In this document: piece after piece, positions 1 through 64,000 of the stretch
Layout of the letters: each line of letters starts with the position of its first letter
Position numbering within the stretch: position 1 is the stretch's first letter
DNA from: Methanosarcina horonobensis HB-1 = JCM 15518
GTDB taxonomy: Archaea > Halobacteriota > Methanosarcinia > Methanosarcinales > Methanosarcinaceae
Length of the DNA: 64,000 bases
Direction of reading: 5' to 3'
Assembly: GCF_000970285.1 (NCBI RefSeq)
Contig: NZ_CP009516.1
Span: forward strand, 3,017,036 to 3,081,035
Made by a program: the position numbers and the translations under genes
The notes under the pieces: model-generated
The model's database searches: none
Told to the model about the DNA's origin: nothing
Seen by the model: the letters and a program-made list of their open reading frames with translations, nothing else

Positions 1-2
1 AA

Positions 3-215
3 GCTGAATGGTTTGGTAAAACTATCCTTAGAATAGGGCAATTTGAACCATCCTCTAAACTTTGTAACGTTTGCGGATACCACAATTCAGAACTAACATT
101 AAAGGATAGAGAATGGGTCTGCCCCATTTGTAAGACTCCGCATGATAGGGATATTAATGCTGCAATAAATACCAAAAAATTCTCTCTCCTTGACCAAAAT
201 CTCATAACCACTTGA
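3..215 (+). CDS. tnpB: IS200/IS605-family TnpB, C-terminal fragment (cut by window edge)
   Basis: Frame 3 is open from the window edge to a TGA at 213-215 and encodes about 70 residues. It has the TnpB C-terminal zinc ribbon: CNVC, then CPIC about 21 residues on, followed by HDRDINAA, which matches the last RuvC block (conserved Asp-x-Asn-Ala). TnpB is the RNA-guided nuclease of IS200/IS605 and IS1341 elements. The 5' part lies outside the window, so I cannot tell whether the gene is intact or whether a tnpA partner exists. The hairpin-rich sequence that follows directly fits the element's right end. Confidence 0.85.
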   Translation, partial: AEWFGKTILRIGQFEPSSKLCNVCGYHNSELTLKDREWVCPICKTPHDRDINAAINTKKFSLLDQNLITT

Positions 216-310
216 CACCTGCGGAACGCAGGGAAGAGCCTGGGGACTTGCTCTCAAAAGAGAGAGGGATGAACCAGGAAGCCTGCCATTTCAATGGCGG
301 GTGGTTCACG
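216..310 (+). ncRNA. Putative omega-RNA (reRNA) scaffold / right end of the IS200/IS605 element
   Basis: The 95 nt after the tnpB stop are GC-richer than their surroundings and contain several short complementary pairs: CCTGCG/CGCAGG at about 218-231, GAGAG/CTCTC around 250-267, and GCCATT/AATGGC around 284-298. The stretch ends in GGGTGGTTCAC (299-309). Known omega-RNAs cover the tnpB 3' end and the right end of the element, and the guide is the flanking DNA just outside. If so, the guide here would begin near 310. The boundaries are inferred; no second copy is available for comparison. Confidence 0.5.
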
Positions 311-350
311 AACTTGAGACTGACCACAATGAGCAAGGTTCATTAATTTA

Positions 351-1403
351 TTACCATGTATCCCGTCTGGAATGTTCTGCCTGTCTGTAGATCTCTTCAG
401 CTTCTGCATACTGCCCTTTCTCTTTCAGCAGGTTTCCATATCCGCAGAGGCTCCCAAAATGTCCGGGATCAAGTTCAAGTGCTTTTTTATACTGGACCTC
501 AGCCTCGTGCCTGTGTCCGAATCTGGCAAGCAATCCTGCATATTCGCAGTGAGCTTCAACATCTTCAGGATTAATTTTAAGCGCATACCTGAAGTGCACC
601 CTTGCCCCATGTACAATTCCATGTTCTGCAAGCAGACGAGCGTAAAAAACGTGAAGTTTTGGGCTTTCAGGATCTGCCTTGAGAGCTTCTATGTAATGGG
701 CTTCGGCTTCAAAGGGCTCCCCTTTTTCTTCAAGAAGACGAGCATAGCGGAAATTTGACTCAACGTGCCCTGGGTCAAGTTCAAGAGCCCGAGTATAATG
801 GTAATTTGCTTCGGTTTTTTGCCCGCGCCTGTAAAGCAAGATTCCGTACCCACAATGCGCTCCTACATGCCTCGGGTCAAGGAGAAGAGCTTTTTTGTAA
901 GCTTCTTCTGACTTATCCAGTTGACCGAGCCTGTAAAGCAGGCAGCCATAGTTGCAGAGCGTATCCACATGGTAAGGGTGAAACTCAAAAGCTTTCTCAT
1001 ACTGAACTCTTGCATTATCCAGTTCCCCGATTCCAGCAAGTATGGCTCCATATCCGCAGAGGGCTTCTACATTTCCCGGATTTTCTTTAAGAATTTCTTT
1101 GAATTCTCTGGCAGCAGGGTCCCCTAGCCCGAGCAAAGAAGCCGTTTTCCCTGCCTCCATATGAGCATCTTCCCGCATTTTCCCTGAGAAAAGCAAAGCA
1201 GATGCCCTGGAAATTATGTACTTTTCCCTGTACATCTTATCGTTGCCGAAAATAAAGGAGAGTTTCAGCAGGGTATCCGGCGAAAGCGCGTGTTCACGTG
1301 AAAAAGAAATGACAAACTCAACGACCTCATCGAGATTAGATTTATCTTCTGCAACCTTTTCGATTACATGCAAAACCAGCTTGTCTACGGCATCTATCTC
1401 CAT
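351..1403 (-). CDS. Tetratricopeptide-repeat protein, paralogue 1
   Basis: A 350-residue soluble protein. Residues 1 to about 85 form a non-TPR N-terminal region. About seven TPR units of 34 residues follow (recurring pattern A.C.YG.LL...G....A...Y..AL.L.P). The longest reading begins at a TTG at 1409, but AGGAGG lies about 9-10 nt before the ATG at 1403 and only 4 nt before the TTG, so I use the ATG. TPRs are protein-interaction scaffolds; no catalytic domain is present. The same N-terminal region plus TPR layout recurs in the gene at 3817-5004, so the two are paralogues. Targets are unknown. Confidence 0.85.
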   Translation of the reverse strand: MEIDAVDKLVLHVIEKVAEDKSNLDEVVEFVISFSREHALSPDTLLKLSFIFGNDKMYREKYIISRASALLFSGKMREDAHMEAGKTASLLGLGDPAAREFKEILKENPGNVEALCGYGAILAGIGELDNARVQYEKAFEFHPYHVDTLCNYGCLLYRLGQLDKSEEAYKKALLLDPRHVGAHCGYGILLYRRGQKTEANYHYTRALELDPGHVESNFRYARLLEEKGEPFEAEAHYIEALKADPESPKLHVFYARLLAEHGIVHGARVHFRYALKINPEDVEAHCEYAGLLARFGHRHEAEVQYKKALELDPGHFGSLCGYGNLLKEKGQYAEAEEIYRQAEHSRRDTW

Positions 1404-1899
1404 GCTCAAAAACCTCCTAAATTTTATAACTACAGTTAATTTATTTGGCTGGCTATAAATAATTAGCTATATTATATTGTCTGAATAAATTAGAAAAGAC
1501 AAAGTTAAAAAAGGCAGAAACCGGAGGAGATCGGAAAAAAGAGAACCGAAAATCAGATAGCTTCCGACCAACGGTTGATATGGCGAATATTATCTAAATA
1601 TTAAGAAAGATGTTTCATGCTTTTTCCCACACCATTAGTGATTACCACAACCTGCCAGCCAGATGATACATTTCTTGACCGCGCAACAGTTTTGAGTCCT
1701 CGAGTTATATAGCGTCTCACCTGCCTCTCTGACGGTGCCCATAAAAAGAGAAGAATAAAGCAGGTTAAACGGAGAACAGTAGTGCAAAAGTAATTAAAAA
1801 ACACAACCGGAATGATATTCGGGACAAATCGAATCGGAACTGAAGAGAAGATAAAAGTTTGAAAATAAAAAAGGATGAACCGAGTATGTGGTTGCCCTG
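1404..1899. other. Intergenic region, about 500 nt
   Basis: This holds the upstream region of the leftward TPR gene, with a TATA-like AT run near 1465-1480. A short open frame at 1601-1804 has no ribosome binding site and no recognisable protein character, so I do not call it. Nothing else was seen. Confidence 0.4.
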
Positions 1900-2289
1900 T
1901 TAGACCCTGTTTACATGCAGACTGTATCTCGGCTCCACATCATACATACCCTCAAGTTCTTCTTCAGTCAGGAAACCTCTGTCTATCAGCTTACTTAGGG
2001 TTTTCCTGTCAACGGATTCGACCATATCCCAGAGGTTGCGCTCCTGAAGATAAGGTTTTAGCTTGCGGATGCGCCAGAGTTTCCAATCAACTTTTTTCCG
2101 TCTGAGTTCCACATCCCCTATTCTCAGGACATCGATACCTTTTTCATCAAAAGAGCTCAAAATACGGTTCCTAAGTTCTTCCCGCCTTTTTTCAAGAACA
2201 GATATTGCAGAGACAAGTTCATCGTATTCAAGTGCAACATCGGCAAGATCCATCTCTTCTGGATCCTGTTCGCTTATATCAAATTCCAC
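1900..2289 (-). CDS. Hypothetical protein, 129 aa
   Basis: I do not recognise this protein. It is acidic and soluble with no signal peptide or membrane segment. Residues 15-50 are heptad-like and probably coiled (DELVSAISVLEKRREELRNR). A basic central stretch follows (ELRRKKVDWKLWRIRKLKP), then a helix-rich tail with a DRGFLTEEELE segment. The start is GTG at 2287-2289, with GGGGTG about 8 nt upstream. It lies between the TPR gene and the divergent phosphatase gene, and nothing in the context assigns a role. Confidence 0.65.
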   Translation of the reverse strand: MEFDISEQDPEEMDLADVALEYDELVSAISVLEKRREELRNRILSSFDEKGIDVLRIGDVELRRKKVDWKLWRIRKLKPYLQERNLWDMVESVDRKTLSKLIDRGFLTEEELEGMYDVEPRYSLHVNRV

Positions 2290-2663
2290 TGTCCTACACC
2301 CCGTTTATACTCTTAAATTTCGCATGTTATTTCTTTTGGATTTTTTATATAAATCGTTCCTACCTTTTCTCGAATTTCCGTCTTTTTCTACTTATATTGA
2401 TATTAGGCTGTCATTTATTAGGCTGTCATTTATTACCTGCCATTCCTGTTTAAGTATATGCGGGTAATCAGGTTTATAGCTGCACCTACAGGTATAGCTA
2501 TGTCTAAACAGAGATTTATATCCTGATATACAGTAGCAGACTTTAGTTAGATCTTAGTCATACCTTAAAACCTGCCAATACTTAGATGATTAAAACACCC
2601 AGGCAGGCAGTATTTTTAAGCATGGAGATATTTCACATTTAATGGGTTTATCGGGGTGAGTTT
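2290..2663. promoter_or_regulatory. Divergent promoter region with a small tandem repeat
   Basis: This spacer separates the leftward hypothetical gene from the rightward phosphatase gene. A 15-bp unit (TTAGGCTGTCATTTA) is repeated exactly twice at 2403-2432. A TATA-like GATTTATATCC lies at about 2512-2522. The GGGGTGA at 2651-2657 is the ribosome binding site of the next gene. Confidence 0.4.
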
Positions 2664-3458
2664 ATGCCGTTAACCAGCTTCAGAAAAGCAAGAGCAAAAG
2701 AAGAACTGCGCCTTATTCTACCAGAGATAAACGAGATTCTGGAATCCGAACCTGCCGTGCTCAGGATTAATCCGGAATCAATCATGCTTATCGGAGATAT
2801 CCATGGAGACCTTTATGCCCTTGAGTTCATAAATGGGATGAGAAAAAAACTTGGCTACAAAAAAATTCTTTTTTTGGGAGACTATGTGGATCGGGGAACA
2901 GAAGGCACAGAAGTCCTTACAAAACTTTTCCAGATGAAACTTGAGGAGCCCGAAGATGTCTTCCTTCTAAGGGGCAATCACGAAACCGTTGATATGAATA
3001 TCTATTATGGTTTTTTTGAGGAAATTGGCTATGACCGCGATTTTCTTCTCGAAATAAGCAGGACATATGATGTATTGCCTGTAGCAGCGGTTGTCTCAGG
3101 ACATACTTTCTGCGTGCACGGAGGGATTAACGGGACTGAAAGTGTCGATTCCATTACAAAAGAAGGCGCTTTTCCCTATCTATGGAATGACCCTTCAGAA
3201 CTTCCGGGGCTAAGTAGATCGTCAAGAGGCTCCACGGTCAGGGAATTCGGTCCTGATATTGTTGACGGTTTTTTAGAAACGAATGGTTTGAAAAGAATCG
3301 TAAGAGGGCACACAGCTCTTAGAGTCGGGTATGAATGGTGGTTCGATGGTAAATTATTGTCAATTTTTTCATGCCCTGACTATGTTGGGCTCGGAAACGC
3401 TGCCGCTTTTGCCCTTATCAGGGGAGGAGAGCTAAAAATTATTACTTTTGAGAACTAA
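2664..3458 (+). CDS. PPP-family serine/threonine protein phosphatase
   Basis: A 264-residue metallophosphoesterase with all PPP signature motifs in order: GDIHGD (44-49), GDYVDRG (72-78), RGNHE (103-107), HGG (152-154), WND (174-176) and RGHT (214-217). These supply the di-metal ligands and the catalytic His. PPP enzymes remove phosphate from Ser/Thr (sometimes Tyr) of proteins. The length matches the compact archaeal PP1-arch type. The ATG follows GGGGTGA at 7 nt. The flanking TPR genes are suggestive because eukaryotic PP5 combines TPR and PPP in one chain, but here they are separate genes and a functional link is only inferred. Confidence 0.92.
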   Translation: MPLTSFRKARAKEELRLILPEINEILESEPAVLRINPESIMLIGDIHGDLYALEFINGMRKKLGYKKILFLGDYVDRGTEGTEVLTKLFQMKLEEPEDVFLLRGNHETVDMNIYYGFFEEIGYDRDFLLEISRTYDVLPVAAVVSGHTFCVHGGINGTESVDSITKEGAFPYLWNDPSELPGLSRSSRGSTVREFGPDIVDGFLETNGLKRIVRGHTALRVGYEWWFDGKLLSIFSCPDYVGLGNAAAFALIRGGELKIITFEN

Positions 3459-3816
3459 CAAGAACAATCCCATATGAGTATTACGAGTAAACAGAAAAAC
3501 CAGATAAGTAAAAGTTCAAAATGATTAAAGCAAAATATAAAAATTGCTCCAGCCTGAGTCACTACTTCAGACTGGGGATTTTCGTTTTGCCGGATTGTGG
3601 ATTATTTTTATCTGAAGAAAAAAATAATAAAAGTTGAAATTTGGAGCCGGAAGGCACGATGCCGTGAGTAGATTCAATGATATGATAGATGCTTTGATGG
3701 ATGTTTTTGAATGTCTGGATCTTTTGACTTTCTTTTTTTAGTTATATCTACCTGTTAACCTATGTTCGTCTCTGATAGACATCTGATAACCTTTGATTAT
3801 ATCTGGTTAATCGCCT
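3459..3816. other. Convergent intergenic region, 358 nt
   Basis: The ends of the rightward phosphatase gene and the leftward TPR gene face each other here. Apart from the hairpin at 3547-3577 it is AT-rich, with no coding signal that I can see. Confidence 0.4.
3547..3577 (+). terminator. Possible terminator hairpin after the phosphatase gene
   Basis: CCAGCCTGA (3549-3557) pairs with TCAGACTGG (3567-3575), with one mismatch and a 9-nt loop. GGGGATTTTCGTTTT follows. It sits about 90 nt past the stop codon. Confidence 0.4.
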
Positions 3817-5004
3817 TTAATCCAGAATGATCCAGGTTTCTGTCATTTTGCTACCTATATCAGGGTCGAGCTGCATTGCTTTCATATACTGTATTTTTGC
3901 TTCGTCGAAACGCCTCATTTTTCTCATAAGCAGACCGTAACTGTAATGGAGCGGTGGATAGTAAGGATTGAGCGCAAGGGCTTTCTTGTACTCTTTCTCT
4001 GCTTCGGATAAGCGCCCCATTTCTGAAAGGAGGTTTCCGTAGCTGTAATGTCCTTCTGCACTTTCAGGGTCAAGACTGAGGGCTTTTTTGTATTCCATTT
4101 CAGCTTCGTATCTTCTTCCAAAACGGGCAAGAAGGTTAGCATAATTGGAATGGATTTTTGCATCGTTCTGGTCAAGGGCAAGGGCTTCCATATATTGTTC
4201 CTCAGCTTCCGAAACACGTCCTTCCCTTGCAAGGAGATTTCCGTAGTTGAAAAGAGTTCTCCTGTGTCTGGGGTTAAGGGACAGAGCTTTTCTGTACTCA
4301 ACTTCGGCTTCCGAAGAACGTCCAAGGAAAGAGAGTAAGACACCGAAATTGTGGTGGAGGCTCGGGTCTTCAGGGTCAAGCTTCATTGCAAGCCTGTACT
4401 CTTTTTCCGCATCCCTGAGTCTTCCAAGCTCAAAAAGCATGTTTGCATACCCACCTCTGGCAGGAACATAGTCCGGGTTACCAGAAAGAGCTCTTAAATA
4501 ACGTTCTTCCGCTTCCCGGAAAAATCCATACTCGGTCAGAAGGTAAGCGTACCCTGCATTTGCTTTTACATTTTCGGGTGAGGTTTCAAGTACAGTTTTA
4601 TACTCACTTTCTGCTTCCTCAATCCTTCCAAGCTCTAAAAGAAGTTCAGCATAAGCACATCTTACATCTTCGTTTTCAGGGTTTTCTTTCAGGATTTCCG
4701 TGTAACTTGCCTCGGCTTCAGGGGAAAAGCCAAGTACGTGTGCTGCTGTACCCAGTGCATAGAAAGACTCTTCACGGAGCTTTCCGGAAGCCTGCATTAA
4801 ACAGACCTTTGCAAAAACATATTCTTCCATATGCATTTTTTGCTTTCTGCATGCACTGGACAGCTCAAGCAGGAGTTCTGGGGGAAAAGACTTTTCTTTT
4901 GAATTTTCCAGGGCAAAATCGGCTGCGCAGGCGAGATTGTTCTGGTCAGATCCAATTATTCCTATTACATCGTACACAAAGTCGTCTATAGAGTCAAAGT
5001 CCAT
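3817..5004 (-). CDS. Tetratricopeptide-repeat protein, paralogue 2
   Basis: A 395-residue soluble protein. Residues 1 to about 88 resemble the N-terminus of the TPR protein at 351-1403: both have an acidic start, a D.V...I motif and an S.K.RE.....G.A...LG segment. About nine TPR units follow to residue 385, with consensus A...Y..AL.L.P......YG.LL...GR..EAE. The ATG at 5002-5004 is preceded by GAGGTG at about 10 nt. It is probably a cytoplasmic interaction scaffold; the partner is unknown. The repeats are highly alike, so repeat number may vary between strains. Confidence 0.85.
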   Translation of the reverse strand: MDFDSIDDFVYDVIGIIGSDQNNLACAADFALENSKEKSFPPELLLELSSACRKQKMHMEEYVFAKVCLMQASGKLREESFYALGTAAHVLGFSPEAEASYTEILKENPENEDVRCAYAELLLELGRIEEAESEYKTVLETSPENVKANAGYAYLLTEYGFFREAEERYLRALSGNPDYVPARGGYANMLFELGRLRDAEKEYRLAMKLDPEDPSLHHNFGVLLSFLGRSSEAEVEYRKALSLNPRHRRTLFNYGNLLAREGRVSEAEEQYMEALALDQNDAKIHSNYANLLARFGRRYEAEMEYKKALSLDPESAEGHYSYGNLLSEMGRLSEAEKEYKKALALNPYYPPLHYSYGLLMRKMRRFDEAKIQYMKAMQLDPDIGSKMTETWIILD

Positions 5005-5835
5005 ACTTCCGGCACCTCAGAAGGAGTGTTCTAAATGGGGGAATTGTCAGTGTAACATCCAGACTATACTTTTGTATTTAGTTGAATATATTAGTGAGTG
5101 AATATTCCGTATCACTATTTGACATAACATTAGTATTTGAGTAGTGCATAAGAGAACCAGTATAATATTACAATTATCATATAACACTCTATCCCTTTGG
5201 AACGCAAAATAAAACAGTAATTGGATTGAACGACATCGTTTTCCTATTAAAATAAGTTCTGCAGGATAAAAATTAAGCGGGATAAGACAGGAGAGATAAC
5301 AAAAATAAATTCTAAACGATAAAAACATAAAAAATGACACAATAAGCTAGAAGGAAAAAAAGAAAACTAAATTAATAAAAATACGAATAGAAAAGAAAAG
5401 CATATCGAATGATAGTAGTTCCAAGAGAAAAAAGAATTAAAAATTTCGATTAGAGTATAAACTGGATGTCGGAAAACAACCAATTAGTATTAAATCATGA
5501 GCAGTATTAATTTCAAGTTAGCTGGTAAAAAAGAATCTGTCATTTCAAAGATTACAAGCAATTTAAAAAGAGAATCTGATAAGACAGGGAATTAGATAAA
5601 AATAGATGAAAATGAAAGAAGATTGAACGAGAAAACACAGGGTTTAGATTACTTCTTGTTCTTAGATACGGATTTCGATCTTCCACAGTAGAGGTCATTC
5701 TTAATAAAGCTCCAAAAAAACAATATATGAGAACTATACTTTCCTTATTGCTTAATATTTAAGATGAACTGCTTGTACTGAAGAATAGCCAACAGATACC
5801 TGATAACTATTTAATGATCCCTAAAACTGACCACC
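5005..5835. other. Divergent intergenic region, 831 nt
   Basis: This is AT-rich sequence between the leftward TPR gene and rightward fxsA. A short leftward open frame at 5047-5340 has low-complexity hydrophobic content and no ribosome binding site, and is rejected. No RNA or repeat structure was recognised. Confidence 0.4.
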
Positions 5836-6240
5836 ATGTTTCTTAGACTCTTTTCTCTGTTTCTGATTATTCCCCTTGTGGAGATCTATCTACTGGTCAA
5901 GATAGGAGGTATAATCGGAGCTTTAAACACCGTGCTTATTATTCTGATAACCGCAACCCTTGGAGCTTACCTGACAAAGAGCCAGGGCTTCAGGGTGCTT
6001 CTCCAGATCCAGGACGCAACCAGACAGGGGTACATGCCTGGAAATGAACTTTTTCATGGGCTCTTTGTATTAATAGGGGGCTTTGCCCTCCTGACCCCTG
6101 GCTTTCTGACCGATGCCATAGGTTTTTCCATGCTTATTCCTCAGATTAGAGAAGTTTATGTGGAGATAGCAAAAGGAATCATAAAGAAAAAGATACGGCA
6201 GGGCAGCTTCCAGATGCGGATGTACACGGATTTCAGGTAA
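5836..6240 (+). CDS. fxsA: FxsA-family membrane protein
   Basis: A 134-residue protein of the FxsA family (named for suppression of F-plasmid exclusion of phage T7). Visible features are an N-terminal hydrophobic segment with the family PLVEIYLL motif (residues 1-22), a second segment at about 24-47 followed by GAYLTKSQGF, a PGNEL loop, and GGFALLTPGFLTDAIGF in the third hydrophobic region, then a basic tail. Length is typical. Its biochemical role is not established in any organism that I know of. No clear ribosome binding site precedes the ATG, so initiation may be leaderless or weak. Confidence 0.85.
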   Translation: MFLRLFSLFLIIPLVEIYLLVKIGGIIGALNTVLIILITATLGAYLTKSQGFRVLLQIQDATRQGYMPGNELFHGLFVLIGGFALLTPGFLTDAIGFSMLIPQIREVYVEIAKGIIKKKIRQGSFQMRMYTDFR

Positions 6241-6347
6241 CCTACCCTCGTTATGGGAATTCTTCCTATTCTTCTTTTTTGCCAGAAATTCCCGACAGGG
6301 AATCTCGATTTTGTAAGCCTGCTTTAGAATCCTGAAGTTAAAAACTC

Positions 6348-6920
6348 TCAGGACAGAAACTCGAATACATAAACAAGTACCGGTGCCAGAAAAACCGTAA
6401 TTAGGCCAGCAATTCCTATTGCAAGCCCACTCATTGCCCCTTCGGTTTCTCCAAGTTCTATTGCCCTTGTTGTCCCGAGAGCGTGGGAAGCTGTGCCGAT
6501 TGCAATGCCGACTGCAACACTGTCCTTTATTCGGAAAGAGCGGCAAATGAAAGGACCCAGCACAGCTCCTATAATTCCTGTTGCCACAATTGCAGCTACT
6601 GTTATCGCAGGCAGGCCTCCTATCTGTTTTGAAATCTCTATTCCTATGGGAGTGGTTACGGATTTTGGGACAAGAGAACTGGTTATGATCTTATCAAGCC
6701 CGAAAAAGTTAGATAAGATTAGAATGCTTGATATACCTGCAATGTAGCCTGCACTTATGCCTGCAATTATAGGTAAAACATCGCTTTTCAGGAGCTGGAT
6801 TTTTTTGTAGAGAGGCACGGCAAGTACCACGGTTGAAGGCCCGAGGAAGAAGGAAATATAGTCTCCACCCAGATTATAGGTCTCGAAATCTATCCTGAAG
6901 TAAAGGTTTTTGAAAGGCAC
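6348..6920 (-). CDS. lrgB: LrgB/CidB-family membrane protein, N-terminally short
   Basis: 190 residues with strong LrgB character: GG.YISFFLGPSTVVLAVPLYK near residue 18, a GIS.GY..GI segment, PKSVTTPIGIEIS near 87, and the C-terminal GTASHALGTTRAIELGE.EGAMSGLA block. LrgB proteins are multi-pass membrane proteins linked with holin-like control or with metabolite export. Usual members have about 230 residues and carry roughly 40-45 more N-terminal residues (two membrane helices) before this block. Here the best start is a GTG at 6918-6920 and only 47 nt remain before divergent iscS. No lrgA is adjacent. It is either truncated or a short variant. Confidence 0.8.
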   Translation of the reverse strand: MPFKNLYFRIDFETYNLGGDYISFFLGPSTVVLAVPLYKKIQLLKSDVLPIIAGISAGYIAGISSILILSNFFGLDKIITSSLVPKSVTTPIGIEISKQIGGLPAITVAAIVATGIIGAVLGPFICRSFRIKDSVAVGIAIGTASHALGTTRAIELGETEGAMSGLAIGIAGLITVFLAPVLVYVFEFLS

Positions 6921-6967
6921 ACAATAAATTCATATCAAGCGAACTCCTATTTTCATAGGGTGTTCTG

Positions 6968-8158
6968 ATGGGAGAGAATCGCTTCGTGTATATGGACCAT
7001 GCAGCTACCACTTTCATAAAACCGGAAGTGGTTGAAACTATGCTGCCTTTTTTGAAAGAACATTTCGGAAATCCCTCTTCCCTGTACTCAATAGGCAGGG
7101 AAGGAAAAGAAGCTGTGGAAACCGCAAGGGAGAAGCTTGCAAAAGCTCTTGGAGCCAGGCCCGAAGAAATTTACTTTACTTCAGGGGGAACCGAGTCTGA
7201 CAACTGGGCTGTTAAAGGAACTGCTTTTGCCAGGCGAAAAAAAGGAAAGCACATTATTACCACGCCAATCGAACACCATGCAGTCCTTTATCCCTGCGAG
7301 TATCTCGAAACACAGGGCTTTGATGTTACCTATCTGCCTGTGGACGAATACGGACTTGTAGATCCTGCAGAACTGGAAGCTGCAATAAGAGAAGATACCA
7401 TCTTGATTTCGGTCATGTACGCCAATAATGAAATCGGGACAATCGAGCCGGTTTCGGAAATAGGGAAGGTTGCCAGAGAGCACGGGATCCCTTTCCATAC
7501 CGATGCCGTACAGGCAATAGGCAATATCCCCCTTGACCTGAGTGGGAAAGAAAGGGATGTGGACATGCTTTCCCTTTCCTCGCATAAATTTTATGGACCA
7601 AAAGGGATAGGAGCGCTTTACATTAGAGATGGAATAGAGATCGACAACTACATGCACGGAGGAGCCCAGGAGAGAGAAAAGCGAGCCGGGACAGAGAATG
7701 TTGCAGGGATCATGGGCATGGGAAAGGCTATAGAGCTTGCAACTGCAAACATAGAAGGGCATAACGAAAAGATAAGGAAAATGAGGGACCGACTCAGGGC
7801 AGGAATACTTGAGATTCCTGAATGCAGACTGAACGGGCACCCGGAAAAGCGCCTTTCAGGGAACCTGAACTTCAGTTTTGAGTATATAGAAGGAGAGTCC
7901 CTGCTTCTTATGCTTGACCAGATGGGGATCTGCAGTTCAACTGGCAGTGCCTGTTCTTCTGGCTCACTTGGTCCTTCACATGTACTCAGCGCAATAGGAG
8001 TGCCGCCTGAGATTGCACAGGGTTCTCTGCGCCTGACCCTTGGGGACGCGAATACAGAAGAAGATATCAATTACGTACTTGAAGTCCTGCCTGAAATTGT
8101 TGGAAAATTGAGGGCTATATCTCCATTCTACAAGCCGGCAAGTGTATGCGAAAAATAA
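6968..8158 (+). CDS. iscS: Cysteine desulfurase (NifS/IscS family)
   Basis: A 396-residue PLP-dependent class V aminotransferase-fold enzyme. Motifs: DHAATT (10-15), FTSGGTESDN (70-79), His104 in the EHHA segment, the PLP-contacting Asp179 in HTDAVQ, the PLP lysine K207 in SSHKFYGPKG, and the persulfide cysteine C329 in the SSTGSACSSGS loop. It takes sulfur from cysteine as a persulfide for Fe-S cluster or thio-cofactor synthesis. An iscU-like gene follows after 30 nt, so they probably share a transcript. Methanosarcina genomes carry several iscS-iscU pairs, so this is likely one of a set. Confidence 0.95.
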   Translation: MGENRFVYMDHAATTFIKPEVVETMLPFLKEHFGNPSSLYSIGREGKEAVETAREKLAKALGARPEEIYFTSGGTESDNWAVKGTAFARRKKGKHIITTPIEHHAVLYPCEYLETQGFDVTYLPVDEYGLVDPAELEAAIREDTILISVMYANNEIGTIEPVSEIGKVAREHGIPFHTDAVQAIGNIPLDLSGKERDVDMLSLSSHKFYGPKGIGALYIRDGIEIDNYMHGGAQEREKRAGTENVAGIMGMGKAIELATANIEGHNEKIRKMRDRLRAGILEIPECRLNGHPEKRLSGNLNFSFEYIEGESLLLMLDQMGICSSTGSACSSGSLGPSHVLSAIGVPPEIAQGSLRLTLGDANTEEDINYVLEVLPEIVGKLRAISPFYKPASVCEK

Positions 8159-8188
8159 ACAAGAAAATAAGTAAAGCGAGGGAATTTT

Positions 8189-8578
8189 GTGTATAATAAA
8201 AAAGTAATGGACCATTTTATGAATCCGAGAAACGTGGGGGAAATAGAAAATGCAGACGGGATCGGAGAAGCCGGAAACCCCCATGGGGACCGGATGAAGA
8301 TTTTCCTGAAGATCAGGGATAATAGAATCGAAGATGTAAAATTCAAGACGTTTGGCTGTGCAGCAGCAATTGCGTCCAGCAGCATGGCAACCGAAATGAT
8401 AAAAGGTAAAACCCTTGAAGAAGCCTGGGAGCTTACGAACGAAGCTGTAGCAGAAGCGCTTGAAGGGCTTCCTCCGGGAAAACTTGAGTGTTCGGTAGTT
8501 TCCAGGGAAGCTACTCACAGAGCTATTAACGATTACCGTAAAAAGTATGGGCTTGAACCTCTGGAAGAGCAGACCTGA
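8189..8578 (+). CDS. iscU: IscU/NifU-type Fe-S scaffold, lacking the first cluster cysteine
   Basis: 129 residues with clear IscU fold signatures (YN.KVMDHF.NPRNVGEI, then K.FGCAAAIASSSMATEM, and KLECSVVS). Translation starts at GTG 8189, with GAGG about 7 nt upstream. IscU normally uses three cysteines. C57 (FGCAAA) and C101 (LECS) are present, but the first motif, usually N-P-x-C-G-D, reads N-P-H-G-D at residues 30-34: the cysteine is absent and the segment is one residue shorter, while the aspartate remains. The codons read aac-ccc-cat-ggg-gac. Scaffold function may be altered. It is probably co-transcribed with iscS. Confidence 0.92.
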   Translation: MYNKKVMDHFMNPRNVGEIENADGIGEAGNPHGDRMKIFLKIRDNRIEDVKFKTFGCAAAIASSSMATEMIKGKTLEEAWELTNEAVAEALEGLPPGKLECSVVSREATHRAINDYRKKYGLEPLEEQT

Positions 8579-8731
8579 AAGAAAAGTGCGTAAAAACTTT
8601 CATGAACTAGCAGCTCGCTGTTGTGACAATGCTCGGGTTTGGAGCTTAATTGGATTTATTTTTCCTGAAACCTCTGGAATCTTTCGAGTCTTTATCGTAA
8701 ACTTGATTATAAAAGTACCAGATCATGTCCT

Positions 8732-9784
8732 ATGAAAAAAATAGGGATTGCGATTACCGACCCGGAAGACTGGACAGCCCAGGCACTTATCAATGCAGCC
8801 GGGAAAAAAGGATATTCTCCTTTTGTCTTTGACCTCAGAAAAACAGAAGTCAGGATAGGTTCAGGAGTTTCTGAACCGGCTGCTCTTATTAAAGCCGGGA
8901 AAATCCTGCTCTCGGATCTTGACGCACTTATTGTAAGAGATGTAGGTGCAGGAGCTTTTGAAGGGGTATCTTTCAGGTTTGATACCCTGAGGGAGCTCGA
9001 GGCAGAAGGAGTTGCAGTTATAAACTCCCCGGAAGCCATCCAGAATGCGGCAAACAAGTACCATGCTTCTTACCTTCTGGCAAAAGCCGGGCTCCCTTTG
9101 CCTGAAACCATAGCTGTTCAGAGTGTAGATGCAGCCTTAAAAGCAGTATCAAGATTCGGGGATTCCGTCATAAAACCTGTTTTTGGTTATAAGGGAAAAG
9201 ATATTGCAAGGGTGAAGAACCAAGAGATCCAATTTTCAGACCGAAAAAACGAGCATGTTTCTGTAGAAGAAACTCTTGAAAAACTGCTCGAAGAAAGGGG
9301 AATGCTGTATATCCAGGAGTTTATAGAAAATCCAGGGAGGGACATACGAGCTTTTATTGTCGGAGGCGTTGCCATAGGCGCAATTTACCGAAAAGCTGCT
9401 GCAGGTTCCTGGGTAAATAACCTGAGCCAGGGAGGAAGTTCGGGTAGGTGTGTACTTACCGATAAGCAGAAAGAAATTGCCGAAAAAGCTGCCCTTGCAG
9501 TGGGTGCAACATTCGCGGGTGTTGATATTATAGAAGGTTCTGAAGGTATAAAAGGTCCTGAAGGTATAAAAGGTCCTGAAGGTATAAAAGGTCCTGAAGG
9601 TATAGAAGGTTCTAACGGTCGGGCTGAATACAAAAATAAACAGGCGGAAAGCCAGAAAAATGAAAACGGGCAGGGACCCAGGATACTTGAGGTCAATGGA
9701 ACGCCTTCAGGAAAAGGAATTTTTGATGCATGGGGCATAAATCCTGCAGATTATATTCTGGAATACCTTCAAAATATGTTATGA
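8732..9784 (+). CDS. RimK-type ATP-grasp alpha-L-glutamate ligase (candidate MptN)
   Basis: 350 residues. The N-terminal domain (about 1-100) contains the VRDVGAG and [29 protein letters not shown] segments typical of RimK/CofF/MptN enzymes. The ATP-grasp core has [40 protein letters not shown] and the metal-binding [11 protein letters not shown]. The family joins glutamate to proteins or cofactors using ATP. In Methanosarcina the expected member is MptN, which adds glutamate to tetrahydromethanopterin to form tetrahydrosarcinapterin, but CofF and RimK are alternatives. Between DII and ILEVNG there is a low-complexity insert of about 45 residues, with G-x-x collagen-like repeats and a polar [15 protein letters not shown] tail. 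Confidence 0.85.
9533..9613 (+). repeat. In-frame 18-bp minisatellite inside the ATP-grasp gene
   Basis: A 9-bp half unit (9533-9541) is followed by four 18-bp units: 9542-9559, 9560-9577, 9578-9595 and 9596-9613. The first three are identical (GAAGGTATAAAAGGTCCT, encoding EGIKGP) and the fourth differs at three positions. Unit length is a multiple of three, so copy-number change keeps the frame. Confidence 0.95.
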
Positions 9785-10063
9785 ATTAACTATAAATGTT
9801 ATTGGAGATAGTATAACATATTTTAGGAAGATTTTTCATACAGGTATTATCAAATCTGTAAGCTACCAAACCTACAAACTATCAGATCTGTGAAAGCAGT
9901 AAAAGCAGCCCGTAGATGAAGCAGTCTGCGAACAGGCCGTTTGAGCATGCAGCCTAAAAAAGTCATTAAGAGTTAGAGAGAACTTTTAAACTCTAATCTG
10001 AAAGAAAGCTGCACAGAAAACATTTAAGATACAGGCTGCCCTTGAATAAGCCCGAGGCAAAAG

Positions 10064-10411
10064 ATGAGCGAGTACAAACAATGTATAGTTACCCGGGACG
10101 ACCTGAAACTTTCTAAAGGTAAATTTGCTGTACAGGTAGCACATGCTGCGCTTTCTGCGGCTGAATGGGCAAGCAAAAGCGACCTTGAAAAATGGAAAGA
10201 AGGAGGGCAAAAAAAAGTTGTCCTGAAAGTTCCCACCCTTAAGGATCTTTATGAGCTTAAGGAGAAAGCAAGAAGGGAAGGACTTCCAACAGCCCTGATA
10301 CAGGATGCAGGCCTTACTGAAATCCCTCCTGGGACGGTTACTGTGCTTGGAATCGGACCGGCAAAAGAAGAGATTATAGATAAAGTTACAAGGGACCTCA
10401 AACTTGTCTAA
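10064..10411 (+). CDS. pth2: Peptidyl-tRNA hydrolase, archaeal/eukaryotic type (Pth2)
   Basis: A 115-residue Pth2. It has the [26 protein letters not shown]-terminal block with catalytic-site Lys20 and His27, a [11 protein letters not shown] strand-helix unit, [12 protein letters not shown] with the conserved Asp, and the terminal LGIGPA motif. It releases tRNA from peptidyl-tRNA that drops off ribosomes. Length is exactly that of the family. GAGG precedes the ATG at a suitable distance. Upstream (9785-10063) I see only AT-rich sequence. Confidence 0.95.
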
Positions 10412-10530
10412 CTGCCAGAGTGCCAAAAAAAGGATCGGCCCAGTTTTAAAAAATAAATAGAGGATGCCTGAAGAGATGTTTTCACTGACCGAAAAAAATT
10501 ATATCCATTATTTCATTCAGGAGGGCATTA

Positions 10531-11772
10531 ATGAATAACTCAGAGGTTTTAGAAAAAAACACGCCCTCGACAGTTTTAATTTTATTAATATGCCTTGTAC
10601 TTGTTACAATAACTGGATTTTTCTTTTCGGATTCTATTGGCGTTTTTGCGCATGAGTTAAAAGATTATCTCGGACTGGGTGCAGATTCTGAAAACTCTGA
10701 GCAGGCATTCATACCGGATACTGCTTCTTTTACTTCCCCGGCAATACCTTTGTATTCTACTGAGAAAAACGAACTTACTCCTATTCTGAGGACTCCACTA
10801 CAACCCGGTTTTTCTTTGAGCAGTAATTATCAAACCTCAGAGCTTTTTCAAGGAGGGATAGGTTATCTTAAAATAAGTATCAAAAACGAAGGCAGAAACC
10901 CGATTTTTATTGACAGGTACGGAGTTTCAGTTAACGCCTCTGAATCACGGATTTTTTCCGAAGACTGCGGAGCTTTGCTTTCCCCGGGAGAGGAAAAAAA
11001 CCTTGGAATAATCGCAGTTCGGGTACCTGAAGAAGAAAAAGCCAGTTTAAGCATCGTTCTCTGGCTTCTTGCCTCGACCTCAGAGGGTAAATGGCATGAG
11101 TACGATCCCTATTTTCTAAATGGGTTCAATACGGACTTAAAACCGATGCCTGAAAAAAACAGTCCAAAGTATCGATATAATCCCGGTTATTATTTTAGAA
11201 CAATAAATCGACTGGTAGAACCGTCCGAGCCCGATGTAAGGGCAAAAGCAGCCGAGACAGCCCGTTCATATCCAGGAGCTTATAATATATATCAGGTCTG
11301 TGCCCTCTTTGACATGGTGAAAGAGGAAATCGAGTACGTAAGCGACCCCAGGGGTAATGACATTTGGGAGCCAGCCAATGTTACTCTGAGAATAGGAGCC
11401 GGAGACTGCGAAGACCAGGCAATTCTTCTTTCGTCCATGCTTGAAGCTGTAGGAGGTACGACCAGGGTCTATCTTACAGACAATCATGCTTTTGCAGCTG
11501 TCTATCTGGGCAACGGAACCGATTCAACCGAAGCTGCAGTTAAAGGAGTAAGAACTTATTATGGGAATGTTGATGTAAATTATCTGACAGATGAATACGG
11601 CTCCTGGCTCATGCTTGATCCTACTTCCAGCCTTTACGCAGGCGGACTTCCCGGAAAAACGGCTCAGACAAAGGTGGAAGCAGTCGGAGAAAATGAAACT
11701 TACAGGAGCTGGACTTTCGTAAATACAACCGAAGTAAAAGTGATTGACATCAGTACCAGAGCAGTTAAATAA
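10531..11772 (+). CDS. Membrane-anchored transglutaminase-like protein
   Basis: 413 residues. A membrane segment at about 13-33 is followed by an extracytoplasmic part with a beta-sandwich-like region (100-180), then a transglutaminase-like core. The presumed Cys-His-Asp triad is visible as C293 in GDCEDQA, H319 in DNHAFA, and D363 in LMLDPTSSLYAGG. Archaeal members may be proteases or crosslinking enzymes; the substrate is unknown. AGGAGG 6 nt before the ATG is a strong ribosome binding site. Another transglutaminase-like gene lies at 36984-38093, sharing the same triad order but little else. Confidence 0.85.
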   Translation: MNNSEVLEKNTPSTVLILLICLVLVTITGFFFSDSIGVFAHELKDYLGLGADSENSEQAFIPDTASFTSPAIPLYSTEKNELTPILRTPLQPGFSLSSNYQTSELFQGGIGYLKISIKNEGRNPIFIDRYGVSVNASESRIFSEDCGALLSPGEEKNLGIIAVRVPEEEKASLSIVLWLLASTSEGKWHEYDPYFLNGFNTDLKPMPEKNSPKYRYNPGYYFRTINRLVEPSEPDVRAKAAETARSYPGAYNIYQVCALFDMVKEEIEYVSDPRGNDIWEPANVTLRIGAGDCEDQAILLSSMLEAVGGTTRVYLTDNHAFAAVYLGNGTDSTEAAVKGVRTYYGNVDVNYLTDEYGSWLMLDPTSSLYAGGLPGKTAQTKVEAVGENETYRSWTFVNTTEVKVIDISTRAVK

Positions 11773-11825
11773 CTTCTATTTATTATCCAGAATACCCGGG
11801 AAGAAATGCTTCCCGGAAAGCCATC

Positions 11826-11895
11826 AAAAGCTGTCACATAAAAGCTGTTACATAAAAGCTGTTACATAAAAGCTGTCACATAAAAGCTGTTACAT
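11826..11895 (+). repeat. Five tandem copies of a 14-bp repeat
   Basis: AAAAGCTGTYACAT is repeated five times in perfect phase (11826-11839 through 11882-11895). The only variation is C or T at one position. It lies between the transglutaminase-like gene and truD. Confidence 0.95.
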
Positions 11896-12016
11896 TCACC
11901 AGACAACGGTGTATCGTACCTTTTTAACTCTTGATCAATGGTTCAGACCTAAGTTTTATCCGGCAGATTTTTACCCATAATTATTACCTAATTTAGAAAA
12001 GGAGTGTTTGCAACAT

Positions 12017-13333
12017 ATGGAAGTTCCGGAAATTGAAAAACAGATAGGAATAAATCTTTACTCTACTGATACTGAGGGGCTTGGAGGGCAGCTCCGCCAG
12101 GAAATAGAGGATTTCATTGTAAAAGAAATTACAAACCGTGAGGAAGGACAGGAAGGAAAATATCTAATTATCGAACTTACAAAAAGGGACTGGGATACTC
12201 ATCACCTGACCCGAACTCTCGCGAAAATTCTGCAGATAAGCCAGAAGAGAATCAGCGTTGCGGGCACAAAGGATAAAAGGGCACTTACTACTCAGAAAAT
12301 CAGTATATTTGATACCGATGAATCAGATATTGAAAAAATCCACTTAAAAGACATAGAAATAAAAGTGCTGGGCCGTTCCCGAAAGTCCGTAGAACTTGGA
12401 GACCTGTGGGGAAATGATTTCATTATTACAGTCAGGGACATTGAGAATTCTCCCGAAGAGACAGAAGCTTTGCTCAAAAAGATAACTGACGAAATTCTTG
12501 CCCAGGGTGGCGTTCCCAATTTCTTCGGGATCCAGCGTTTCGGATCTGTCCGTCCTGTTACTCACTTGGTAGGGAAAGCCATTGTTGAAGGAGACTTTGA
12601 AAAAGCAGCCCTCCTCTATATTGCCGAATCCTTCCCGGAAGAACCCGAGGAAACAAAAAAAGCCCGCCAGTTTGTCAAAGAGACAAGGGACTTCAAGGAA
12701 GGCCTGAAAACCTACCCCCTTCGCCTTGGCCACGAAAGGGCAATGATGAATCACCTGATAGCAAATCCGGAAGATTATTCCGGATCTTTCCGCGTGCTTC
12801 CCCAGAATCTCTACAGGATGTTCGTGCATGGGTACCAGTCCTATATTTATAACATGATTCTCTGCCGCAGGATAGAAGCCGGTATACCTCTGAACCGGGC
12901 AGTTGAAGGCGATATAGTCTGTTTCAGAAACGAAGCCGGCCTTCCGGACTCCTCAAAGACCGAGAAAGTTACCTCTGAAACAGTAAATGCCATGAACCGC
13001 CTGATAAAGCGTGGCAGAGCCTTCATAACCGCTCCTCTTCCTGGTTATGTTACAGAATTTGCTTCCGGAAGACCTGGAGAAATAGAAAATGAAGTCCTTA
13101 AAGAACTTGGAGTTTCTCTCGAGGGTTTCAATGTGGAAGAGTTTCCTGAAATGAGCTCGAAAGGCACCAGAAGGGAAGTTCTCCTTCAGGTTGAACCGAA
13201 GTTTGAGGTTGCTGAAGATGAGCTGAACCCCGGGAAATCAAAAGCAGTTCTTGAGTTCATGCTTCCTAAAGGAAGTTATGCTACAACTGTACTGCGGGAA
13301 TACATGAAAGTCGATCCTCTGCAGATGAGTTAA
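12017..13333 (+). CDS. truD: tRNA pseudouridine synthase D
   Basis: 438 residues from the ATG at 12017. An in-frame TTG lies at 12008, but GGAG at 12001 is only 4 nt from it and 12 nt from the ATG, so the ATG is preferred. TruD motifs: EDFIVKE (31-37), the catalytic Asp86 in VAGTKDKRALTTQ, NFFGIQRFG, GYQSYIYN and LPGY. The large insertion domain typical of archaeal members accounts for the length. The archaeal/eukaryotic TruD (Pus7) family makes pseudouridine at tRNA position 13 and other sites. A convergent terminator follows. Confidence 0.95.
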   Translation: MEVPEIEKQIGINLYSTDTEGLGGQLRQEIEDFIVKEITNREEGQEGKYLIIELTKRDWDTHHLTRTLAKILQISQKRISVAGTKDKRALTTQKISIFDTDESDIEKIHLKDIEIKVLGRSRKSVELGDLWGNDFIITVRDIENSPEETEALLKKITDEILAQGGVPNFFGIQRFGSVRPVTHLVGKAIVEGDFEKAALLYIAESFPEEPEETKKARQFVKETRDFKEGLKTYPLRLGHERAMMNHLIANPEDYSGSFRVLPQNLYRMFVHGYQSYIYNMILCRRIEAGIPLNRAVEGDIVCFRNEAGLPDSSKTEKVTSETVNAMNRLIKRGRAFITAPLPGYVTEFASGRPGEIENEVLKELGVSLEGFNVEEFPEMSSKGTRREVLLQVEPKFEVAEDELNPGKSKAVLEFMLPKGSYATTVLREYMKVDPLQMS

Positions 13334-13367
13334 AAAGCTGAGGGGTCAAAAACAGGTCTAGATATAG

Positions 13368-13404
13368 AAAGACAGTTAGCTTCAGTTAACTATTTGTCTT
13401 TTTT
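13368..13404. terminator. Bidirectional terminator between truD and the PQQ-propeller gene
   Basis: AAAGACA (13368-13374) pairs with TGTCTTT (13395-13401), and AGTTA/TAACT can pair inside it. A T6 run ends the right arm and an A-run borders the left arm, so the hairpin can serve both converging genes. Confidence 0.6.
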
Positions 13405-13468
13405 AGTTAGGGAGCCTTTAACTCCCCGGCATCCTGACCCGTTAAAGCTCAACGCAGGTGAGTGACTT

Positions 13469-15277
13469 TTAATCCAGTTTGCTTCCATTTTGAAAATCAG
13501 GAGATCTTTCATCACTCTTCTTTTTTCTTCTCCAGATCCCATAATACAAAAATATAACACCAACCAGAAAGATTACAGGCAGAGACCAGAAGGTTAGAAA
13601 AGCCAGTATTCCCAGTACTTCCCACGCACAGATATATGGGTCAATAACTTTAAGAGAAAGCAAAAGAACCTCAACTAAAGCTATCAGCCATAAACCAAAA
13701 AAGAAGGCTCTGTTTTTATTTTGTTTCAGAAGTATTACCAGCAGAAGAAGCATTCCGGAGATAGCAATCGGGGGATAATAGAAAGTAGCAGAATTCTCGA
13801 GCCCTCTGGTAAAGAGCAGCCCTCCTTCTCCGTGATCAAAGGCATACAGTATACCCTCAGTTGAAACCAGGTATAATTTGTCTTTGTACAGTGTTGGATC
13901 CGATACTGTGGTACCTTTTATTCTGCTGCTGCTCCATACGGGTTCCCCTGTACTGGAGTCAAAGACTTTTATATTGTACTGGCCTGTGGAATATACATAT
14001 TTATCAGTAATCACGAATGATGAGGCAGGCAGTGAATAAGGAAGCTCTTCCAAAACTTCTCCAGTGCTTGCATTTAACAGGACAGGTGTGTTGGTATTAA
14101 CGAGTATTCTGTCATTTTTTATTTCAACGATACTGGCCCACTCACCAATATTTTTCTTCCAAATATTCTCACCAGACTCAGCAAATAGTGCGATAATGTC
14201 TCCTTTGCCTTTAATATAGACCATATCTTTGTAAAGGAAAGGACTGTAAGAGTATTCACTTAAATCTGTATATCTCCAAACTTCCTCCCCTGTTTTTGTA
14301 TCTAGTGCAATTAAACCCAAATAATTACTAATCACTACAAAGTCCTCATTCACTACCAGATCTGACATCGAATTTTCAAGTTCCTGTTCCCACCTTAAGT
14401 TCCCATTTTCAATATCAATTGCAGCTATACGCATCTCGTAGGGCGTGCTGACAAACAGCGTCTTCCCAAAAATGAGAGGATTTTCCCACCAGATATCTGG
14501 AGATTCTCTACTCCATAACAGCTCACCGGTTTTTGCATCCAGTGCATCAATCTTTGAAGGGCACACTGCATACAAAATCCCATTCTTATACGCCAGGTCA
14601 GCACTCGACTCTTTATTCCAGAGTTGTTCTCCGGTTTCCGCATCCAGAGCTATAATATTCTCTTCATACTCCTCGCAAATGTAGAGAATCCCGTCCACAG
14701 CAAGGATTTTCACGGCCGGCTTTTCACACCCAAACTCCCAGGGCAATTTATAGGTCCAAGCAACTTTTAAAGGTGGAGTCAGGGTTACAGGTTCAGTTTC
14801 ACTTAGATAAAGTGAAAGATTAGAGAATTCAAAATCATCGTAATTACTGCCATTAGCATTACTCCCGGCACTGATTTTTATGGTATTATTTCCGGAATTA
14901 AAATAAGAAAAATGAACCGGAATTGTGATGTTTACTGCAGCAGAATCCGAAGTTTCTGTCTGAACATAGTCGTTAAGGGATCCAATTTCTATATTATTGA
15001 GATATACTTTATCTAAAAATTCATCTGTTGGCCCTGGAACGACACTTCTGCCAGTCAATGTGAGTTCTGCACTTTCTATATCCACCGAAGGGTCCAGAGT
15101 AAAAATTGTTGTGTAAATCAACCCTTCAGGATCATCCGGATTCAATTCTTCTTTAAAATCATCACCAAGATGGTGGTACTCGGTGTCGAGAACTATTTCA
15201 GTTGCTGAAGCAACTGAAGCGAAAACGAATAAAGAAGCGAATAAAAATAGTATGACATATATCAGATTTTTCTTCAC
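13469..15277 (-). CDS. Secreted/membrane PQQ-like beta-propeller protein
   Basis: 602 residues. A signal peptide (about 1-26) precedes a beta-sandwich-like N-terminal domain (27-170). A PQQ/quinoprotein-type propeller follows (about 175-480), with repeated A.DAETGE.LW, ALDTKTGEEVWRY and D.STGEPVW blades. The C-terminus has about three hydrophobic helices (about 490-590) and a basic tail (RRKKKSDER). No dehydrogenase motifs are visible, so it is more likely a binding or structural surface protein. The start is GTG 15275-15277, with AGAGGG 6 nt before it. Two more leftward genes for exported proteins lie upstream. Confidence 0.85.
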   Translation of the reverse strand: MKKNLIYVILFLFASLFVFASVASATEIVLDTEYHHLGDDFKEELNPDDPEGLIYTTIFTLDPSVDIESAELTLTGRSVVPGPTDEFLDKVYLNNIEIGSLNDYVQTETSDSAAVNITIPVHFSYFNSGNNTIKISAGSNANGSNYDDFEFSNLSLYLSETEPVTLTPPLKVAWTYKLPWEFGCEKPAVKILAVDGILYICEEYEENIIALDAETGEQLWNKESSADLAYKNGILYAVCPSKIDALDAKTGELLWSRESPDIWWENPLIFGKTLFVSTPYEMRIAAIDIENGNLRWEQELENSMSDLVVNEDFVVISNYLGLIALDTKTGEEVWRYTDLSEYSYSPFLYKDMVYIKGKGDIIALFAESGENIWKKNIGEWASIVEIKNDRILVNTNTPVLLNASTGEVLEELPYSLPASSFVITDKYVYSTGQYNIKVFDSSTGEPVWSSSRIKGTTVSDPTLYKDKLYLVSTEGILYAFDHGEGGLLFTRGLENSATFYYPPIAISGMLLLLVILLKQNKNRAFFFGLWLIALVEVLLLSLKVIDPYICAWEVLGILAFLTFWSLPVIFLVGVIFLYYGIWRRKKKSDERSPDFQNGSKLD

Positions 15278-15525
15278 CAGATCCCTCTAATTTGTATTTT
15301 CACCGCTCTACTTAAAATAATTTACTATGAACTTTTCTGAGGAACTGTAGATAAAATGACAGGAAAAGCACCAAACACCCTGCAGGCGAACGTTTTTTCC
15401 TTTAAACTAATACAAAAAAGTAGAGAACAGAAGTGGAACCAGAGCAGAACCGACTGCCTATAAAATTCCCGGATTAAAGGAGTATACACTTCAATCAGTA
15501 ACCAGGAAATTCTAACCGCGTTCAA

Positions 15526-16794
15526 TCAGCTTCTGCTTCTAATGCGGGCTGAAAGCAAAACTCCTGACAAAGTAAGTATTGCCCTGAAACCAGGAATACT
15601 CACGGGTATCCGTGCATTTTCTGCCGATCCTTCAGTTTTGTTAGCTTCTTCAGCTCCTTCTGATTCTTCGGTTATTTCTAGCTCTTCTGCTTCCTTGGTT
15701 ATAGTTCCTTCATCTTCTTGAACAAATACTTCATAGCTGAACACGACAGGCACATCATTAACCCCTATCTCATTTCCCGACTGGTCAAATATGCTGTAAA
15801 TATTATCTAGAGTCGAATTATTAATTTCTGAACCTTCCAGAATTCCTACAGTTAAACAATTCTCGATGCTACAGCCATAACTTATAACCGGTCCCTGAGG
15901 ATAAAAGTAAAGCTCCATATTGTTCCTTGAAAGTTCGCAGGTAGTATGAAGTTGTTCGAACCATTCTCGGGTCTGGTCTTCGATATAGAACTCACGTTCT
16001 GTTCCATAAGTCGCGATCAACGTATTTTTCTTTTGAGCTTCAATTTTTTCAAGTCCCATTTTTGCAAATAAGCGAACTCTTTCATCTTCATCGTTCAGAG
16101 TTTCCGTAAGCGGTCCAATTGCACGCTTGTCTCCTATCCTACCAAGAGCTTCTGCCGCACGTGCGCGGACTTTAGGATCATTGTCCCCAAGAACCCCGAT
16201 TAGAGGCTCTACGGCTGGTTCACCCATCAGACCCAGATGATAACCCAGATCTGCATCAAGTTCCGGATTTTCTTTCAGCGCCTGAATCATGGGCTGGATT
16301 GCTCTTTCATCTTTGATCCCGGCAAGGACTTGAACCGCCTTCATCTGGAGAAAAATATCCTCATTTTCATTCTGCAAAATTTCGATGAGAGGTTCTACAG
16401 CAGGTTCTCCGATTGCAATAAGGGCATCAGTTGCGGCTTTTTCAACTTCCCATTCTTCATCTGTCAGTAGACAGAAGAGCGGCTTTATGGCTCTTTCATC
16501 CTTTATTTTGCCGAGAGTGATGGCTGCATTTTCCCGAATTTCCGGGTCTTCAGCTCCAAGTGCCTGAATCAAAGGCTCAACTGCAGGCTCACCGATTTCG
16601 ACCAGGACTTTTACGGAGTCTGCTTTAACATCTACATCCTGCGCGTTAAGATCCTTGATTAAAGCCTCTATTTCTGGTTCCTCTGAAATAGCAATGGCCG
16701 TGTGAATTCCGGAAAAAAGAGATAATTGAATAATTATCAATGCAAAAAACATGAAACTAGTTTTTAAGGTAGTCTTTGACTTCCCAGTCCTCAT
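15526..16794 (-). CDS. Secreted HEAT-repeat protein with PGF-CTERM-like tail
   Basis: About 422 residues from the ATG at 16792-16794, which has GGTGAT just upstream. A TTG at 16821 would add nine residues. A signal peptide (TSFMFFALIIIQLSLFSG) is followed by six or seven HEAT/PBS-lyase repeats (G.PAVEPLI..L....E..R..AA.ALG.I.DERA), then a non-repeat domain, an acidic Glu/Thr-rich linker, and a C-terminal PGF followed by a hydrophobic stretch and Arg-rich end (ARIRSRS). That tail resembles PGF-CTERM sorting signals processed by archaeosortase. It is probably surface anchored, with a protein-interaction role. Confidence 0.8.
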   Translation of the reverse strand: MRTGKSKTTLKTSFMFFALIIIQLSLFSGIHTAIAISEEPEIEALIKDLNAQDVDVKADSVKVLVEIGEPAVEPLIQALGAEDPEIRENAAITLGKIKDERAIKPLFCLLTDEEWEVEKAATDALIAIGEPAVEPLIEILQNENEDIFLQMKAVQVLAGIKDERAIQPMIQALKENPELDADLGYHLGLMGEPAVEPLIGVLGDNDPKVRARAAEALGRIGDKRAIGPLTETLNDEDERVRLFAKMGLEKIEAQKKNTLIATYGTEREFYIEDQTREWFEQLHTTCELSRNNMELYFYPQGPVISYGCSIENCLTVGILEGSEINNSTLDNIYSIFDQSGNEIGVNDVPVVFSYEVFVQEDEGTITKEAEELEITEESEGAEEANKTEGSAENARIPVSIPGFRAILTLSGVLLSARIRSRS

Positions 16795-16884
16795 TTTATC
16801 ACCCGACTTAGATTTTCTCAAAATTTAAAAACTCCAAAGTTTGAAGTTTTGACCTTATAACCTCAAATTAAAAACGGATCGTTT

Positions 16885-17364
16885 TTATCCCGTTATCGTG
16901 GCCATATCGAGGAATAAAAGCCTTCTTGCTTCTTGTTTTGGAATCAGGTAGCCGTTGACCTCATCGAGCTTGGGATCTGCCGGGTCTACCCCGTATTTTT
17001 CAATATAAGATTCTCTTGCCTCTTCCATAATTTTTGACATTTCCTGCTCACTCATTACAAAATCGTAATCTTTGCCTTCGATCAGACCCTCTGGAGGCTC
17101 GCCTGTCTCGCTGACAATAACTCTTAAGTTACTTTGAAAAATCGTGCCTTCCAGATAATTTGGAAGTTCTCCCCTGGCAAATTTGAGATCATTTTCCGTA
17201 ATGTTATATTCTTCGTACAGCTCTTGCAGCTCTTCATCCGTATAACTAATATCTTCATTAAAGAGAAGATCGACTGCCGTTTTTTCCAGATTTATGTAAT
17301 TTAGCCCGAGAATCCCTATAGTACATACAAAAACTACGATCATTGCTGCCCACGCTTTATTCAT
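16885..17364 (-). CDS. Hypothetical membrane-anchored protein, 159 aa
   Basis: One N-terminal membrane segment (MNKAWAAMIVVFVCTIGILG, about residues 6-24) is followed by an acidic, helix-rich extracytoplasmic region. I do not recognise the family. The start at ATG 17362-17364 follows GGTGAA at 7 nt; a more upstream in-frame ATG at 17385 has no ribosome binding site. It ends 90 nt before the HEAT-protein gene in the same direction and may be co-transcribed. The EYNITENDL and EKYGVDPADP segments suggest a compact helical domain. Confidence 0.65.
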   Translation of the reverse strand: MNKAWAAMIVVFVCTIGILGLNYINLEKTAVDLLFNEDISYTDEELQELYEEYNITENDLKFARGELPNYLEGTIFQSNLRVIVSETGEPPEGLIEGKDYDFVMSEQEMSKIMEEARESYIEKYGVDPADPKLDEVNGYLIPKQEARRLLFLDMATITG

Positions 17365-17487
17365 ATAATGTTCACCCGGGATCAATAGGATACAAGAAAT
17401 CAGTTACATTGCAAAATAAATAAGAAGCTTTAAATCATATAACCTTTCTGTGAAAATTGAATTCGGAATTTTTATAAAATATCTTAA

Positions 17488-17554
17488 GAAAATAAAGTGC
17501 TGTCTTTTCCTCTTAGTTTGAGGATCTGAGAGAAAAAGACAGCACTTTATTTTC
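17488..17554. repeat. 21-bp perfect inverted repeat between divergent genes
   Basis: Positions 17488-17508 and 17534-17554 are exact reverse complements (core AAAGTGCTGTCTTTT), with a 25-nt spacer. It sits 123 nt upstream of the leftward gene's start and 53 nt upstream of the rightward start. It is not at a gene end, so a simple terminator role is unlikely. It could be an operator, a small structured RNA or a mobile-element scar. Confidence 0.85.
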
Positions 17555-17607
17555 AAGCTTAATATAGTTGGACTAAAACATGCAAAAAAGAAAAGAAACG
17601 CCGGAAA

Positions 17608-18108
17608 ATGAATAATAGGAGGGAACAAGTCAAAGCAAATGCAAAATTTGGAATGGCTGCGCTGGCCATGACGTTACTTCTGGTAGTCGTCTTTTTTACA
17701 CCGACTGAGGATACACAAAAAGCTTCAGATGAAGGTGAAGAGAAAGGAGAGAATAATGAAGAAGCTGCATATGCACCCTGGTTTAATGAAGGCGATCCCT
17801 GGTTTGCTGAAGGTGATGAATTAAACCGACTCAGTGGCGATGAACTTCGCGCCCTTGCAGAACAGAACGAAACAATAAGAAAAATGCTCGAAGAAGATCA
17901 AAAACTTGAGCCTGTCCGGATCGAAAGCCTTGAGGATTTAGAGCACCTTCCGGAAAACTATCCTGAAGAAAAGAAAAGACTGGAAATTGCAGATTATCTC
18001 GCGAGACAAAATCTATCGAAAGAAATAGCAAATATTTCCGATAGTATCTCGGAAACAAATATCAGCGAAGCAAACGAGTCCGCAGTAGGATCAACGAATC
18101 AACAATAA
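17608..18108 (+). CDS. Hypothetical membrane-anchored acidic protein, 166 aa
   Basis: A short basic N-terminus and one membrane segment (residues 15-30) are followed by an acidic, Asn/Glu-rich external part. It contains a near-repeat, APWFNEGDPWFAEGDE, and a predicted coiled segment (ELRALAEQNETIRKMLEEDQ). The family is not recognised. The ATG at 17608 lacks a clear ribosome binding site, and an AGGAGG just inside the frame has no usable start after it. It resembles the divergent gene at 16885-17364 in architecture (one TM plus acidic domain) but not in visible sequence. Confidence 0.6.
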   Translation: MNNRREQVKANAKFGMAALAMTLLLVVVFFTPTEDTQKASDEGEEKGENNEEAAYAPWFNEGDPWFAEGDELNRLSGDELRALAEQNETIRKMLEEDQKLEPVRIESLEDLEHLPENYPEEKKRLEIADYLARQNLSKEIANISDSISETNISEANESAVGSTNQQ

Positions 18109-18257
18109 GAGGAACGAATCAGCAACGGAGTCAATGAATCAATTAAAAAGCAGCACTGATGGGCTGGCAACGAACTGAGATGATGAATAGATAACGAGAT
18201 GATGAATAGATAACTATAGATGAGAAACGATAAACTTTCTCTGCCTCTTCGCATAAA

Positions 18258-18548
18258 ATGAAGATAATATCAAGCAGACTTATTCCGGTTCCACATAAGG
18301 GAAGAAATGAAATGCTACAAAAAATGTCTACTCAGTTTTTAGCAACTGTCTCATTAGCAATGCTAATACTTGTTATGATTTTATATTATATTGAAGAGTT
18401 CTTTTTTCCAGGACACGATTCTTCTTTCATGATCTTTAGTCGTTTTGTGGGTTTAGCGATCTTTGCCTTGATGGCGACAGCCGTAATAGCCATAGCCATT
18501 TCAGTTTTTAAATTCGCTTTTAAATTCGTAAAAAGACAGATAAAATAA
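18258..18548 (+). CDS. Small two-helix membrane protein, 96 aa
   Basis: Two strongly hydrophobic segments are visible (about 27-47 and 60-85), separated by EEFFFPGHDSS, with a basic tail (KFVKRQIK). The family is not recognised. The first ATG (18258) has no ribosome binding site. An internal ATG at 18312 lies behind AGGGA and would give a 78-residue protein that keeps both helices, so the start is uncertain. In the leader a 17-nt unit, GATGATGAATAGATAAC, occurs twice between about 18180 and 18212. Confidence 0.5.
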   Translation: MKIISSRLIPVPHKGRNEMLQKMSTQFLATVSLAMLILVMILYYIEEFFFPGHDSSFMIFSRFVGLAIFALMATAVIAIAISVFKFAFKFVKRQIK

Positions 18549-18757
18549 AAGAACTCTTTAAATTAAAAGACGCTTTAAACCAGAATAATGCTTTTAAATC
18601 GTTTAATATGGTTCAGAAAGAGAATCTAAAAAGATAATTTGAAGATAAACTCTGGACAAATAATCCCGTACCGTGTTAAAGAAAAATTACCTGGCAAAGA
18701 AAAAACATAAGGCCAGGAAAATCTAGTAGGAAACTGATGCGATATTACCTCAGAACT

Positions 18758-19345
18758 TTACAGACTCGAATCTTCTTTCTTTTCTACTAACCTTCCGTAC
18801 ATATTTGCGATGAATATCGAGTTTGTAAAGAAGATTGCAGGTATGCCGATGAGTACGATCGAAAGCACTGCAAAGATAATAGCAAGAGCATACTGTTTCA
18901 GTATTGTGATGATATACTCCCCGATATTATCCCTGACAACTTTCAGGATATCAAACTCAAAGAAAGACTCAACTGTCTGCTTCCTGAAAAAGTTAACCGC
19001 AAGCATTGGTATCACAAAGAACCCTAACAGCAGGTTGACGAGATTTCCGAAAGCTTCATTGACATACATCGCAGCAAACAATATAATCATATATACTATG
19101 TAGAAGGGAAGAGCTTTCAGGAAAACCATGAACCCAAGTTTCAGGTCCTCCGTAAAATCGAGTTTGATAAGCCCTTCATACCTGCCTTCAATAAATTCAT
19201 TGATAAGCCTTACAATATATCCGAAAAGTGCAAACCATCCTATAATGGGAATAATTAATAGGAGTATATAAAGAAGCCTTTTCGGGATTTTGAAAGGATA
19301 TTTGAAAGCTTCAGAAAAACTTATGGTTTCTATAATAATCACCAT
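18758..19345 (-). CDS. DUF4013-type multi-pass membrane protein
   Basis: 195 residues. It starts with the EAFKYPFK motif seen at the N-terminus of DUF4013 proteins, then has about five hydrophobic segments (residues 23-45, 73-95, 98-115, 145-172 and an adjacent stretch). Function is unknown. The gene stands alone between small genes. The start ATG lies about 21-28 nt downstream of a good TATA box, so the transcript is probably leaderless, which agrees with the absence of a ribosome binding site. Confidence 0.75.
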   Translation of the reverse strand: MVIIIETISFSEAFKYPFKIPKRLLYILLLIIPIIGWFALFGYIVRLINEFIEGRYEGLIKLDFTEDLKLGFMVFLKALPFYIVYMIILFAAMYVNEAFGNLVNLLLGFFVIPMLAVNFFRKQTVESFFEFDILKVVRDNIGEYIITILKQYALAIIFAVLSIVLIGIPAIFFTNSIFIANMYGRLVEKKEDSSL

Positions 19346-19810
19346 ATATAATGCTATTTTTTAAGTATATAAAACTTTGTAAATATAAGTTCAAAGATAT
19401 ATATGGGTTTTGAGAAATAAATATAAAAAGAGGCTGAAACCCTGAAATAAGAAGCCGAGAAGTTAGAATCAAGAATAGAAGTAAGAAAAAATCGAGAAAA
19501 AAACGAAAATAGAGAAGTATTCTTTATAAGGAAAAAAGTATAGCTATTTTAATTGAAAACACATTTGTTCGAGTTCCTGCCTTTATGAGTAAGATTGTAA
19601 ATAATAAGATCGCAAATAATGAAATCGTGAATAATAAAAAAACGAAGGGACAATTGCCTTTAAATGAAATCTATAGTTCTAAAGTGCTTTAAACATATGT
19701 CTGTAAATAACTGAATTTGGTTTTTGAAATGGAAGTTAAGATAAGGTTTTTTTCTAACCCCTCCAGATCTTCTCATAAGTTTCTTTTCTTGAAAGGAAAA
19801 GTTTACTCTG
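19346..19810. other. Intergenic region with three 15-bp imperfect repeats
   Basis: AT-rich. Three 15-bp units of the type TAAGATCGCAAATAA lie in phase at 19590-19604, 19605-19619 and 19620-19634. No coding potential was recognised in the rest. Confidence 0.5.
19363..19376 (-). promoter_or_regulatory. Archaeal TATA box for the DUF4013 gene
   Basis: On the minus strand this reads AGTTTTATATACTT, a good match to the methanogen TATA element. It is centred about 25 nt before the ATG, so transcription would begin at or near the start codon. Confidence 0.55.
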
Positions 19811-19948
19811 TTATTTTTTCTTTTTCTCTTTTTCAAGCATCTTCTTTGCTGCTTTATCGCCTGAAGAAGCTTTCTTCTGCAGTTTTTCCATTTCCTTGCG
19901 AACTTTGGAGTTAGAAATCTGTTCCATATCTTTCTTAGCCATTACCAT
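19811..19948 (-). CDS. Tiny lysine-rich protein, 45 aa (paralogue A)
   Basis: The minus strand encodes 45 residues, starting MVMAKKDMEQI and ending in a run of Lys/Glu. It aligns along its length with the 44-residue product at 20839-20973: both start M(V/A)M.KKDM, share a K(E/M)..LEK...A.SG/SAG.K.AKK segment, and end in polylysine. Both have GAAGGT about 7 nt before the ATG. Conservation of two copies with the same ribosome binding site argues for real genes. Function is unknown; a nucleic-acid- or ribosome-associated role is a guess from charge only. Confidence 0.7.
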   Translation of the reverse strand: MVMAKKDMEQISNSKVRKEMEKLQKKASSGDKAAKKMLEKEKKKK

Positions 19949-20447
19949 ATGACGAACCTTCAGCGAGATTGTTTATGCAATCTCCTTATACTTATTTCGC
20001 AGCTGAAACTTTATCATATATTACTGCAAGTCCGTACATTAAGTGTCAAAAATATTTAATGGTTTTGGCAAGAAGGGCTTTGCACCGAAGTACCTTTTCA
20101 GCCCGAATTTAAGCTCAGATACGATTTAGGTGCAAGTTGAGAATTAGGGTAGTTTTTGGATGTAAAATGACCCAAATATAAATATTAATTAATAAATATA
20201 TAGAATGAATTATTTTTTGAGTTTTATTTCTGCGAGATTATTACACAATAACAGTTAAAGAAATTACTATATGTAGGTTTAATAACTTCGTTTTTTACAG
20301 GACTTTTATGGGGGGATATTCAATGTAGAGGGTTTCGTTTACAACAGCATAAATTATTATCATGCCTTTTGAATATTCCTTAATCATTTCTCACTTAGAT
20401 TTCTAATCAGCCTGTGTACATCAGTGAAAAATCTTGAAACCTATATA
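19949..20447. other. Intergenic region, about 500 nt
   Basis: AT-rich, with the upstream region of the tiny lysine-rich gene at its left end. No further gene, RNA or repeat was recognised. Confidence 0.35.
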
Positions 20448-20717
20448 TCACACTGTTATCGTTTTCTCAACTTTCACCTGCGAGAAATCTGGATTAATTC
20501 CATTCTCATGCATCTCATGAATTACTATCTTTAAATTATATTCAATAATTTTAACCAGCAATTCATTTACCTGAACAACCTGATTTTCAGATTTTAAAGT
20601 CTCCCCAAATATCCTCTTTATTACAGCGTTTGTAGACTCAATGTTGCTTCTTTTATGATAATGCTCATGAATTAAGGAGAAATGAATCCAGAAGAAATAA
20701 ATCAAGAAAAGAACCAA
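20448..20717 (-). pseudogene. DDE transposase remnant (C-terminal piece)
   Basis: About 75 residues match the end of IS4/IS5-type DDE transposases: HYHKRSNIEST.A.IKR.FG with the catalytic-region Glu, then VQVNELLVKIIEYNL and IHEM.E.GI. The first about 15 residues are low-complexity, and the rest of the transposase is missing upstream on this strand. No terminal inverted repeats were found. It is a decayed insertion between the two tiny lysine-rich genes. Confidence 0.75.
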
Positions 20718-20838
20718 GAAGAAAAGAGATAAAAGATTCTGAAACTACACTGTTATTGAGAAGAAATTTCCGGGACCGGGTTTAGAGATTCCCGGACCCT
20801 CTACTAATGTAAGACAAAAAGAAGAAAAGTGTCAAAGA

Positions 20839-20973
20839 TTACTTTTTCTTCATTTCCTTTGCAAGTTTCTTCTTTGCATCCTTGCTGCCTGCGGAAGCCA
20901 TTTTTTCCAGCTCCTGCATCTTTTCTTTCTTAGCGCTCTTTTTCTTATCCATATCTTTTTTAGACATTGCCAT
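20839..20973 (-). CDS. Tiny lysine-rich protein, 44 aa (paralogue B)
   Basis: It starts at ATG 20971-20973, with GAAGGT about 7 nt upstream. A longer in-frame reading to 21045 would add hydrophobic sequence with no support. Its product is highly basic and helical (KEKMQELEKMASAGSKDAKKKLAKEMKKK). It is the paralogue of 19811-19948, with 864 nt between the two start codons and the transposase remnant between the genes. Function is unknown. Confidence 0.7.
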   Translation of the reverse strand: MAMSKKDMDKKKSAKKEKMQELEKMASAGSKDAKKKLAKEMKKK

Positions 20974-21234
20974 TGTATATACCTTCATAGAATTTAATGA
21001 AGTAAAAAATATCCGTATAGGTACAATGCCAGTAAAGTACCTCAACAGATATCATATTAGTCCATTATTTTCATTTTTAAAACTATTTATCAGTTTCCCG
21101 CGGGAGAAAACTCCGGGCTTCTTTATATTATTTACGAGATTAAGAAGCCAAGCATTTTTGAAATATCAGTTAAAAAGTTTAAAAAGGACAGAAAAAGGGA
21201 TTAAAGAAAAAAATTCCCTCATCCCTCTACAGGA

Positions 21235-22848
21235 TTACTGTCCCTGCTTACCTTCTCTTTCTTTTCTGTATTTACACATTGCCCTGATGAGACCCTTAAA
21301 TGGAGGAGACGGTCTTCCAGGTCTTGACCTGAACTCCGGATGGAACTGAGATGCAAAGAAGAAAAGCTTGTCAGGGATCTCGGCAATCTCCATTCTATTT
21401 TTGTTTTTGCCGGAAAAAACCATGCCAAAGGACTCAAGTCTGTCAACAAACTCGGGGTTTACTTCATACCTGTGGCGGTGGCGCTCGACAATGTAATTGG
21501 TTTCATAAAGCTTTGTGGCAATCGAGCCTTCCTTAAGGATAGCATCGTAGTCTCCAAGGCGCATAGTACCGCCCATATCCGCAACTCCGGTTTGCTCAGG
21601 CAGGATGTCAATTACGGGATAAGGAGTATCTTCATCAAACTCCGTGCTGTTTGCCTTTTCAAGGTTCACAACGTTTCTTGCAAACTCAATTACAGCAAGC
21701 TGCATTCCCAGACAGATTCCAAGGAATGGAATATCGTTTTCCCTGGCAAATTTGATTGCAAGCATCTTGCCTTCGGTCCCACGTCCTCCAAAACCACCAG
21801 GAATCAGGATACCATCAAACTGTTTGAGCTTCTCGACCTCTGCAGGGTCTTCTTCAAGGGTCTCAGCTTCAACCATATTAACTTCAACTTTGCAGGCGTT
21901 ATCAATTCCACCGTGCTTAACAGCCTCAAGGATGCTGAGATAGGAGTCTTCAAGATTCGTGTATTTGCCTACAATTGCCAGTTTGACTTCGTCGGTTGTG
22001 GATTTCATCCTTGCAACCATTTCGCTCCATCCACTGTCCTCAACACAGGACTCCAGCTTCAGATGCTTCATGAGCCTGGTGGTCAGGCCCTGCTCTTCAA
22101 TCGTAAGAGGCACGTCATAAATATCATCGGCATCATAGGCACTTATGACCAGTTCCTGAGGCACATCACAGAAAAGAGCGATTTTTTCTTTGGCACTTTC
22201 CTGTAGAGGAGTCTTTGATCTTGCAACAATTACTTCCGGGCTCAGTCCAAGAGCTCTGAGCTCTTTTACTGAATGCTGAGAAGGCTTGGTTTTCTGCTCG
22301 CCCTGCAGGTCTTCCATTACAAGAGTCACATGGATAAAAACGATATTTTCGGAAGGTTCTTCTCTGTGCATCTGGCGGACTGCTTCAAGGAAAGGCATAC
22401 TTTCAATGTCTCCCACAGTCCCCCCGATCTCAACAAGACAGATATCGGCCCCACTTCTGGCTGCAACCTTTCTTATTTTGTTCTTGATCTCATTTGTTAT
22501 ATGGGGGATGATCTGGACGGTCTTTCCAAGGTAATCTCCTCTTCTTTCCTTGGCAATTACTTCCTGGTAAACCTTGCCTGTGGTGAGGTTGTGGTCTCTG
22601 GTAAGTTCCGTGTCAAGGAACCTCTCATAGTTTCCAAGATCCAGGTCAACCTCACCTCCATCCCTGAGTACAAAAACTTCCCCGTGCTGGTAGGGGCTCA
22701 TGGTACCTGCATCAATATTGATGTATGGATCGATCTTGATAGCCGTAACTTTATAACCTTTATTTTTCAGGTTCCTGCCGATGGATGCAATGGTGATGCC
22801 TTTCCCAAGCCCGCTCATCACCCCACCGGTAACTACAATGTACTTCAT
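21235..22848 (-). CDS. pyrG: CTP synthase (glutamine-hydrolysing)
   Basis: 537 residues, the usual length. The N-terminal synthetase domain has [13 protein letters not shown] with the nucleotide-binding loop, [15 protein letters not shown], and [12 protein letters not shown]. The C-terminal class I glutamine amidotransferase has [14 protein letters not shown], the nucleophile C379 in LGICLGMQ, and the His503/Glu505 pair in QFHPEF. It converts UTP, glutamine and ATP to CTP. The ATG has GAGG about 10 nt upstream. It stands apart from the neighbouring leftward genes. Confidence 0.98.
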
Positions 22849-23223
22849 GGGTAAGCTTCCTCGATAATTTTTCTATAGGGATTCTGGACCAGAAGATAGT
22901 CCCTTAAATTTCAGATTAAAGAGTAATCAGAGGAATAATTTATACAAATTCTTGATTCAATTCTTGTGTACGAACACAATACCAATATCTTCATGATATA
23001 AAAATTACTCTCTAATTCCAGAAAGAAACAGACTCAAATGATGAGTTAAAAACCAGGACAGTTTACAAAAAAAATCAGAAATTGAACCTTAGAAATCCCA
23101 AAACTTAGAAAGTCAAAAACTGAAAATTCAGGAGCTTAAAAATTCAAAATTCAAGAAGATAAACAGAAGACTCAGACAGGAGAATTATGGACTGCAAAAA
23201 GGACATGAGCCCGGCTTCCGAGC
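22849..23223. other. Intergenic region, 375 nt
   Basis: Low-complexity, A-rich sequence with loosely repeated AAAATTCA/AGAAA words around 23070-23160. It contains the pyrG promoter region. No gene was recognised. Confidence 0.35.
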
Positions 23224-23991
23224 TTAACCTTCCTCCATAAATTTTAATAAAATATAGGTTGTGCAGGTTACAAACAGAATTGAGAATAGAAGAGCCTGAG
23301 CAAAACTCACGCTGAACTGAAGCCCGGCTGGCAGCATGAAATAGAGGAAAAACAAGAATACAAGCAGTAAAAACCCTCCCAGAGCCAGGACAAAGGGGAA
23401 CCTTTCATTCTGTCCCATACCTCTTCTAGTCCTTTTTCCCGATGAGGCCGAGAGCCCCCCTTTAAAGTTCTTGAGGGCTGAAGATGAGATCCCAACAAAA
23501 CCACTCCCCGATGTCCGCGGGCGAGAGGCTTTTTTTATAGGCTCCGCAGTTATTGAAGGCTTTGAAGGCTTTAACAACTCATCAGTATCCTCTTCCCATT
23601 TACCGGGCTCGTCCTTTTGGGGCTCCTGTGGTCTTGCCTCGACCTTTCCAAGCTGGACTGGAAAACCTTTCTTCTTTGAGCCGTAACCTGCAGTGATATA
23701 TATCTGACCCTTTGTAAGTACCCTGCCTTCCTGAGGGATTCTTGCAACTGCAGAAATATACTCTTTCTGGAGCACGTAAGGATTGTCTCGCAAAAATGTG
23801 ATCTGGCCTTTCAGTTCTTCGCTCACTGAGAGGTGAATATGGGTTGGAGATCCGTAGTTTGTAATAAGGATTTCAAAGGTCTGCTCTCCGCCTGGATAAA
23901 GGGGGATTTCAATACTTTCGTTTTCAAACTCAATTGAGTTTATTTCCTGCCGGTTGATGACAACATTCTGGAATATCTGTTCCAAGTTCAA
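23224..23991 (-). CDS. Archaeal membrane protein of unknown function, 255 aa
   Basis: The N-terminal region (1-115) is beta-rich with an IEFENESIEIPLYPGGEQTF.I.I.N.G.PTHIHL pattern, like an immunoglobulin-type extracellular fold but with no signal peptide. A charged Pro/Lys/Ser-rich linker (about 115-195) follows, then two C-terminal membrane helices (about 200-222 and 228-250). The architecture resembles uncharacterised euryarchaeal proteins with a C-terminal membrane hairpin. It begins 8 nt after the Trm112-like gene and is almost certainly in one transcript with it. Confidence 0.75.
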   Translation of the reverse strand: MNLEQIFQNVVINRQEINSIEFENESIEIPLYPGGEQTFEILITNYGSPTHIHLSVSEELKGQITFLRDNPYVLQKEYISAVARIPQEGRVLTKGQIYITAGYGSKKKGFPVQLGKVEARPQEPQKDEPGKWEEDTDELLKPSKPSITAEPIKKASRPRTSGSGFVGISSSALKNFKGGLSASSGKRTRRGMGQNERFPFVLALGGFLLLVFLFFLYFMLPAGLQFSVSFAQALLFSILFVTCTTYILLKFMEEG

Positions 23992-23999
23992 CCCTCACA

Positions 24000-24182
24000 T
24001 CAGTTCCTGAGGTCTGCAGGAAGCAAATTCGGAATCCCCTCATCTATGGGATAATGCTCTTTGCAGATAGGGCAGTAGAGGGTTCCGGATATGACCTCTT
24101 CTTCATTTTCTTCAACAACGTTCAAAATCAGGTCGCCCTTACACACAGGGCAGGCCAGAATATCCATAAGATCTTTTTTCAC
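24000..24182 (-). CDS. Trm112-like zinc-ribbon protein, 60 aa
   Basis: A 60-residue Trm112/UPF0434-type protein. Two CxxC knuckles (C11/C14 in LACPVCKGDL and C37/C40 in YCPICKEHYP) bind zinc, and the DEGIPNLLP tail is characteristic. Archaeal Trm112 is known to activate several methyltransferases that act on tRNA, rRNA or release factor. The start is GTG 24180-24182 behind GGTGA. The downstream membrane-protein gene starts within 9 nt. Confidence 0.88.
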   Translation of the reverse strand: MKKDLMDILACPVCKGDLILNVVEENEEEVISGTLYCPICKEHYPIDEGIPNLLPADLRN

Positions 24183-24729
24183 AAAAATTCACCATCAAAG
24201 CCACTTTTGCGATAGGGAAGACAGAATTATATTTTTCGCCGGGATAGTTAAAGACTCTATTGTCATAATCCAATTGACTTATTTATGTATTCCGTTGACT
24301 TCTCTTATCTATATCCTTTAATCCCTGTTTATTCCTTTGATCTCTGTTACGCCAACACTTTATGTGTTCAGCTAATCTTTTTTCAATTAACTTCATACTT
24401 TAATGAGATCCAAGTACTTACAGGTAACTTATAATTTTACTGCATATTTATGAGTTGGGATTTAGTACTTCTACTTCAAGTAATGACTTTAGATATATAT
24501 TAATACATATTGTTTTTTTAAATAAAGTTTATAACATAATAACATTTGATAGTCCTAAATAATCTTTTTAACTGAACAAGTTGAGTTTCAGGAACGATAG
24601 ATTCAGCTCAATTTATTTCAGGATCACAGGTTTCGGAATATTGTTTGATCCAGGGGGAGAGACCTGGAATTGGGATAATTTACAAAAGTGCGGTTTTACA
24701 AAAAATGAGACGACAGTGTGGTATAGGAA
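24183..24729. promoter_or_regulatory. Upstream region of cooS, long possible leader
   Basis: A 547-nt spacer between the divergent Trm112-like gene and cooS. TATA-like runs lie around 24492-24530 (TATATATTAA, TTTAAATAAAG), about 200 nt before the cooS ATG, which would give a long 5' untranslated leader. The ribosome binding site of cooS is weak (TAGGAA directly before the ATG). I see no clear riboswitch fold. Confidence 0.4.
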
Positions 24730-26604
24730 ATGAAATTGACGGTGTTTGAGAAAAGCATTGACCCTGCGACCCAGAGCATGCTGGAGAAAGCAGAAAACGA
24801 AGGTATAGAGACTGTATGGGACAGGTATGAAAAGCAACTTCCTCAGTGCAGTTTTGGACAACTGGGGATTTGTTGCAGGAACTGCAATATGGGTCCCTGC
24901 AGGATAGATCCCTTCGGTGAAGGGGCTGATAAAGGGATATGCGGCGCGACTGCAGATATTATTGTTGCTCGAAATCTCTTAAGGATGATTGCCGCAGGAG
25001 CGGCCGCCCACTCTGACCATGCAAGGGATGCGGTGTTAACCTTTAAGAAAATGAGCGAAGGAGAAGCTGGAAGCTATGGGATAAAAGGCGAAGCAAAACT
25101 GTTCTCCCTTGCCTCGGAATACGGGATCCTTGCAGAAGGAAAAAGCCGTGAAGAAGTGGCAGGCGAACTTGCAAATGCGTTGCTTACGGAGTTTGGAAAA
25201 CAGAATGGGCCTCTTTTATGCACAAGGCGGGCGCCCGGATCAAGGCGCAGACTCTGGGCAGAGCTCGGGATAGAACCCAGAGGAATTGACCGGGAAATTG
25301 TAGAATGTATGCACAGAACCCATATGGGAGTGGACAATGATGCAACCCATATCCTGCTGCATGGGCTGCGTACAGGGCTTTCGGACGGTTGGGGAGGTTC
25401 CATGATTGCAACCGATGTCCAGGATATTCTCTTCGGGACTCCGGAGCCTAAGAAAAGCACTGTAAATCTTGGAGTGCTTTCCCCTGATAAAGTAAATGTA
25501 ATTGTCCATGGGCATGAACCAATCCTTTCAGAAATGATTGTGGAAACTGCGGAAGACCCCGAACTTCTTGGACTTGCAAAGGAGAAAGGAGCAGCCGGAA
25601 TCAATGTTGCTGGAATCTGTTGTACCGGAAACGAAACCCTGATGCGTCACGGGACACCCATAGCAGGCACCTTCCTCCAGCAGGAACTAGCAGTAATTAC
25701 AGGGGCTGTGGAAGCTATGGTTGTGGATGTCCAGTGCATTATGCCTTCTCTTGGAAGCCTTACTGGCTGCTATCATACAAAATTCATATCCACATCTCCA
25801 AAAGCCGATTTCCCCGGAACTTTGAGAATGGAATTCCATGAAGAGAAGGCTTATGAAACTGCAAAAGAGATTGTAAAAACAGCTGTAGAAAACTTCCCAA
25901 ACAGGAATCTCGAAAAGGTAAATATCCCGGAAGAAAAGCAGGAATGTATGGTTGGTTTCAGCGCGGAAGCAATCCTTAAAGCTCTTGGCGGAAGTCCTGC
26001 CCCTCTTATTGAAGCGATCGCCGGAGGCGCAGTGAAAGGAATCGGAGCAGTTGTGGGATGCAATAACGTAAAGATCCAGCACAATTACGGGCATGTGAAC
26101 CTCGTAAAAGAGCTGATTAGAAATAATGTCCTGGTAGTGACTACAGGCTGCAATGCAATTGCATGCGCCGAAGCCGGGCTCCTTGTGCCTGAAGCCGCTG
26201 TTCTGGCAGGAAACGGACTTAAAGGTATCTGCGAAGCTCTTGACATTCCTCCTGTCCTGCATATGGGTTCCTGTGTTGATATTAGCCGCATCCTGGTGCT
26301 TGCCTCGGCAATTGCAAACAGCCTGGGAGTGGATATAAGCGACCTCCCGGCTGCCGGCGCAGCCCCTGAATGGATGAGCGAAAAAGCCGTGAGTATAGGT
26401 GCTTATGTTGTTTCTTCGGGAGTGTTCACCGTACTCGGAACGGTTCCACCTGTCCTTGGCAGCCAGGCAGTTACATCCCTTCTGACAAAAGGTCTGGACG
26501 GCGTTATTGGTGCAAGCTTTGCAGTTGAGCCTGATCCTTTCAAAGCTGCAGACATGATGCTTGAACGTATTGAAGGAAAAAGAAAAGCACTGGGCTTGAA
26601 ATAA
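24730..26604 (+). CDS. cooS: Monofunctional Ni-carbon monoxide dehydrogenase catalytic subunit
   Basis: 624 residues, the standard CooS length, oxidising CO to CO2. Cluster B/D cysteines are present at C40, C48, C49, C52, C57 and C71 in the CSFGQLGICCRNCNMGPC segment. C-cluster ligands are H262 (GHEP), C297/C298 (GICCTGNE), C336 (VQCIMPS), C444 (VGCNN), C474 (TTGCNA) and C515 (MGSCVD), with the conserved K552 in MSEKAVSIG. All ligands are present, so it should be active. It is the homodimeric bacterial-type CODH, not the acetyl-CoA decarbonylase/synthase alpha subunit. cooF follows after 15 nt. Confidence 0.97.
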   Translation: MKLTVFEKSIDPATQSMLEKAENEGIETVWDRYEKQLPQCSFGQLGICCRNCNMGPCRIDPFGEGADKGICGATADIIVARNLLRMIAAGAAAHSDHARDAVLTFKKMSEGEAGSYGIKGEAKLFSLASEYGILAEGKSREEVAGELANALLTEFGKQNGPLLCTRRAPGSRRRLWAELGIEPRGIDREIVECMHRTHMGVDNDATHILLHGLRTGLSDGWGGSMIATDVQDILFGTPEPKKSTVNLGVLSPDKVNVIVHGHEPILSEMIVETAEDPELLGLAKEKGAAGINVAGICCTGNETLMRHGTPIAGTFLQQELAVITGAVEAMVVDVQCIMPSLGSLTGCYHTKFISTSPKADFPGTLRMEFHEEKAYETAKEIVKTAVENFPNRNLEKVNIPEEKQECMVGFSAEAILKALGGSPAPLIEAIAGGAVKGIGAVVGCNNVKIQHNYGHVNLVKELIRNNVLVVTTGCNAIACAEAGLLVPEAAVLAGNGLKGICEALDIPPVLHMGSCVDISRILVLASAIANSLGVDISDLPAAGAAPEWMSEKAVSIGAYVVSSGVFTVLGTVPPVLGSQAVTSLLTKGLDGVIGASFAVEPDPFKAADMMLERIEGKRKALGLK

Positions 26605-26619
26605 GGGAGGTAACTCATA

Positions 26620-27162
26620 ATGAAAGATGTGATTATCCGGCCTGAACTCTGCATGGGCTGCCGCTCCTGCGAGGTTGCTTGCGCTGTTTCCCATTCAAAG
26701 AGCAAAAACCTATTTTCAGCTTTAGGAGAAGATCCAGCCCCGAAAAAACGCATTTCTGTAGAGTATATGCCTGCCATTGAAGCCTCAGTGCCGATTACCT
26801 GCCGCCACTGCGAGGATGCACCCTGTGTTTCGGTTTGCCCCACAAAAGCTCTTTCGAAAGATACAGCTACCGGTACTGTAAACCACAATCTTGAGCGTTG
26901 CGTGGACTGCTGGACCTGTTCTATGGTCTGCACCCGTTTTTCTTCTCTGTACCAGTTAATTCTTGCTTCAGGATGCTGGACCTCTTCCATGGCTAACAAT
27001 TACGGAGTAATTGACAGGCGCACCGAAGAGGGAACCGTGGTAAGATGTGACCTGTGTGAGGGCAGGGAATTACCCGCCTGCGTGGAGGCATGCCCTACAC
27101 ATGCTCTTGTGTTTTTTGAGGTAGAAAGGCGTCAGGAAGCAAATTCATTTAGCTTCTCCTGA
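26620..27162 (+). CDS. cooF: CooF-like 4Fe-4S ferredoxin partner of CODH, with internal duplication
   Basis: 180 residues with four 4Fe-4S cysteine sets: CMGCRSCEVAC (11-21), CRHCEDAPCVSVCP (61-74), CVDCWTCSMVC (94-104) and CDLCEG..LPACVEACP (143-159). It should accept electrons from CooS. After the third set there is a 22-residue insertion. The segment GCWTSSMANN (118-127) repeats DCWTCSMVCT (96-105) but has lost its cysteines. The DNA shows the same 66-nt offset (26908 and 26974). Homologues of this type normally run from the third cysteine set directly into a YGVI/FGVI segment. Four cysteines of set three remain, so it may still function. Confidence 0.9.
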   Translation: MKDVIIRPELCMGCRSCEVACAVSHSKSKNLFSALGEDPAPKKRISVEYMPAIEASVPITCRHCEDAPCVSVCPTKALSKDTATGTVNHNLERCVDCWTCSMVCTRFSSLYQLILASGCWTSSMANNYGVIDRRTEEGTVVRCDLCEGRELPACVEACPTHALVFFEVERRQEANSFSFS

Positions 27163-27196
27163 AAACTGCAAGATGAATCAAAACTATTCTGACAGG

Positions 27197-27216
27197 CCCC
27201 GCTGCCGGTAGTGGGG
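27197..27216 (+). terminator. Terminator hairpin after cooF
   Basis: CCCCGCT (27197-27203) pairs with AGTGGGG (27210-27216, one G-U) over a 6-nt loop and is followed by TTTGTT. It lies 34 nt past the cooF stop. Confidence 0.6.
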
Positions 27217-27512
27217 TTTGTTAATGCTTTCATTTCGCACAGGGAACAATAGAATGATGCAGGTTATATTTCGGATTAAATATTTGGGACTTTCCTTTTA
27301 AGATAATTACTTGCATAACTTCTGACCAGTCTGAAGTGATCTTACGCTTACAGATCCTGCATATAAGAGATTTCCAGCCTGCTCCACGAACTAAGAAAAA
27401 GCAATATTAAAAAACTTAAACTGCTGTGCCAGGCAGGCACAATGAGTAAAAAAGTAAAAAGAGGTTTAATTGTTAGGAACTGTTTAATGTGTAAAAAATT
27501 TTGCTTTCGTTT

Positions 27513-28169
27513 TTATAGTCCAGGAGGAATCAGCACTTTATTGATTCCATGAATAACACCATTGCTTGCAATAATGTCAGGTTCGACAACGTTTGCGTTT
27601 CCGATGATTATTTCCTCACCTGTGATGTTTACAGGAATCATCTCGGATTGCACGGTAGTAAGCAACTGCCCGTCTTCAAGGTCCGATGCCATATATTCTC
27701 CCTCTACGACATGGTAAGTCAGCATAACGTTCAGGTCCTGATTGTCCTCACTGAGATTATTAAGTGTGCCTTCCGGAAGGGCATCAAAGGCTTCATTGGT
27801 AGGAGCAAAGACGGTATATGTCCCTTCGTTCAGGGTGTCTTCAAGCCCTGCATCCCTTACGATTGAAGCAAATGTAGTGTATCCTGCAGCCTCTGCAGTC
27901 TCAACAATTGTCTGGTTGTCTCCTCCGGTTTCGTTTTCACCAAGGGCTGGTTCTTCCTCACCCGGAATTATTCCTTCTTCCCCTCCAATAGGAGATTCCT
28001 CTTCCTGACCAGGTATTGCCCCTTCACCAGTCTCATTGTCAATAATGCTTGTCTCTTCTTCGCCCGCATCTTCACCTGCTGGTTCTTCTGCACAACCGGA
28101 AACGAAAAGCATTCCTGCTAAAAGCAACACTATCAGAAATCCAAGTTTCTTAATACTTTTTCCCCCCAT
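27513..28169 (-). CDS. Fasciclin (FAS1)-domain lipoprotein
   Basis: 218 residues from the ATG at 28167-28169; an in-frame TTG lies two codons upstream. A signal peptide ends in the lipobox FVSGC, so the mature protein is lipid-anchored. A low-complexity acidic linker (GEEE/PGEEE repeats, about 30-90) precedes one FAS1 domain (about 90-215) with TFASIVRDAGLEDTLN....TVFAPTNEAFDALP, the H-box (TYHVVEG) and NGVIHGINKVLIPP. FAS1 domains mediate adhesion and protein-protein contacts. The gene converges with cooSF but is separated by a terminator. Confidence 0.92.
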   Translation of the reverse strand: MGGKSIKKLGFLIVLLLAGMLFVSGCAEEPAGEDAGEEETSIIDNETGEGAIPGQEEESPIGGEEGIIPGEEEPALGENETGGDNQTIVETAEAAGYTTFASIVRDAGLEDTLNEGTYTVFAPTNEAFDALPEGTLNNLSEDNQDLNVMLTYHVVEGEYMASDLEDGQLLTTVQSEMIPVNITGEEIIIGNANVVEPDIIASNGVIHGINKVLIPPGL

Positions 28170-28919
28170 ATACAATTAAAAGATATACTCTATGACGTAT
28201 TTTTCATATCACATTATATGCTCTTTTTATATAATCTTATCTGTTTTTGGAAAAATGTTTCTTTTTAAAAAAACATCTATTTAAAAATAGTTTCTATTAA
28301 AAAATCTACTGGATATTCTCAAAAAAGATATATCCCATATACTGGCATTTCTTATCCAAATGGAGGTAGCCTGTAAACTCTCTGAAGCTGAATTATGATC
28401 CTCTCATTTAGATTATATTTGCAGATAAATCTCCAATCTGGCTTATTCATTAGAGCATCTTTTGATAGTCCTTATCAAGCTAATCGTTAAGTTGTAGAAA
28501 GAATTTTTCAGATTAAAACTAGTAGCTGTCCCCAGTTCGTAAGAAACTTATCATGTTTTCATATGAGTTTTTACCTGAGGAAAAGTAAGGTCTGAAAATA
28601 ATGATCTTATTACTTTCCGGGTGCAAAACACTACTAACGACGTTTTCTTAGAATATCAAACAGTTCTTCTGAATTGATGAGAATTACTCCTTTTGATGCA
28701 TTTGAGAGATTTATAGAACAACGAGTTTTAGCAAAAAGCTAGGAGAAAGTTCCTTCCAGAGGGAGGAAGTAGACTGATTGAACCTGTCATCTGATTGAAC
28801 CTGTCATTTCTCCTGCAAGTCAGAAGAAACATAAAACATTGTTAATACTTGCAGATATTAGCCTGATCAGACACATAAGGCAGGATTCAGGAGATGTATA
28901 AAGTGTGTAAGCTTCAAAG
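28170..28919. other. Intergenic region, about 750 nt
   Basis: AT-rich. A 16-nt phrase (TGATTGAACCTGTCAT) occurs twice, in near-tandem, around 28775-28808. Short frames read in several phases hint at a decayed gene, but I cannot name one. No RNA gene was recognised. Confidence 0.35.
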
Positions 28920-29259
28920 TTATGACTTGTGGTTCTTTTCTTCAAAATAATTTAATGTTACCGTTTCCGCATGCACATCACTACGAAAGGAAGAGAAATA
29001 TGCAAGGTTATGCCCGAAAGCTACAATCGCGCTTTCATCATCGACAATTATGCTTCCAACACTATAATCTACCGAATCTAGGGATTTCAAGGGCAAGTAC
29101 ATTTGTAATCCAGACATAAAGTTCGTCTATGTACCCGGAACAGAAGTCGTAAATTTGTGGCCAGTTTTTCCAGTTAATAATCTTTTCGCTCTTGGGACTA
29201 TTTTTAGAACTTGTTTCTTCCATTATCTCCTCATCCAGACTTCTGATGTCCTTTACCAT
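28920..29259 (-). pseudogene. Frameshifted hypothetical gene (two overlapping frames)
   Basis: A leftward frame starts at ATG 29259, with GAGAG about 9 nt upstream (MVKDIRSLDEEIMEE...), and runs to a stop at 29062. A second frame overlaps it from 29117 to 28920 and continues with protein-like sequence (LDSVDYSVGSIIVDDESAIVAFG). A single frameshift in the 56-nt overlap would join them into one product of about 110 residues. I do not recognise the family. It could instead be two unrelated chance frames. Confidence 0.35.
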
Positions 29260-29409
29260 AAGTTTTACTCTCTTCTAGCTAAAATAACATTTGATAATAC
29301 TTCGTTAGCTCTGAAAGGTTATTATAGTACACAAACAATCCTCTAGGTACAGAATTCTAACGCTTAACTATATAATTTATACTGCAAATCATCCTGATGG
29401 TGAAATATC

Positions 29410-29814
29410 ATGGTAAAGTTAAGCGAAGAAATGAAAACTGCTTTTTCAAAGGTAAAGATCTTCCCTGTTGCAACGGCTTCAAAAGAGGGAGTTCCTAACG
29501 TAGTACCCATAGGCTTCTGCCAGCTCGTAGATGATGGGACTATCTGGATTGCAGATAATTTTATGGTTAAATCTCTGGCAAACCTGGAAGAAAACCCGAA
29601 CCTTGCAATCTATGTGTGGGGTCCAGAGACAGGTGGTTGCTTCCAGATAAAAGGAAAAGCCACAATTATCCGTTCAGGCGAGAAATTTGATAAGATGAAA
29701 GTAATTGTGAACACCGCAAAACCAGGTCTTCCTGCAAAAACTCTCATAGAGGTAGCTATAAGCGAGGTATTCCAGTGTGCTCCAGGTCTTGCAGCTGGAA
29801 AGAAACTTCTGTGA
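29410..29814 (+). CDS. Pyridoxamine 5'-phosphate oxidase-like flavin-binding protein
   Basis: 134 residues with the split-barrel FMN-binding pattern: VATASKEGVPNVVPIG (residues 20-35), W.ADNFM.KSLANLEENPN, and A.YVWGPETGGCFQIKGKATI. Proteins of this size in methanogens are annotated as PNPOx-like flavoproteins; the substrate may be FMN, F420 or heme, and it is not evident here. The ATG follows GGTGAAATATC, a good ribosome binding site. It is a single-gene unit. Confidence 0.85.
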   Translation: MVKLSEEMKTAFSKVKIFPVATASKEGVPNVVPIGFCQLVDDGTIWIADNFMVKSLANLEENPNLAIYVWGPETGGCFQIKGKATIIRSGEKFDKMKVIVNTAKPGLPAKTLIEVAISEVFQCAPGLAAGKKLL

Positions 29815-29885
29815 AAAGGAAATACCTGAGTTCATAAAAACACTCTTTATATTATGAAACCGGTCAAATCAAATTGCACGCGGCC

Positions 29886-30116
29886 ACCCCACCCTAAAGG
29901 ATGGGGTATGCTTCGGGCCTCCCGCCCGGTTACTTGGGGACAGATGATTAAGTATCCTTTAACAAGGTTTCCTTAACACAAGTAATTGAAATTTTGGCCT
30001 CGGTTTCCTATCCGAATTACTATCTCTATCAAGGAAACTATGGTTTAGATATTTAAACAGAAATACGAAGGAGGGGGTCACTTCACCCCTACCTAAGGGA
30101 AGGGGTATTCGTGACC
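29886..30116. mobile_element. Possible IS200/IS605-derived mini-element bounded by two related hairpins
   Basis: Hairpin 1 (29886-29907) is ACCCCACC-CTAAA-GG-A-TGGGGT. Hairpin 2 (30076-30116) has outer arms GGTCAC/GTGACC and inner ACCCCT/AGGGGT with CC-TAA-GG. The two inner hairpins are nearly identical. Paired subterminal hairpins are typical of IS200/IS605 elements and their non-coding derivatives, and the interior (about 170 nt) has no convincing gene. Element ends are not proven. Confidence 0.4.
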
Positions 30117-30215
30117 TTCTGCGCTCCCTTAGTAATAAAACGAGTTTCGGAAAAAGATAAGTCTCTGAAAAGTATAGATGTACGTCAGAAGATACGAACA
30201 ATCAGGAGTGAGGAA

Positions 30216-30425
30216 ATGGTTGAAGATAAGGGAAAAACTCCTATTTTTTGTGAAAAACTCTGCATTGTCTGTAAAGGTGCAAGATCAGGCAACAGTGTCT
30301 GCAAATCTATCCAGAATCTTGAACTGAAAATCTTCGGGAAGAACGGCTGTATCTGGGGGGCGGCAAGGACAAAATATTACGGAGTTACTCCTGATAAAAA
30401 GCTTCCTGAAAAACTCAAAAAATGA
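30216..30425 (+). CDS. Small cysteine-rich protein, 69 aa
   Basis: It starts at ATG 30216, with GGAGTGAGGA directly upstream. A longer frame from 30111 runs through the hairpin and is not credible. The product has five cysteines (C12, C16, C19, C29, C45) in C-x3-C-x2-C-KGARSGN-x2-C and GKNGCIWGAARTKYYGV patterns, and ends DKKLPEKLKK. The CxxxCxxC spacing equals the radical SAM motif, but the protein is far too short for that fold. A metal- or Fe-S-binding small protein is more likely. The family is not recognised. Confidence 0.7.
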   Translation: MVEDKGKTPIFCEKLCIVCKGARSGNSVCKSIQNLELKIFGKNGCIWGAARTKYYGVTPDKKLPEKLKK

Positions 30426-30963
30426 GAAAAAGTCCATAGTTGAAGAATGAATTGAGGAAAGGCTGTAAATTGCCTGTTATTTTTATTGCTCCTATCTATT
30501 TTGTTAAGAATGCCTTTCCTATCTTCCCAACCTAGCTGTTGCTTTTTCTCTCATAAGATTATATTAATTTAATCTGAACTAGTCTTCAAAACTTCAGGAG
30601 TTTTCCCTCACATTTGGGATGAAAATCACTAATATGAAAGGGAATACTGAAATTGTCGAACAATCCTATCTCACTGCAAGAAATGTAATTGCTGGAAAAA
30701 CGTGAAAGAATGGTTTCTATAAATTATAAATCCAGACTAATAAAGATCGAAGGATAAAATTTAAGATTTTAATAGTGTTTATATAAGTTCACTCTTATTT
30801 TTTTCCTAAAATTGTTGAATTCAATAGAAGAAGTTAATGATATATATTTTTTAAATTTATTTAATATGTCTACTGACTCTTATATAGTTTCTATTCTTTT
30901 AATATTAAATAATATATTAACCTTCAAGCTCCTCTTTACTTCAAAGTCACTGGGGGTATCGCA
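30426..30963. other. Intergenic region, 538 nt, upstream of sensor kinase 1
   Basis: AT-rich promoter and leader region. It ends with GGGGGT at 30953-30958, which serves as the ribosome binding site for the following kinase. No other gene was seen. Confidence 0.4.
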
Positions 30964-33198
30964 ATAGATATTAGCAAGAAAGTTCTTATAATCACCCTCT
31001 TAATTTTTACAATTCTTACGGCCTCATTTACATTTACACATAACATGCAGCTTTCCAACTTTTTGGAGCTTGAACAGGCCGATACATTAGAGAATGTAGA
31101 GCGGGTGCAGAATGCTGTTGCTACAGAGCAGGGTTACCTTGACTATATTGTCCAGGACTGGGCCTGCTGGGACGATACCTACCAGTTTATTGAGGACAAA
31201 AATCAAGAGTACATAAATGTTGATCTGCAGAATCAAACACTTTCCGGGATTAATGTTAATGTTATGATTTTTGTTAATAGTACCGGGGAAGTGGTTTATG
31301 TAAAATCTGTGGATACCCAGACCGCAGAAGAAATACCTGTTCCCGAAGGACTTCTTGCAATGATAGAAGATGGAAGTCTTCTTACAAAAGAAGAGGATGA
31401 CCCAATAAGCGGTTTTGTTTTGCTTGATGAAGACCCCATGTTTATTGCATGCCACCCTATTCTCACAACAAAATACGAAGGACCTTCAAGGGGTACTCTC
31501 ATTTTCGGCAGATATTTTGACGATGATTTACTCGATTCTTTTAAGAAAGTTACCCGTTCTTCTCTTTTAATGTACAGGGCAGACGAAAAGATGCCTACGG
31601 ATTTTCAGACGAAAATCAAAAATTTTTCGGAAAATTCGGATAAAATAATGGTTGAACCGATAAATGAAGAGCAGATAGCAGGTTACTTCGGGTTAAAAGA
31701 CATAAAGGGTCATCTTGCTCTGCTTATCAGGGCTGATTTTCCAAGGGAACTCTATTTACACGGCGAAAAAACCCTTAACTACATGTATTTTTTTCTACTT
31801 TTGACAGGACTTATGACAGGAATCGGAGTCAAATTTGTGCTTGATAAATTATTTATTTCAAGATTAGTAGAAATCGACGATTTTGTTACAAAAGTCAGGT
31901 CGGAAAAAGACCTTTCCAAAAGGCTGTCACTGGAAGACGATGATGAACTCTATCGTCTCTCAAAAGAAATAAACGGGATGTTAAACGAAATTTATCTGGC
32001 AGAGCAGGAGTTAAAAGCTCAGGCACGTGAAAAGAAAGTCCTGCTGGACTCGCTCAACGAACTAACTGTCTTTATGGATCCCGAACTCAGAATCATCTGG
32101 GCAAACAAAGCTGCGCTTGAACACATGAAAATGGACCTCGAAGAGGCAATAGGAGTTTGCATTAAGGCTGTTCCGGGCATAAGTGGTTCTTTAGTTGAAT
32201 ATTTGCATGTCGAACAGATCTTTACTACAGGTGAGAAGAAATCAGGAGAATTTGTCGCAAAGGACGGAAAAGTCTGGTTTGCTCAGGCAATTCCTGTGCC
32301 TGATGAGCAGGGAAAAATCATAGGGATTCTCCAGACATGCAGGGATATTACTGAAAGAAAAGAAGCTGAGAGACTGCTTCATGAAAAGCAGATCGCAGAG
32401 GTTGCAAACCGCACCAAGAGTGAGTTTCTTGCAAATATGAGCCACGAACTAAGAACCCCGCTTAACTCAATAATAGGGTTCTCTGATCTGCTTCATGAAA
32501 AAGTATATGGGGAACTTAATGAAAAACAGACCAAAGCTGTAGGGAACATATCAAGGAGCGGAAAACATCTCCTGAGTCTGATTAATGATATTCTTGATCT
32601 CTCAAAAGTGGAAGCCGGAAAGCTCGAACTTAATTATAAAGAATTTGAGCTTATCAGCAAGCTTAAAACAATAAAAAATCTGCTATCTCCTATTGCAGAC
32701 AGGAAAAACATTGAGGTTAAAATTGCTGTGGATAAAGATCTTACTACCATTTGTGCTGATGATGCCCGTTTTGTTCAGATTTTGTATAATCTGCTGGATA
32801 ATGCCATAAAGTTCTCTCACGAAAACGGACTTGTGAAAATAGAGGCAAAAAAGAAAGGAGACCTGGTAGAAATAAAGGTTACAGACAATGGAATAGGGAT
32901 AAAAGCTGAAGACCAGTACAAACTCTTCAAGCCCTTCAGCCAGGTAGACTCTTTTTCCTCCAAAAAATTCCAGGGAACAGGACTTGGCCTATCGCTAGTT
33001 AAACAAATTGTTAACCTGCACGGAGGTTATGTATGGTTTAGTAGCAAAATAGGAGAAGGAAGTACCTTTGCCTTCACAATTCCGATAAAAGGAAATGACA
33101 GAAACGATGGCAACAACGAAGTAAAGCCACTTAATGATACAGAAACCGCCGAAAATCTGGAATCAGAAGGAAAAAATAAAAACATAAACCAGTTCTGA
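30964..33198 (+). CDS. CHASE4-HAMP-PAS sensor histidine kinase 1 (probable AUA start)
   Basis: The first ATG (31045) would begin after the first membrane helix. Upstream, the frame stays open, and the codons from ATA 30964 (IDISKKVLIITLLIFTILTASFT) match the N-terminus of kinase 2 (MDVSKKLLIVTFTMFALLTG). GGGGGT lies 6 nt before that ATA, and no ATG, GTG or TTG fits. Counting from 31045: CHASE4 domain about 20-235 (DWACWDDTYQF), TM2 about 245-265, HAMP about 268-325, PAS about 330-440, HisKA with phosphoacceptor H467 in NMSHELRTPLN, then HATPase with N585, DNGIG (614-618) and GTGLGLS. No receiver domain or response regulator is nearby. Confidence 0.85.
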   Translation: MDISKKVLIITLLIFTILTASFTFTHNMQLSNFLELEQADTLENVERVQNAVATEQGYLDYIVQDWACWDDTYQFIEDKNQEYINVDLQNQTLSGINVNVMIFVNSTGEVVYVKSVDTQTAEEIPVPEGLLAMIEDGSLLTKEEDDPISGFVLLDEDPMFIACHPILTTKYEGPSRGTLIFGRYFDDDLLDSFKKVTRSSLLMYRADEKMPTDFQTKIKNFSENSDKIMVEPINEEQIAGYFGLKDIKGHLALLIRADFPRELYLHGEKTLNYMYFFLLLTGLMTGIGVKFVLDKLFISRLVEIDDFVTKVRSEKDLSKRLSLEDDDELYRLSKEINGMLNEIYLAEQELKAQAREKKVLLDSLNELTVFMDPELRIIWANKAALEHMKMDLEEAIGVCIKAVPGISGSLVEYLHVEQIFTTGEKKSGEFVAKDGKVWFAQAIPVPDEQGKIIGILQTCRDITERKEAERLLHEKQIAEVANRTKSEFLANMSHELRTPLNSIIGFSDLLHEKVYGELNEKQTKAVGNISRSGKHLLSLINDILDLSKVEAGKLELNYKEFELISKLKTIKNLLSPIADRKNIEVKIAVDKDLTTICADDARFVQILYNLLDNAIKFSHENGLVKIEAKKKGDLVEIKVTDNGIGIKAEDQYKLFKPFSQVDSFSSKKFQGTGLGLSLVKQIVNLHGGYVWFSSKIGEGSTFAFTIPIKGNDRNDGNNEVKPLNDTETAENLESEGKNKNINQF

Positions 33199-33267
33199 TT
33201 GGAAATCCTTTAAATGAAAGCTTTTAATCTCGGTTTATTCTCAAACCAGAAATTTTTCCACTTTTAA

Positions 33268-33984
33268 TTAAAAAGTGGGCTCTTCAATTTCTTGACAGAA
33301 ATCAATACCTGGGCTCGCCGTTTCTATCTTATATATTTCTACTTTGTTTGCTTCCGTTCTATAAGCTTCTAACTCATATGGAGCCACTTTTCTCTGAAAA
33401 CTTAAAAGTTCTTTCAGAGTAAAAACAGCACACTTGTTTTTTCCTTTTCTGGATTCTTTTAGTTTGTCGTAATTAAAATAAAGATCATCATAACTTACTA
33501 CATGCCTGAACCATTCAATAGGAATAGGAAGACGGGACAAAAGCGGAATTGCAGATTCAAAATAGTTTCTGCAAATTTTTTTCCTTGATAACTGACACCA
33601 GTTATCTATCGTAAAATTTACTTTCCCAGCCTCAACCGTAAAAACAACAGGATAAATTTTGCAGATTATAGGTTTGAAATCTCGACATTCACATGCTTCA
33701 GTTTCCTTATTCAAAAAAGGACACAACTCTCCAAGTTTTAATACATGAATAAGAGTGCCGTCATCAGTTTTTAAAATGTCCAGATATTTGAGTTCGAATT
33801 CAGAAACGCTTATACCCATTTTCTTTGCCATGTATTCCTTTTCTCCAGGGAGCAGGGTTCCTATCTTATTGTGCTCGCAAGCCCCTCCGCATTTTTTGCA
33901 GACGTTAAAAGTATTCTGATTACCACCACTAAATGTCCTGTGAAAATTCTCATACATGTTCATGGGTATTTTTTTGAATATCAA
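33268..33984 (-). CDS. YkgJ-type CxxCxxxC zinc/iron-chelating protein
   Basis: 238 residues. The N-terminal CKKCGGAC (C29, C32, C36), CPFLN..T.AC.CRDFKPIICKIYP and a later CQLS...ICR follow the YkgJ-like family pattern of clustered cysteines, thought to bind Zn or Fe-S. It starts at TTG 33982-33984 with GAGG about 9 nt upstream; internal ATGs exist at codons 8 and 10. It lies between the two paralogous sensor kinases but on the opposite strand. Function is unknown; a redox or metal-linked role is inferred from the cysteines only. Confidence 0.75.
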   Translation of the reverse strand: MIFKKIPMNMYENFHRTFSGGNQNTFNVCKKCGGACEHNKIGTLLPGEKEYMAKKMGISVSEFELKYLDILKTDDGTLIHVLKLGELCPFLNKETEACECRDFKPIICKIYPVVFTVEAGKVNFTIDNWCQLSRKKICRNYFESAIPLLSRLPIPIEWFRHVVSYDDLYFNYDKLKESRKGKNKCAVFTLKELLSFQRKVAPYELEAYRTEANKVEIYKIETASPGIDFCQEIEEPTF

Positions 33985-34781
33985 TCTAAAAACCTCGGTT
34001 ATGTGAGACTGAGTTTATTGATTATATTTTTTTAAGTCATATTTACATCTATGCCTGAAGAATACATTTTTTGCCATTGTAGAAAAAAAATTAACAGGTT
34101 TGATTGCAAAAAAGAATGTCAATAAATTTATGGTCTCCTAACAAATAACTGAGTATAAAATATTTGCTATGCGAACATAACTTTTAACATAACTTTTCTG
34201 TAAATTGTAATTCAGTTATGTTAAAAAGTTATGTATAAAAAATACCTGTGCTCTTGAACGAAGAAACTAATGAGGCCAATTATGGACTTTTTTAACTTAT
34301 CTTTTACCGATTTGTAAATAATATGTTAAAAACATACCATTTATTATTGAGAAACTACAAACTCGAAAAATAATCTACACGCTAAAAGTATTATACTTTT
34401 ACATATTCTGCCCTGCAAACCTGAGTCTTCGCAAAAAATACCGTTATTTTATCCTGAATTCTTGTATTTACCGAAAGTATTGTAGTCAGGGCAGAAATTT
34501 TGTTTAATTTCGGTCAGCTTAAATGTACAGAGATCCGTCAACTGGATTAGAAGTACTATAATATATTTTTGCTGTTATACTTACAAAGTTAATTGGAGCG
34601 AAACTGACCTTGAGCAGAATAATCTGATCACAAAGAAATTTTAGTTTAACTTCGTAATCTTTATATATTTTTTGATTTTATTTTTAAGATAGATATCTGC
34701 ATTTTAGCTTTTATAGACAAATTTATGCTATCAGGTTGCAGGTATGGAGTTTTTATTTCCTGCAGCTTGTTGGTGATGTGT
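33985..34781. other. Divergent intergenic region, about 800 nt
   Basis: AT-rich promoter region for the YkgJ-type gene and sensor kinase 2. No gene or RNA was recognised. GGTGAT at 34772-34777 is the ribosome binding site of kinase 2. Confidence 0.4.
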
Positions 34782-36914
34782 ATGGATGTTAGCAAAAAAC
34801 TGTTAATAGTTACTTTCACAATGTTTGCTCTGTTAACCGGGCTTTTAATAGTAGCATCCCATACAATTCTGCTATCGAGTTTTTCCAATCTTGAAGCCCG
34901 GGATACTATCAAAAACACGGAAAAAATAGAACAGGCAATTGCCTGGGAGACTTTGTCTATCGACAGAACCGCAAGGGATTGGGCTTTCTGGGACGATACT
35001 TATGAGTTCGTAGATACCTTAAGCCCTAAATACATAGAGTCGAACCTGGACGACAGCACTCTTTATGATCTGGATCTCAATGTTATGCTTTTTATAAATA
35101 AGTCAGGGAAAGTTGTCTATCCGATGTCTGTTGATCTCATAAACGAGGCAAATGTTCCGGTTCCGACAGGAATTCTGGAGCAAATTGACAGTGGAGTTCT
35201 TACGACCCGGGAAAATGAGGATTATATACACGGAGTCATACTGCTTGAAGAAGGACCGATGCTTATCGTTGCTCGCCCCATTCTGTTAAGTCTCGAAGAA
35301 GGTCCTTATGCAGGAACTTTAATCCTTGGAAAATATATTGACAGTTCTTACATTGCTTCTCTTGAAGAACGTACTCAGTCTTCCCTATCACTCTATACTT
35401 TAGATACGGAAATGCCTCCGGACTTTAGGGATGTTTTTAATGAAGTTACCATTGAGGATACAACTGCTGTCAATATTCTTGGGGATGAAAGAGTAGCCGG
35501 GTATTTTGCATTGAGAGATACTACCGGGAAACCTGTAGCCATCTTGAGAGCTGATTATCCACGTGAACTCTATGCCCAGGGTACAAAGACTCTATTTTAT
35601 ATTTACGGTTTTCTACTAATTTGCGGAATGGTCATAGGAACCGCAACCAAGTTCAGTCTCGATCGTCTCCTTGTATCAAGGTTGATTGCTATTGACAGCT
35701 TCCTTGAAAAAGTAAAAAAGGAAAAAGATACCTCAAAGCGGCTGGAAATGGAAGGAGAAGATGAGATTCACAGGCTTTCAAAAGGTATCAACGAAATGCT
35801 TTCCAGCATCAGACTTGCCGAGCAGGAGCTTAAGGCAAGGGAGTATGAAAAAAAGTTTATTCTCGATTCTCTTGAAGAAATAGTGGTTCTAAGGGATCCG
35901 AACTTTAATATTCGCTGGGCAAACAAGACTGCCCTTAAAAATGGGGATCTGTTAACGGCTGAGGTTAAAGAACTGAAATCTGAAAAACCTCAAACTAAGA
36001 AGGCTATTTACCAGAAACTCCAGCAACCCCAGGCTCCCATCTGGACAGATCAGGAATTTACCTCTCCTGAGGGAAAGACCTGGCTTCTCAGGTCAAAACC
36101 CGTGTGTGACGAAGCCGGAAATACTATTGCAGTTCTGGAAACCGGAGTGGAAATAACGGAACGGAAGAAATATGAAACTGAACTCTTCCATGCAAAACAG
36201 GATGCAGAGGTTGCAAACCGTACCAAAAGCGACTTTCTTGCAAACATGAGCCATGAGCTACGAACTCCTCTAAATTCGATAATAGGATTCTCCGATCTTC
36301 TGTATGAAAAAATTTACGGAGGACTTAATGAAAGACAGGTTAAGGCTGTTGGGAATATATCCAGCAGCGGAAAACATCTGCTGAACTTGATCAATGAGAT
36401 CCTCGACCTCTCCAAAGTGGAAGCAGGAAGCTTTGAACTTCATTACAGCATGTTCTGGCTGGCTGAAGCATTTGCTGAAGTTCGGGATATGCTGTTTCCA
36501 TTTGCCGCTAGCAAAGGAATAAAAATAGAGCTTGAGATTGAAAATAGCCTCCCAAGAATTAATGGAGATAGGGAGAGGCTCACACAGGTTCTGAGCAACC
36601 TGATGACAAATGCAGTTAAATTCTCAAATGAAAACGGATGTGTAAGAGTAAAAGCATTGCAAAGCAACAACTTTATAAATATCACCGTATCCGATGAAGG
36701 AATAGGTATTGCGGCAGCCGACCATGATAAACTTTTCAAGCCTTTCAGCCAGATTGACTCTTCTTCGTCCAAAAAGTATCAGGGAACCGGACTTGGCCTT
36801 GCTCTTGTGAAAGAAATTGTTCAGCTTCACGGTGGCACCGTTTGGTTCAAAAGTGAAGTAGGAAAAGGAAGTACGTTTGGTTTTTCGATTCCTCTCTGCG
36901 GTAGAAATGAATAA
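34782..36914 (+). CDS. CHASE4-HAMP-PAS sensor histidine kinase 2
   Basis: 710 residues from ATG 34782, with GGTGAT 4 nt upstream; a longer frame from 34725 has no support. TM1 is at about 6-33, CHASE4 domain about 40-262 (DWAFWDDTYEF), TM2 about 270-290, HAMP about 293-350, and a short PAS-like domain about 355-465 (LDSLEEIVVLRDPNFNIRWANKTAL). HisKA has H491 in NMSHELRTPLN, then HATPase with N and G boxes and GTGLGLALVKE. It is closely related to kinase 1 through the whole length, most strongly in the kinase core, so the pair arose by duplication. The PAS region is the most divergent part. No cognate receiver is encoded nearby. Confidence 0.93.
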   Translation: MDVSKKLLIVTFTMFALLTGLLIVASHTILLSSFSNLEARDTIKNTEKIEQAIAWETLSIDRTARDWAFWDDTYEFVDTLSPKYIESNLDDSTLYDLDLNVMLFINKSGKVVYPMSVDLINEANVPVPTGILEQIDSGVLTTRENEDYIHGVILLEEGPMLIVARPILLSLEEGPYAGTLILGKYIDSSYIASLEERTQSSLSLYTLDTEMPPDFRDVFNEVTIEDTTAVNILGDERVAGYFALRDTTGKPVAILRADYPRELYAQGTKTLFYIYGFLLICGMVIGTATKFSLDRLLVSRLIAIDSFLEKVKKEKDTSKRLEMEGEDEIHRLSKGINEMLSSIRLAEQELKAREYEKKFILDSLEEIVVLRDPNFNIRWANKTALKNGDLLTAEVKELKSEKPQTKKAIYQKLQQPQAPIWTDQEFTSPEGKTWLLRSKPVCDEAGNTIAVLETGVEITERKKYETELFHAKQDAEVANRTKSDFLANMSHELRTPLNSIIGFSDLLYEKIYGGLNERQVKAVGNISSSGKHLLNLINEILDLSKVEAGSFELHYSMFWLAEAFAEVRDMLFPFAASKGIKIELEIENSLPRINGDRERLTQVLSNLMTNAVKFSNENGCVRVKALQSNNFINITVSDEGIGIAAADHDKLFKPFSQIDSSSSKKYQGTGLGLALVKEIVQLHGGTVWFKSEVGKGSTFGFSIPLCGRNE

Positions 36915-36983
36915 CCTCTAACTTATTTACAAACAGCATGGAATATAAATTATAGAAATATAAATATTATAGAGTCGGAAATA

Positions 36984-38093
36984 TTATGTCCGACCCGATT
37001 TTATTTTCTGGTAGCTTTTCGGTATGTTATTCCAAGATACTGGTGCATTTCCACAGCGCGTTCCAAAATCTATTAAATACTCGTTATTGTAGTAATACCA
37101 GATTTCTACAACAGGATATATACTATCGCTGTATTTATCATAGTTAATCTCCGATGAATCTGCGAGTATCAGTTCTGAACTTTCGTCATCATAGTAAGGT
37201 CCGTCAGTCGGATCCAGAGGGAACCATTCTCCATCCTCGTAAACTTCGACCCAGGCATGTCCACCACTAACATCTCCGAAATCTACTTTTCCTATGGCAA
37301 CCCTCACCGTACTTTCGTTATATTCCCCTGAGGCTATCAGAAGAGAAGCAAGGGTATTTGCCTGTTCCTCACAATCGCTGGCGGGTTCTCCATACACAGG
37401 GTTACTGGAATAAGAAGGAGTTTCTTCAAGGAATTCAGTTGGGGTGAGCCAATTTTCCTCTTCACCATTCAGAGTCTCATCCGAGACCCATGTCCATGAG
37501 AGAGCTGCTTCGTAAATCTCATATTTGTCATCGAGATCATTTTCTTCGAGATAGGATTCTACAGCTTCAGTGTATGGGGTAACATACATCTGGTAATTGG
37601 ATGTGGATGTCATATTCTCATACTGCAGCGTCTGTTCTTCCATGAAGTTATTCAATTTGTCTCTGTCAGGGATTCCTCTTCTTACAGACTCTTCTCTGGT
37701 GAAATCAGGAGGCATCTTGCTCGGGATTTCCCTCCTGAAAATCGGCTGGTTATTCCTTACCATGGATTGTCTGTTTTGCATCATATTTACGTCCCTGGCA
37801 GACAAACCGAACTTCCAGTTCAAGCTTTCAACACTATAATTTTCATTTTCAATAACATCTATCAAATTGAAGCACCAACTTCCCGAAATCTGATTTTCAA
37901 TAGATGAACAGTAAGAAATAATATCACTCTCAGCTGTCTTAGAAGTAACACATCCGGAGATAGCTTCATAAATACTGGTTATACAATCTGTTTTTCGGGA
38001 AATTTCTGAATTTCCTGCCTCCAGGTTTTCGCAGGCACAGACAGATACTGCTATTATAATAACAGTCAGCAAAATTACACCAATCCTTTTCAT
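36984..38093 (-). CDS. Transglutaminase-like lipoprotein
   Basis: 369 residues from ATG 38091-38093, which gives a clean signal peptide (MKRIGVILLTVIIIAVSV) ending in the lipobox V-C-A-C with lipidated C21. An upstream ATG at 38171 would add 26 charged residues and has no ribosome binding site. The C-terminal half carries the transglutaminase-like triad C241 (SDCEEQANTL), H279 (GGHAWVEVY) and D294 (PLDPTDGPYYDD). It is likely an extracellular, lipid-anchored peptidase-like or crosslinking enzyme. The CEEQA.TLASLL motif resembles the GDCEDQAILLSSML of the gene at 10531-11772. Confidence 0.82.
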   Translation of the reverse strand: MKRIGVILLTVIIIAVSVCACENLEAGNSEISRKTDCITSIYEAISGCVTSKTAESDIISYCSSIENQISGSWCFNLIDVIENENYSVESLNWKFGLSARDVNMMQNRQSMVRNNQPIFRREIPSKMPPDFTREESVRRGIPDRDKLNNFMEEQTLQYENMTSTSNYQMYVTPYTEAVESYLEENDLDDKYEIYEAALSWTWVSDETLNGEEENWLTPTEFLEETPSYSSNPVYGEPASDCEEQANTLASLLIASGEYNESTVRVAIGKVDFGDVSGGHAWVEVYEDGEWFPLDPTDGPYYDDESSELILADSSEINYDKYSDSIYPVVEIWYYYNNEYLIDFGTRCGNAPVSWNNIPKSYQKIKSGRT

Positions 38094-38389
38094 TCTGTTA
38101 CCTACCCCTACTTCACTCTCTTCTTGATTCTTTGATACTGATCTTTCCCTATTTTTTCGCATAAAATCCATTTTTCATATTTCAACATACATTAGATTTT
38201 AACAAACTTTCAATCTTAAATCGTATAAGACTCTGAAACTTTCTCAGAATATCTGTACATTCCTATCCCCCAATACAAAGCCCCGTTCCCGAATATGCAG
38301 TTAGCTATCGCTCTTTACCTATCTCTTTGAAAAGAAATTAAGAAAGGAATCAAACCTTTCTTAAAGAAATCAAGCCTTTATTATTCCGT

Positions 38390-39631
38390 TTACTCGTACC
38401 TTAATGCGTCTACCGGCTTTAGTTTTGATGCCCGGTAAGCCGGAACCACTCCTGAAGCTACTCCTATTACAATTGCAAGGATAAGCCCGAAAGCCATCAG
38501 GTCAGGAGCAAGGTATAAACTTGAATCACTACCTCCTCCCATCATACGTACACCCAGCAGTGGGAAGAGAGTAGAAACAAAGGTCCCCAGAGCAACTCCA
38601 AGGATGCCTCCAACAAGCCCTACCATTGCGGAGTTAAAGAGGAAAATCATGAGTATATCCCTATTTTTCGCCCCGATGGCTTTCATAGTCCCTATTTCTT
38701 TTGTCTTTTCCAGAACAGAGGTAAACATGGTATTTGCAATACCTACAGCTCCGACAAGGAGGGATACGGCTGCAATCGCTCCGAGGAAGAGTGTCATTGA
38801 ACTCGTCATTTCGGTAACAGATTCTGCCATGGATTTTGAGGCGCTAATAGAGAAGTCCCTGTCGTCATCCCTGATAATGTGCCTTGAAATCATGAGCTTC
38901 TTTTCGATATCTTCCATCAGGCTGTCCACCAGATCTTCGCTCTTGGCTTTTACCGTGATGGTATCATAAACACCTTCTTCTGCATCGTCAATCAGGTTTA
39001 CTGCCGCATCTATTGGCATGTAAATACTTCTATCACCCTGGCCTTCTTCCGTAAGGATTCCTACAACGCGCACTGCTTTACCATTGATCGTAATTACCTG
39101 ATTAACTCCGATATCCTGGTCGTAAACTCCACTTGCAACGCCGCTTCCTATAACTGCAACATACTTATCGGACGGCTCGAGCAACCTTCCTGATTGCGTT
39201 TCCAGAGTAGTCATGTACTTCCAGACCTGAGGGTCCACACCAGTGATTGAGAGGGTTGCATTTTGCGCTGCATAAATCACCGGTTCACTGCCGGAAACCT
39301 GGCCGGCTATGTATTGTATACCATCCAGCCCCTGAAGTGCATCAATATCTTTATCCGTTAATTCGACATCTGTTGTCGTACCCCCTCCACCGGGTCCTCC
39401 GGGACCGGGCATATTGGATGATGCTTTAGTATACCCTGGTGATATGGTTATTTTAGTCAGATCCATCTCGGCAAGCCTGCTCTGTACTTGTTCCTGCATG
39501 GCATCCCCAAGGGAAAGGATGCCAACAACAGACCCTATCCCTATAACTATCCCGATAATGGTCAGCCAGCTTCTCAATTTACTGTGCAGAAGCATATTCA
39601 GGCCCATTTTCAGGTAGGTTGAATTTCTCAT
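38390..39631 (-). CDS. ABC transporter permease, FtsX/MacB type
   Basis: 413 residues. TM1 (about 20-42, LTIIGIVIGIGSVVGILSLGDAM) is followed by a large external domain with a Gly/Pro-rich loop (PGPGGPGGGG, about 76-85), then three C-terminal helices (about 285-310, 335-365 and 380-400), ending in the signature KLKPVDALRYE. This is the four-helix MacB/FtsX fold that drives extracytoplasmic substrates by mechanotransmission. It is the last gene of a three-gene leftward operon with the S-layer-like protein (36 nt upstream) and the ATPase. The substrate is unknown. Confidence 0.93.
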   Translation of the reverse strand: MRNSTYLKMGLNMLLHSKLRSWLTIIGIVIGIGSVVGILSLGDAMQEQVQSRLAEMDLTKITISPGYTKASSNMPGPGGPGGGGTTTDVELTDKDIDALQGLDGIQYIAGQVSGSEPVIYAAQNATLSITGVDPQVWKYMTTLETQSGRLLEPSDKYVAVIGSGVASGVYDQDIGVNQVITINGKAVRVVGILTEEGQGDRSIYMPIDAAVNLIDDAEEGVYDTITVKAKSEDLVDSLMEDIEKKLMISRHIIRDDDRDFSISASKSMAESVTEMTSSMTLFLGAIAAVSLLVGAVGIANTMFTSVLEKTKEIGTMKAIGAKNRDILMIFLFNSAMVGLVGGILGVALGTFVSTLFPLLGVRMMGGGSDSSLYLAPDLMAFGLILAIVIGVASGVVPAYRASKLKPVDALRYE

Positions 39632-39666
39632 CTTGCATCCTTCCGTTCTATGCGGACGTTGATTTT

Positions 39667-41082
39667 TCAGTCTCTTGGTGCCTTAAGGCCAGAGTTCTGT
39701 TCTTCAGGCTTTTTGCTAACTTCAGGTTTTTTGTTACCGGGTTTTTTCTGTCTCTGTGCCTGTATTCTTTCCTGTATTTTCTTCCGGTACACAAACGCTC
39801 CACCTGCAAGCATTATTACCGCAATGTAAGGCAGGTATGAGGTTCCACTGTTGCTTGATGCTCTTTTTCCCTGCGCAGGCATGCTTCCGCCGGTAATCTC
39901 GAGCTCTACTTCCTTATCCACTGTTATTCTTTCTCCTTTTGCATCCGTATATTCGATCTGAACCTTCAGTGGATTACCTGCCACGGAAGCGGCAGTTAAA
40001 TTTCCTCCTTCAGTACTTGCTCTTGCAGTACCCGGTGCTCCTGCACCACCTTCAGTCCCTAAGGCTCCCTGCGTGCTGGTAACATCAAAGGATGCTATTG
40101 TATAGTCACCTTTCTCAAGATTTCCAACAATGGTTGAGGAACTTCCCGATACCTTATAGTTGTCCTGTTTCGGGACAGATACTTTCACCGAATATGCAAT
40201 GTTATTACCTACATTTGCAACTGAGAGCGAGATCTCTCCTTCATCACTTTCCGAGAAAGACACATCAAAGTCGGTTTCTCCACCTACGAAAACTCCTGCT
40301 GTGGTATTGATAATCTGTTCATTTGATTCATAGTCTTCAAGAACGAGGTTTATGTCCAGAGTATAAAGTCCAGGATCTGCGTTTACATCTGCCATCACAG
40401 AGTAAACGATGGTTACAGAGTCCCCTGCATCCAGGTACTTGATATACTTTGTATTGTCAGAGTATACAGGAAGGATAACGCCATCCGGGTCTTTCCAGGA
40501 AACTACCATGTTTTTGAGAGGTGAAGTTCCGGTATTTGTTACTATAAACTCAAGGGTTTCTTCTTTTGCAATGTCAATGTTCGCCTTATCTATGGTCACA
40601 ATCTGGGCGTATTCTTTGCCTCTTACTTCAATAGTTATGGTTTTTGTAGTGGTATAGGTGATCGATGAAGATCCGGATCCGCTTTTATAGGTAGTGACTA
40701 TGTCTATATCGTACGTACCTGCAGATGCGTTGGCATCTGTCATTAGCTTGAATTTAAGGACGCCTCCCTCTTTAGTATCCTGCCGTGCATTGAGATAGGA
40801 TATGCTTTTTTCAAGAGATTGCCCGGAAATCCCAGTGAAGGGATATTCCGGTTTGACGGTGACAGAGATATCTTTCACATCTTTTGTTCCTACATTCTGT
40901 ACGCTGACAGTCAGTTCAACAGGCTCTCCAGGGCGAGCAGAGTCAGGGTTCTGGTTTGTCAGGTTCACCTGCATAGATGAGGAGTTTATATTTCCATTTG
41001 ATGCACCCAGTGCTGTTCCAGCTCCAAGGCATATGAATGCTGAAAATATCAGTAAGATTGTTAGTAAAGAGAACTTCTTCAT
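39667..41082 (-). CDS. Secreted S-layer-like (COG1361-type) protein of the ABC operon
   Basis: 471 residues. A signal peptide (MKKFSLLTILLIFSAFICLGAGTALG) precedes three or four CARDB-like beta-sandwich repeats (PGEPVELTVSVQNVGTKDV, IVTNTGTSPLKNM, LSVANVGNNIAYSVKV). A Gly/Ala/Thr-rich region is followed by one membrane helix (about 418-437) and a long basic Lys/Gln/Pro-rich cytoplasmic tail. In methanogens such proteins commonly accompany MacB-type transporters and probably act as the periplasm-side adaptor. It lies 9 nt after the ATPase gene. Confidence 0.88.
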   Translation of the reverse strand: MKKFSLLTILLIFSAFICLGAGTALGASNGNINSSSMQVNLTNQNPDSARPGEPVELTVSVQNVGTKDVKDISVTVKPEYPFTGISGQSLEKSISYLNARQDTKEGGVLKFKLMTDANASAGTYDIDIVTTYKSGSGSSSITYTTTKTITIEVRGKEYAQIVTIDKANIDIAKEETLEFIVTNTGTSPLKNMVVSWKDPDGVILPVYSDNTKYIKYLDAGDSVTIVYSVMADVNADPGLYTLDINLVLEDYESNEQIINTTAGVFVGGETDFDVSFSESDEGEISLSVANVGNNIAYSVKVSVPKQDNYKVSGSSSTIVGNLEKGDYTIASFDVTSTQGALGTEGGAGAPGTARASTEGGNLTAASVAGNPLKVQIEYTDAKGERITVDKEVELEITGGSMPAQGKRASSNSGTSYLPYIAVIMLAGGAFVYRKKIQERIQAQRQKKPGNKKPEVSKKPEEQNSGLKAPRD

Positions 41083-41091
41083 TTTTATTCC

Positions 41092-42015
41092 TCAGTTCAT
41101 GTTTGGTTCGTTTTTTATACGTGTTTCAATTTTTTCTATCTCTCCGTCTCTGATGTATACAACTCTTGTTGCGTATTTTACAAGGTCAAGGTCATGGGTT
41201 ACGATAATGATTGTTTTTCCTTCTCTTTTGTGGAGCCCGTCCAGGAATTCCAGGATATAGTCTCCGGTCTTTGTGTCCAGGTTTCCTGTAGGCTCGTCCG
41301 CCAAGATGATAGGCGGGTTTACAGCAAGGGAGCGGGCTATTGCAACTCTCTGCCTCTGCCCGCCTGAAAGCTGAGAAGGCAGATTGTGCTTTTTTTCCGA
41401 GAGTCCTACTATGTCAAGCAGGTATGTTGCTTTTTTTCGAGCTATCTCTCTGTTTTCCTCCTGAAACTCCAGAGGCAGGAGTACGTTTTCTTCCGTACTG
41501 AGAGTTGGAATGAGGTTGAAACTCTGGAAGATAAAGCCTATCATCTGTCCTCGAATACGGGCAAGCTCGGACTCGTCAAGCTCTGAGATATCTTCTGAGT
41601 TCAGGTAAACTGTGCCTTCTGATGGTATGTCAAGGCAGCCCAGCAGGTTCATAAGAGTGCTTTTACCACTTCCGCTGGGACCCAGAACAACCAGGAACTC
41701 CCCTTCGTAGATCTCCAGATTGATTCCTTTGAGGGCTGCAAACTCGACCTCACCCATCTGGTAAATTTTCCAGACGTCAGTTAGTTTGATAAGTGGTTCT
41801 TTTTCATCCCGTGTAATTCTGGTAAGTCCAGAGCTTTTGACAGAGTCGCTCGCTGAGTTACTATAGGGGTTATTTTTTAGATCCTCCCCGGAATCATCCT
41901 CCCCAAAATCTTTATCCGATTCATCGTAGAAACTCGCTGTTTTTTCGAGAGAATCCATAATTTTTGAGGGATTCAGCTTCGTCTTGAACGTCTCTATAAT
42001 TTCAGTGAATGTCAT
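41092..42015 (-). CDS. ABC transporter ATP-binding protein (MacB/LolD type) with N-terminal extension
   Basis: 307 residues. Residues 1-72 are an acidic, Ser/Asp-rich extension not usual in this family. The ATPase core follows: Walker [10 protein letters not shown] (112-120), Q-loop [12 protein letters not shown], signature LSGGQ (216-220), Walker B IILADEP (236-242) with TGNLD, and the H-loop IVTHD. Similarity is to LolD/MacB-type exporters. The ATG is preceded by GAGGT at 9 nt. First gene of the operon with the S-layer-like protein and FtsX-type permease. Confidence 0.95.
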
Positions 42016-43784
42016 AAATTAAATACCTCTAAAAAGCTGGTCATATTTCAGCTGAAGTTTTCAGGCTTAAACTGAACCTTTTCAGGGTAGCTTGAGTTTG
42101 ATTCTTCTTTTTGTTCGTCTGGTTTCTATCTTTCTCACTACCTGTTTTATGATCAGATCCGATATTCCCTAATGAGAATCAGACTGATAATAACTTAGTA
42201 ATGCATACTTATTCTATTTATTATATTAGTGGCTAATAAATTTATTATGATGCTGTTTAGTGTGGTCTAGTTGGACCTTATAATGTGGCCCAATTAGACC
42301 CGATGTGGTTTTATGAGGTCTTTGATGGGTTAATGAGGCACCAGCAAGATGCACAGTGCCTCATCTTCTGGGGTGTAGGTTTCTGTTTGACTGCTCCTTT
42401 CCTCTTGTTCTTAAACAGGCAATACCTGGATGTTGTGAAGGGTTTCCAATTTTCTGGTGGCGAGGTATCCTTTCCAGGTATTAGTCCCGTTTTATAGTCC
42501 CGTTTACTTCTTCTGATTGAAACACCTTTCAGATAGGTGCTCTATCAGCTGACTACTCGAAAGAGACTTGAGGCAGTCAACTCCATCATGGGCATTTAAT
42601 AATAAAAGCATACTTAACTCAAAAAAGGGAATATATGCAGTGAATTTAGCAATGAAGCTTTTTTGAGGACCTTTTAATTAATTTATTCTTTAATGGACCT
42701 CTAATCAATAAATATAACTTCCATAAAGTTTTATTATCTGTCATGCTTATTAATAAGCGTACGCCAACCTTCTCAGTAAGCGGTTTTTGATAGAATAAGT
42801 CATGAAATTAGATTGTAACAGTCCTGCCGTTTCTCTTCCAGAACCTCTTAGATAATTGGTCTTTTGTTTTTGGGTGCTTGGAGAACCGGTTCATAAGAAA
42901 TATCCGCCAAAATCCATGAGATCAAGGACTTATCCTAATGGAATCAATTTGTTTTTCTTCCTGCAGTATTCAGATCAATTTTCACATATACCTGATTTGT
43001 CTTTTTAAGAATACAAAGAAATGACAGTATAGACACGACTTTAAGTCTCCATATCTAATGATTGGCTTTCTCGAGTAAAGAAGAATGACACGGTTCAATC
43101 TCAAAGACTCAGAATCTGGAATTTAAACACGTCCCAGTTTTGCTTCGGAACTATACAAACTCTCCGATTTCTGGGAATTGCGATGTAATCGCAACAGCAC
43201 TGAACTCTTCGGTATTAAAAAAAGGGAAAAAATGAGCAAAAACTGTGTAACCCGTTGAAAATTACATTCAAATAATTTATATATTGTAGTTTTTTAGAAT
43301 CTATCTTTTATTTCTTCCCTTTGACGGATCTCCAGATAAGTTTGCAGGAGTGACCCTATAATATCTTTGAAACATGGACTCGAGAGTAAGGAAACGATTA
43401 TCAAACTGGTAAACAGGTAGTGACCCATGTAATAAGTAAAAAAACATAGAAATTATTATTTTTTTAGTTACTCGTGAATAACCTCAACAGATTAACAGGA
43501 ACTTTTTTATTTTGCAAACCTAACTTTGTTGAGCGCTAAAAAAAGTATAATATTAATTTATTAAGCTTTAAAATTAATAATAAGTGTTTAAATCAAAAAT
43601 AATGCTTTTCTGTAGCTTAAAAACTAAAATATATCTATTTCTTACCTTGTTTTCTGTAAGTATCTTTATCTTTTTGTCTGGCAATTAGAGAGATGTACGA
43701 ACGGTAAACTGCGTTAACAGTGTGGCCGCGATTGATAGTGTTACAAGGATGTACAGAGATGTAAAGTTATAATGGAGTGAAAGT
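42016..43784. other. Long intergenic region, about 1.77 kb
   Basis: No gene that I can support. A 70-codon frame at 42285-42497 has no ribosome binding site and no family character. A perfect 7-bp palindrome (TTGCGAT-GTA-ATCGCAA) lies at 43178-43194. The phrase ATAAAAGCATACTTA near 42603 recurs near 47460. The region may contain decayed mobile DNA. Confidence 0.35.
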
Positions 43785-44066
43785 ATGAATCGAACAAAAA
43801 TCAATTATGTCGTGGACCTTGCTCTCCTCATTCAATTTGTTCTGGTTGGCTATTCAGGTCTTTTATTGTTTATTGACGGACATGGGACATCCCATTTCTG
43901 GAAGTTAATCCACGAAAAGATTGGAATTCTGATGCTGGCCTTCTTTATTGCCCACTTTGTACTGCATTGGGGCTGGTTAATGTTAAACACAAAGAAATGT
44001 TTCAGCAGAGAAAAAGAAATGAAGGCTGATGAGATCATCGAGGCAAAACATACTAACATCGATTAA
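43785..44066 (+). CDS. DUF4405-type small membrane protein with heme-like histidines
   Basis: 93 residues with two membrane helices (about 9-29 and 46-70) and histidines near the helix ends (HGTSHFWKLIHEKIG and IAHFVLHWGWLML). This is the pattern of DUF4405, related to the cytochrome b561/FdnI membrane fold, where paired His ligate heme. The C-terminal tail is charged. The ATG follows GGAGTGAAAGT. It stands alone, so an electron-transfer partner is not apparent. Confidence 0.75.
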   Translation: MNRTKINYVVDLALLIQFVLVGYSGLLLFIDGHGTSHFWKLIHEKIGILMLAFFIAHFVLHWGWLMLNTKKCFSREKEMKADEIIEAKHTNID

Positions 44067-44157
44067 TGTACTAATGTCGATTAAGTCAGCAGAAAAAGGG
44101 AAAAAATAAGAGTTATCAGGACATCAACGGATTAATCAAAGATATGACCCGTCAGCT

Positions 44158-45432
44158 TTATCTTTCTTCATCCCGCAAGATCACAATATTCCCGCGTCCC
44201 CTTTTAAATTTCTCAATAAGCTCTCTTCTTTCCAGGTCTGCAAGCATCAGACTGACTTTTCCTTCAGAATACTTAAGTTTGCTTCGGAGATCTTTCTGCG
44301 TAATTCGGCCTCCCTGACCTCGAATTATGTCCATAATTTCCTGGAGATCTGCCGGAAGAGGGAGATTCTTTTTGATAACAGGGGCTTCTTGCTCGGGCAG
44401 CTTTGCTGGTTCAGGCTCCTTCACAGGTTCTTCGAAAGATGCTTCTTGAGGAGACATATCTTTTAAAGATATTTCTTTAGCAAAGGTTTTTTTGTCCTCT
44501 TCAGTCTCCTTTTTAAAGAATGCAGATTCTGTTTCAAGTATGAATTGCCCTTCTTTGATTTCGGTCTGTTTTTCCATAAACTCTGGCTTTTCTGAAAGTT
44601 GAGCTTCTGTGAGCTCTACAGACAGATCCTGTTCGGCTTTCTGCTCAATCCTCTCATCAGGAGAATTTACTAAAACAGGCTCTTTTGCTGAAAATTCGGG
44701 AATGCTCACAGGCGTTGAAAACCTTTCCGTTTCAGGTTCTGTTTTTCCTTCCAGAAGACTGCTTTTTTCCAGCTTATTTGTTTCCGACTGGCTCTTTTCC
44801 AGCCTGGCAATTTCCGACTTAGTTTTCTCTGCACTTCTATGCTTCTTGAGATTGTAGCCACCGGCAACAAAAAATGATAGCACAAGGGCTGCAAGGAAAT
44901 AATAGCCTGTTGAAGAGGTAGATCCTCCGTTTATTTCGCTGATTTCAGCGATACTCACATTAGCACTTGAGTTGTTTACATCCGGGTCATTAACAGCATC
45001 CGAATTGTTATTGACTGATTGTATAAGAGTGCTGGAATTTTCGGTATCTTTGGAGCTTTCGGAAGTCTCTTTTAATTCATAATTGTCCATCAATTCTTCT
45101 GAATAAACGGGAAGAAGCAGGAGGTCAAGCACATAGCTTCCTTCTCCTTTAACTTTAATCGGCTCTTCGGCGAAGTAGAGAAGAGTGCTGTTCTGATAGT
45201 AACTGGCTGTAATAAGGTAGTCTCCGGGCTCCAGTTCAAAAGAATAAACACCATATTTTGCCACCATGGACTGGGAAGGTGTGGAGTTTACTTCAACCAC
45301 CGCGTTTTCCAGAGGTTCGAAGGTATCCCAGCTGTACACTCCTCCACGAATTGTAGCTGTGCTGTCTGCTAATGCGGGTATAGAAAGAAGCACTACAGCA
45401 ACAACACAGGTAATATAGACATTCAGATTCAT
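44158..45432 (-). CDS. Membrane-anchored winged-helix regulator with extracellular domain
   Basis: 424 residues. A signal peptide/anchor (1-22) precedes an extracellular PEGA/carboxypeptidase-regulatory-like beta domain (25-110; GGVYSWDTFEPLENAVVEVNS..., YSFELEPGDYLITASYY). A Ser/Asn-rich linker is followed by a membrane helix (about 177-193), a long Glu/Lys/Ser-rich cytoplasmic stretch (195-350), and a C-terminal winged helix (about 360-424: ADLQEIMDIIRGQGGRITQKDLRSKLKYSEGKVSLMLADLERRELI). The layout suggests a one-component transmembrane regulator. It lies 96 nt after a lipoprotein gene on the same strand. Confidence 0.82.
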   Translation of the reverse strand: MNLNVYITCVVAVVLLSIPALADSTATIRGGVYSWDTFEPLENAVVEVNSTPSQSMVAKYGVYSFELEPGDYLITASYYQNSTLLYFAEEPIKVKGEGSYVLDLLLLPVYSEELMDNYELKETSESSKDTENSSTLIQSVNNNSDAVNDPDVNNSSANVSIAEISEINGGSTSSTGYYFLAALVLSFFVAGGYNLKKHRSAEKTKSEIARLEKSQSETNKLEKSSLLEGKTEPETERFSTPVSIPEFSAKEPVLVNSPDERIEQKAEQDLSVELTEAQLSEKPEFMEKQTEIKEGQFILETESAFFKKETEEDKKTFAKEISLKDMSPQEASFEEPVKEPEPAKLPEQEAPVIKKNLPLPADLQEIMDIIRGQGGRITQKDLRSKLKYSEGKVSLMLADLERRELIEKFKRGRGNIVILRDEER

Positions 45433-45528
45433 TTTATCAGGAGACCCGGATAACGGTTCGAATTTTCTTATTTTTCGGATTTCATTCTGATATCAGTTCC
45501 ATAACTTTATGAATTCTCTTTAATAAAG

Positions 45529-46629
45529 TTAGTTCTTCTCAATAAAAGTAATCCTCTTCAACAAAGTTTCTCTTATCCCGATTTCCGGACTATGTATACC
45601 CACTACGTGAACTCTTTTCTCTGTTTTTTTGGGTCTGCCTGGGCCCATCCCTTCATCAAAAAACGGGTTTACTGCCCACTGTTCTTCTTTCTTCATTCCG
45701 CTGGGATCTTCAACATTATAGGTTCCATTTCCAAAGAAGGACGCGTATCCTTCTCCCTCTGCCTCGACAGTGATATTTTCACCACTGAGCAGTAATGTCT
45801 TGCGAGAGCCTGAAATCTCCAGATCAGCAGATCTTATGTAGTAAACGAATATGTTTTCCGGCCGCCCTTCTTTAATTTCGAATACGTAATCGCCCTCGAT
45901 TTTGATTATAGAATCAGGGGACATTACTGCAATTTCACCTTTTTCCAGATGAAGCTTAAGATCAAAACTGCCCATCAGGGTGACTTTTCCCTCACCTTCT
46001 GCACTGAGCAGGGATGTTTCGTTCAATTCTTCACTCCCGGGCATCAGGAGCTTGAACTCATCAAATATGTCTTTAAGAACCAGGTTGGCTCGAATCATGC
46101 TCTTCTGTGACTTAATCAGATATTCTTTTTCTGTACTTCCCACAGGAAATCCTTCTTCTGAGTCACCATTCGTTCCAATAGTGCTCTCTTCTTCGCCTGA
46201 TGAAGATCCTGCAAGGTCCAGGTAATGCCTGGCCTCTTCTACAAGACCATTGTATTCTTCAAGCAGTGATTCAAGCCTGCTCACGTCTTTTCCATGATCT
46301 CTCAGGTACTGAACTCCTTGCTCAAGCCCTGCAGATATAGTTTCTGCCTTTTCAATATTCTCATCAAGCATGCGTGCTGCGTCTCGTAGAGAGCGCGACG
46401 AACCATGATCCTCAGGCACACCTGAAAACGGACCTTGAGGGCCTATATGCGGCATCTCATTTCCTTTAAGGAGTCCGGCGTAGGGATTAAAAATGCTCCT
46501 GTAAAGGTCTCCTGGAGGCATATAAGTAAAAGGCTGTCCCTGTGAACCAACACAGCCTGAAGTTACGAGAACTCCTGTAAGTATTAGAATCAAGGTCAAG
46601 AGTTTAAAAGATAAGAATTTAACTTTCAT
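45529..46629 (-). CDS. Lipoprotein of unknown function, 366 aa
   Basis: The signal peptide ends in the lipobox VTSGC (C26). A helical segment at about 80-140 (LRDAARMLDENIEKAETISAGLEQGV...) is likely coiled. The C-terminal half is beta-rich (KVTLMGSFDLKLHLEKGEIAV, YVFEIKEG, KTLLLSGENITVEAEGEGYASFFGNGTY), like a stacked beta-sandwich or solenoid. The family is not recognised. It is flanked on the same strand by the ArsR-like regulator (upstream) and the membrane-anchored winged-helix protein (downstream), which suggests a joint regulatory unit. Confidence 0.75.
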   Translation of the reverse strand: MKVKFLSFKLLTLILILTGVLVTSGCVGSQGQPFTYMPPGDLYRSIFNPYAGLLKGNEMPHIGPQGPFSGVPEDHGSSRSLRDAARMLDENIEKAETISAGLEQGVQYLRDHGKDVSRLESLLEEYNGLVEEARHYLDLAGSSSGEEESTIGTNGDSEEGFPVGSTEKEYLIKSQKSMIRANLVLKDIFDEFKLLMPGSEELNETSLLSAEGEGKVTLMGSFDLKLHLEKGEIAVMSPDSIIKIEGDYVFEIKEGRPENIFVYYIRSADLEISGSRKTLLLSGENITVEAEGEGYASFFGNGTYNVEDPSGMKKEEQWAVNPFFDEGMGPGRPKKTEKRVHVVGIHSPEIGIRETLLKRITFIEKN

Positions 46630-46742
46630 ACTAGTCTACGCCTTCTGGTAAATAATCACTGGACTTATATTGATTTATTGTTAATATATATTAAAATTTG
46701 GTTGAAGTCCGATAATTTTCTTGAGAACAGATCTGTGACAAT

Positions 46743-47159
46743 TCATATCCCGGGCTCACAATAAACTCCCGAGAACTCCAAGGCAGCCGTTCCTTCCGAG
46801 TTTTTCATACTGTGCTGCCGGAGTATAGTTAATAAGAGAGACATGTCAGAGCTTCTTTCTCCGGATAGAAGGACAATCATTTTTCCGACTGTTTCATATA
46901 CTTTTATTTCTCTTCCTTTCCTGCTCCACTTTACCTGTCTTACCCTGATAAGCCCGGCTTCAAGAAGAGAATCCAGGTTGTATTTGAGAGTATTCAGGCG
47001 CACTTCCAGTTCATCTGCAATATCTGCCGCAGACATTGACTTTCTGTCAAGTAATTTGAGAATCCTGATCGAAGTCTCATTAGAAAGAATCCGGGCAATT
47101 TTCCTGGAGTCCTCGGAAAGTTGCAGGATTAACAATTTTTCCTCCGGGTTTTCAGGCAT
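46743..47159 (-). CDS. ArsR-type winged-helix transcriptional regulator
   Basis: 138 residues. The helix-turn-helix lies at about 20-80: IARILSNETSIRILKLLDRKSMSAADIADELEVRLNTLKYNLDSLLEAGLI, a typical ArsR/MarR-like arrangement, followed by a wing (VRQVKWSRKGREIKVYE). No metal-binding cysteine motif is visible; a single Cys is near the C-terminus. First gene of the leftward group that includes the lipoprotein and membrane-anchored winged-helix genes. Confidence 0.85.
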   Translation of the reverse strand: MPENPEEKLLILQLSEDSRKIARILSNETSIRILKLLDRKSMSAADIADELEVRLNTLKYNLDSLLEAGLIRVRQVKWSRKGREIKVYETVGKMIVLLSGERSSDMSLLLTILRQHSMKNSEGTAALEFSGVYCEPGI

Positions 47160-48259
47160 TTTTAGATCTCTGGTACTGTCTGAGTATAGGATAGTTTACA
47201 ATAACTTCTATATTAGCTTTTAAGTAATTTATACACAAAGTCGTTTGTGTATAGTCAGGAACATCCGAAGCCGTCATTTTACGGGTGGTTATATTACATA
47301 TGGTCTCGATTATTGTTTCAGCCGGGCATTTCATAACTGCATAGTGCAAAATAGCGCGGTTTGAAAACATATTTGCTGGTTTATTGAGCGAGGATTTTAG
47401 TAGGTTGGACGACATACAATTAAGATATTCCTGACTGATGGTGTATCTGGATTTAAAGATAAAAGCATACTTACTCTCCTGTAGATCATTGGGTTTAATA
47501 ATTATCCTTTAAGAGAGCTTATTTTCGTATTTAATGCTTTATAATTCTTAAATTTCAAGTTTAGAGAGCTGAAATTCCGGAAAGTTTTGAATAGTATCGT
47601 TGTTTATAAATTGCCTGCGGTTTGAGAAATATATTATAATTTTTTTCTTTACGATCTTTTCTTCGGATCACTCTGGTTTATTCATAACAATTCTATTAAA
47701 ATAGTTTAATAGAAGCTATATAGACAGTAAGAATAAAATCTATAACTAATTCTGCTAATTGATATTTTTTCCCTTTGTCTTTTCTTTCTGCTTTAGATGT
47801 CTTTTTTTTCTGTTTTTTGATCGAACAATTATAAACCTACCTTTATGGAAAAAGAGCTATGGAGGCTTATTAGGTTCCGCATTTCTAGCCGTGGGCAGGT
47901 TAGTATGTTCTGACTCGGTGCAGACAGGCAGTCTGCTATACCTTAAAAACTATCACCTCTAATCAGGAGAGATTATCTCTAATTATTAAGCAGTGATCTT
48001 ATTACATGTATTTACACACTTCTCCGGTTATAATATATGACTTTTTTGAGCTTTGATAAGAATCATATTGATCATTTAAGCTTAATATCTTCATCTAAGC
48101 TTAATTAAAGCTTATTTTTTAAATAAAACCCAATATTAATCCCTATTACTGAAAGTAAGCTTATATTTAAGCCAGTTTATTACAGAAGTGCCAAGCGGTG
48201 AAAGTTGCTTGGATTAACAAAACAAAGTAAATTAAACAAGTAATTGACGGAGGTATACT
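47160..48259. other. Divergent intergenic region, 1.1 kb
   Basis: AT-rich. A TATA-like GTATAAATTACTT on the minus strand near 47225 may serve the ArsR-like gene. Short frames at 47152-47415 and 47759-47962 lack ribosome binding sites and are rejected. GGAGGT at 48249-48254 is the ribosome binding site of the next gene. Confidence 0.35.
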
Positions 48260-49231
48260 ATGAAAAAACAAGCAGTAAAATCAGTTACCAGTTTTGCGGT
48301 AGCTCTGATAGTCTTAAGTATCATTTCCTCTGGTGCTTTTGCTTTGGAAAATGGGACAGACGCAAATCAGGCAAACGCAGTAAATGAAAACGGATTTGGA
48401 GAGGTGATGCCAGGGGGCATGAGACATGGGGGGACAGGACCAGACGGGATGCGTGGCATGGGTATTGGCCCTGCTGTTAATATAACCGAAGAAAACTTCA
48501 CCGAGATTCAGACTGAAATGCTCAGTTCAATTACTGAAAAAATTGCTGAACTTCAAAGTAGGTATAACAATGTAAGCGAGGCTTCAACTGCAGAAGAGTT
48601 GCAGGAGGTTTTACTTGCAGAAAGACAGGCAAATGCCAAGGTTGCGGGTCCAGGTAAAATGAACGGATTCCCGGGTGAAATGTGTGGACCGTTCATCTTT
48701 GAAGTTGAGAACTTAACCGAGGAAAACTTTACCGATGTCCAGACTGAGTTGCTTACTTCCCTTCAAAGTATGACCGAAAACCTTGAAGAGATTCAAACCA
48801 GGGTCACAGAAGCAGGTGAAGAAGACAGAGCTGAAGAGCTCAATGAAAAAATTGTCGAGCTTCAAAACCTGTATGCTGAAGTAAGTGAGGCTTCAACTGC
48901 AGCAGAGCTGAAAGGAGTTATGTTCTCTTACCTGCAGACACAGACCATTACATCCCTTGAAAAGAAGATTGAATTCCTGAACTCTAGGACTACAACGGAC
49001 GGAAATGAAACTGACGAGCAGCAGCTGGAGGACAGAATTGAGGAACTCACTGCCTTGATTGCAGATATCGAAGGTGCTGAGTCCCTTACCGAGCTTAGAG
49101 AAATAATGTCCTCTGAAATGAAATTTGGAAACAGACCAATGAGAGAAGGAAAAGGCCCTATGCAGCATGGTGATCGTGAAAACATGCCGTGGCGACCTGA
49201 CAGTCTGCAAAACAATAGCACCGAGGTCTGA
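48260..49231 (+). CDS. Secreted helical (coiled-coil) protein with internal duplication, 323 aa
   Basis: The signal peptide is at 1-29 (SFAVALIVLSIISSGAFA). A Gly/Met-rich segment (PGGMRHGGTGPDGMRGMG) is followed by two copies of a helical unit. The first starts at about 74 (NITEENFTEIQTEMLSSI...) and the second at about 151 (NLTEENFTDVQTELLTSL...), each containing EVSEAST.(A)EL. A third helical segment ends with a Met/Arg-rich tail. No enzyme motifs. Good GGAGGT ribosome binding site. The next gene, 49627-50277, encodes a related smaller secreted helical protein, so both are probably cell-surface components. Confidence 0.8.
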   Translation: MKKQAVKSVTSFAVALIVLSIISSGAFALENGTDANQANAVNENGFGEVMPGGMRHGGTGPDGMRGMGIGPAVNITEENFTEIQTEMLSSITEKIAELQSRYNNVSEASTAEELQEVLLAERQANAKVAGPGKMNGFPGEMCGPFIFEVENLTEENFTDVQTELLTSLQSMTENLEEIQTRVTEAGEEDRAEELNEKIVELQNLYAEVSEASTAAELKGVMFSYLQTQTITSLEKKIEFLNSRTTTDGNETDEQQLEDRIEELTALIADIEGAESLTELREIMSSEMKFGNRPMREGKGPMQHGDRENMPWRPDSLQNNSTEV

Positions 49232-49362
49232 TATCCTCATGAACAATCAATTAAATTCCCTATCCTGAGATCCAGTATAAGAAACCCAAAAACTGAAAAT
49301 CTATGTTAGGAGACAGTCCACTAAATCCATACTAAGAACACATCGTCCAAAAAAATCGAAAA

Positions 49363-49472
49363 GGCCTCCTGAAGGAAGCCCCTCAAAACCACACCATATA
49401 TGATGCCAGAGCCAAACATAAAGGGGATGGAGATAGAGAAGCATACTCTTCTCTCCTTCTTTTTCTGGCATC
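49363..49472 (+). ncRNA. Structured spacer: nested hairpins between two secreted-protein genes
   Basis: A small hairpin (GGCCTCCT/AGGAAGCC, 49363-49380) is followed by a long stem-loop. GATGCCAGA (49402-49410) pairs with TCTGGCATC (49464-49472), and inside it AGAGAAG (49435-49441) pairs with CTTCTCT (49448-49454). It could be a terminator or attenuator of the upstream gene, a small RNA, or a mobile-element remnant. I cannot decide among these. Confidence 0.45.
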
Positions 49473-49540
49473 AGTGTCTCCAGGATATCTTGATGGATTT
49501 TTGTTCTTAGGTTATTCCTATTACGTATTCCAAGTATTAT

Positions 49541-49610
49541 CCGAGTTCAATAACCCGAGTTCAATAATCCAAGTTCAATAATCCGAGTTTAAGAATCCGA
49601 ATTCAATAGT
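49541..49610 (+). repeat. Five tandem copies of a 14-bp repeat upstream of a secreted-protein gene
   Basis: Units of the type CCGAGTTCAATAAT are in phase at 49541, 49555, 49569, 49583 and 49597, with a few substitutions each. They end 16 nt before the start codon of the next gene. Confidence 0.9.
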
Positions 49611-49626
49611 CATTAGAGGTTTACAC

Positions 49627-50277
49627 ATGAAGCTTTTTAATTTGATTAAAATCTTTAATCTGAAAAAAATTTCCGTTTTTTCTATATTATTGATAATTTT
49701 CAGCATAGTTCCCAACTGCGTACTTGCTGAAGAGGAAAGCACGCAGCCTTCATTACCTGAGGAAGATTTTGATACTATGCAGAGCAGGATGACCGAATCA
49801 GTCGACAGGATGATAGAAGCTCTTGAAAATTCCACAGAAGATCTTGATGCTGATACCCTTGAATCCGCTGAAGAAATGATAAGTGGACTTACATCAATCA
49901 AAGACGAAATTTCCGCAGCTGAAACGGAATCTGACCTCCAGAATATCAGAGAGGAGCTTGATGCTCTGCTTGAAGAAGCTCCTGAAGAATTGAAGAGCAT
50001 TTCCGGATTCGGGATGAGGTCAGGACCTGGACAGGGTCAGAACGGAAGCCAGATACCTCGTCAGGGTCCAGGCAATATGTCTGAAGGACGTCCCGAAATG
50101 CCGGAAGGAGCTAATTTAATGGATGAAAATGCAAGTATGGGGAAACAGGGAACGCGAGGTGAGACCCCTGGTGAGCAGGAAGAAACAGACAATGCAGAAA
50201 GTAACGATAAAGAAACATCCAGCGACACCGGTTTCTTTGGAAAGCTTATTAGCAGTCTGAAATCCCTTTTCAGCTGA
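49627..50277 (+). CDS. Secreted acidic helical protein, 216 aa
   Basis: A signal peptide (to about residue 34, ending NCVLA) precedes a helical acidic region (35-120; DFDTMQSRMTESVDRMIEALENSTEDLD, SIKDEISAAETESDLQNIREELDALLEE), a Gly/Pro/Gln-rich linker, and a C-terminal amphipathic helix (FFGKLISSLKSLFS). The E.DFDTMQ..M..S.....EAL pattern recalls the EENFTEIQTEML units of the upstream gene, so the two are probably related. GAGGT lies 7 nt before the ATG. No enzymatic motifs. Confidence 0.75.
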   Translation: MKLFNLIKIFNLKKISVFSILLIIFSIVPNCVLAEEESTQPSLPEEDFDTMQSRMTESVDRMIEALENSTEDLDADTLESAEEMISGLTSIKDEISAAETESDLQNIREELDALLEEAPEELKSISGFGMRSGPGQGQNGSQIPRQGPGNMSEGRPEMPEGANLMDENASMGKQGTRGETPGEQEETDNAESNDKETSSDTGFFGKLISSLKSLFS

Positions 50278-50537
50278 TCCGGAGAGAAAAACAAAGTTGA
50301 GATAACTTTAAAGTTCCAGCTTAAAGTTTGAAGAGCAAAAACGGAAAGACATATCTTTTCTTTTTTGCAACCATTTTTTGTTGTCTATTTTAAACTGTAA
50401 AATGATCGTTTTTATAGTTATTTGATATATCGTTATGGAAGGTAGTTGCTATAGATTCCTCCTGTTATAGGGTCCTCGTACACTTGAGATGTCCTACGCA
50501 ACTACAAAGATCATTCCTGAGAGAGGAGATAAAATAA

Positions 50538-51878
50538 ATGGACAAGTGTCTTATATCCCGAAATATGGTCGCACTGATATTGGCCATCAGTATTATCACA
50601 CTCATTATGCTCTCCGGTTGTGGGTGCTTATCAGAATCTGACAGCTCAGTGAGCTCAAAATCCGCTACAACAACCGAGACAACAACCGAAGCATACGCTC
50701 AGAGTGGAGGAACTTCAGTCCGGTCAGACCAGGCAATCACTGCGTCTAACACTGATGAGAGCAGTATAAAAGTTACTGATTCGGGGACTCTTACTCTATC
50801 TGATTCAACAGTAACAAAGACCGGAGAAACCTCTTCTAATGAAAACAGTGATTTTTACGGCCTCAATGCTGCAGTACTGGCAGAGTCAGGCAGTACAATA
50901 AAGCTAACCAACTGTACGGTAAACACAGGCGCTAACGGTGCTAATGGCGTCTTTGCGACAGGCTCGGGATCCTCAGTTATCCTGTCTGATGTTGTAATTA
51001 AAACTACAGCGGATGGTTCCAGAGGTGTTGATGCAACCTTGTCCGGAAGCATAACCTGCACGGACGTGGATATTACCACTGAAGGACAGCACTGTGCAGC
51101 CATTGCAACAGACCGGGGCAGTGGGACTGTAACCGTTACGGGTGGAACCATGACCACAGCAGGAGAAGGCTCCCCGGGTATATATTCAACAGGTAATATC
51201 ACGGTTTCCGATGCAGTAATTACAGCTGCTGGATCAGAAGCTGCCGTAATAGAAGGAAAAAACTCCATATCACTTGAGAAGGTTGCTCTTTCGAGCGCAA
51301 AAAAGTGCGGAGCAATGCTATATCAGAGCTTCTCCGGAGATGCCGAAGTGGGCACCAGTATCTTTACGATGAATGGCGGATCACTCACGGCGGCGATCGG
51401 CCCCCTGTTTTATATTACGAACACAGACTCAATAATAGAGTTAAAAGATGCTGATTTAACCGCCATGTCAGGTACTCTTTTGACAGCCAGCGCCGACAGG
51501 TGGGGTAATAATGGATCAAATGGCGGTGTTGTTACCCTTAAAGCAGAGAATGAAACTCTTGACGGCAGCATTACCTGCGACAGCATCAGTTCAGTTACAG
51601 TTATGCTTCAGAACAGTACCGTCCTGGAAGGATCTATGAATGCGGAAAATACAGCCGGCTCAATGGCCCTGATCCTGGATCATACCAGTGCCTGGAACGT
51701 GACCGGGACTTCCTATCTGACAAGCTTTACAGACGAAGACTCCACACTGGTTAATATTAAGGACAATGGTTATACCGTTTACTACAACGCAGATGAAAGT
51801 ACAAACAGCTGGCTTAATGGTAATACCTATATTCTGATCGATGGGGGTAAATTAACCCCCTTCACAGGTTCGGCATAA
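50538..51878 (+). CDS. Adhesin-like beta-helix lipoprotein
   Basis: 446 residues. The signal peptide ends in the lipobox MLSGC (C28). A Ser/Thr-rich linker is followed by a right-handed beta-helix of many short turns (SIKVTDSGTLTLSDSTVTKTG, STIKLTNCTVNTG, SSVILSDVVIKTTADG, TVTVTGGTMTTAGEGS, SIELKDADLTAMSG), like pectate-lyase-fold or Pmp/adhesin-like proteins. No lyase catalytic residues were recognised. GGAGAT precedes the ATG. It is probably a surface carbohydrate-binding or adhesion protein. Confidence 0.85.
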   Translation: MDKCLISRNMVALILAISIITLIMLSGCGCLSESDSSVSSKSATTTETTTEAYAQSGGTSVRSDQAITASNTDESSIKVTDSGTLTLSDSTVTKTGETSSNENSDFYGLNAAVLAESGSTIKLTNCTVNTGANGANGVFATGSGSSVILSDVVIKTTADGSRGVDATLSGSITCTDVDITTEGQHCAAIATDRGSGTVTVTGGTMTTAGEGSPGIYSTGNITVSDAVITAAGSEAAVIEGKNSISLEKVALSSAKKCGAMLYQSFSGDAEVGTSIFTMNGGSLTAAIGPLFYITNTDSIIELKDADLTAMSGTLLTASADRWGNNGSNGGVVTLKAENETLDGSITCDSISSVTVMLQNSTVLEGSMNAENTAGSMALILDHTSAWNVTGTSYLTSFTDEDSTLVNIKDNGYTVYYNADESTNSWLNGNTYILIDGGKLTPFTGSA

Positions 51879-51917
51879 ACTCGTAGCAGATCAACTGTTC
51901 AGGCATCTTCAAGCGAC

Positions 51918-53291
51918 TTAATCTGAAACCTCGAAACTTGAAATTCCGAGGTCTTTAACTTTTTCCAGTAAAACTCCGGATTTCTTAATCTTTTCGAGAG
52001 CTTTTGACGCAGCTTTTCTTACGGAAGCATCAGGATTCTCACGGGCACTTGAGAGTCCTGAGACTGCCTCCGGAGTGCCTATTTTCTCGAGTGAAGAGAT
52101 TACAGCTTTATATATCAAAGACTCCGGATTATCAAGAACTTTTAGCAGCTCAGGAACGGCTTCTTCTGCTTTTAGATCTCCGAGGGATATGGCAGCAGCC
52201 TCCTGCACAGTACTTTTTGAATCATGAAGAGCTATCAAAAGCCCTAGAATAGCTTCTGTTTTCCCTGTCTTTCCAAGCCCCAGAGCTGCAGCCTCCCGGA
52301 TCGAGCTGTCAGGATCATCTAGGGCTTTAACCAGACCTTCAATAGTCTCAAGCGTCCCTATTTTTTCAAGTGCGTCCACTATTACTTTCCTTACAGGAGT
52401 ATCATGGTAATCGAGGGCTTTTGCAAGGCCCAGGGCTGCTTCAGGAGAAGCGATATCTGCAAGTGCATCCGCAGCCCGGCCTCTCAAATACCAGTCTTCA
52501 TCATCAATCTCCATCAAAAGAACGGAAATAGCTTCAGGAGTTCCTACTTTCCTGAGAGCTTCTATAGAAGCCTTTCTTACCTTTCTATCAGAAGCATCCA
52601 GTACCTTTGTAAGAACAGGTACTGATTCCGATGCCCCTATCACTTTACAAAGGGCTTCTGATGCTGCCTCCTGTACCGGCTGTCTTGGATCCCTGAGCAC
52701 TTCCATTAGTTCCATAAGGATATCGGGAGTCCCTCTTTTTCCAAGGGTTTCTATGGCCTGTTCCCTTATTCTTTTGTCCGGGTCTTCAAGCGCTTTTATA
52801 AGCCCGCAGGCTGCTTCGTAAGTGTTTATTTTTCCAAGAGCTATTATCGAGATTTTTTTCAGGGGATTATCCGAACAACCAAAAGCTCTGGTTAGTCCTG
52901 ATACGGCTTCAGGAGATCCGATTCTCATCAGTGCTTTTACCGATTCTCTCTGTATAAATTTATCCGGGTCCCCGAATCCTTTAACAATCCCGGAAACTGC
53001 TTCTGGCGTTCCTATTTTTCCAAGAGCAATTATTGCCGCCTTTTTGACAGAGCTTTCAGAGTCTTCAAGCATTTTTGTCAGTCCTGGCACTGCATCCGGA
53101 TCATCGATTTCCCCAAGAGCTTCCGAAGCAGCAGCTTTTACCTTCCAGCTGGAGTCTTCAAGAGCTTTAAGCAGAACAGGAACAACATCGAAGTCCCCGG
53201 TTTTCCCAAGCTCTCCTGCAGCAGCTGCCCTGTTCCCCGCAAAAACAGAGCGTTCTACTTTCTTTATTAGACTCTTTGTGTTCTCATTCAT
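51918..53291 (-). CDS. Soluble HEAT-repeat protein
   Basis: About 457 residues from ATG 53289-53291 (MNENTKSLIKK), with GGGGAT 8 nt upstream. A longer frame reaches a TTG at 53357 but has no ribosome binding site. Some 13 HEAT/PBS-lyase repeats of about 31 residues fill the protein (EAVSGLTKALDDPDSSIREAA..ALGKIGTP). It has no signal peptide, unlike the HEAT protein at 15526-16794. Such all-HEAT proteins act as scaffolds or, in the PBS-lyase branch, as chromophore-lyase relatives; no substrate is evident in an archaeon. Confidence 0.85.
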   Translation of the reverse strand: MNENTKSLIKKVERSVFAGNRAAAAGELGKTGDFDVVPVLLKALEDSSWKVKAAASEALGEIDDPDAVPGLTKMLEDSESSVKKAAIIALGKIGTPEAVSGIVKGFGDPDKFIQRESVKALMRIGSPEAVSGLTRAFGCSDNPLKKISIIALGKINTYEAACGLIKALEDPDKRIREQAIETLGKRGTPDILMELMEVLRDPRQPVQEAASEALCKVIGASESVPVLTKVLDASDRKVRKASIEALRKVGTPEAISVLLMEIDDEDWYLRGRAADALADIASPEAALGLAKALDYHDTPVRKVIVDALEKIGTLETIEGLVKALDDPDSSIREAAALGLGKTGKTEAILGLLIALHDSKSTVQEAAAISLGDLKAEEAVPELLKVLDNPESLIYKAVISSLEKIGTPEAVSGLSSARENPDASVRKAASKALEKIKKSGVLLEKVKDLGISSFEVSD

Positions 53292-53357
53292 CTCTTTCCA
53301 TCCCCAGTCAATATAAAGACCCATTAGAAAACTTGCGATGTTAGATATAATACTCAA

Positions 53358-54531
53358 GATAATTTTTAAATTGACAAGTTATAAATTCAGTACATTCAAA
53401 CCTTAAAGAAAGTGATTTTTTTACTAAGTCATAAGTTATAATTCAGGCTTCAATGAACCGCTTTCATAAAATAAATATTAAATTTAAAGCATGAAAATCT
53501 TCAAGTTTCCTTCTTAACAATATCTAAATTATCCCTAAACATTTTTTATTTTTTTAATATATTACATTCGAAGATATATGAACTTTTAGATTGTCAATTT
53601 ATATCTTCTTCTTGGAGTATTAGAAGTACGGACTTTTTTATACTATTATTGCCGCTTCTTACCGAAGAAAACATTGTAAAAGCGTTTTACTGATGTGTAA
53701 TTCTCGTAAGTATCTGTTAATAAAACATCCTCCACACATTGAAAATAACCCGAAATGCTTTTCCAGATAATTATAGGATCTTCAAAATTTTCACATGATT
53801 GCTTTTTTAATTCTTCGGATTAATTCTTCGGATATTCTATATAGTTTGTTTTTGAACTCCTCTGAAAGTTCTGGTGAAAGAATGTAAATCTGTGTTTAGA
53901 GTCTTCTTTTTCCATTGATTCTTCCAAACATTGGAGATGTTGCTATTTTTGGAGCCACTTCGTAAAAAACCGGGCAGTTAAGGGAAAATTTTCCGAATTT
54001 CTGAATTTTCAATATCGTTATGTGAAGAAGTAAAGGCTGGTTTTTGGGTGAAACCTGTGAACTTTGTAAATTGGAATGTTTTACCACCTATAGGAGAAAG
54101 CGGGGTGAAATTGTACCAGCCTTGAAGTAATCTCACAGCCTTGAGGTTGTAAGTAGTTCAAGAATACTATAAATTAATACAAGTATTGGCTTAGTGGACG
54201 TTATATTGTACTACTCTAATTTTTATAAAATTCGTTGAATTTGGATGAGGAAAGTCCATATATTTATAGGTTATCTCCATACCATCAAACAACTAACGGT
54301 TAAGGACTAGTTTCAGATTTAAAACAAGTGTAAAAAAGAGATTGTTCGATAGAATGGACAGAAAACTTATAAGGAGTTAAGTAAAAGGAGTTTATGGAGT
54401 TAGGAAGTAGTTTTCCTCAATCATCCCAAACTCCATAAAGTGTGCCCTATGAGGCAGTGATTATGTTAGCTTTGCTTTTATTTAAGCTTGCCTGATTCTG
54501 CCTCCTTGGTAATAATACTAGGAGTGAAATA
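53358..54531. promoter_or_regulatory. Intergenic region with shared leader A
   Basis: AT-rich. The last about 200 nt (roughly 54230-54450) align with the leaders of the genes at 57191 and 58660 (see the shared-leader finding). Common words include GAATTTGGATGAGGAAAG, AAAACTTATAAGGAGTTA and AAACTCCATAAA. A 63-codon frame at 53896-54087 on the minus strand is not supported. Confidence 0.45.
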
Positions 54532-55082
54532 ATGAAAAATTATAAAAGAACACTGGTAGGAACGTTGTTATTAACCATATTTTTGGTAAATATGGTAGCT
54601 CCGGCGTCAGCATACTCATAAAGTGGATCTAAATGGAACGCAGATTATGTAGTTCCTAAGCTAGACTCTACAGTTCCAAGTTCTTGGTCAAGTATTATAA
54701 AGGCAGCTACAGCTGCATGGAATAATACAGACGCAGCATTCACCTTCAAATGGAAGACAACCGCAACCGACAACAGAATATATTGCCAAAATGACGGATA
54801 TTTAGGACTTGCTGTTCCAACCCGTAGTGGAGGTTATAATATACATTATACAATGTATTTTAACACCGATTATCCTTGGTCAACAGCATCAGCGGAGAAT
54901 CAGGTAAATATGATGTTCAGAGTGTAGCTACTCATGAATTCGGGTATTGATTAACTTTGTATGATTTATACGATTCTACAGATTCTGAGAAAACGATGTA
55001 TAAGTGGACAGGTAGCAACAAAATAAAGAAAAGGACTCTCCATTCAGACGATATAGCAGGTATTAATTATATTTATCCTTAA
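54532..55082 (+). pseudogene. Matrixin-like (M10) metalloprotease pseudogene
   Basis: The ATG at 54532 follows GGAGTGAAATA. The signal peptide MKNYKRTLVGTLLLTIFLVN..APASAYS is followed at once by TAA, then the frame continues as protein (SGSKWNADYVVPKLDSTVPSSW...AAWNNTDAAFTF) to about 54904. A frameshift then moves to SGKYDVQSVATHEFGY-stop(TGA)-LTLYDLYDST, ending DDIAGINYIYP. The expected zinc motif HEFGHxxxL has lost its second His (GY) and has the TGA right after. There are thus two stops and one frameshift. The stops are TAA and TGA, so pyrrolysine (TAG) insertion cannot rescue them. Confidence 0.85.
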
Positions 55083-55094
55083 AAGGTGATGACA

Positions 55095-55735
55095 ATGAAT
55101 AAGAATATAAAATATATGATCATTTTTGTTGGAGTAGTCTCATTGATAACGTTAAGTGCTCTAGCATTGTCAGACTCACAGATGGTATTAAACTTACAAA
55201 TAGTCCCTCACAAGATAACACCAAACTTGCAAATAATGATATGCCTTTATATAGTCAATCCAGTGCATCACTTCCACTATTAGATACTGAAAAATTGAGT
55301 AACCGTTCTGAAGTGATTGTAATAGGTACAGTGAAAGAAATACTTCCAAGTAAATGGACTTCTGTTGATGGTAAAAGGCCTAATGGTATTGATTCATTTA
55401 GCCTAGAGAACTCTATCTACACAGATATCACCATAAGTGTAGACAAATATCTCAAAAACCCATCGTCATCTAAAGAGGTCACAGTGAGACTAGATGGCGG
55501 GACAGTAGGAAATGATACTTTAGAAACTGATTATGAACCAACGTTCAAACCAGGTGAAAAAGTTCTACTTTTTTTGACGGAAGATGTTGTTATAAGTACT
55601 GGTAACATTGAGCCAAAACATCTCAGAGTTACAGGATGTATGCTAGGTAAGTTCACATTGACTGATGATGGGAAAGCCGTAAGACCTGATGAAACTGTCA
55701 GCCAAAATGAGTTGCTGAGTACAATCGAAAAGTAA
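55095..55735 (+). pseudogene. Frameshifted secreted protein gene
   Basis: Start ATG 55095 behind GGTGATGACA. The first frame gives a signal peptide (MNKNIKYMIIFVGVVSLITL SALALSDS) and then meaningless sequence to 55283. The second frame, joined near 55183-55190, continues as DGIKLTNSPSQDNTKL....SEVIVIGTVKEILPSKW to 55735. A single indel separates them. The downstream domain matches the mature part of the next gene (55843-56535): IGTV.EI, a Y..NP.....V.VR..GG segment, a KVLLFL or SVLLML strand, and a C-terminal E..S..E. It begins 13 nt after the protease pseudogene. Confidence 0.75.
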
Positions 55736-55842
55736 TTTAACTATTCAAACATCCTTCGAAGGCTATACAATTTTTAGGATTAATAAATTGAATATGAAAT
55801 TAATCCTTTTATTTTTTACGATGAAGAAACAGGAGAATTTTG

Positions 55843-56535
55843 ATGAAACGATTAAGTTCATTTTCCATATTATTAGTAACATTCGTTCTGCTTTTTTTGA
55901 CTTCAATCATCGCAGCAGCTTCATTTGCTTCAGAAGCTGCCGAAATCCCTTACCAGATAAATAATTCTGATCGCATAGTTATTGGTACAGTAAGCGAGAT
56001 TAATATGTCTCGTGACCATACAATTGCTACAATTAAAGTTAATGAATGGCTCTATAATCCCTTGCCTACAGAAACCATAAAAGTGAGATCAGAAAGGGGA
56101 ACTAATTTATTGACTACAGTCGAAGTTGAGTTCTTCCAGAACGAGTCAGTTCTCTTGATGCTGAATGATGTAGATCTCGATAAACAGCTTTTCCGTGTTG
56201 GAATCGGAGTTCCAGGAAAACACCCTGCTTCAGATAGGGACGCGGTAATCGAGGAGTTAAAAGCTCAGGGCAAGTGGAAAGGAGAAAACCAAACAGAGAA
56301 TAAGACAAATGGAATAGAAACGATAACGGACATAGAAACAACAGACAATCATGAAGAGAATATAACCAAAAATAGTACAGTGGACAATGGAAAAGAAGAG
56401 AATACAGGAACAATAGATAAGCAGGAAGAAAAATCCAACACTACTCAGGAATCAAAAAGTGCTCCTTTTATAAGCTCTTTCTGGTTGCTTGTAATAGTGC
56501 TCGGGACCGTTATGTATGTAAGAAAGATGAAATAA
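55843..56535 (+). CDS. Secreted protein with C-terminal membrane anchor, 230 aa
   Basis: Start ATG 55843, with CAGGAG 8 nt upstream; an in-frame TTG lies directly before it. A signal peptide (1-30) is followed by a beta-rich domain (about 35-140; SDRIVIGTVSEINMSRDHTIATIKVNEWLYNP), an Asn/Thr/Glu-rich low-complexity linker (145-205), one membrane helix (about 209-225) and a basic end (VRKMK). It is the intact relative of the frameshifted gene just upstream. Function is unknown; it is cell-surface attached. Confidence 0.75.
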   Translation: MKRLSSFSILLVTFVLLFLTSIIAAASFASEAAEIPYQINNSDRIVIGTVSEINMSRDHTIATIKVNEWLYNPLPTETIKVRSERGTNLLTTVEVEFFQNESVLLMLNDVDLDKQLFRVGIGVPGKHPASDRDAVIEELKAQGKWKGENQTENKTNGIETITDIETTDNHEENITKNSTVDNGKEENTGTIDKQEEKSNTTQESKSAPFISSFWLLVIVLGTVMYVRKMK

Positions 56536-57190
56536 TAATTAAATCATATAGATTTTGTTGTTTCACCTGTTCACTCAAGCAAGGGTGGGAGAAGCCACCC
56601 ATATATTTCACCAGTCTCATCCCGGCTACGGCTTACACCTCTCGGTTTCCGAGTCCTGAGAAACTTTAACTACTCCTACTTTAACCATCTGTATAATGTA
56701 CACACAAGTGTGCCCTAAATAATTCTAATACTTTCCTTGTGAGTTTACTCCACGAGTTTCTGAAATATCAAACTTTACCTCTGGAGACAGGGTCAAATTA
56801 ATCTTGATTTGAAAAAAACTCTGTTTTTCAAAATATTTCTACGTGAATTTTTGCTCTCTACGTGGTTTGGATCCAAAAATAGCAGTAAATTTGATTCTCT
56901 GATATTTTTGTCAATTTGTGCGAAGTGTCACGCCTAAATTTAATAAATCTCGACAACATATAGACGTATATTCATCTTTTTTCGATAGTTTATCTTTAGG
57001 TATTAACTATTGAATCTGAGTGGAGGCAATATGCTCATATATAAAGTTTCTAACCAGATCATCAAATAATCAAAGATTCTGAAATAATTAATGATCCGAA
57101 AAAGTATGAAAAAGGGATAGTTTGATGATCTGGCTAAAAAGTTTACGGTTTATATAGAATGTATTGATAATAATTTTAGAAGGTGAAAAT
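56536..57190. promoter_or_regulatory. Intergenic region with a structured element and shared leader B
   Basis: GGGTGG-GAGAAG-CCACCC (56583-56600) and CTCGG-TTT-CCGAG (56641-56653) are two hairpins in a GC-richer block, possibly an insertion-element end. The last about 200 nt match the leaders at about 54230-54450 and 58430-58640. GGTGAAAAT just before 57191 is the ribosome binding site. Confidence 0.45.
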
Positions 57191-58225
57191 TTGAGTCAAA
57201 TCAGCAAGGGAATTGCTGTTTTTATCGTTGTTCTAGCTTTTATAATAATCTTGGGACTATTTGTAAGTGCACTAGTTGACCCTAAGACGCAAGTTGATAC
57301 TAAAATGCCGATGAATATGGAAACGCCAGTTCAAGGAAAAGAAATAGGTGGCTTATTTATTGAATTTGAAGATGGAACTAATGAACCTGAAGTTAAAGCC
57401 ATTCTTGAAAACTGCAATATTCCCGTAAATTATAGCATAAATTACAATTCTGACATTCTGCCAAGTAGATGCTACATAATGGTAGATAAAGATAAAATAA
57501 TGGATATAGAGGGATTGGTAGATGAGATAAATTTGACTATCCCTGTAAAAAAAGGAAGTAACTATGTGTTGACGGTAACTGAACGAGCTATCCAAGATAA
57601 AAATTTTCTTGCAATACTGGAAAAAAATAATCTTCAGGTGAAAAAATCCATATACTGTTATGTCCACCTTGAAGATGGACATATGAGTTGGAACCCGGAT
57701 GAAGATATACCCAGAATAAAAGATGAGTTTAGAATGAATGAGAAGGTGTTGACCGTAAATCAAGAAATGAAAGTCAATGATTTATTTGTCGAATTTGAAA
57801 ATGGAACTACTGAATCTGAAGTTAAAGCTATTCTTGAAAACTACAACATGACTATGAACTATAGTATAGATTACAATGTTGACTACTTTGAAGATAAATA
57901 TTACATATCAGTAGACAAAGATAAAATTATGGATGTAAGAAACGAGTTAAATAAAGGGACAAATTGGATTGCCCCTGTATTCCCTGATATTAAAAAAGGA
58001 AATTATTATATAATCACAGTAACTGAACAAGCTATTCAGGATAAAAATTTCCTTGCAATGCTAGAGAAAAATGATCTTCAAGTCAAAAAGTCCGTCTATT
58101 GTGATATTATTCTTAGAGACGAGTCTAAGAACTCGATTTGGGAAATAGATGCGCTCAGAATAAAAAATGAACTTGAAAGAAATGAGAAAATACTGACCAT
58201 AAGTACTGATGGTAGTACCCAATAA
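57191..58225 (+). CDS. UPF0228-family protein with two tandem domains
   Basis: 344 residues from TTG 57191, with GGTGAAAAT directly before it; an upstream ATG (57164) would place nine residues before the ribosome binding site and is less likely. One N-terminal membrane helix (about 8-28) is followed by two homologous units (about 45-185 and 195-335). Both contain (F/V)EFE(D/N)GT.E.EVKAILEN, YYI.VDKDKIMD, I.TVTE.AIQDKNFLA.LEKN.LQVKKS.YC. This is the Methanosarcina UPF0228 family, normally a single unit per protein. Function is unknown; it is extracytoplasmic. Confidence 0.85.
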   Translation: MSQISKGIAVFIVVLAFIIILGLFVSALVDPKTQVDTKMPMNMETPVQGKEIGGLFIEFEDGTNEPEVKAILENCNIPVNYSINYNSDILPSRCYIMVDKDKIMDIEGLVDEINLTIPVKKGSNYVLTVTERAIQDKNFLAILEKNNLQVKKSIYCYVHLEDGHMSWNPDEDIPRIKDEFRMNEKVLTVNQEMKVNDLFVEFENGTTESEVKAILENYNMTMNYSIDYNVDYFEDKYYISVDKDKIMDVRNELNKGTNWIAPVFPDIKKGNYYIITVTEQAIQDKNFLAMLEKNDLQVKKSVYCDIILRDESKNSIWEIDALRIKNELERNEKILTISTDGSTQ

Positions 58226-58659
58226 GAACTTATCCGAAAAGTGTTGAAACCTATTTTTAAAACAACGTCGGATAAGAGGGTAACATGTACTTGAGGTATT
58301 ATCTAGCTTGAATAAATTACTCTCCCTTACTATTTTTCTGTGTTCTTTCTAGATTCTATTGATTTGAAGCTGAGGGGTTGCTATCATACCAGCCTCGATA
58401 ATCTTTTTTATATAATTTTGAATATGTGTGAAGGTGAATGCTCCTATGTATATTTTCTAGCCAAACTCCAACTATTAAAGATTCGGATATTACAGAATCA
58501 AAATGAGTATGGAAAACAGATAGTTTATTAGATGGTCGGAAAACTTGTAAGGAGTTAGGTAAAAAATTTATATAGTTCAGAAGTGCTTTCCAGATAACAC
58601 AAACTCCATAAATTGGTATACTTAATCTGTAGGGTTGGATTTAAAGAGTGGATTAGGTA
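58226..58659. promoter_or_regulatory. Intergenic region with shared leader C
   Basis: Sequence from about 58430 to 58640 aligns with the leaders of 54532 (AAAACTTGTAAGGAGTTAGG and AAACTCCATAAA) and of 57191 (AAAGATTCGGA, GAGTATGGAAAACAGATAGTTT). No gene was recognised. Confidence 0.45.
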
Positions 58660-59395
58660 ATGAATATGAGGACTCGTTACAAAATAATTGTACTATTAAT
58701 AATCATTTCTGCCGCGTTGCTGTCTCTCTGGTGGCAAGACCAGAAGCAGAGGATGTATGATAGGAATCACATTAGCAGTTATGATTACTATATAGAGTTA
58801 ACTACAGACTCGACCCTGAGCAATGTCACTCTTTACCTTCCGCTCCCGGTGATAAACAACAAACACATCATCCGTAGGCACAGATATCGTAGAGCATCAC
58901 TTCAATGACTATGATCATTCATGGAAATATGCCTTGGTTAATACGGAGCACGGATTAATGCTTTCTATAAAAAATAAGAAAATAGAGCCAAAATACACTA
59001 CCCGAAATAAAGGTTCAAAGAAGATTCTGCATCCAAACATGTTTTCCGAAACATTGTTCTCTAATCAGACCATAGACACAATGAACCCGCTGGGCAATGA
59101 AATGGTTCTTATGCCCAAATACAATCTCACACTTAATGTTAACAACAGAGTACCCCATACACAGGCGTCTGAGCAGTTTGATTATGAAAGCAAGATGTAT
59201 GCCTGCTATGATACCTCCTCGAATGCAAACGTCAGCATTTCCATCTACCTGCATGGAACGAATGGATGGTGGATCGGAGGATGGCAGTATAACAGCTATT
59301 GGGAAACCATGGAAATTATGCTGCCCGGATCTCAGGATGGATGGAAAACAGTAAATGGTGAGCTTGTTACAGGAGAAGGGACGTACAAGATATAA
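58660..59395 (+). pseudogene. Frameshifted membrane-anchored protein gene
   Basis: The first frame (58660-58908) gives an N-terminal membrane helix (residues 8-25) and a beta-like segment (YDYYIELTTDSTLSNVTLYLPLPVINN). From about 58857 the protein continues in another frame (NTSSVGTDIVEHHFNDYDHSWKYALVN...) to the stop at 59395. The join lies in AACAACAAACACATC, so a one-base indel in an A/C-rich run is likely. A sequencing error cannot be excluded. The family is not recognised. Confidence 0.7.
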
Positions 59396-59461
59396 TGAGA
59401 TCATCCAAAACTTTGAGTTCAAATAGAATCCAAATAGTTTTGTGACGCTTCAATTCTTCAG

Positions 59462-61015
59462 TCACTCTTTTACAAGAAGTGATTTTCCTGTCATTTCTTC
59501 GGGTTTCGGGATCCCAAGAAGTTCGAGAATAGTCGGTGCAATGTCAGATAATTTTCCATTCTTAAGTGCTTTTATGTCACCGTTTCCGAAGTAGATGCAT
59601 TTCACCGGGTTTGATGTATGCGCAGTAAACGGCTCTCCTGTCTTCGAGTTTATCACCTGCTCGGCATTTCCGTGGTCAGCGGTTATAAGTGCTATGCCTT
59701 CTTTTTCTTTCAGAGCCTCAACAATCCTGCCCAGACAGGTGTCTACGGCTTCTACCGCCTTCACTGCAGCTTCAAAAACTCCGGTATGCCCAACCATATC
59801 CATGTTTGCAAAGTTAAGGACAATAACATCATACTTTCCAGACCGGATTCTCCTGATAACCTCATCCGTAATCTCATATGCGCTCATTTCAGGTTTGAGG
59901 TCGTATGTAGGAATCTTCGGTGAAGGAATAAGGCAGCGGTCTTCACCCCTGTAACACTTTTCTTCGCCGCCGTTAAGGAAATAGGTCACATGGGCGTATT
60001 TCTCTGTTTCAGCTATGCGTAGCTGGATGAGTCCATGCTTGCTCAGCACCTCTCCAAGTACATTTTCCAGCTTTATAGGAGGGAAAGCAATGGGCACATT
60101 AAGGGTTTCGTCGTACTGGGTCATGCAGACAAAATAAACCTTCGGACGTTTTTCTCTCACAAAACCGTCAAAGTCCTCTTTTACAAACGCCCAGGTTATC
60201 TGCCGCGCCCTATCCGGTCTGAAATTGAAAAAGATTACAGAGTCGTTGTCCTGTATCGTTGCAATGGGCTTTCCTTCCGGATCAGTAATTACAATCGGTT
60301 TCACGAACTCATCAGTCTCTCCCCTTCTGTAGGCTTCGGAAACTGCAGTTTCTACATCCGGAGCTGTATATGGGGCTACTCCTTCTGTAAGTGCATAATA
60401 GGCAAGCTTTGTCCTGTCCCAGCGTTTATCTCTGTCCATTGCGTAGTAACGCCCCGATACAGTTGCGATTTTAGCAGTTCCATTTTCCTTGCAAAAAGAA
60501 TCGAGTTCTTTTATGTCTGCAAGAGCAGTTTTAGGGGGCACGTCCCTCCCATCCAGAAAAGAGTGGATATAAACTTTTTTTATCCCTTTCTCCTGTGCAA
60601 GTTTGATAAGAGCATAAAGGTGGGTAATGCAACTGTGAACGCCTCCGTAGGAAACAAGCCCCATGAGGTGCAGGCTTGAATCATTGACCTTAACATTTGA
60701 AATTGCATTTAGAAAAGCCGGATTTTTGAAGAAGTCTCTGTTCCTGATAGAGATGTTTATTCGGGTAAGATCCTGATATACAATTCGTCCTGCCCCTATG
60801 TTCAGATGCCCAACTTCGGAATTTCCCATAAGATCATCTGGAAGACCTACAGCCTCACCGGAAGCTTTTAAAAAACACCATGGGTATTCCTTTTCCAGCC
60901 GATCAAAGTTCGGAGTTCTGGCTGCCATTACAGCATTTCCTTTTTTATCTTCCCTGTATCCCCAGCCGTCAAAAATAATGAGCATAAGAGGTTTAGGTCT
61001 TCCAGCCTGAGTCAT
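59462..61015 (-). CDS. gpmI: 2,3-bisphosphoglycerate-independent phosphoglycerate mutase
   Basis: 517 residues from ATG 61013-61015 ([10 protein letters not shown]), with GGTGGAG about 9 nt upstream; a further in-frame start at 61042 is less likely. It has the alkaline-phosphatase-type metal site (MLIIFDGWG), phosphoserine S66 in [16 protein letters not shown], the [10 protein letters not shown] and GRYYAMDRD motifs, MDMVGHTG and ADHGNAE. It interconverts 3- and 2-phosphoglycerate. With ppsA upstream on the same strand it fits gluconeogenesis. Length is that of the standard Mn-dependent iPGM. Confidence 0.97.
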
Positions 61016-61226
61016 AACAAGAAACTCCACCTTTAAGTTCAACCGCGTAAGTCCTGCCGGTAACTGCGTGTGTAGTATTACAACAGGTCTACAACATATC
61101 TACGTGCCAGAGCGTGCTTCGAGTATACTTCCAGTTTTGCACAGCGCCTGCTGTAAGGGCAAAGTAGATCACAACACTTTTCGGATTGACCTTACCAATA
61201 ATGGACACCAGTTACTTTTCCCCTTC

Positions 61227-63641
61227 TTATTTTCCCATTTCCTTTTCCGTTTCCAGAACTTTAAGGGTGACTTTTATAACCGAATCCGGATTAAGCGAAA
61301 TGGAATCTATCCCCTGTTTTACCAGGAACTCTGCAATTTCGGGATAGTCGCTGGGTGCCTGTCCGCAGATCCCACTGTGCCTTCCATTCTTTTTTGCTCC
61401 CTGTACTGCCATCGCCATTATTTTCATAACGCCCGGGTCCCGCTCATCAAATTCCGCAGCAAGCAGTTCCGAATCCCTATCAACACCCAGAGTCAGCTGG
61501 GTCAGGTCATTTGAGCCGATTGAGAAGCCATCGAAATATTCGCTGAAGTCGTCAATTTGAAGAACATTGTTTGGAATCTCGCACATAACATAGACCTGCA
61601 ACTCATTTTCCCCTCTCTTTAACCCGTTTTTTTCCATTTCGGCAATTACTTTCTTTGCCTCTTCAACAGTCCGGCAGAAGGGAATCATGATAATGAGATT
61701 TTTAAGTCCCATCTCTTCCCTGACTTTTTTCATAGCCCTGCATTCAAGAGCAAAACCTTCCCTGTAACGCTCATTAAAATAACGGGAAGCTCCCCTGAAA
61801 CCAAGCATGGGATTGTTTTCTTCCACTTCAAAGTCGCTGCCCCCAAGCAAGCTTGCATACTCATTGCTTTTGAAGTCACTTGTGCGGACCACGACATCCT
61901 TAGGGTAAAAAGACGCAGCAATGGTTCCGACACCCTGAGCAAGCTTATCTACGAAATATTCTTCTTTATTATCGGAATTTTGGGTAAGTTCCTCTATTTT
62001 CTGAAGGACTTTATGGTCTTTGACTTTCTCAGGGTGCACCAGAGCCATTGGATGGATCTTGATATAGTTTGAGATAATAAACTCCAGCCTTGCAAGCCCT
62101 ATACCGTCGTTTGGGATCATGGAAAGGCTAAAAGCCTCATCAGGATTTCCAAGGTTCATCATAATCGCGGTTTTGGGGCGTTTTGCGTCTTTAAGGCTCA
62201 TTGTATCTTTGTGGAAAGGAAGAGTTCCGTCATACACAAGCCCCTCTTCACCTTCCGCACAGCTTACGGTAATTTCCCGACCTGTCTCTAGAACCTCTGT
62301 TGCATTGCCTGTCCCCACAACTGCCGGAATACCCAGTTCTCGGCTAACAATTGCGGCATGGGAAGTTCTTCCTCCCTGGTTCGTGACAATTGCGGATGCT
62401 ATTTTCATTACGGGTTCCCAGTCCGGAGTTGTGGCGTTAGCGATAAGGATCTCTCCCTGTTTAAAAGAAGGAAGATCTGAAACGTCAGGAATTACATGTG
62501 CCTTTCCGGAAGCAATTTTATCTCCTATGCTTTTGCCTTTAGCAAGAACGTTTGATTTCTTTTCGAGTACATAGGTCTCCAGAACATCTCTTCTTTTCTG
62601 AGACTGGACAGTCTCAGGTCTTGCCTGCACTACAAAGAGTTCTCCCGTTACTCCGTCCTTTGCCCATTCGATATCCATGGGCATGGATTTCTTATCTTTA
62701 TTTGAGTAATAGTCTTCAATGGTAACAGCATACCATGCAAGTTTAAGCACTTCGTCGTCATTGATGCAGAAGCGGCGCCGGTCCACCTCAGGAACCTCCA
62801 CGTTCCGGGTAAGCATTTTGGAGCCGCCCTGTCCATAGATCATCTTGATTTCTTTATCCCCTAAATTCTTCTCAATAATCGGCTTATACCCTTCCTTGAA
62901 AGTTGGCTTGAAAACATAGAACTCGTCCGGGTTGACCTGCCCCTGTACGATATTCTCCCCAAGCCCGTAGGAGCCAGTAATAAAGACTACGTCCCTGAAA
63001 CCCGTTTCCGTATCCAGAGTAAATATAACGCCGCTTGATGCAAGGTCAGACCTGACCATTTTCATTATCCCTATCGACAGTGCCACTTTAAAATGGTCAA
63101 AGTTATTTATCACCCTGTAGGAAATAGCTCTGTCAGTAAAAAGCGATGCAATACAGCGTACGCAGGCATCTCGAAGTGCCGGATAACCCCTGATGTTAAG
63201 GTAAGATTCTTGCTGCCCTGCAAAAGAAGCAGTGGGAAGGTCTTCAGCAGTTGCCGAACTCCTCACGGCTACATCCGTGTTCTCTCCATACTGCTCGCAG
63301 AGGTGATCATACCCGGATTTAATTTCCTGCCAGAGGTCATCCGGAAGTCCTGCATCAAGAATCAGGTCTCTTGCGTTTTTTCCCCTTTTTGCAAGTTCTG
63401 ATACATCCGAGGTATCAAGCCCTTCAAGTGTTTGCTTGAGCTTGTCTAGAATCCCTCCGGCTTTGAGGACATGCCAGTAAGCTTCAGCAGTAACTGAAAA
63501 ACCATTAGGGATCTTTACTCCCTTTGGAGTGAGTTCTCTGTACATTTCCCCAAGAGAGGCATTTTTCCCTCCCACAAGCGGAACATCTTCAATCGAAGTC
63601 TCATCAAACCAGCGTATGTACTTACTTTTGTTCTCAGACAT
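61227..63641 (-). CDS. ppsA: Phosphoenolpyruvate synthase
   Basis: 804 residues. The N-terminal nucleotide-binding domain (about 1-345) starts W.DE.S..DVPLVGGKNASLGEM and contains DVAVRSSATAEDLPTASFAGQQ. The swivelling phosphohistidine domain (about 390-480) has the catalytic His in GGRTSHAAIVSRELGIPAVVG. The C-terminal TIM barrel has MLGFRGASRY and the FSIGSNDLTQL.LGVDRDS block, and ends with the catalytic-Cys motif SGICGQAPSDYPE. It makes PEP from pyruvate and ATP for gluconeogenesis. GGGGA precedes the ATG. Confidence 0.98.
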   Translation of the reverse strand: MSENKSKYIRWFDETSIEDVPLVGGKNASLGEMYRELTPKGVKIPNGFSVTAEAYWHVLKAGGILDKLKQTLEGLDTSDVSELAKRGKNARDLILDAGLPDDLWQEIKSGYDHLCEQYGENTDVAVRSSATAEDLPTASFAGQQESYLNIRGYPALRDACVRCIASLFTDRAISYRVINNFDHFKVALSIGIMKMVRSDLASSGVIFTLDTETGFRDVVFITGSYGLGENIVQGQVNPDEFYVFKPTFKEGYKPIIEKNLGDKEIKMIYGQGGSKMLTRNVEVPEVDRRRFCINDDEVLKLAWYAVTIEDYYSNKDKKSMPMDIEWAKDGVTGELFVVQARPETVQSQKRRDVLETYVLEKKSNVLAKGKSIGDKIASGKAHVIPDVSDLPSFKQGEILIANATTPDWEPVMKIASAIVTNQGGRTSHAAIVSRELGIPAVVGTGNATEVLETGREITVSCAEGEEGLVYDGTLPFHKDTMSLKDAKRPKTAIMMNLGNPDEAFSLSMIPNDGIGLARLEFIISNYIKIHPMALVHPEKVKDHKVLQKIEELTQNSDNKEEYFVDKLAQGVGTIAASFYPKDVVVRTSDFKSNEYASLLGGSDFEVEENNPMLGFRGASRYFNERYREGFALECRAMKKVREEMGLKNLIIMIPFCRTVEEAKKVIAEMEKNGLKRGENELQVYVMCEIPNNVLQIDDFSEYFDGFSIGSNDLTQLTLGVDRDSELLAAEFDERDPGVMKIMAMAVQGAKKNGRHSGICGQAPSDYPEIAEFLVKQGIDSISLNPDSVIKVTLKVLETEKEMGK

Positions 63642-63901
63642 TTCCCCAAAATCCCCTTTAAAATTATTATGCCTTTAAAATTATTATGTTTTCAAAACAA
63701 TTATGAAACGTATCCAGGATCTCATGCATTAGTTAGAACGCTTCCCCAGAGCGTACAGGATATCCCTGAATCAGGAAGTTACACGTGCAGATTGTGCATC
63801 GATGACAGAAATCAATTTTCCCTATCCAAGTTATTTTGATTTATAGCCTATCCGAAAAGTCAACGTAGGATGTTTAACCTGAAAATATAACCTGAAATGA
63901 T
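63642..63901. other. Intergenic region upstream of ppsA
   Basis: AT-rich; includes a near-tandem CCTTTAAAATTATTATG phrase (63655-63690). It probably carries the ppsA promoter. No gene was seen. Confidence 0.35.
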
Positions 63902-64000
63902 TTATTTGAGAGTTGAGAGCTTCTCTGCTTTCAGGACCATACTCAGGCCTTCCCGCATAAGTTCCTTTGCTCTTGTCTGACTTTTTGCTTCAGCAAAGAT
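63902..64000 (-). CDS. C-terminal end of an unidentified gene (cut by window edge)
   Basis: The minus strand is open from the window edge to TAA at 63902-63904 and encodes 32 residues of a charged helix (IFAEAKSQTRAKELMREG, then LSMVLKAEKLSTLK). Amino-acid usage is protein-like, and the direction matches ppsA and gpmI. Too little is visible to name the product. Confidence 0.5.
   Translation of the reverse strand: MFAEAKSQTRAKELMREGLSMVLKAEKLSTLK

Follow-up and report, generated by a model that had tools for sequence, protein, structure and literature searches.

The window, a 64,000-nucleotide stretch of the Methanosarcina horonobensis genome, carries a cooS-cooF pair (Table 1) in which cooF starts 15 nt downstream of cooS. 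The window CooS matches TIGR01702 at 724.8 bits against a cut-off of 478, and CooF is a polyferredoxin whose 16 cluster cysteines (four motifs, four clusters) are invariant in 57 of 57 aligned CooF rows. Its best NCBIfam match is HydN (NF007658), yet the 99.9 bits obtained lie far under the curated cut-off of 260. No fdhA or aldehyde oxidoreductase partner is encoded in the operon, the next sizeable frame past cooF (27513-28175) lying on the opposite strand, and a search of genome G000 at E 1e-30 returned no FdhA match. A 198-codon open frame on the minus strand (26403-26999), antisense to the cooS-cooF junction, is probably a by-product of codon usage.

Table 1. Features of the cooS-cooF pair (window positions) and of the insertless operons compared with it (locus positions)
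Feature	Position	Strand	Basis
cooS, anaerobic CO dehydrogenase catalytic subunit, 624 aa	24730..26604	+	TIGR01702, Pfam Prismane
cooF, polyferredoxin, four cysteine motifs, 180 aa	26620..27162	+	ORF; 16 cluster cysteines
Cluster motif III CVDCWTCSMVC, first copy	26899..26931	+	frame, alignment
22-residue insert TRFSSLYQLILASGCWTSSMAN	26932..26997	+	alignment with insertless homologs; kept in 23 intact rows; boundary +/- one residue
Front 39 nt of insert, no source found	26932..26970	+	similarity not above shuffles
Back 27 nt of insert, degenerate motif III copy GCWTSSMAN, second cysteine only	26971..26997	+	shuffles; nhmmer
19-nt repeat, copy one	26908..26926	+	repeat search
19-nt repeat, copy two	26974..26992	+	repeat search
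CooF C-terminal end, 17 residues, lacking the helix FSGIKRAEAALKLARGM that insertless relatives have	27109..27159	+	tail comparison
cooS-cooF-fdhA-hycB-like operons, insertless Methanosarcina and sister genus	L138:3553-6737, L137:2409-5434, L139:2333-5374		

A repeat search of the window recovered, exactly as first described, two stretches within cooF that agree at 17 of 19 bases with a spacing of 66 nt, and the reading frame and the cysteine loss in the second motif copy were likewise as the original prediction had given them. The frame runs from CVDCWTCSMVC through TRFSSLYQLILASGCWTSSMAN to NYGVI. The cooF pair is one of 11 places in the 64-kb window where a 19-mer recurs with at least 17 of 19 bases within 19-200 nt (182 spacings tested), a level that no 19-mer repeat reached in ten triplet-shuffled versions of the window. 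Further short direct repeats (17/19 within 200 nt) lie at window positions 819, 9529, 11824-11825, 18174, 47776, 49539, and 52826, and the one at 9529 has spacings of 36, 54, and 72 nt, which are multiples of 18 nt. Alignment with insertless homologs bears out the claim that CooF, encoded next to CooS, gained 22 residues directly behind cluster motif III: the insert occupies CooF residues 105-126, between C104 and the NYGVI block of the insertless relatives. The description of the event as a 66-nt duplication does not hold, because under half of the 66 nt is a recognisable copy of motif III; that copy covers about 27-33 nt and forms the end part of the insert, while 66 nt is the spacing of the repeat and the net length of the insert.

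The CooF alignment across Methanosarcina that the original prediction had proposed was carried out. By protein search, CooF was detected in 27 of 30 Methanosarcina genomes, and G008, G009, and G010 (completeness 75, 92, and 60, respectively) gave no CooF match at E 1e-20. The insert is present in 24 of the 30 genomes and cooF is insertless in three (G002, G024, and G025). The alignment itself contained 23 intact insert rows, four insertless rows (those three genomes and G030 from a sister genus), and 53 further loci (L005-L057); the 22 extra residues occur in 23/23 intact insert rows and are missing from the other 57, the sister-genus row and all 53 further loci included. Kept outside the alignment were L102 (broken frame), L112 (the second locus of G023), L001-L004 (the same genomes again), and L058-L080, and the insert was also found in L112/L140, in the broken L102, and in L001-L004. 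The G023 assembly has two cooS-cooF loci (L092 and L112), with the insert in both. Presence in 24 of 30 genomes rules out a recent strain-level duplication, and the notion of the insert as a recent difference between strains gives way to that of a single origin.

In a CooS tree of 31 rows (omitting L114, L115, L132, and the outgroup L019, in which CooS is short or missing, and the duplicate L006), all 22 insert rows fell into one clade (support 100/97) with the insertless G025 as its sister (100/98). A CooF tree of 34 rows, calculated with the insert cut out, united all 24 insert rows (100/99); here the five near insertless rows formed a separate group (87/83), and the placement of G025 differs from that in the CooS tree. 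The stem of the insert clade is 0.37 long in the CooF tree versus 0.045 in the CooS tree. As judged from these topologies, the insert had a single origin.

The original prediction would have been refuted by a segment that is old and unrelated to the first motif copy. Old it is, but over its final 9-11 residues, the only ones that are a recognisable copy of motif III, it is related to that copy. Motif III of insertless proteins reads CIGCWTCSMVCNYGVI, and the pattern at the end of the insert is GCW[TSN][SA]SM followed by two more residues. When the back 27 nt were compared with insertless motif III, the score was reached by 0/500 DNA shuffles in each of four rows tested, and the match of the back part by 0/300 profile shuffles; a 33-nt profile of the 23 rows found insertless cooF at E ∼1.5e-6 to 1.6e-6 (nhmmer). 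For the full 22 residues the best register is −11 (reached by 0/400 shuffles with the near five rows and by 2/400 with all rows), and this register is owed to the back part. Over 30 nt, the copy is closer to insertless cooF (the best of five insertless references being taken) than to its own first copy in 23/23 rows. It was thus the first copy that altered (IG to VD) once the duplication had taken place, and the second that kept the older letters while losing its cysteines.

The front of the insert behaves differently from the back. Against insertless cooF, the score of the front 39 nt was reached by 285, 107, 323, and 337 of 500 shuffles for L081, L090, L098, and L089, respectively, and that of the consensus by 464 of 500; a front profile run against 19 loci and the window with cooF masked gave nothing clearly above shuffles (4/30 as good). 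The front 13 residues gave a weak result against all 58 insertless rows (11/300 shuffles as good), and against the near five insertless rows 266/300 shuffles were as good. A full 66-nt tandem duplication is thus not demonstrated, the front 39 nt being no better than shuffles; the front could be the remainder of a tandem 66-nt duplicate that has diverged past recognition, or the motif copy could have been joined to foreign sequence. An internal duplication of the cluster motif, with a second copy that lost its cysteines, is supported.

At nine positions of the 22-residue insert (R, F, L, Y, G, C, W, S, and M), the residue is identical in 23/23 rows. Pairwise dN/dS was lowest in motif III (0.09); it was 0.19 in both upstream regions examined, 0.31 over 11 downstream codons, and ∼0.33 in the insert (253 pairs per region, the pairs being non-independent). 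Being well under 1, the value for the insert indicates purifying selection. One could envision that the 66 nt are cut from the message by RNA splicing or skipped by ribosome bypass and so are absent from the protein, and the clean position of the insert between C104 and the NYGVI block, together with the short direct repeat, would suit such a process; however, the frame is open, the length is always 66 nt in intact rows, and both the amino-acid conservation and the dN/dS speak for a translated segment, which makes removal exceedingly improbable. The cysteine retained in the second copy (residue 119, in GCW) might serve cluster III as an additional ligand or as a switch. This cysteine is among the positions identical in all insert rows, and the fourth cysteine of the copy survives in L085, L086, L088, and L089, but the first-copy motif III has all four of its ligands in every row, the cysteines left in the copy would not suffice to hold a separate cluster, and the conserved GCW may be a matter of packing. 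We consider such a role quite improbable.

The insertless proteins are encoded in a different neighbourhood. In G024, G025, and G030, the operon consists of cooS-cooF followed by genes for a 679-682 aa protein, a 157-172 aa HycB-like polyferredoxin, and a further iron-sulfur protein, and a cooS-cooF-fdhA-hycB-like operon is also present in G002. The large protein of G025 matches TIGR01591 (formate dehydrogenase alpha) at 806.6 bits (cut-off 666). In a search of L001-L080 and L113-L140 (L006 is apparently the same genome as G030), fdhA was found behind cooF in 12 of the 53 further loci aligned above (L005-L011, L013, L019, L020, L023, and L024) and in L136-L139, and five more FdhA matches at ∼40% identity came from L064, L066, and L068-L070; among the 24 insert loci with flanks (L113-L135 and L140), none has fdhA behind cooF. 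Genome-wide, a close FdhA (75-100%) is confined to three of the 30 Methanosarcina genomes, exactly the insertless ones, and a distant FdhA (49-51%) occurs in G025 and in three insert genomes, G027, G028, and G029. Because the outgroups share the operon arrangement, the simpler explanation is that the insert lineage lost fdhA. One genus is thus split between an insert CooF without adjacent fdhA and an insertless CooF in a cooS-cooF-fdhA operon, and the location of the insert on the same branch as the fdhA loss hints at a change of electron partner. The insertless operons could possibly encode a CO-driven CO2 reductase that makes formate.

A third difference lies at the C terminus. The near insertless CooF proteins continue for 29-32 residues past motif IV with the pattern SG.KR...ALK.A.G, and the tail of the G025 protein is modelled as a helix (residues 146-164). 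A helix-like tail is found in 0/23 insert rows, in which the tail has 8 residues in 17 rows, 17 residues in four, and 22 residues in two; in the window CooF, the 17 residues after motif IV are unrelated in sequence to the helix. Tails also occur on CooF-like proteins without visible fdhA, and other relatives have a short tail and no insert, so we do not claim a correlation between tail and fdhA over distant relatives (flanks of ∼3 kb; automatic parsing excludes L011, L014, L015, L017, L021-L024, L034, and L056).

HycB3 and HycB4 of hydrogen-dependent CO2 reductase (HDCR; PDB 7qv7) are, together with 9mqx, the best or near-best PDB sequence matches, and the G025 tail matches HycB4 at 29.1 bits over residues 113-163, reaching chain residue 207 of 210. 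The insertless (G025) model superimposes nearly end to end both on AorA (PDB 8c0z), which belongs to the nanowire of tungsten aldehyde oxidoreductase (Z 13.6, 157 residues, rmsd 3.1), and on HycB4 (Z 12.3, 160 residues, rmsd 4.2). According to PMC10413684, C-terminal helices polymerise the AorA and HDCR filaments, and clusters FS3 and FS4 form the AorA filament core. Insertless CooF thus shares with HycB4 a C-terminal stretch and has an fdhA partner encoded beside it, whereas the window CooF has neither, and CooS, not a hydrogenase, is presumed to supply its electrons; compared with AorA, the enzyme partner is another one and the filament-driving helix is missing. With the CooF of other CODH operons the window protein has in common four motifs of the CxxCxxCxxxC kind and a gene directly behind cooS, but those proteins lack the 22-residue insert, and the window CooF lacks the C-terminal helix. 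The AlphaFold model of the insert CooF has a mean pLDDT of 63.6 (<50 for residues 108-134), and its Foldseek matches have TM-scores of ∼0.4.

These observations can be joined in the following history. In the Methanosarcina ancestor, CooF would have passed electrons from CooS to FdhA and a second, HycB-like polyferredoxin of the same operon. Such an assembly would resemble HDCR, except that CooS would stand where the hydrogenase is. Most of the genus descends from a branch on which the fdhA-hycB module disappeared, and on that same branch CooF lost its C-terminal helix and acquired the 22 residues behind motif III, of which nearly half copy that motif. Most likely the insert would fold as a short hairpin over the motif III face, capping or reshaping the side that once faced the lost partner, although with the insert modelled at a pLDDT of <50 neither the hairpin nor its position is established. 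In this manner, a CooF that formed chains or was bound to a partner would have come to carry electrons away from CooS on its own, to a different acceptor. We favour this release of CooF from a CODH-formate dehydrogenase assembly, with its acceptor side reshaped for a new acceptor, at a probability that falls a little short of even.

The bearing on the acceptor side comes from a comparison of the two subunits: between the insert and near insertless groups, six CooF columns and zero CooS columns are fixed differently, and three changes on CooF and its operon fall on one branch, for which reason the insert was read as acceptor-side reshaping. If electron transfer has shifted, the loss of fdhA, the loss of the helix, and the lack of any change fixed in CooS point to the acceptor side and not to CooS. 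Because the three changes share one branch, a statistical test of their link is impossible. An insert that tightens or tunes the docking of CooF to CooS would be in keeping with the adjacency of the two genes and with the accessible text of a review (PMC4652020), in which Rhodospirillum rubrum CooF is tightly bound to CODH. However, with no differing CooS position, nothing suggests that this subunit has co-adapted, and we regard docking as improbable.

The main rival, and a serious one, is slow decay, in which the partner was lost, selection on CooF weakened, and the insert, an accident that did no harm, proved difficult to lose afterwards and has no specific job. The CooF/CooS distance ratio is 2.2 inside the insert clade and 1.4 among the near insertless rows, the dN/dS of the insert exceeds that of the upstream regions, and four of the 24 insert genomes have a damaged cooS or cooF, an observation that decay and rewiring explain equally well. 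The cooS of G029 lacks its first 330 residues, that of G020 has a frame shift near residue 513, that of G003 has an internal gap with a contig end near, and in G016 both genes are broken; some of this damage may be assembly faults. By locus, the 5' half is missing in L115, L127 has a frame shift, L114 an internal gap, and L102/L132 multiple breaks. Decay would not, however, be expected to leave an insert of 22 residues in all intact rows with nine positions invariant, a dN/dS well below 1, and 16 of 16 cluster cysteines retained. We take decay to be a substantial possibility, though on balance doubtful.

The preferred reading, the release of CooF to a new acceptor, can be carried one step further. 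The ancestor may have possessed a CO-dependent CO2 reductase, built of CooS, two polyferredoxins, and a formate dehydrogenase in an HDCR-like filament, that was dismantled in most Methanosarcina, the partial motif duplication and the helix loss having turned a wire subunit into a stand-alone electron outlet. This fuller account is tentative, and we would call it unlikely as a whole. The ancestral enzyme may persist in G002, G024, G025, the sister-genus G030, and Methanothrix relatives. We know of no experiment in which CooF from any of these species was seen to form a filament or to bind FdhA. Rother is said to have published a genetic study of the M. acetivorans CooS genes in 2007.

CODH-CooF pairs and the HDCR and AorA filaments are already known. 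In the accessible text of PMC4652020, the coupling of CO oxidation to F420 reduction in M. acetivorans is called unclear, and the stand-alone CODHs of that species are described only as aiding CO removal. A literature search, mostly without subscription papers, found no description of the insert or of a CooS-CooF-FdhA unit in Methanosarcinaceae, and neither is mentioned in the accessible portions of PMC4652020, PMC13056359, PMC6344411, PMC10413684, PMC13079737, and PMC4543118. The comparison suggests that basal relatives have a CODH-formate dehydrogenase assembly for which we found no description, and the split within the genus makes the question of the acceptor testable through the exchange of one small gene. 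In the G025 operon, the third iron-sulfur gene (L138:6075-6260) opens with low-complexity repeat units resembling MKEEMQEG.

Follow-up and report, generated by a model that had tools for sequence, protein, structure and literature searches.

Leaders of secreted-protein genes in Methanosarcina horonobensis resembling a reversed sRNA162 locus: a probable family of control cassettes

In a window of 64,000 nt (positions 3017036–3081035 of the 5.02-Mb genome of M. horonobensis HB-1), the ~250-nt leaders of genes starting at 54532, 57191 and 58660 (copies A, B and C; positions are those of the window unless a genome is named) resemble each other. From the letters alone it had been suggested that they are a duplicated regulatory leader of three secreted-protein genes, forming a local regulon, or a repeated element bringing its own promoter. 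Is this likeness real, how far does it extend, and what might such a leader do?

Likeness of the three leaders and extent of the family

The three leaders were aligned locally and compared with 500 dinucleotide shuffles. Scores were 250 for A–B (shuffle maximum 166, z 9.5), 414 for A–C (maximum 172, z 19.1) and 331 for B–C (maximum 217, z 12.9), and the real score of any pair was equalled by 0 of the 500 shuffles. The likeness is real: chance similarity was ruled out by this control, in which an explanation by AT-rich background also failed. The motifs that had been quoted for A/C, B/C and A/B were found in the sequence.

Searching the genome with A or B as query revealed many further copies; with A, the E value was 6e-13 for copy C and as good as 3e-33 for others. 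A model built from nine complete copies and oriented opposite to the downstream gene (R2) matched at least 22 copies in the host genome (E ≤ 0.01). Of the 31 genomes in the genus, 25 had R2 matches (~340 altogether); in the taxonomic family, matches came from 44 genomes out of 112 and from 7 genera out of 14. A second model (R1), made from the inverted repeat on sequence alone, matched ~29 places in the host genome, B among them. Within the window only A, B and C were found. Thus, the family and the exclusion of chance support a duplicated regulatory leader of secreted-protein genes, but the regulon is not local: the repeat is genome-wide, with ~20 copies per large genome, and recurs across genus and family. 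No earlier description of this large leader family was found in the literature searched, which covered few subscription papers.

Parts of the leader and its tie to secreted proteins

As listed in Table 1, leader A contains an inverted repeat, a predicted promoter, two stem-loops (SL2 and SL1), a predicted promoter on the minus strand and a hairpin at the ribosome-binding site (RBS). Transcription of its gene was predicted to start at ~54391–54397. On the minus strand, the inverted repeat of A is the counterpart of SL3 of sRNA162, and the distance between the predicted TATA box and the predicted antisense start (54455) is 24 nt. By sequence and alignment the three copies are unequal. A is complete; C is without the minus-strand promoter block; and B, which had no R2 match, consists of the palindrome and promoter part only, SL1, SL2, the minus-strand promoter and the RBS switch being absent.

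Table 1. Features of leaders A, B and C and the genes behind them (window positions)
Copy	Feature	Position	Strand	Basis
A	Inverted repeat (left arm ~54277–54292, right arm ~54340–54357)	54277–54357	+	Family alignment; R1 match; comparison with sRNA162 locus
A	Predicted BRE/TATA of secreted-protein gene, GAAAACTTATAAGG	54361–54374	+	Most conserved block of R1/R2
A	SL2 hairpin, TTTATGGAGTT...AAACTCCATAAA; either strand can form it	54391–54439	+	RNAalifold on 9 copies, 13 pairs; family alignment
A	SL1, TGCCCTATGAGGCA	54443–54456	+	Family alignment; permutation test
A	Predicted sRNA162-like antisense RNA (5′ end ~54455, to far side of inverted repeat)	54270–54455	-	Order of parts; RF02792 strand agreement
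A	Predicted minus-strand TATA, CTTAAATA	54479–54486	-	Near-invariant in family alignment; position equals that of sRNA162 promoter
A	RBS hairpin (CTCCT 54502–54506 with AGGAG 54520–54524)	54499–54524	+	Folding; covarying arms in related copies
A	Signal peptide of broken metallopeptidase-like gene	54532–54618	+	Sequence; shared signal-peptide similarity
B	Inverted repeat (arms 57042–57071 and 57116–57145, 83% complementary)	57042–57145	+	R1 match
B	Predicted TATA, TTTATATAG	57149–57157	+	Sequence; alignment
B	Intact gene for a UPF0228 protein (UPF0228 domain present twice)	57191–58225	+	Pfam PF05727, E 2e-86
C	Inverted repeat, imperfect	58461–58535	+	R1 match
C	TATA, GAAAACTTGTAAGG, and weakened SL2	58539–58552; 58567–58614	+	Alignment; weak R2 match, E 0.0017
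C	Gene for membrane-anchored or secreted protein, frameshift-split into two frames	58660–59395	+	ORF list; sequence

Three secreted-protein genes had been proposed behind the leaders; the gene at B is intact, but those at A and C are broken, the former by a stop after ~29 codons and a frameshift further on. Since these two genes are broken, the system seems partly decayed in the window. The neighbouring secreted or membrane protein genes at 54532–55082, 55086–55735 and 58660–59395 appear interrupted by stops or frameshifts and look like pseudogenes or assembly errors; ORFs of related copies elsewhere (e.g. G008:3645644 and host genome 1253422) are intact. Part of the UPF0228 gene is duplicated in tandem (57331–58202, ~71–79% identical DNA), which gives its two domains. 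Two more signal-peptide proteins, rich in Met/Gly/Pro-type stretches, are encoded upstream (48260–49231 and 49627–50277) without the leader.

In a sample of 114 copies from five genomes, 97 were directly followed by an uninterrupted ORF of 100 aa or more. A strongly hydrophobic, signal-peptide-like N-terminus was present in 88 of these 97 ORFs, whereas 25 of the 86 ORFs taken as background had one (odds ratio 24; p 1e-18, indicative because the copies are kin), and signal peptides like MIKNKIGIGTLILAILLVGMALIPAVSAQ recurred. The mature proteins fell into 34 clusters by BLASTP and included one representative with Peptidase_C39_2 as well as the UPF0228 type. For copy pairs with unrelated mature proteins, identity was 0.63 in the leader (shuffle 0.50) and 0.60 in codons 1–29 (shuffle 0.52), and stood at shuffle level in codons 34–93 and in the region further upstream. 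Orientation was constant across copies and distance to the secreted-protein start near-constant. The similarity thus reaches through the signal peptide and ends there, and the promoter, the leader and the signal peptide together have the look of a single cassette, one front-end unit.

Comparison with the sRNA162 locus

The closest described counterpart is sRNA162/sRNA171 of M. mazei with the 5′ UTR of MM2442 (RF02792; PMC3510493). The MM2442 mRNA start overlaps the antisense RNA by 65 nt, as mapped by RACE; both start sites, and the binding of sRNA nt 1–65 to the MM2442 UTR, have been measured (PMC3510493). This overlap sets both TATA boxes at usual archaeal distances. When a M. mazei-like sRNA162 locus (L061) was reversed, its inverted repeat, AAAACTTTTAAAGG, SL2, SL1 (TGCCCAAAGGC), minus-strand TATA, TTGCCTCTT, RBS hairpin and signal-peptide protein followed in the same order as in leader A. 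The block GAAAACTTATAAGG of A corresponds to AAAACTTTTAAAGG, which lies upstream of the RACE-mapped MM2442 start. Compared with the M. mazei locus, the order SL1, SL2, single-stranded linker and SL3, opposite to the downstream gene, was found in A; a predicted promoter of its own, with a TATA box ~22–25 nt before the RNA start, was found in A and was lacking in B and C. The leader family resembles this locus in the order of its parts, the 5′-to-5′ overlap of two promoters, the minus-strand SL1–SL2–linker–SL3 layout and the signal-peptide gene downstream. The linker of sRNA162 was reported to pair with the Shine-Dalgarno sequence of MM2441; that of the predicted antisense RNA of A (54363–54390, minus strand) is CUCC-rich and might likewise bind other mRNAs at their Shine-Dalgarno sequences.

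In an Rfam scan, A, B and C all missed the RF02792 gathering score of 78 (B, 28.9 bits), and other leader copies of the host genome stayed below threshold at up to 48.8 bits; the score was reached there only by a separate sRNA162 locus at 3882010 (108.4). Most full-length copies with sub-threshold matches had them antisense to the gene, and the strands of the best RF02792 match and of R2 agreed in 22 of 29 cases. R2 in turn recovered the sRNA162 locus of genome G005 on the correct strand. The complete copies are related to sRNA162 in reverse complement and have a predicted minus-strand promoter.

The family also differs from sRNA162 as described. For that RNA, two copies are reported from M. 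mazei, namely sRNA162 and sRNA171, and one each from M. acetivorans and M. barkeri (PMC3510493); one congener genome gave two strong sRNA162 matches. The leaders, by contrast with these one or two copies per genome, number ~20 per large genome, have diverged below the Rfam cut-off, precede unrelated secreted proteins, share the signal peptide as part of the repeated unit, and carry a proposed RBS switch of which the account of sRNA162 makes no mention. At the host's own sRNA162 locus (L075, 3882010–3882153 of the genome) the match spans only 144 nt; whatever lay between the promoter and the mature portion of the MM2442-like gene seems to have been lost, taking SL1, SL2 and the signal peptide with it.

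RNA folds, competing readings and a proposed switch

The covariation test suggested with the sequence-only reading gave a positive answer for the sense leader, in which both the RBS hairpin and an alternative pairing of SL1 covary. The hairpin sequence TGCCTCC...AGGAG lies downstream of the antisense start and is in the sense RNA only. Among 74 distinct fragments that were folded, 69 had a paired Shine-Dalgarno sequence (mean z −2.25), and the arms covaried among copies (CTCCTAG/CTAGGAG, CTCCTAAG/CTTAGGAG, CTCCTG/CAGGAG and TGCCTCG/CGAGGTA). Own arms paired better than permuted ones (z −4.2, 0/2000), pairing of SL1 with TGCCTC also beat permutation (z −3.5, 1/2000) and a control pairing did no better than permutation (z +0.5), the p values being optimistic because the copies are kin. 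Both folds use TGCCTC and are mutually exclusive; in A the GAGGCA half of SL1 can pair with TGCCTC at 54499–54504. When nt 1–65 of 31 leaders were blocked in folding, to imitate antisense binding, Shine-Dalgarno pairing increased in 15 leaders and decreased in 2, with medians of 0.75 before and 0.98 after; in A it changed only from 0.89 to 0.91. Covariation and wobble use of SL2 did not distinguish the strand: its wobble asymmetry (93:19 overall) was driven by end pairs (core, 24:18), and was discarded as a strand test because base composition explains the end pairs.

Covarying pairings confined to the sense RNA would also suit a leader working without antisense RNA, in which a promoter is followed by a cis-acting RBS switch (set by ligand, temperature or protein), the conserved 40-nt block belongs to the sense RNA or serves as a site for a protein, and antisense RNA is made only at true sRNA162 loci. 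That the block TTAGCTTTGC..TATTTAAGCTTGCCTGATTCTGCCTCC is conserved beyond the needs of a TATA box speaks for it. Its position and spacing, however, match the RACE-mapped promoter and start of sRNA162, and the strand agreement with RF02792 points the same way, so that we consider a sense-only leader rather unlikely. A candidate upstream ORF (MLALRIFKLA*; block ATG/GTG + TTAGCT...) was rejected: its start codon is often missing, and its middle codon varies non-synonymously while wobble positions are fixed, which argues against peptide-coding selection. SL2 loop lengths vary and the reading frame is not kept.

The inverted repeat, directly upstream of the TATA box, was kept in B without the UTR parts and may therefore be bound by a protein. 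As RNA it (SL3) folds weakly in many copies, and RNAalifold yielded no consensus structure for the palindrome. These features would be expected of an operator for a DNA-binding regulator in a purely transcriptional regulon, the UTR likeness being a leftover of front-end duplication. But the UTR parts are better conserved than the repeat and contain covarying pairings, which argues for selection of their own, and operator and UTR roles can coexist; as the sole role, this is improbable. Carriage of the promoter by chance on a MITE-like mobile element would account for the copy number and the inverted repeat, but is very hard to credit, given the fixed orientation and near-constant distance to secreted-protein starts, the similarity entering signal peptide and CDS, and divergent copies without a fixed boundary, where a MITE should be a discrete element, bounded by terminal inverted repeats and found in arbitrary contexts.

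We favour, as the probable explanation, that A (complete) and B and C (eroded) are paralogous control cassettes of secretion genes in Methanosarcina and relatives, with an RBS switch set by antisense RNA. Toward the gene, such a cassette would comprise the inverted repeat, promoter, structured 5′ UTR (SL2, SL1), RBS hairpin and signal peptide. In complete copies, an antisense RNA like sRNA162 would be transcribed from the opposite-strand promoter within the UTR, with its first ~65 nt complementary to the mRNA start and its end at the inverted repeat. In the ON state, GAGGCA of SL1 in a free leader would pair with TGCCTC and expose the Shine-Dalgarno sequence; in the OFF state, the antisense RNA would occupy SL1 and SL2, TGCCTCC would close on AGGAG and translation would stop. 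This sign fits the slight decrease of MM2442 mRNA upon sRNA162 over-expression. Because SL1 and SL2 are alike between copies, antisense RNAs could act across copies and so coordinate the secreted proteins. Four points of this scheme are inferences: that the host genome makes antisense RNA, which state is ON and which OFF, that there is cross-talk, and that a protein binds the inverted repeat. More tentatively, and with some doubt, each genome might contain ~20 secreted-protein mRNAs, every one of them equipped with an RBS switch and with an antisense RNA of the sRNA162 type encoded in cis, and cross-regulating through similar SL1 and SL2, with sRNA162 as one diverged member of this network.

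In plasmid copy-number control and type I toxin-antitoxin systems, complementary stem-loops stand at opposed 5′ ends and antisense binding closes the RBS. The leaders share the opposed 5′ stem-loops and, as proposed here, refolding to a closed RBS; unlike those systems, they form an archaeal chromosomal multi-gene family with secreted proteins, and their antisense action is a prediction. Surface-lipoprotein families of mycoplasmas combine a shared promoter and signal-peptide region with divergent mature proteins. The common 5′ region and signal peptide are alike in both, but the leader family contains RNA elements in addition.

If the favoured reading is true, an archaeal sRNA that is already well studied, together with its cis target, would belong to a multi-copy family connected with secreted proteins, and the leaders would offer many natural replicates for antisense RBS control in Archaea. 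The family suggests a route by which Methanosarcina may coordinate and reshuffle its surface and secreted proteins.
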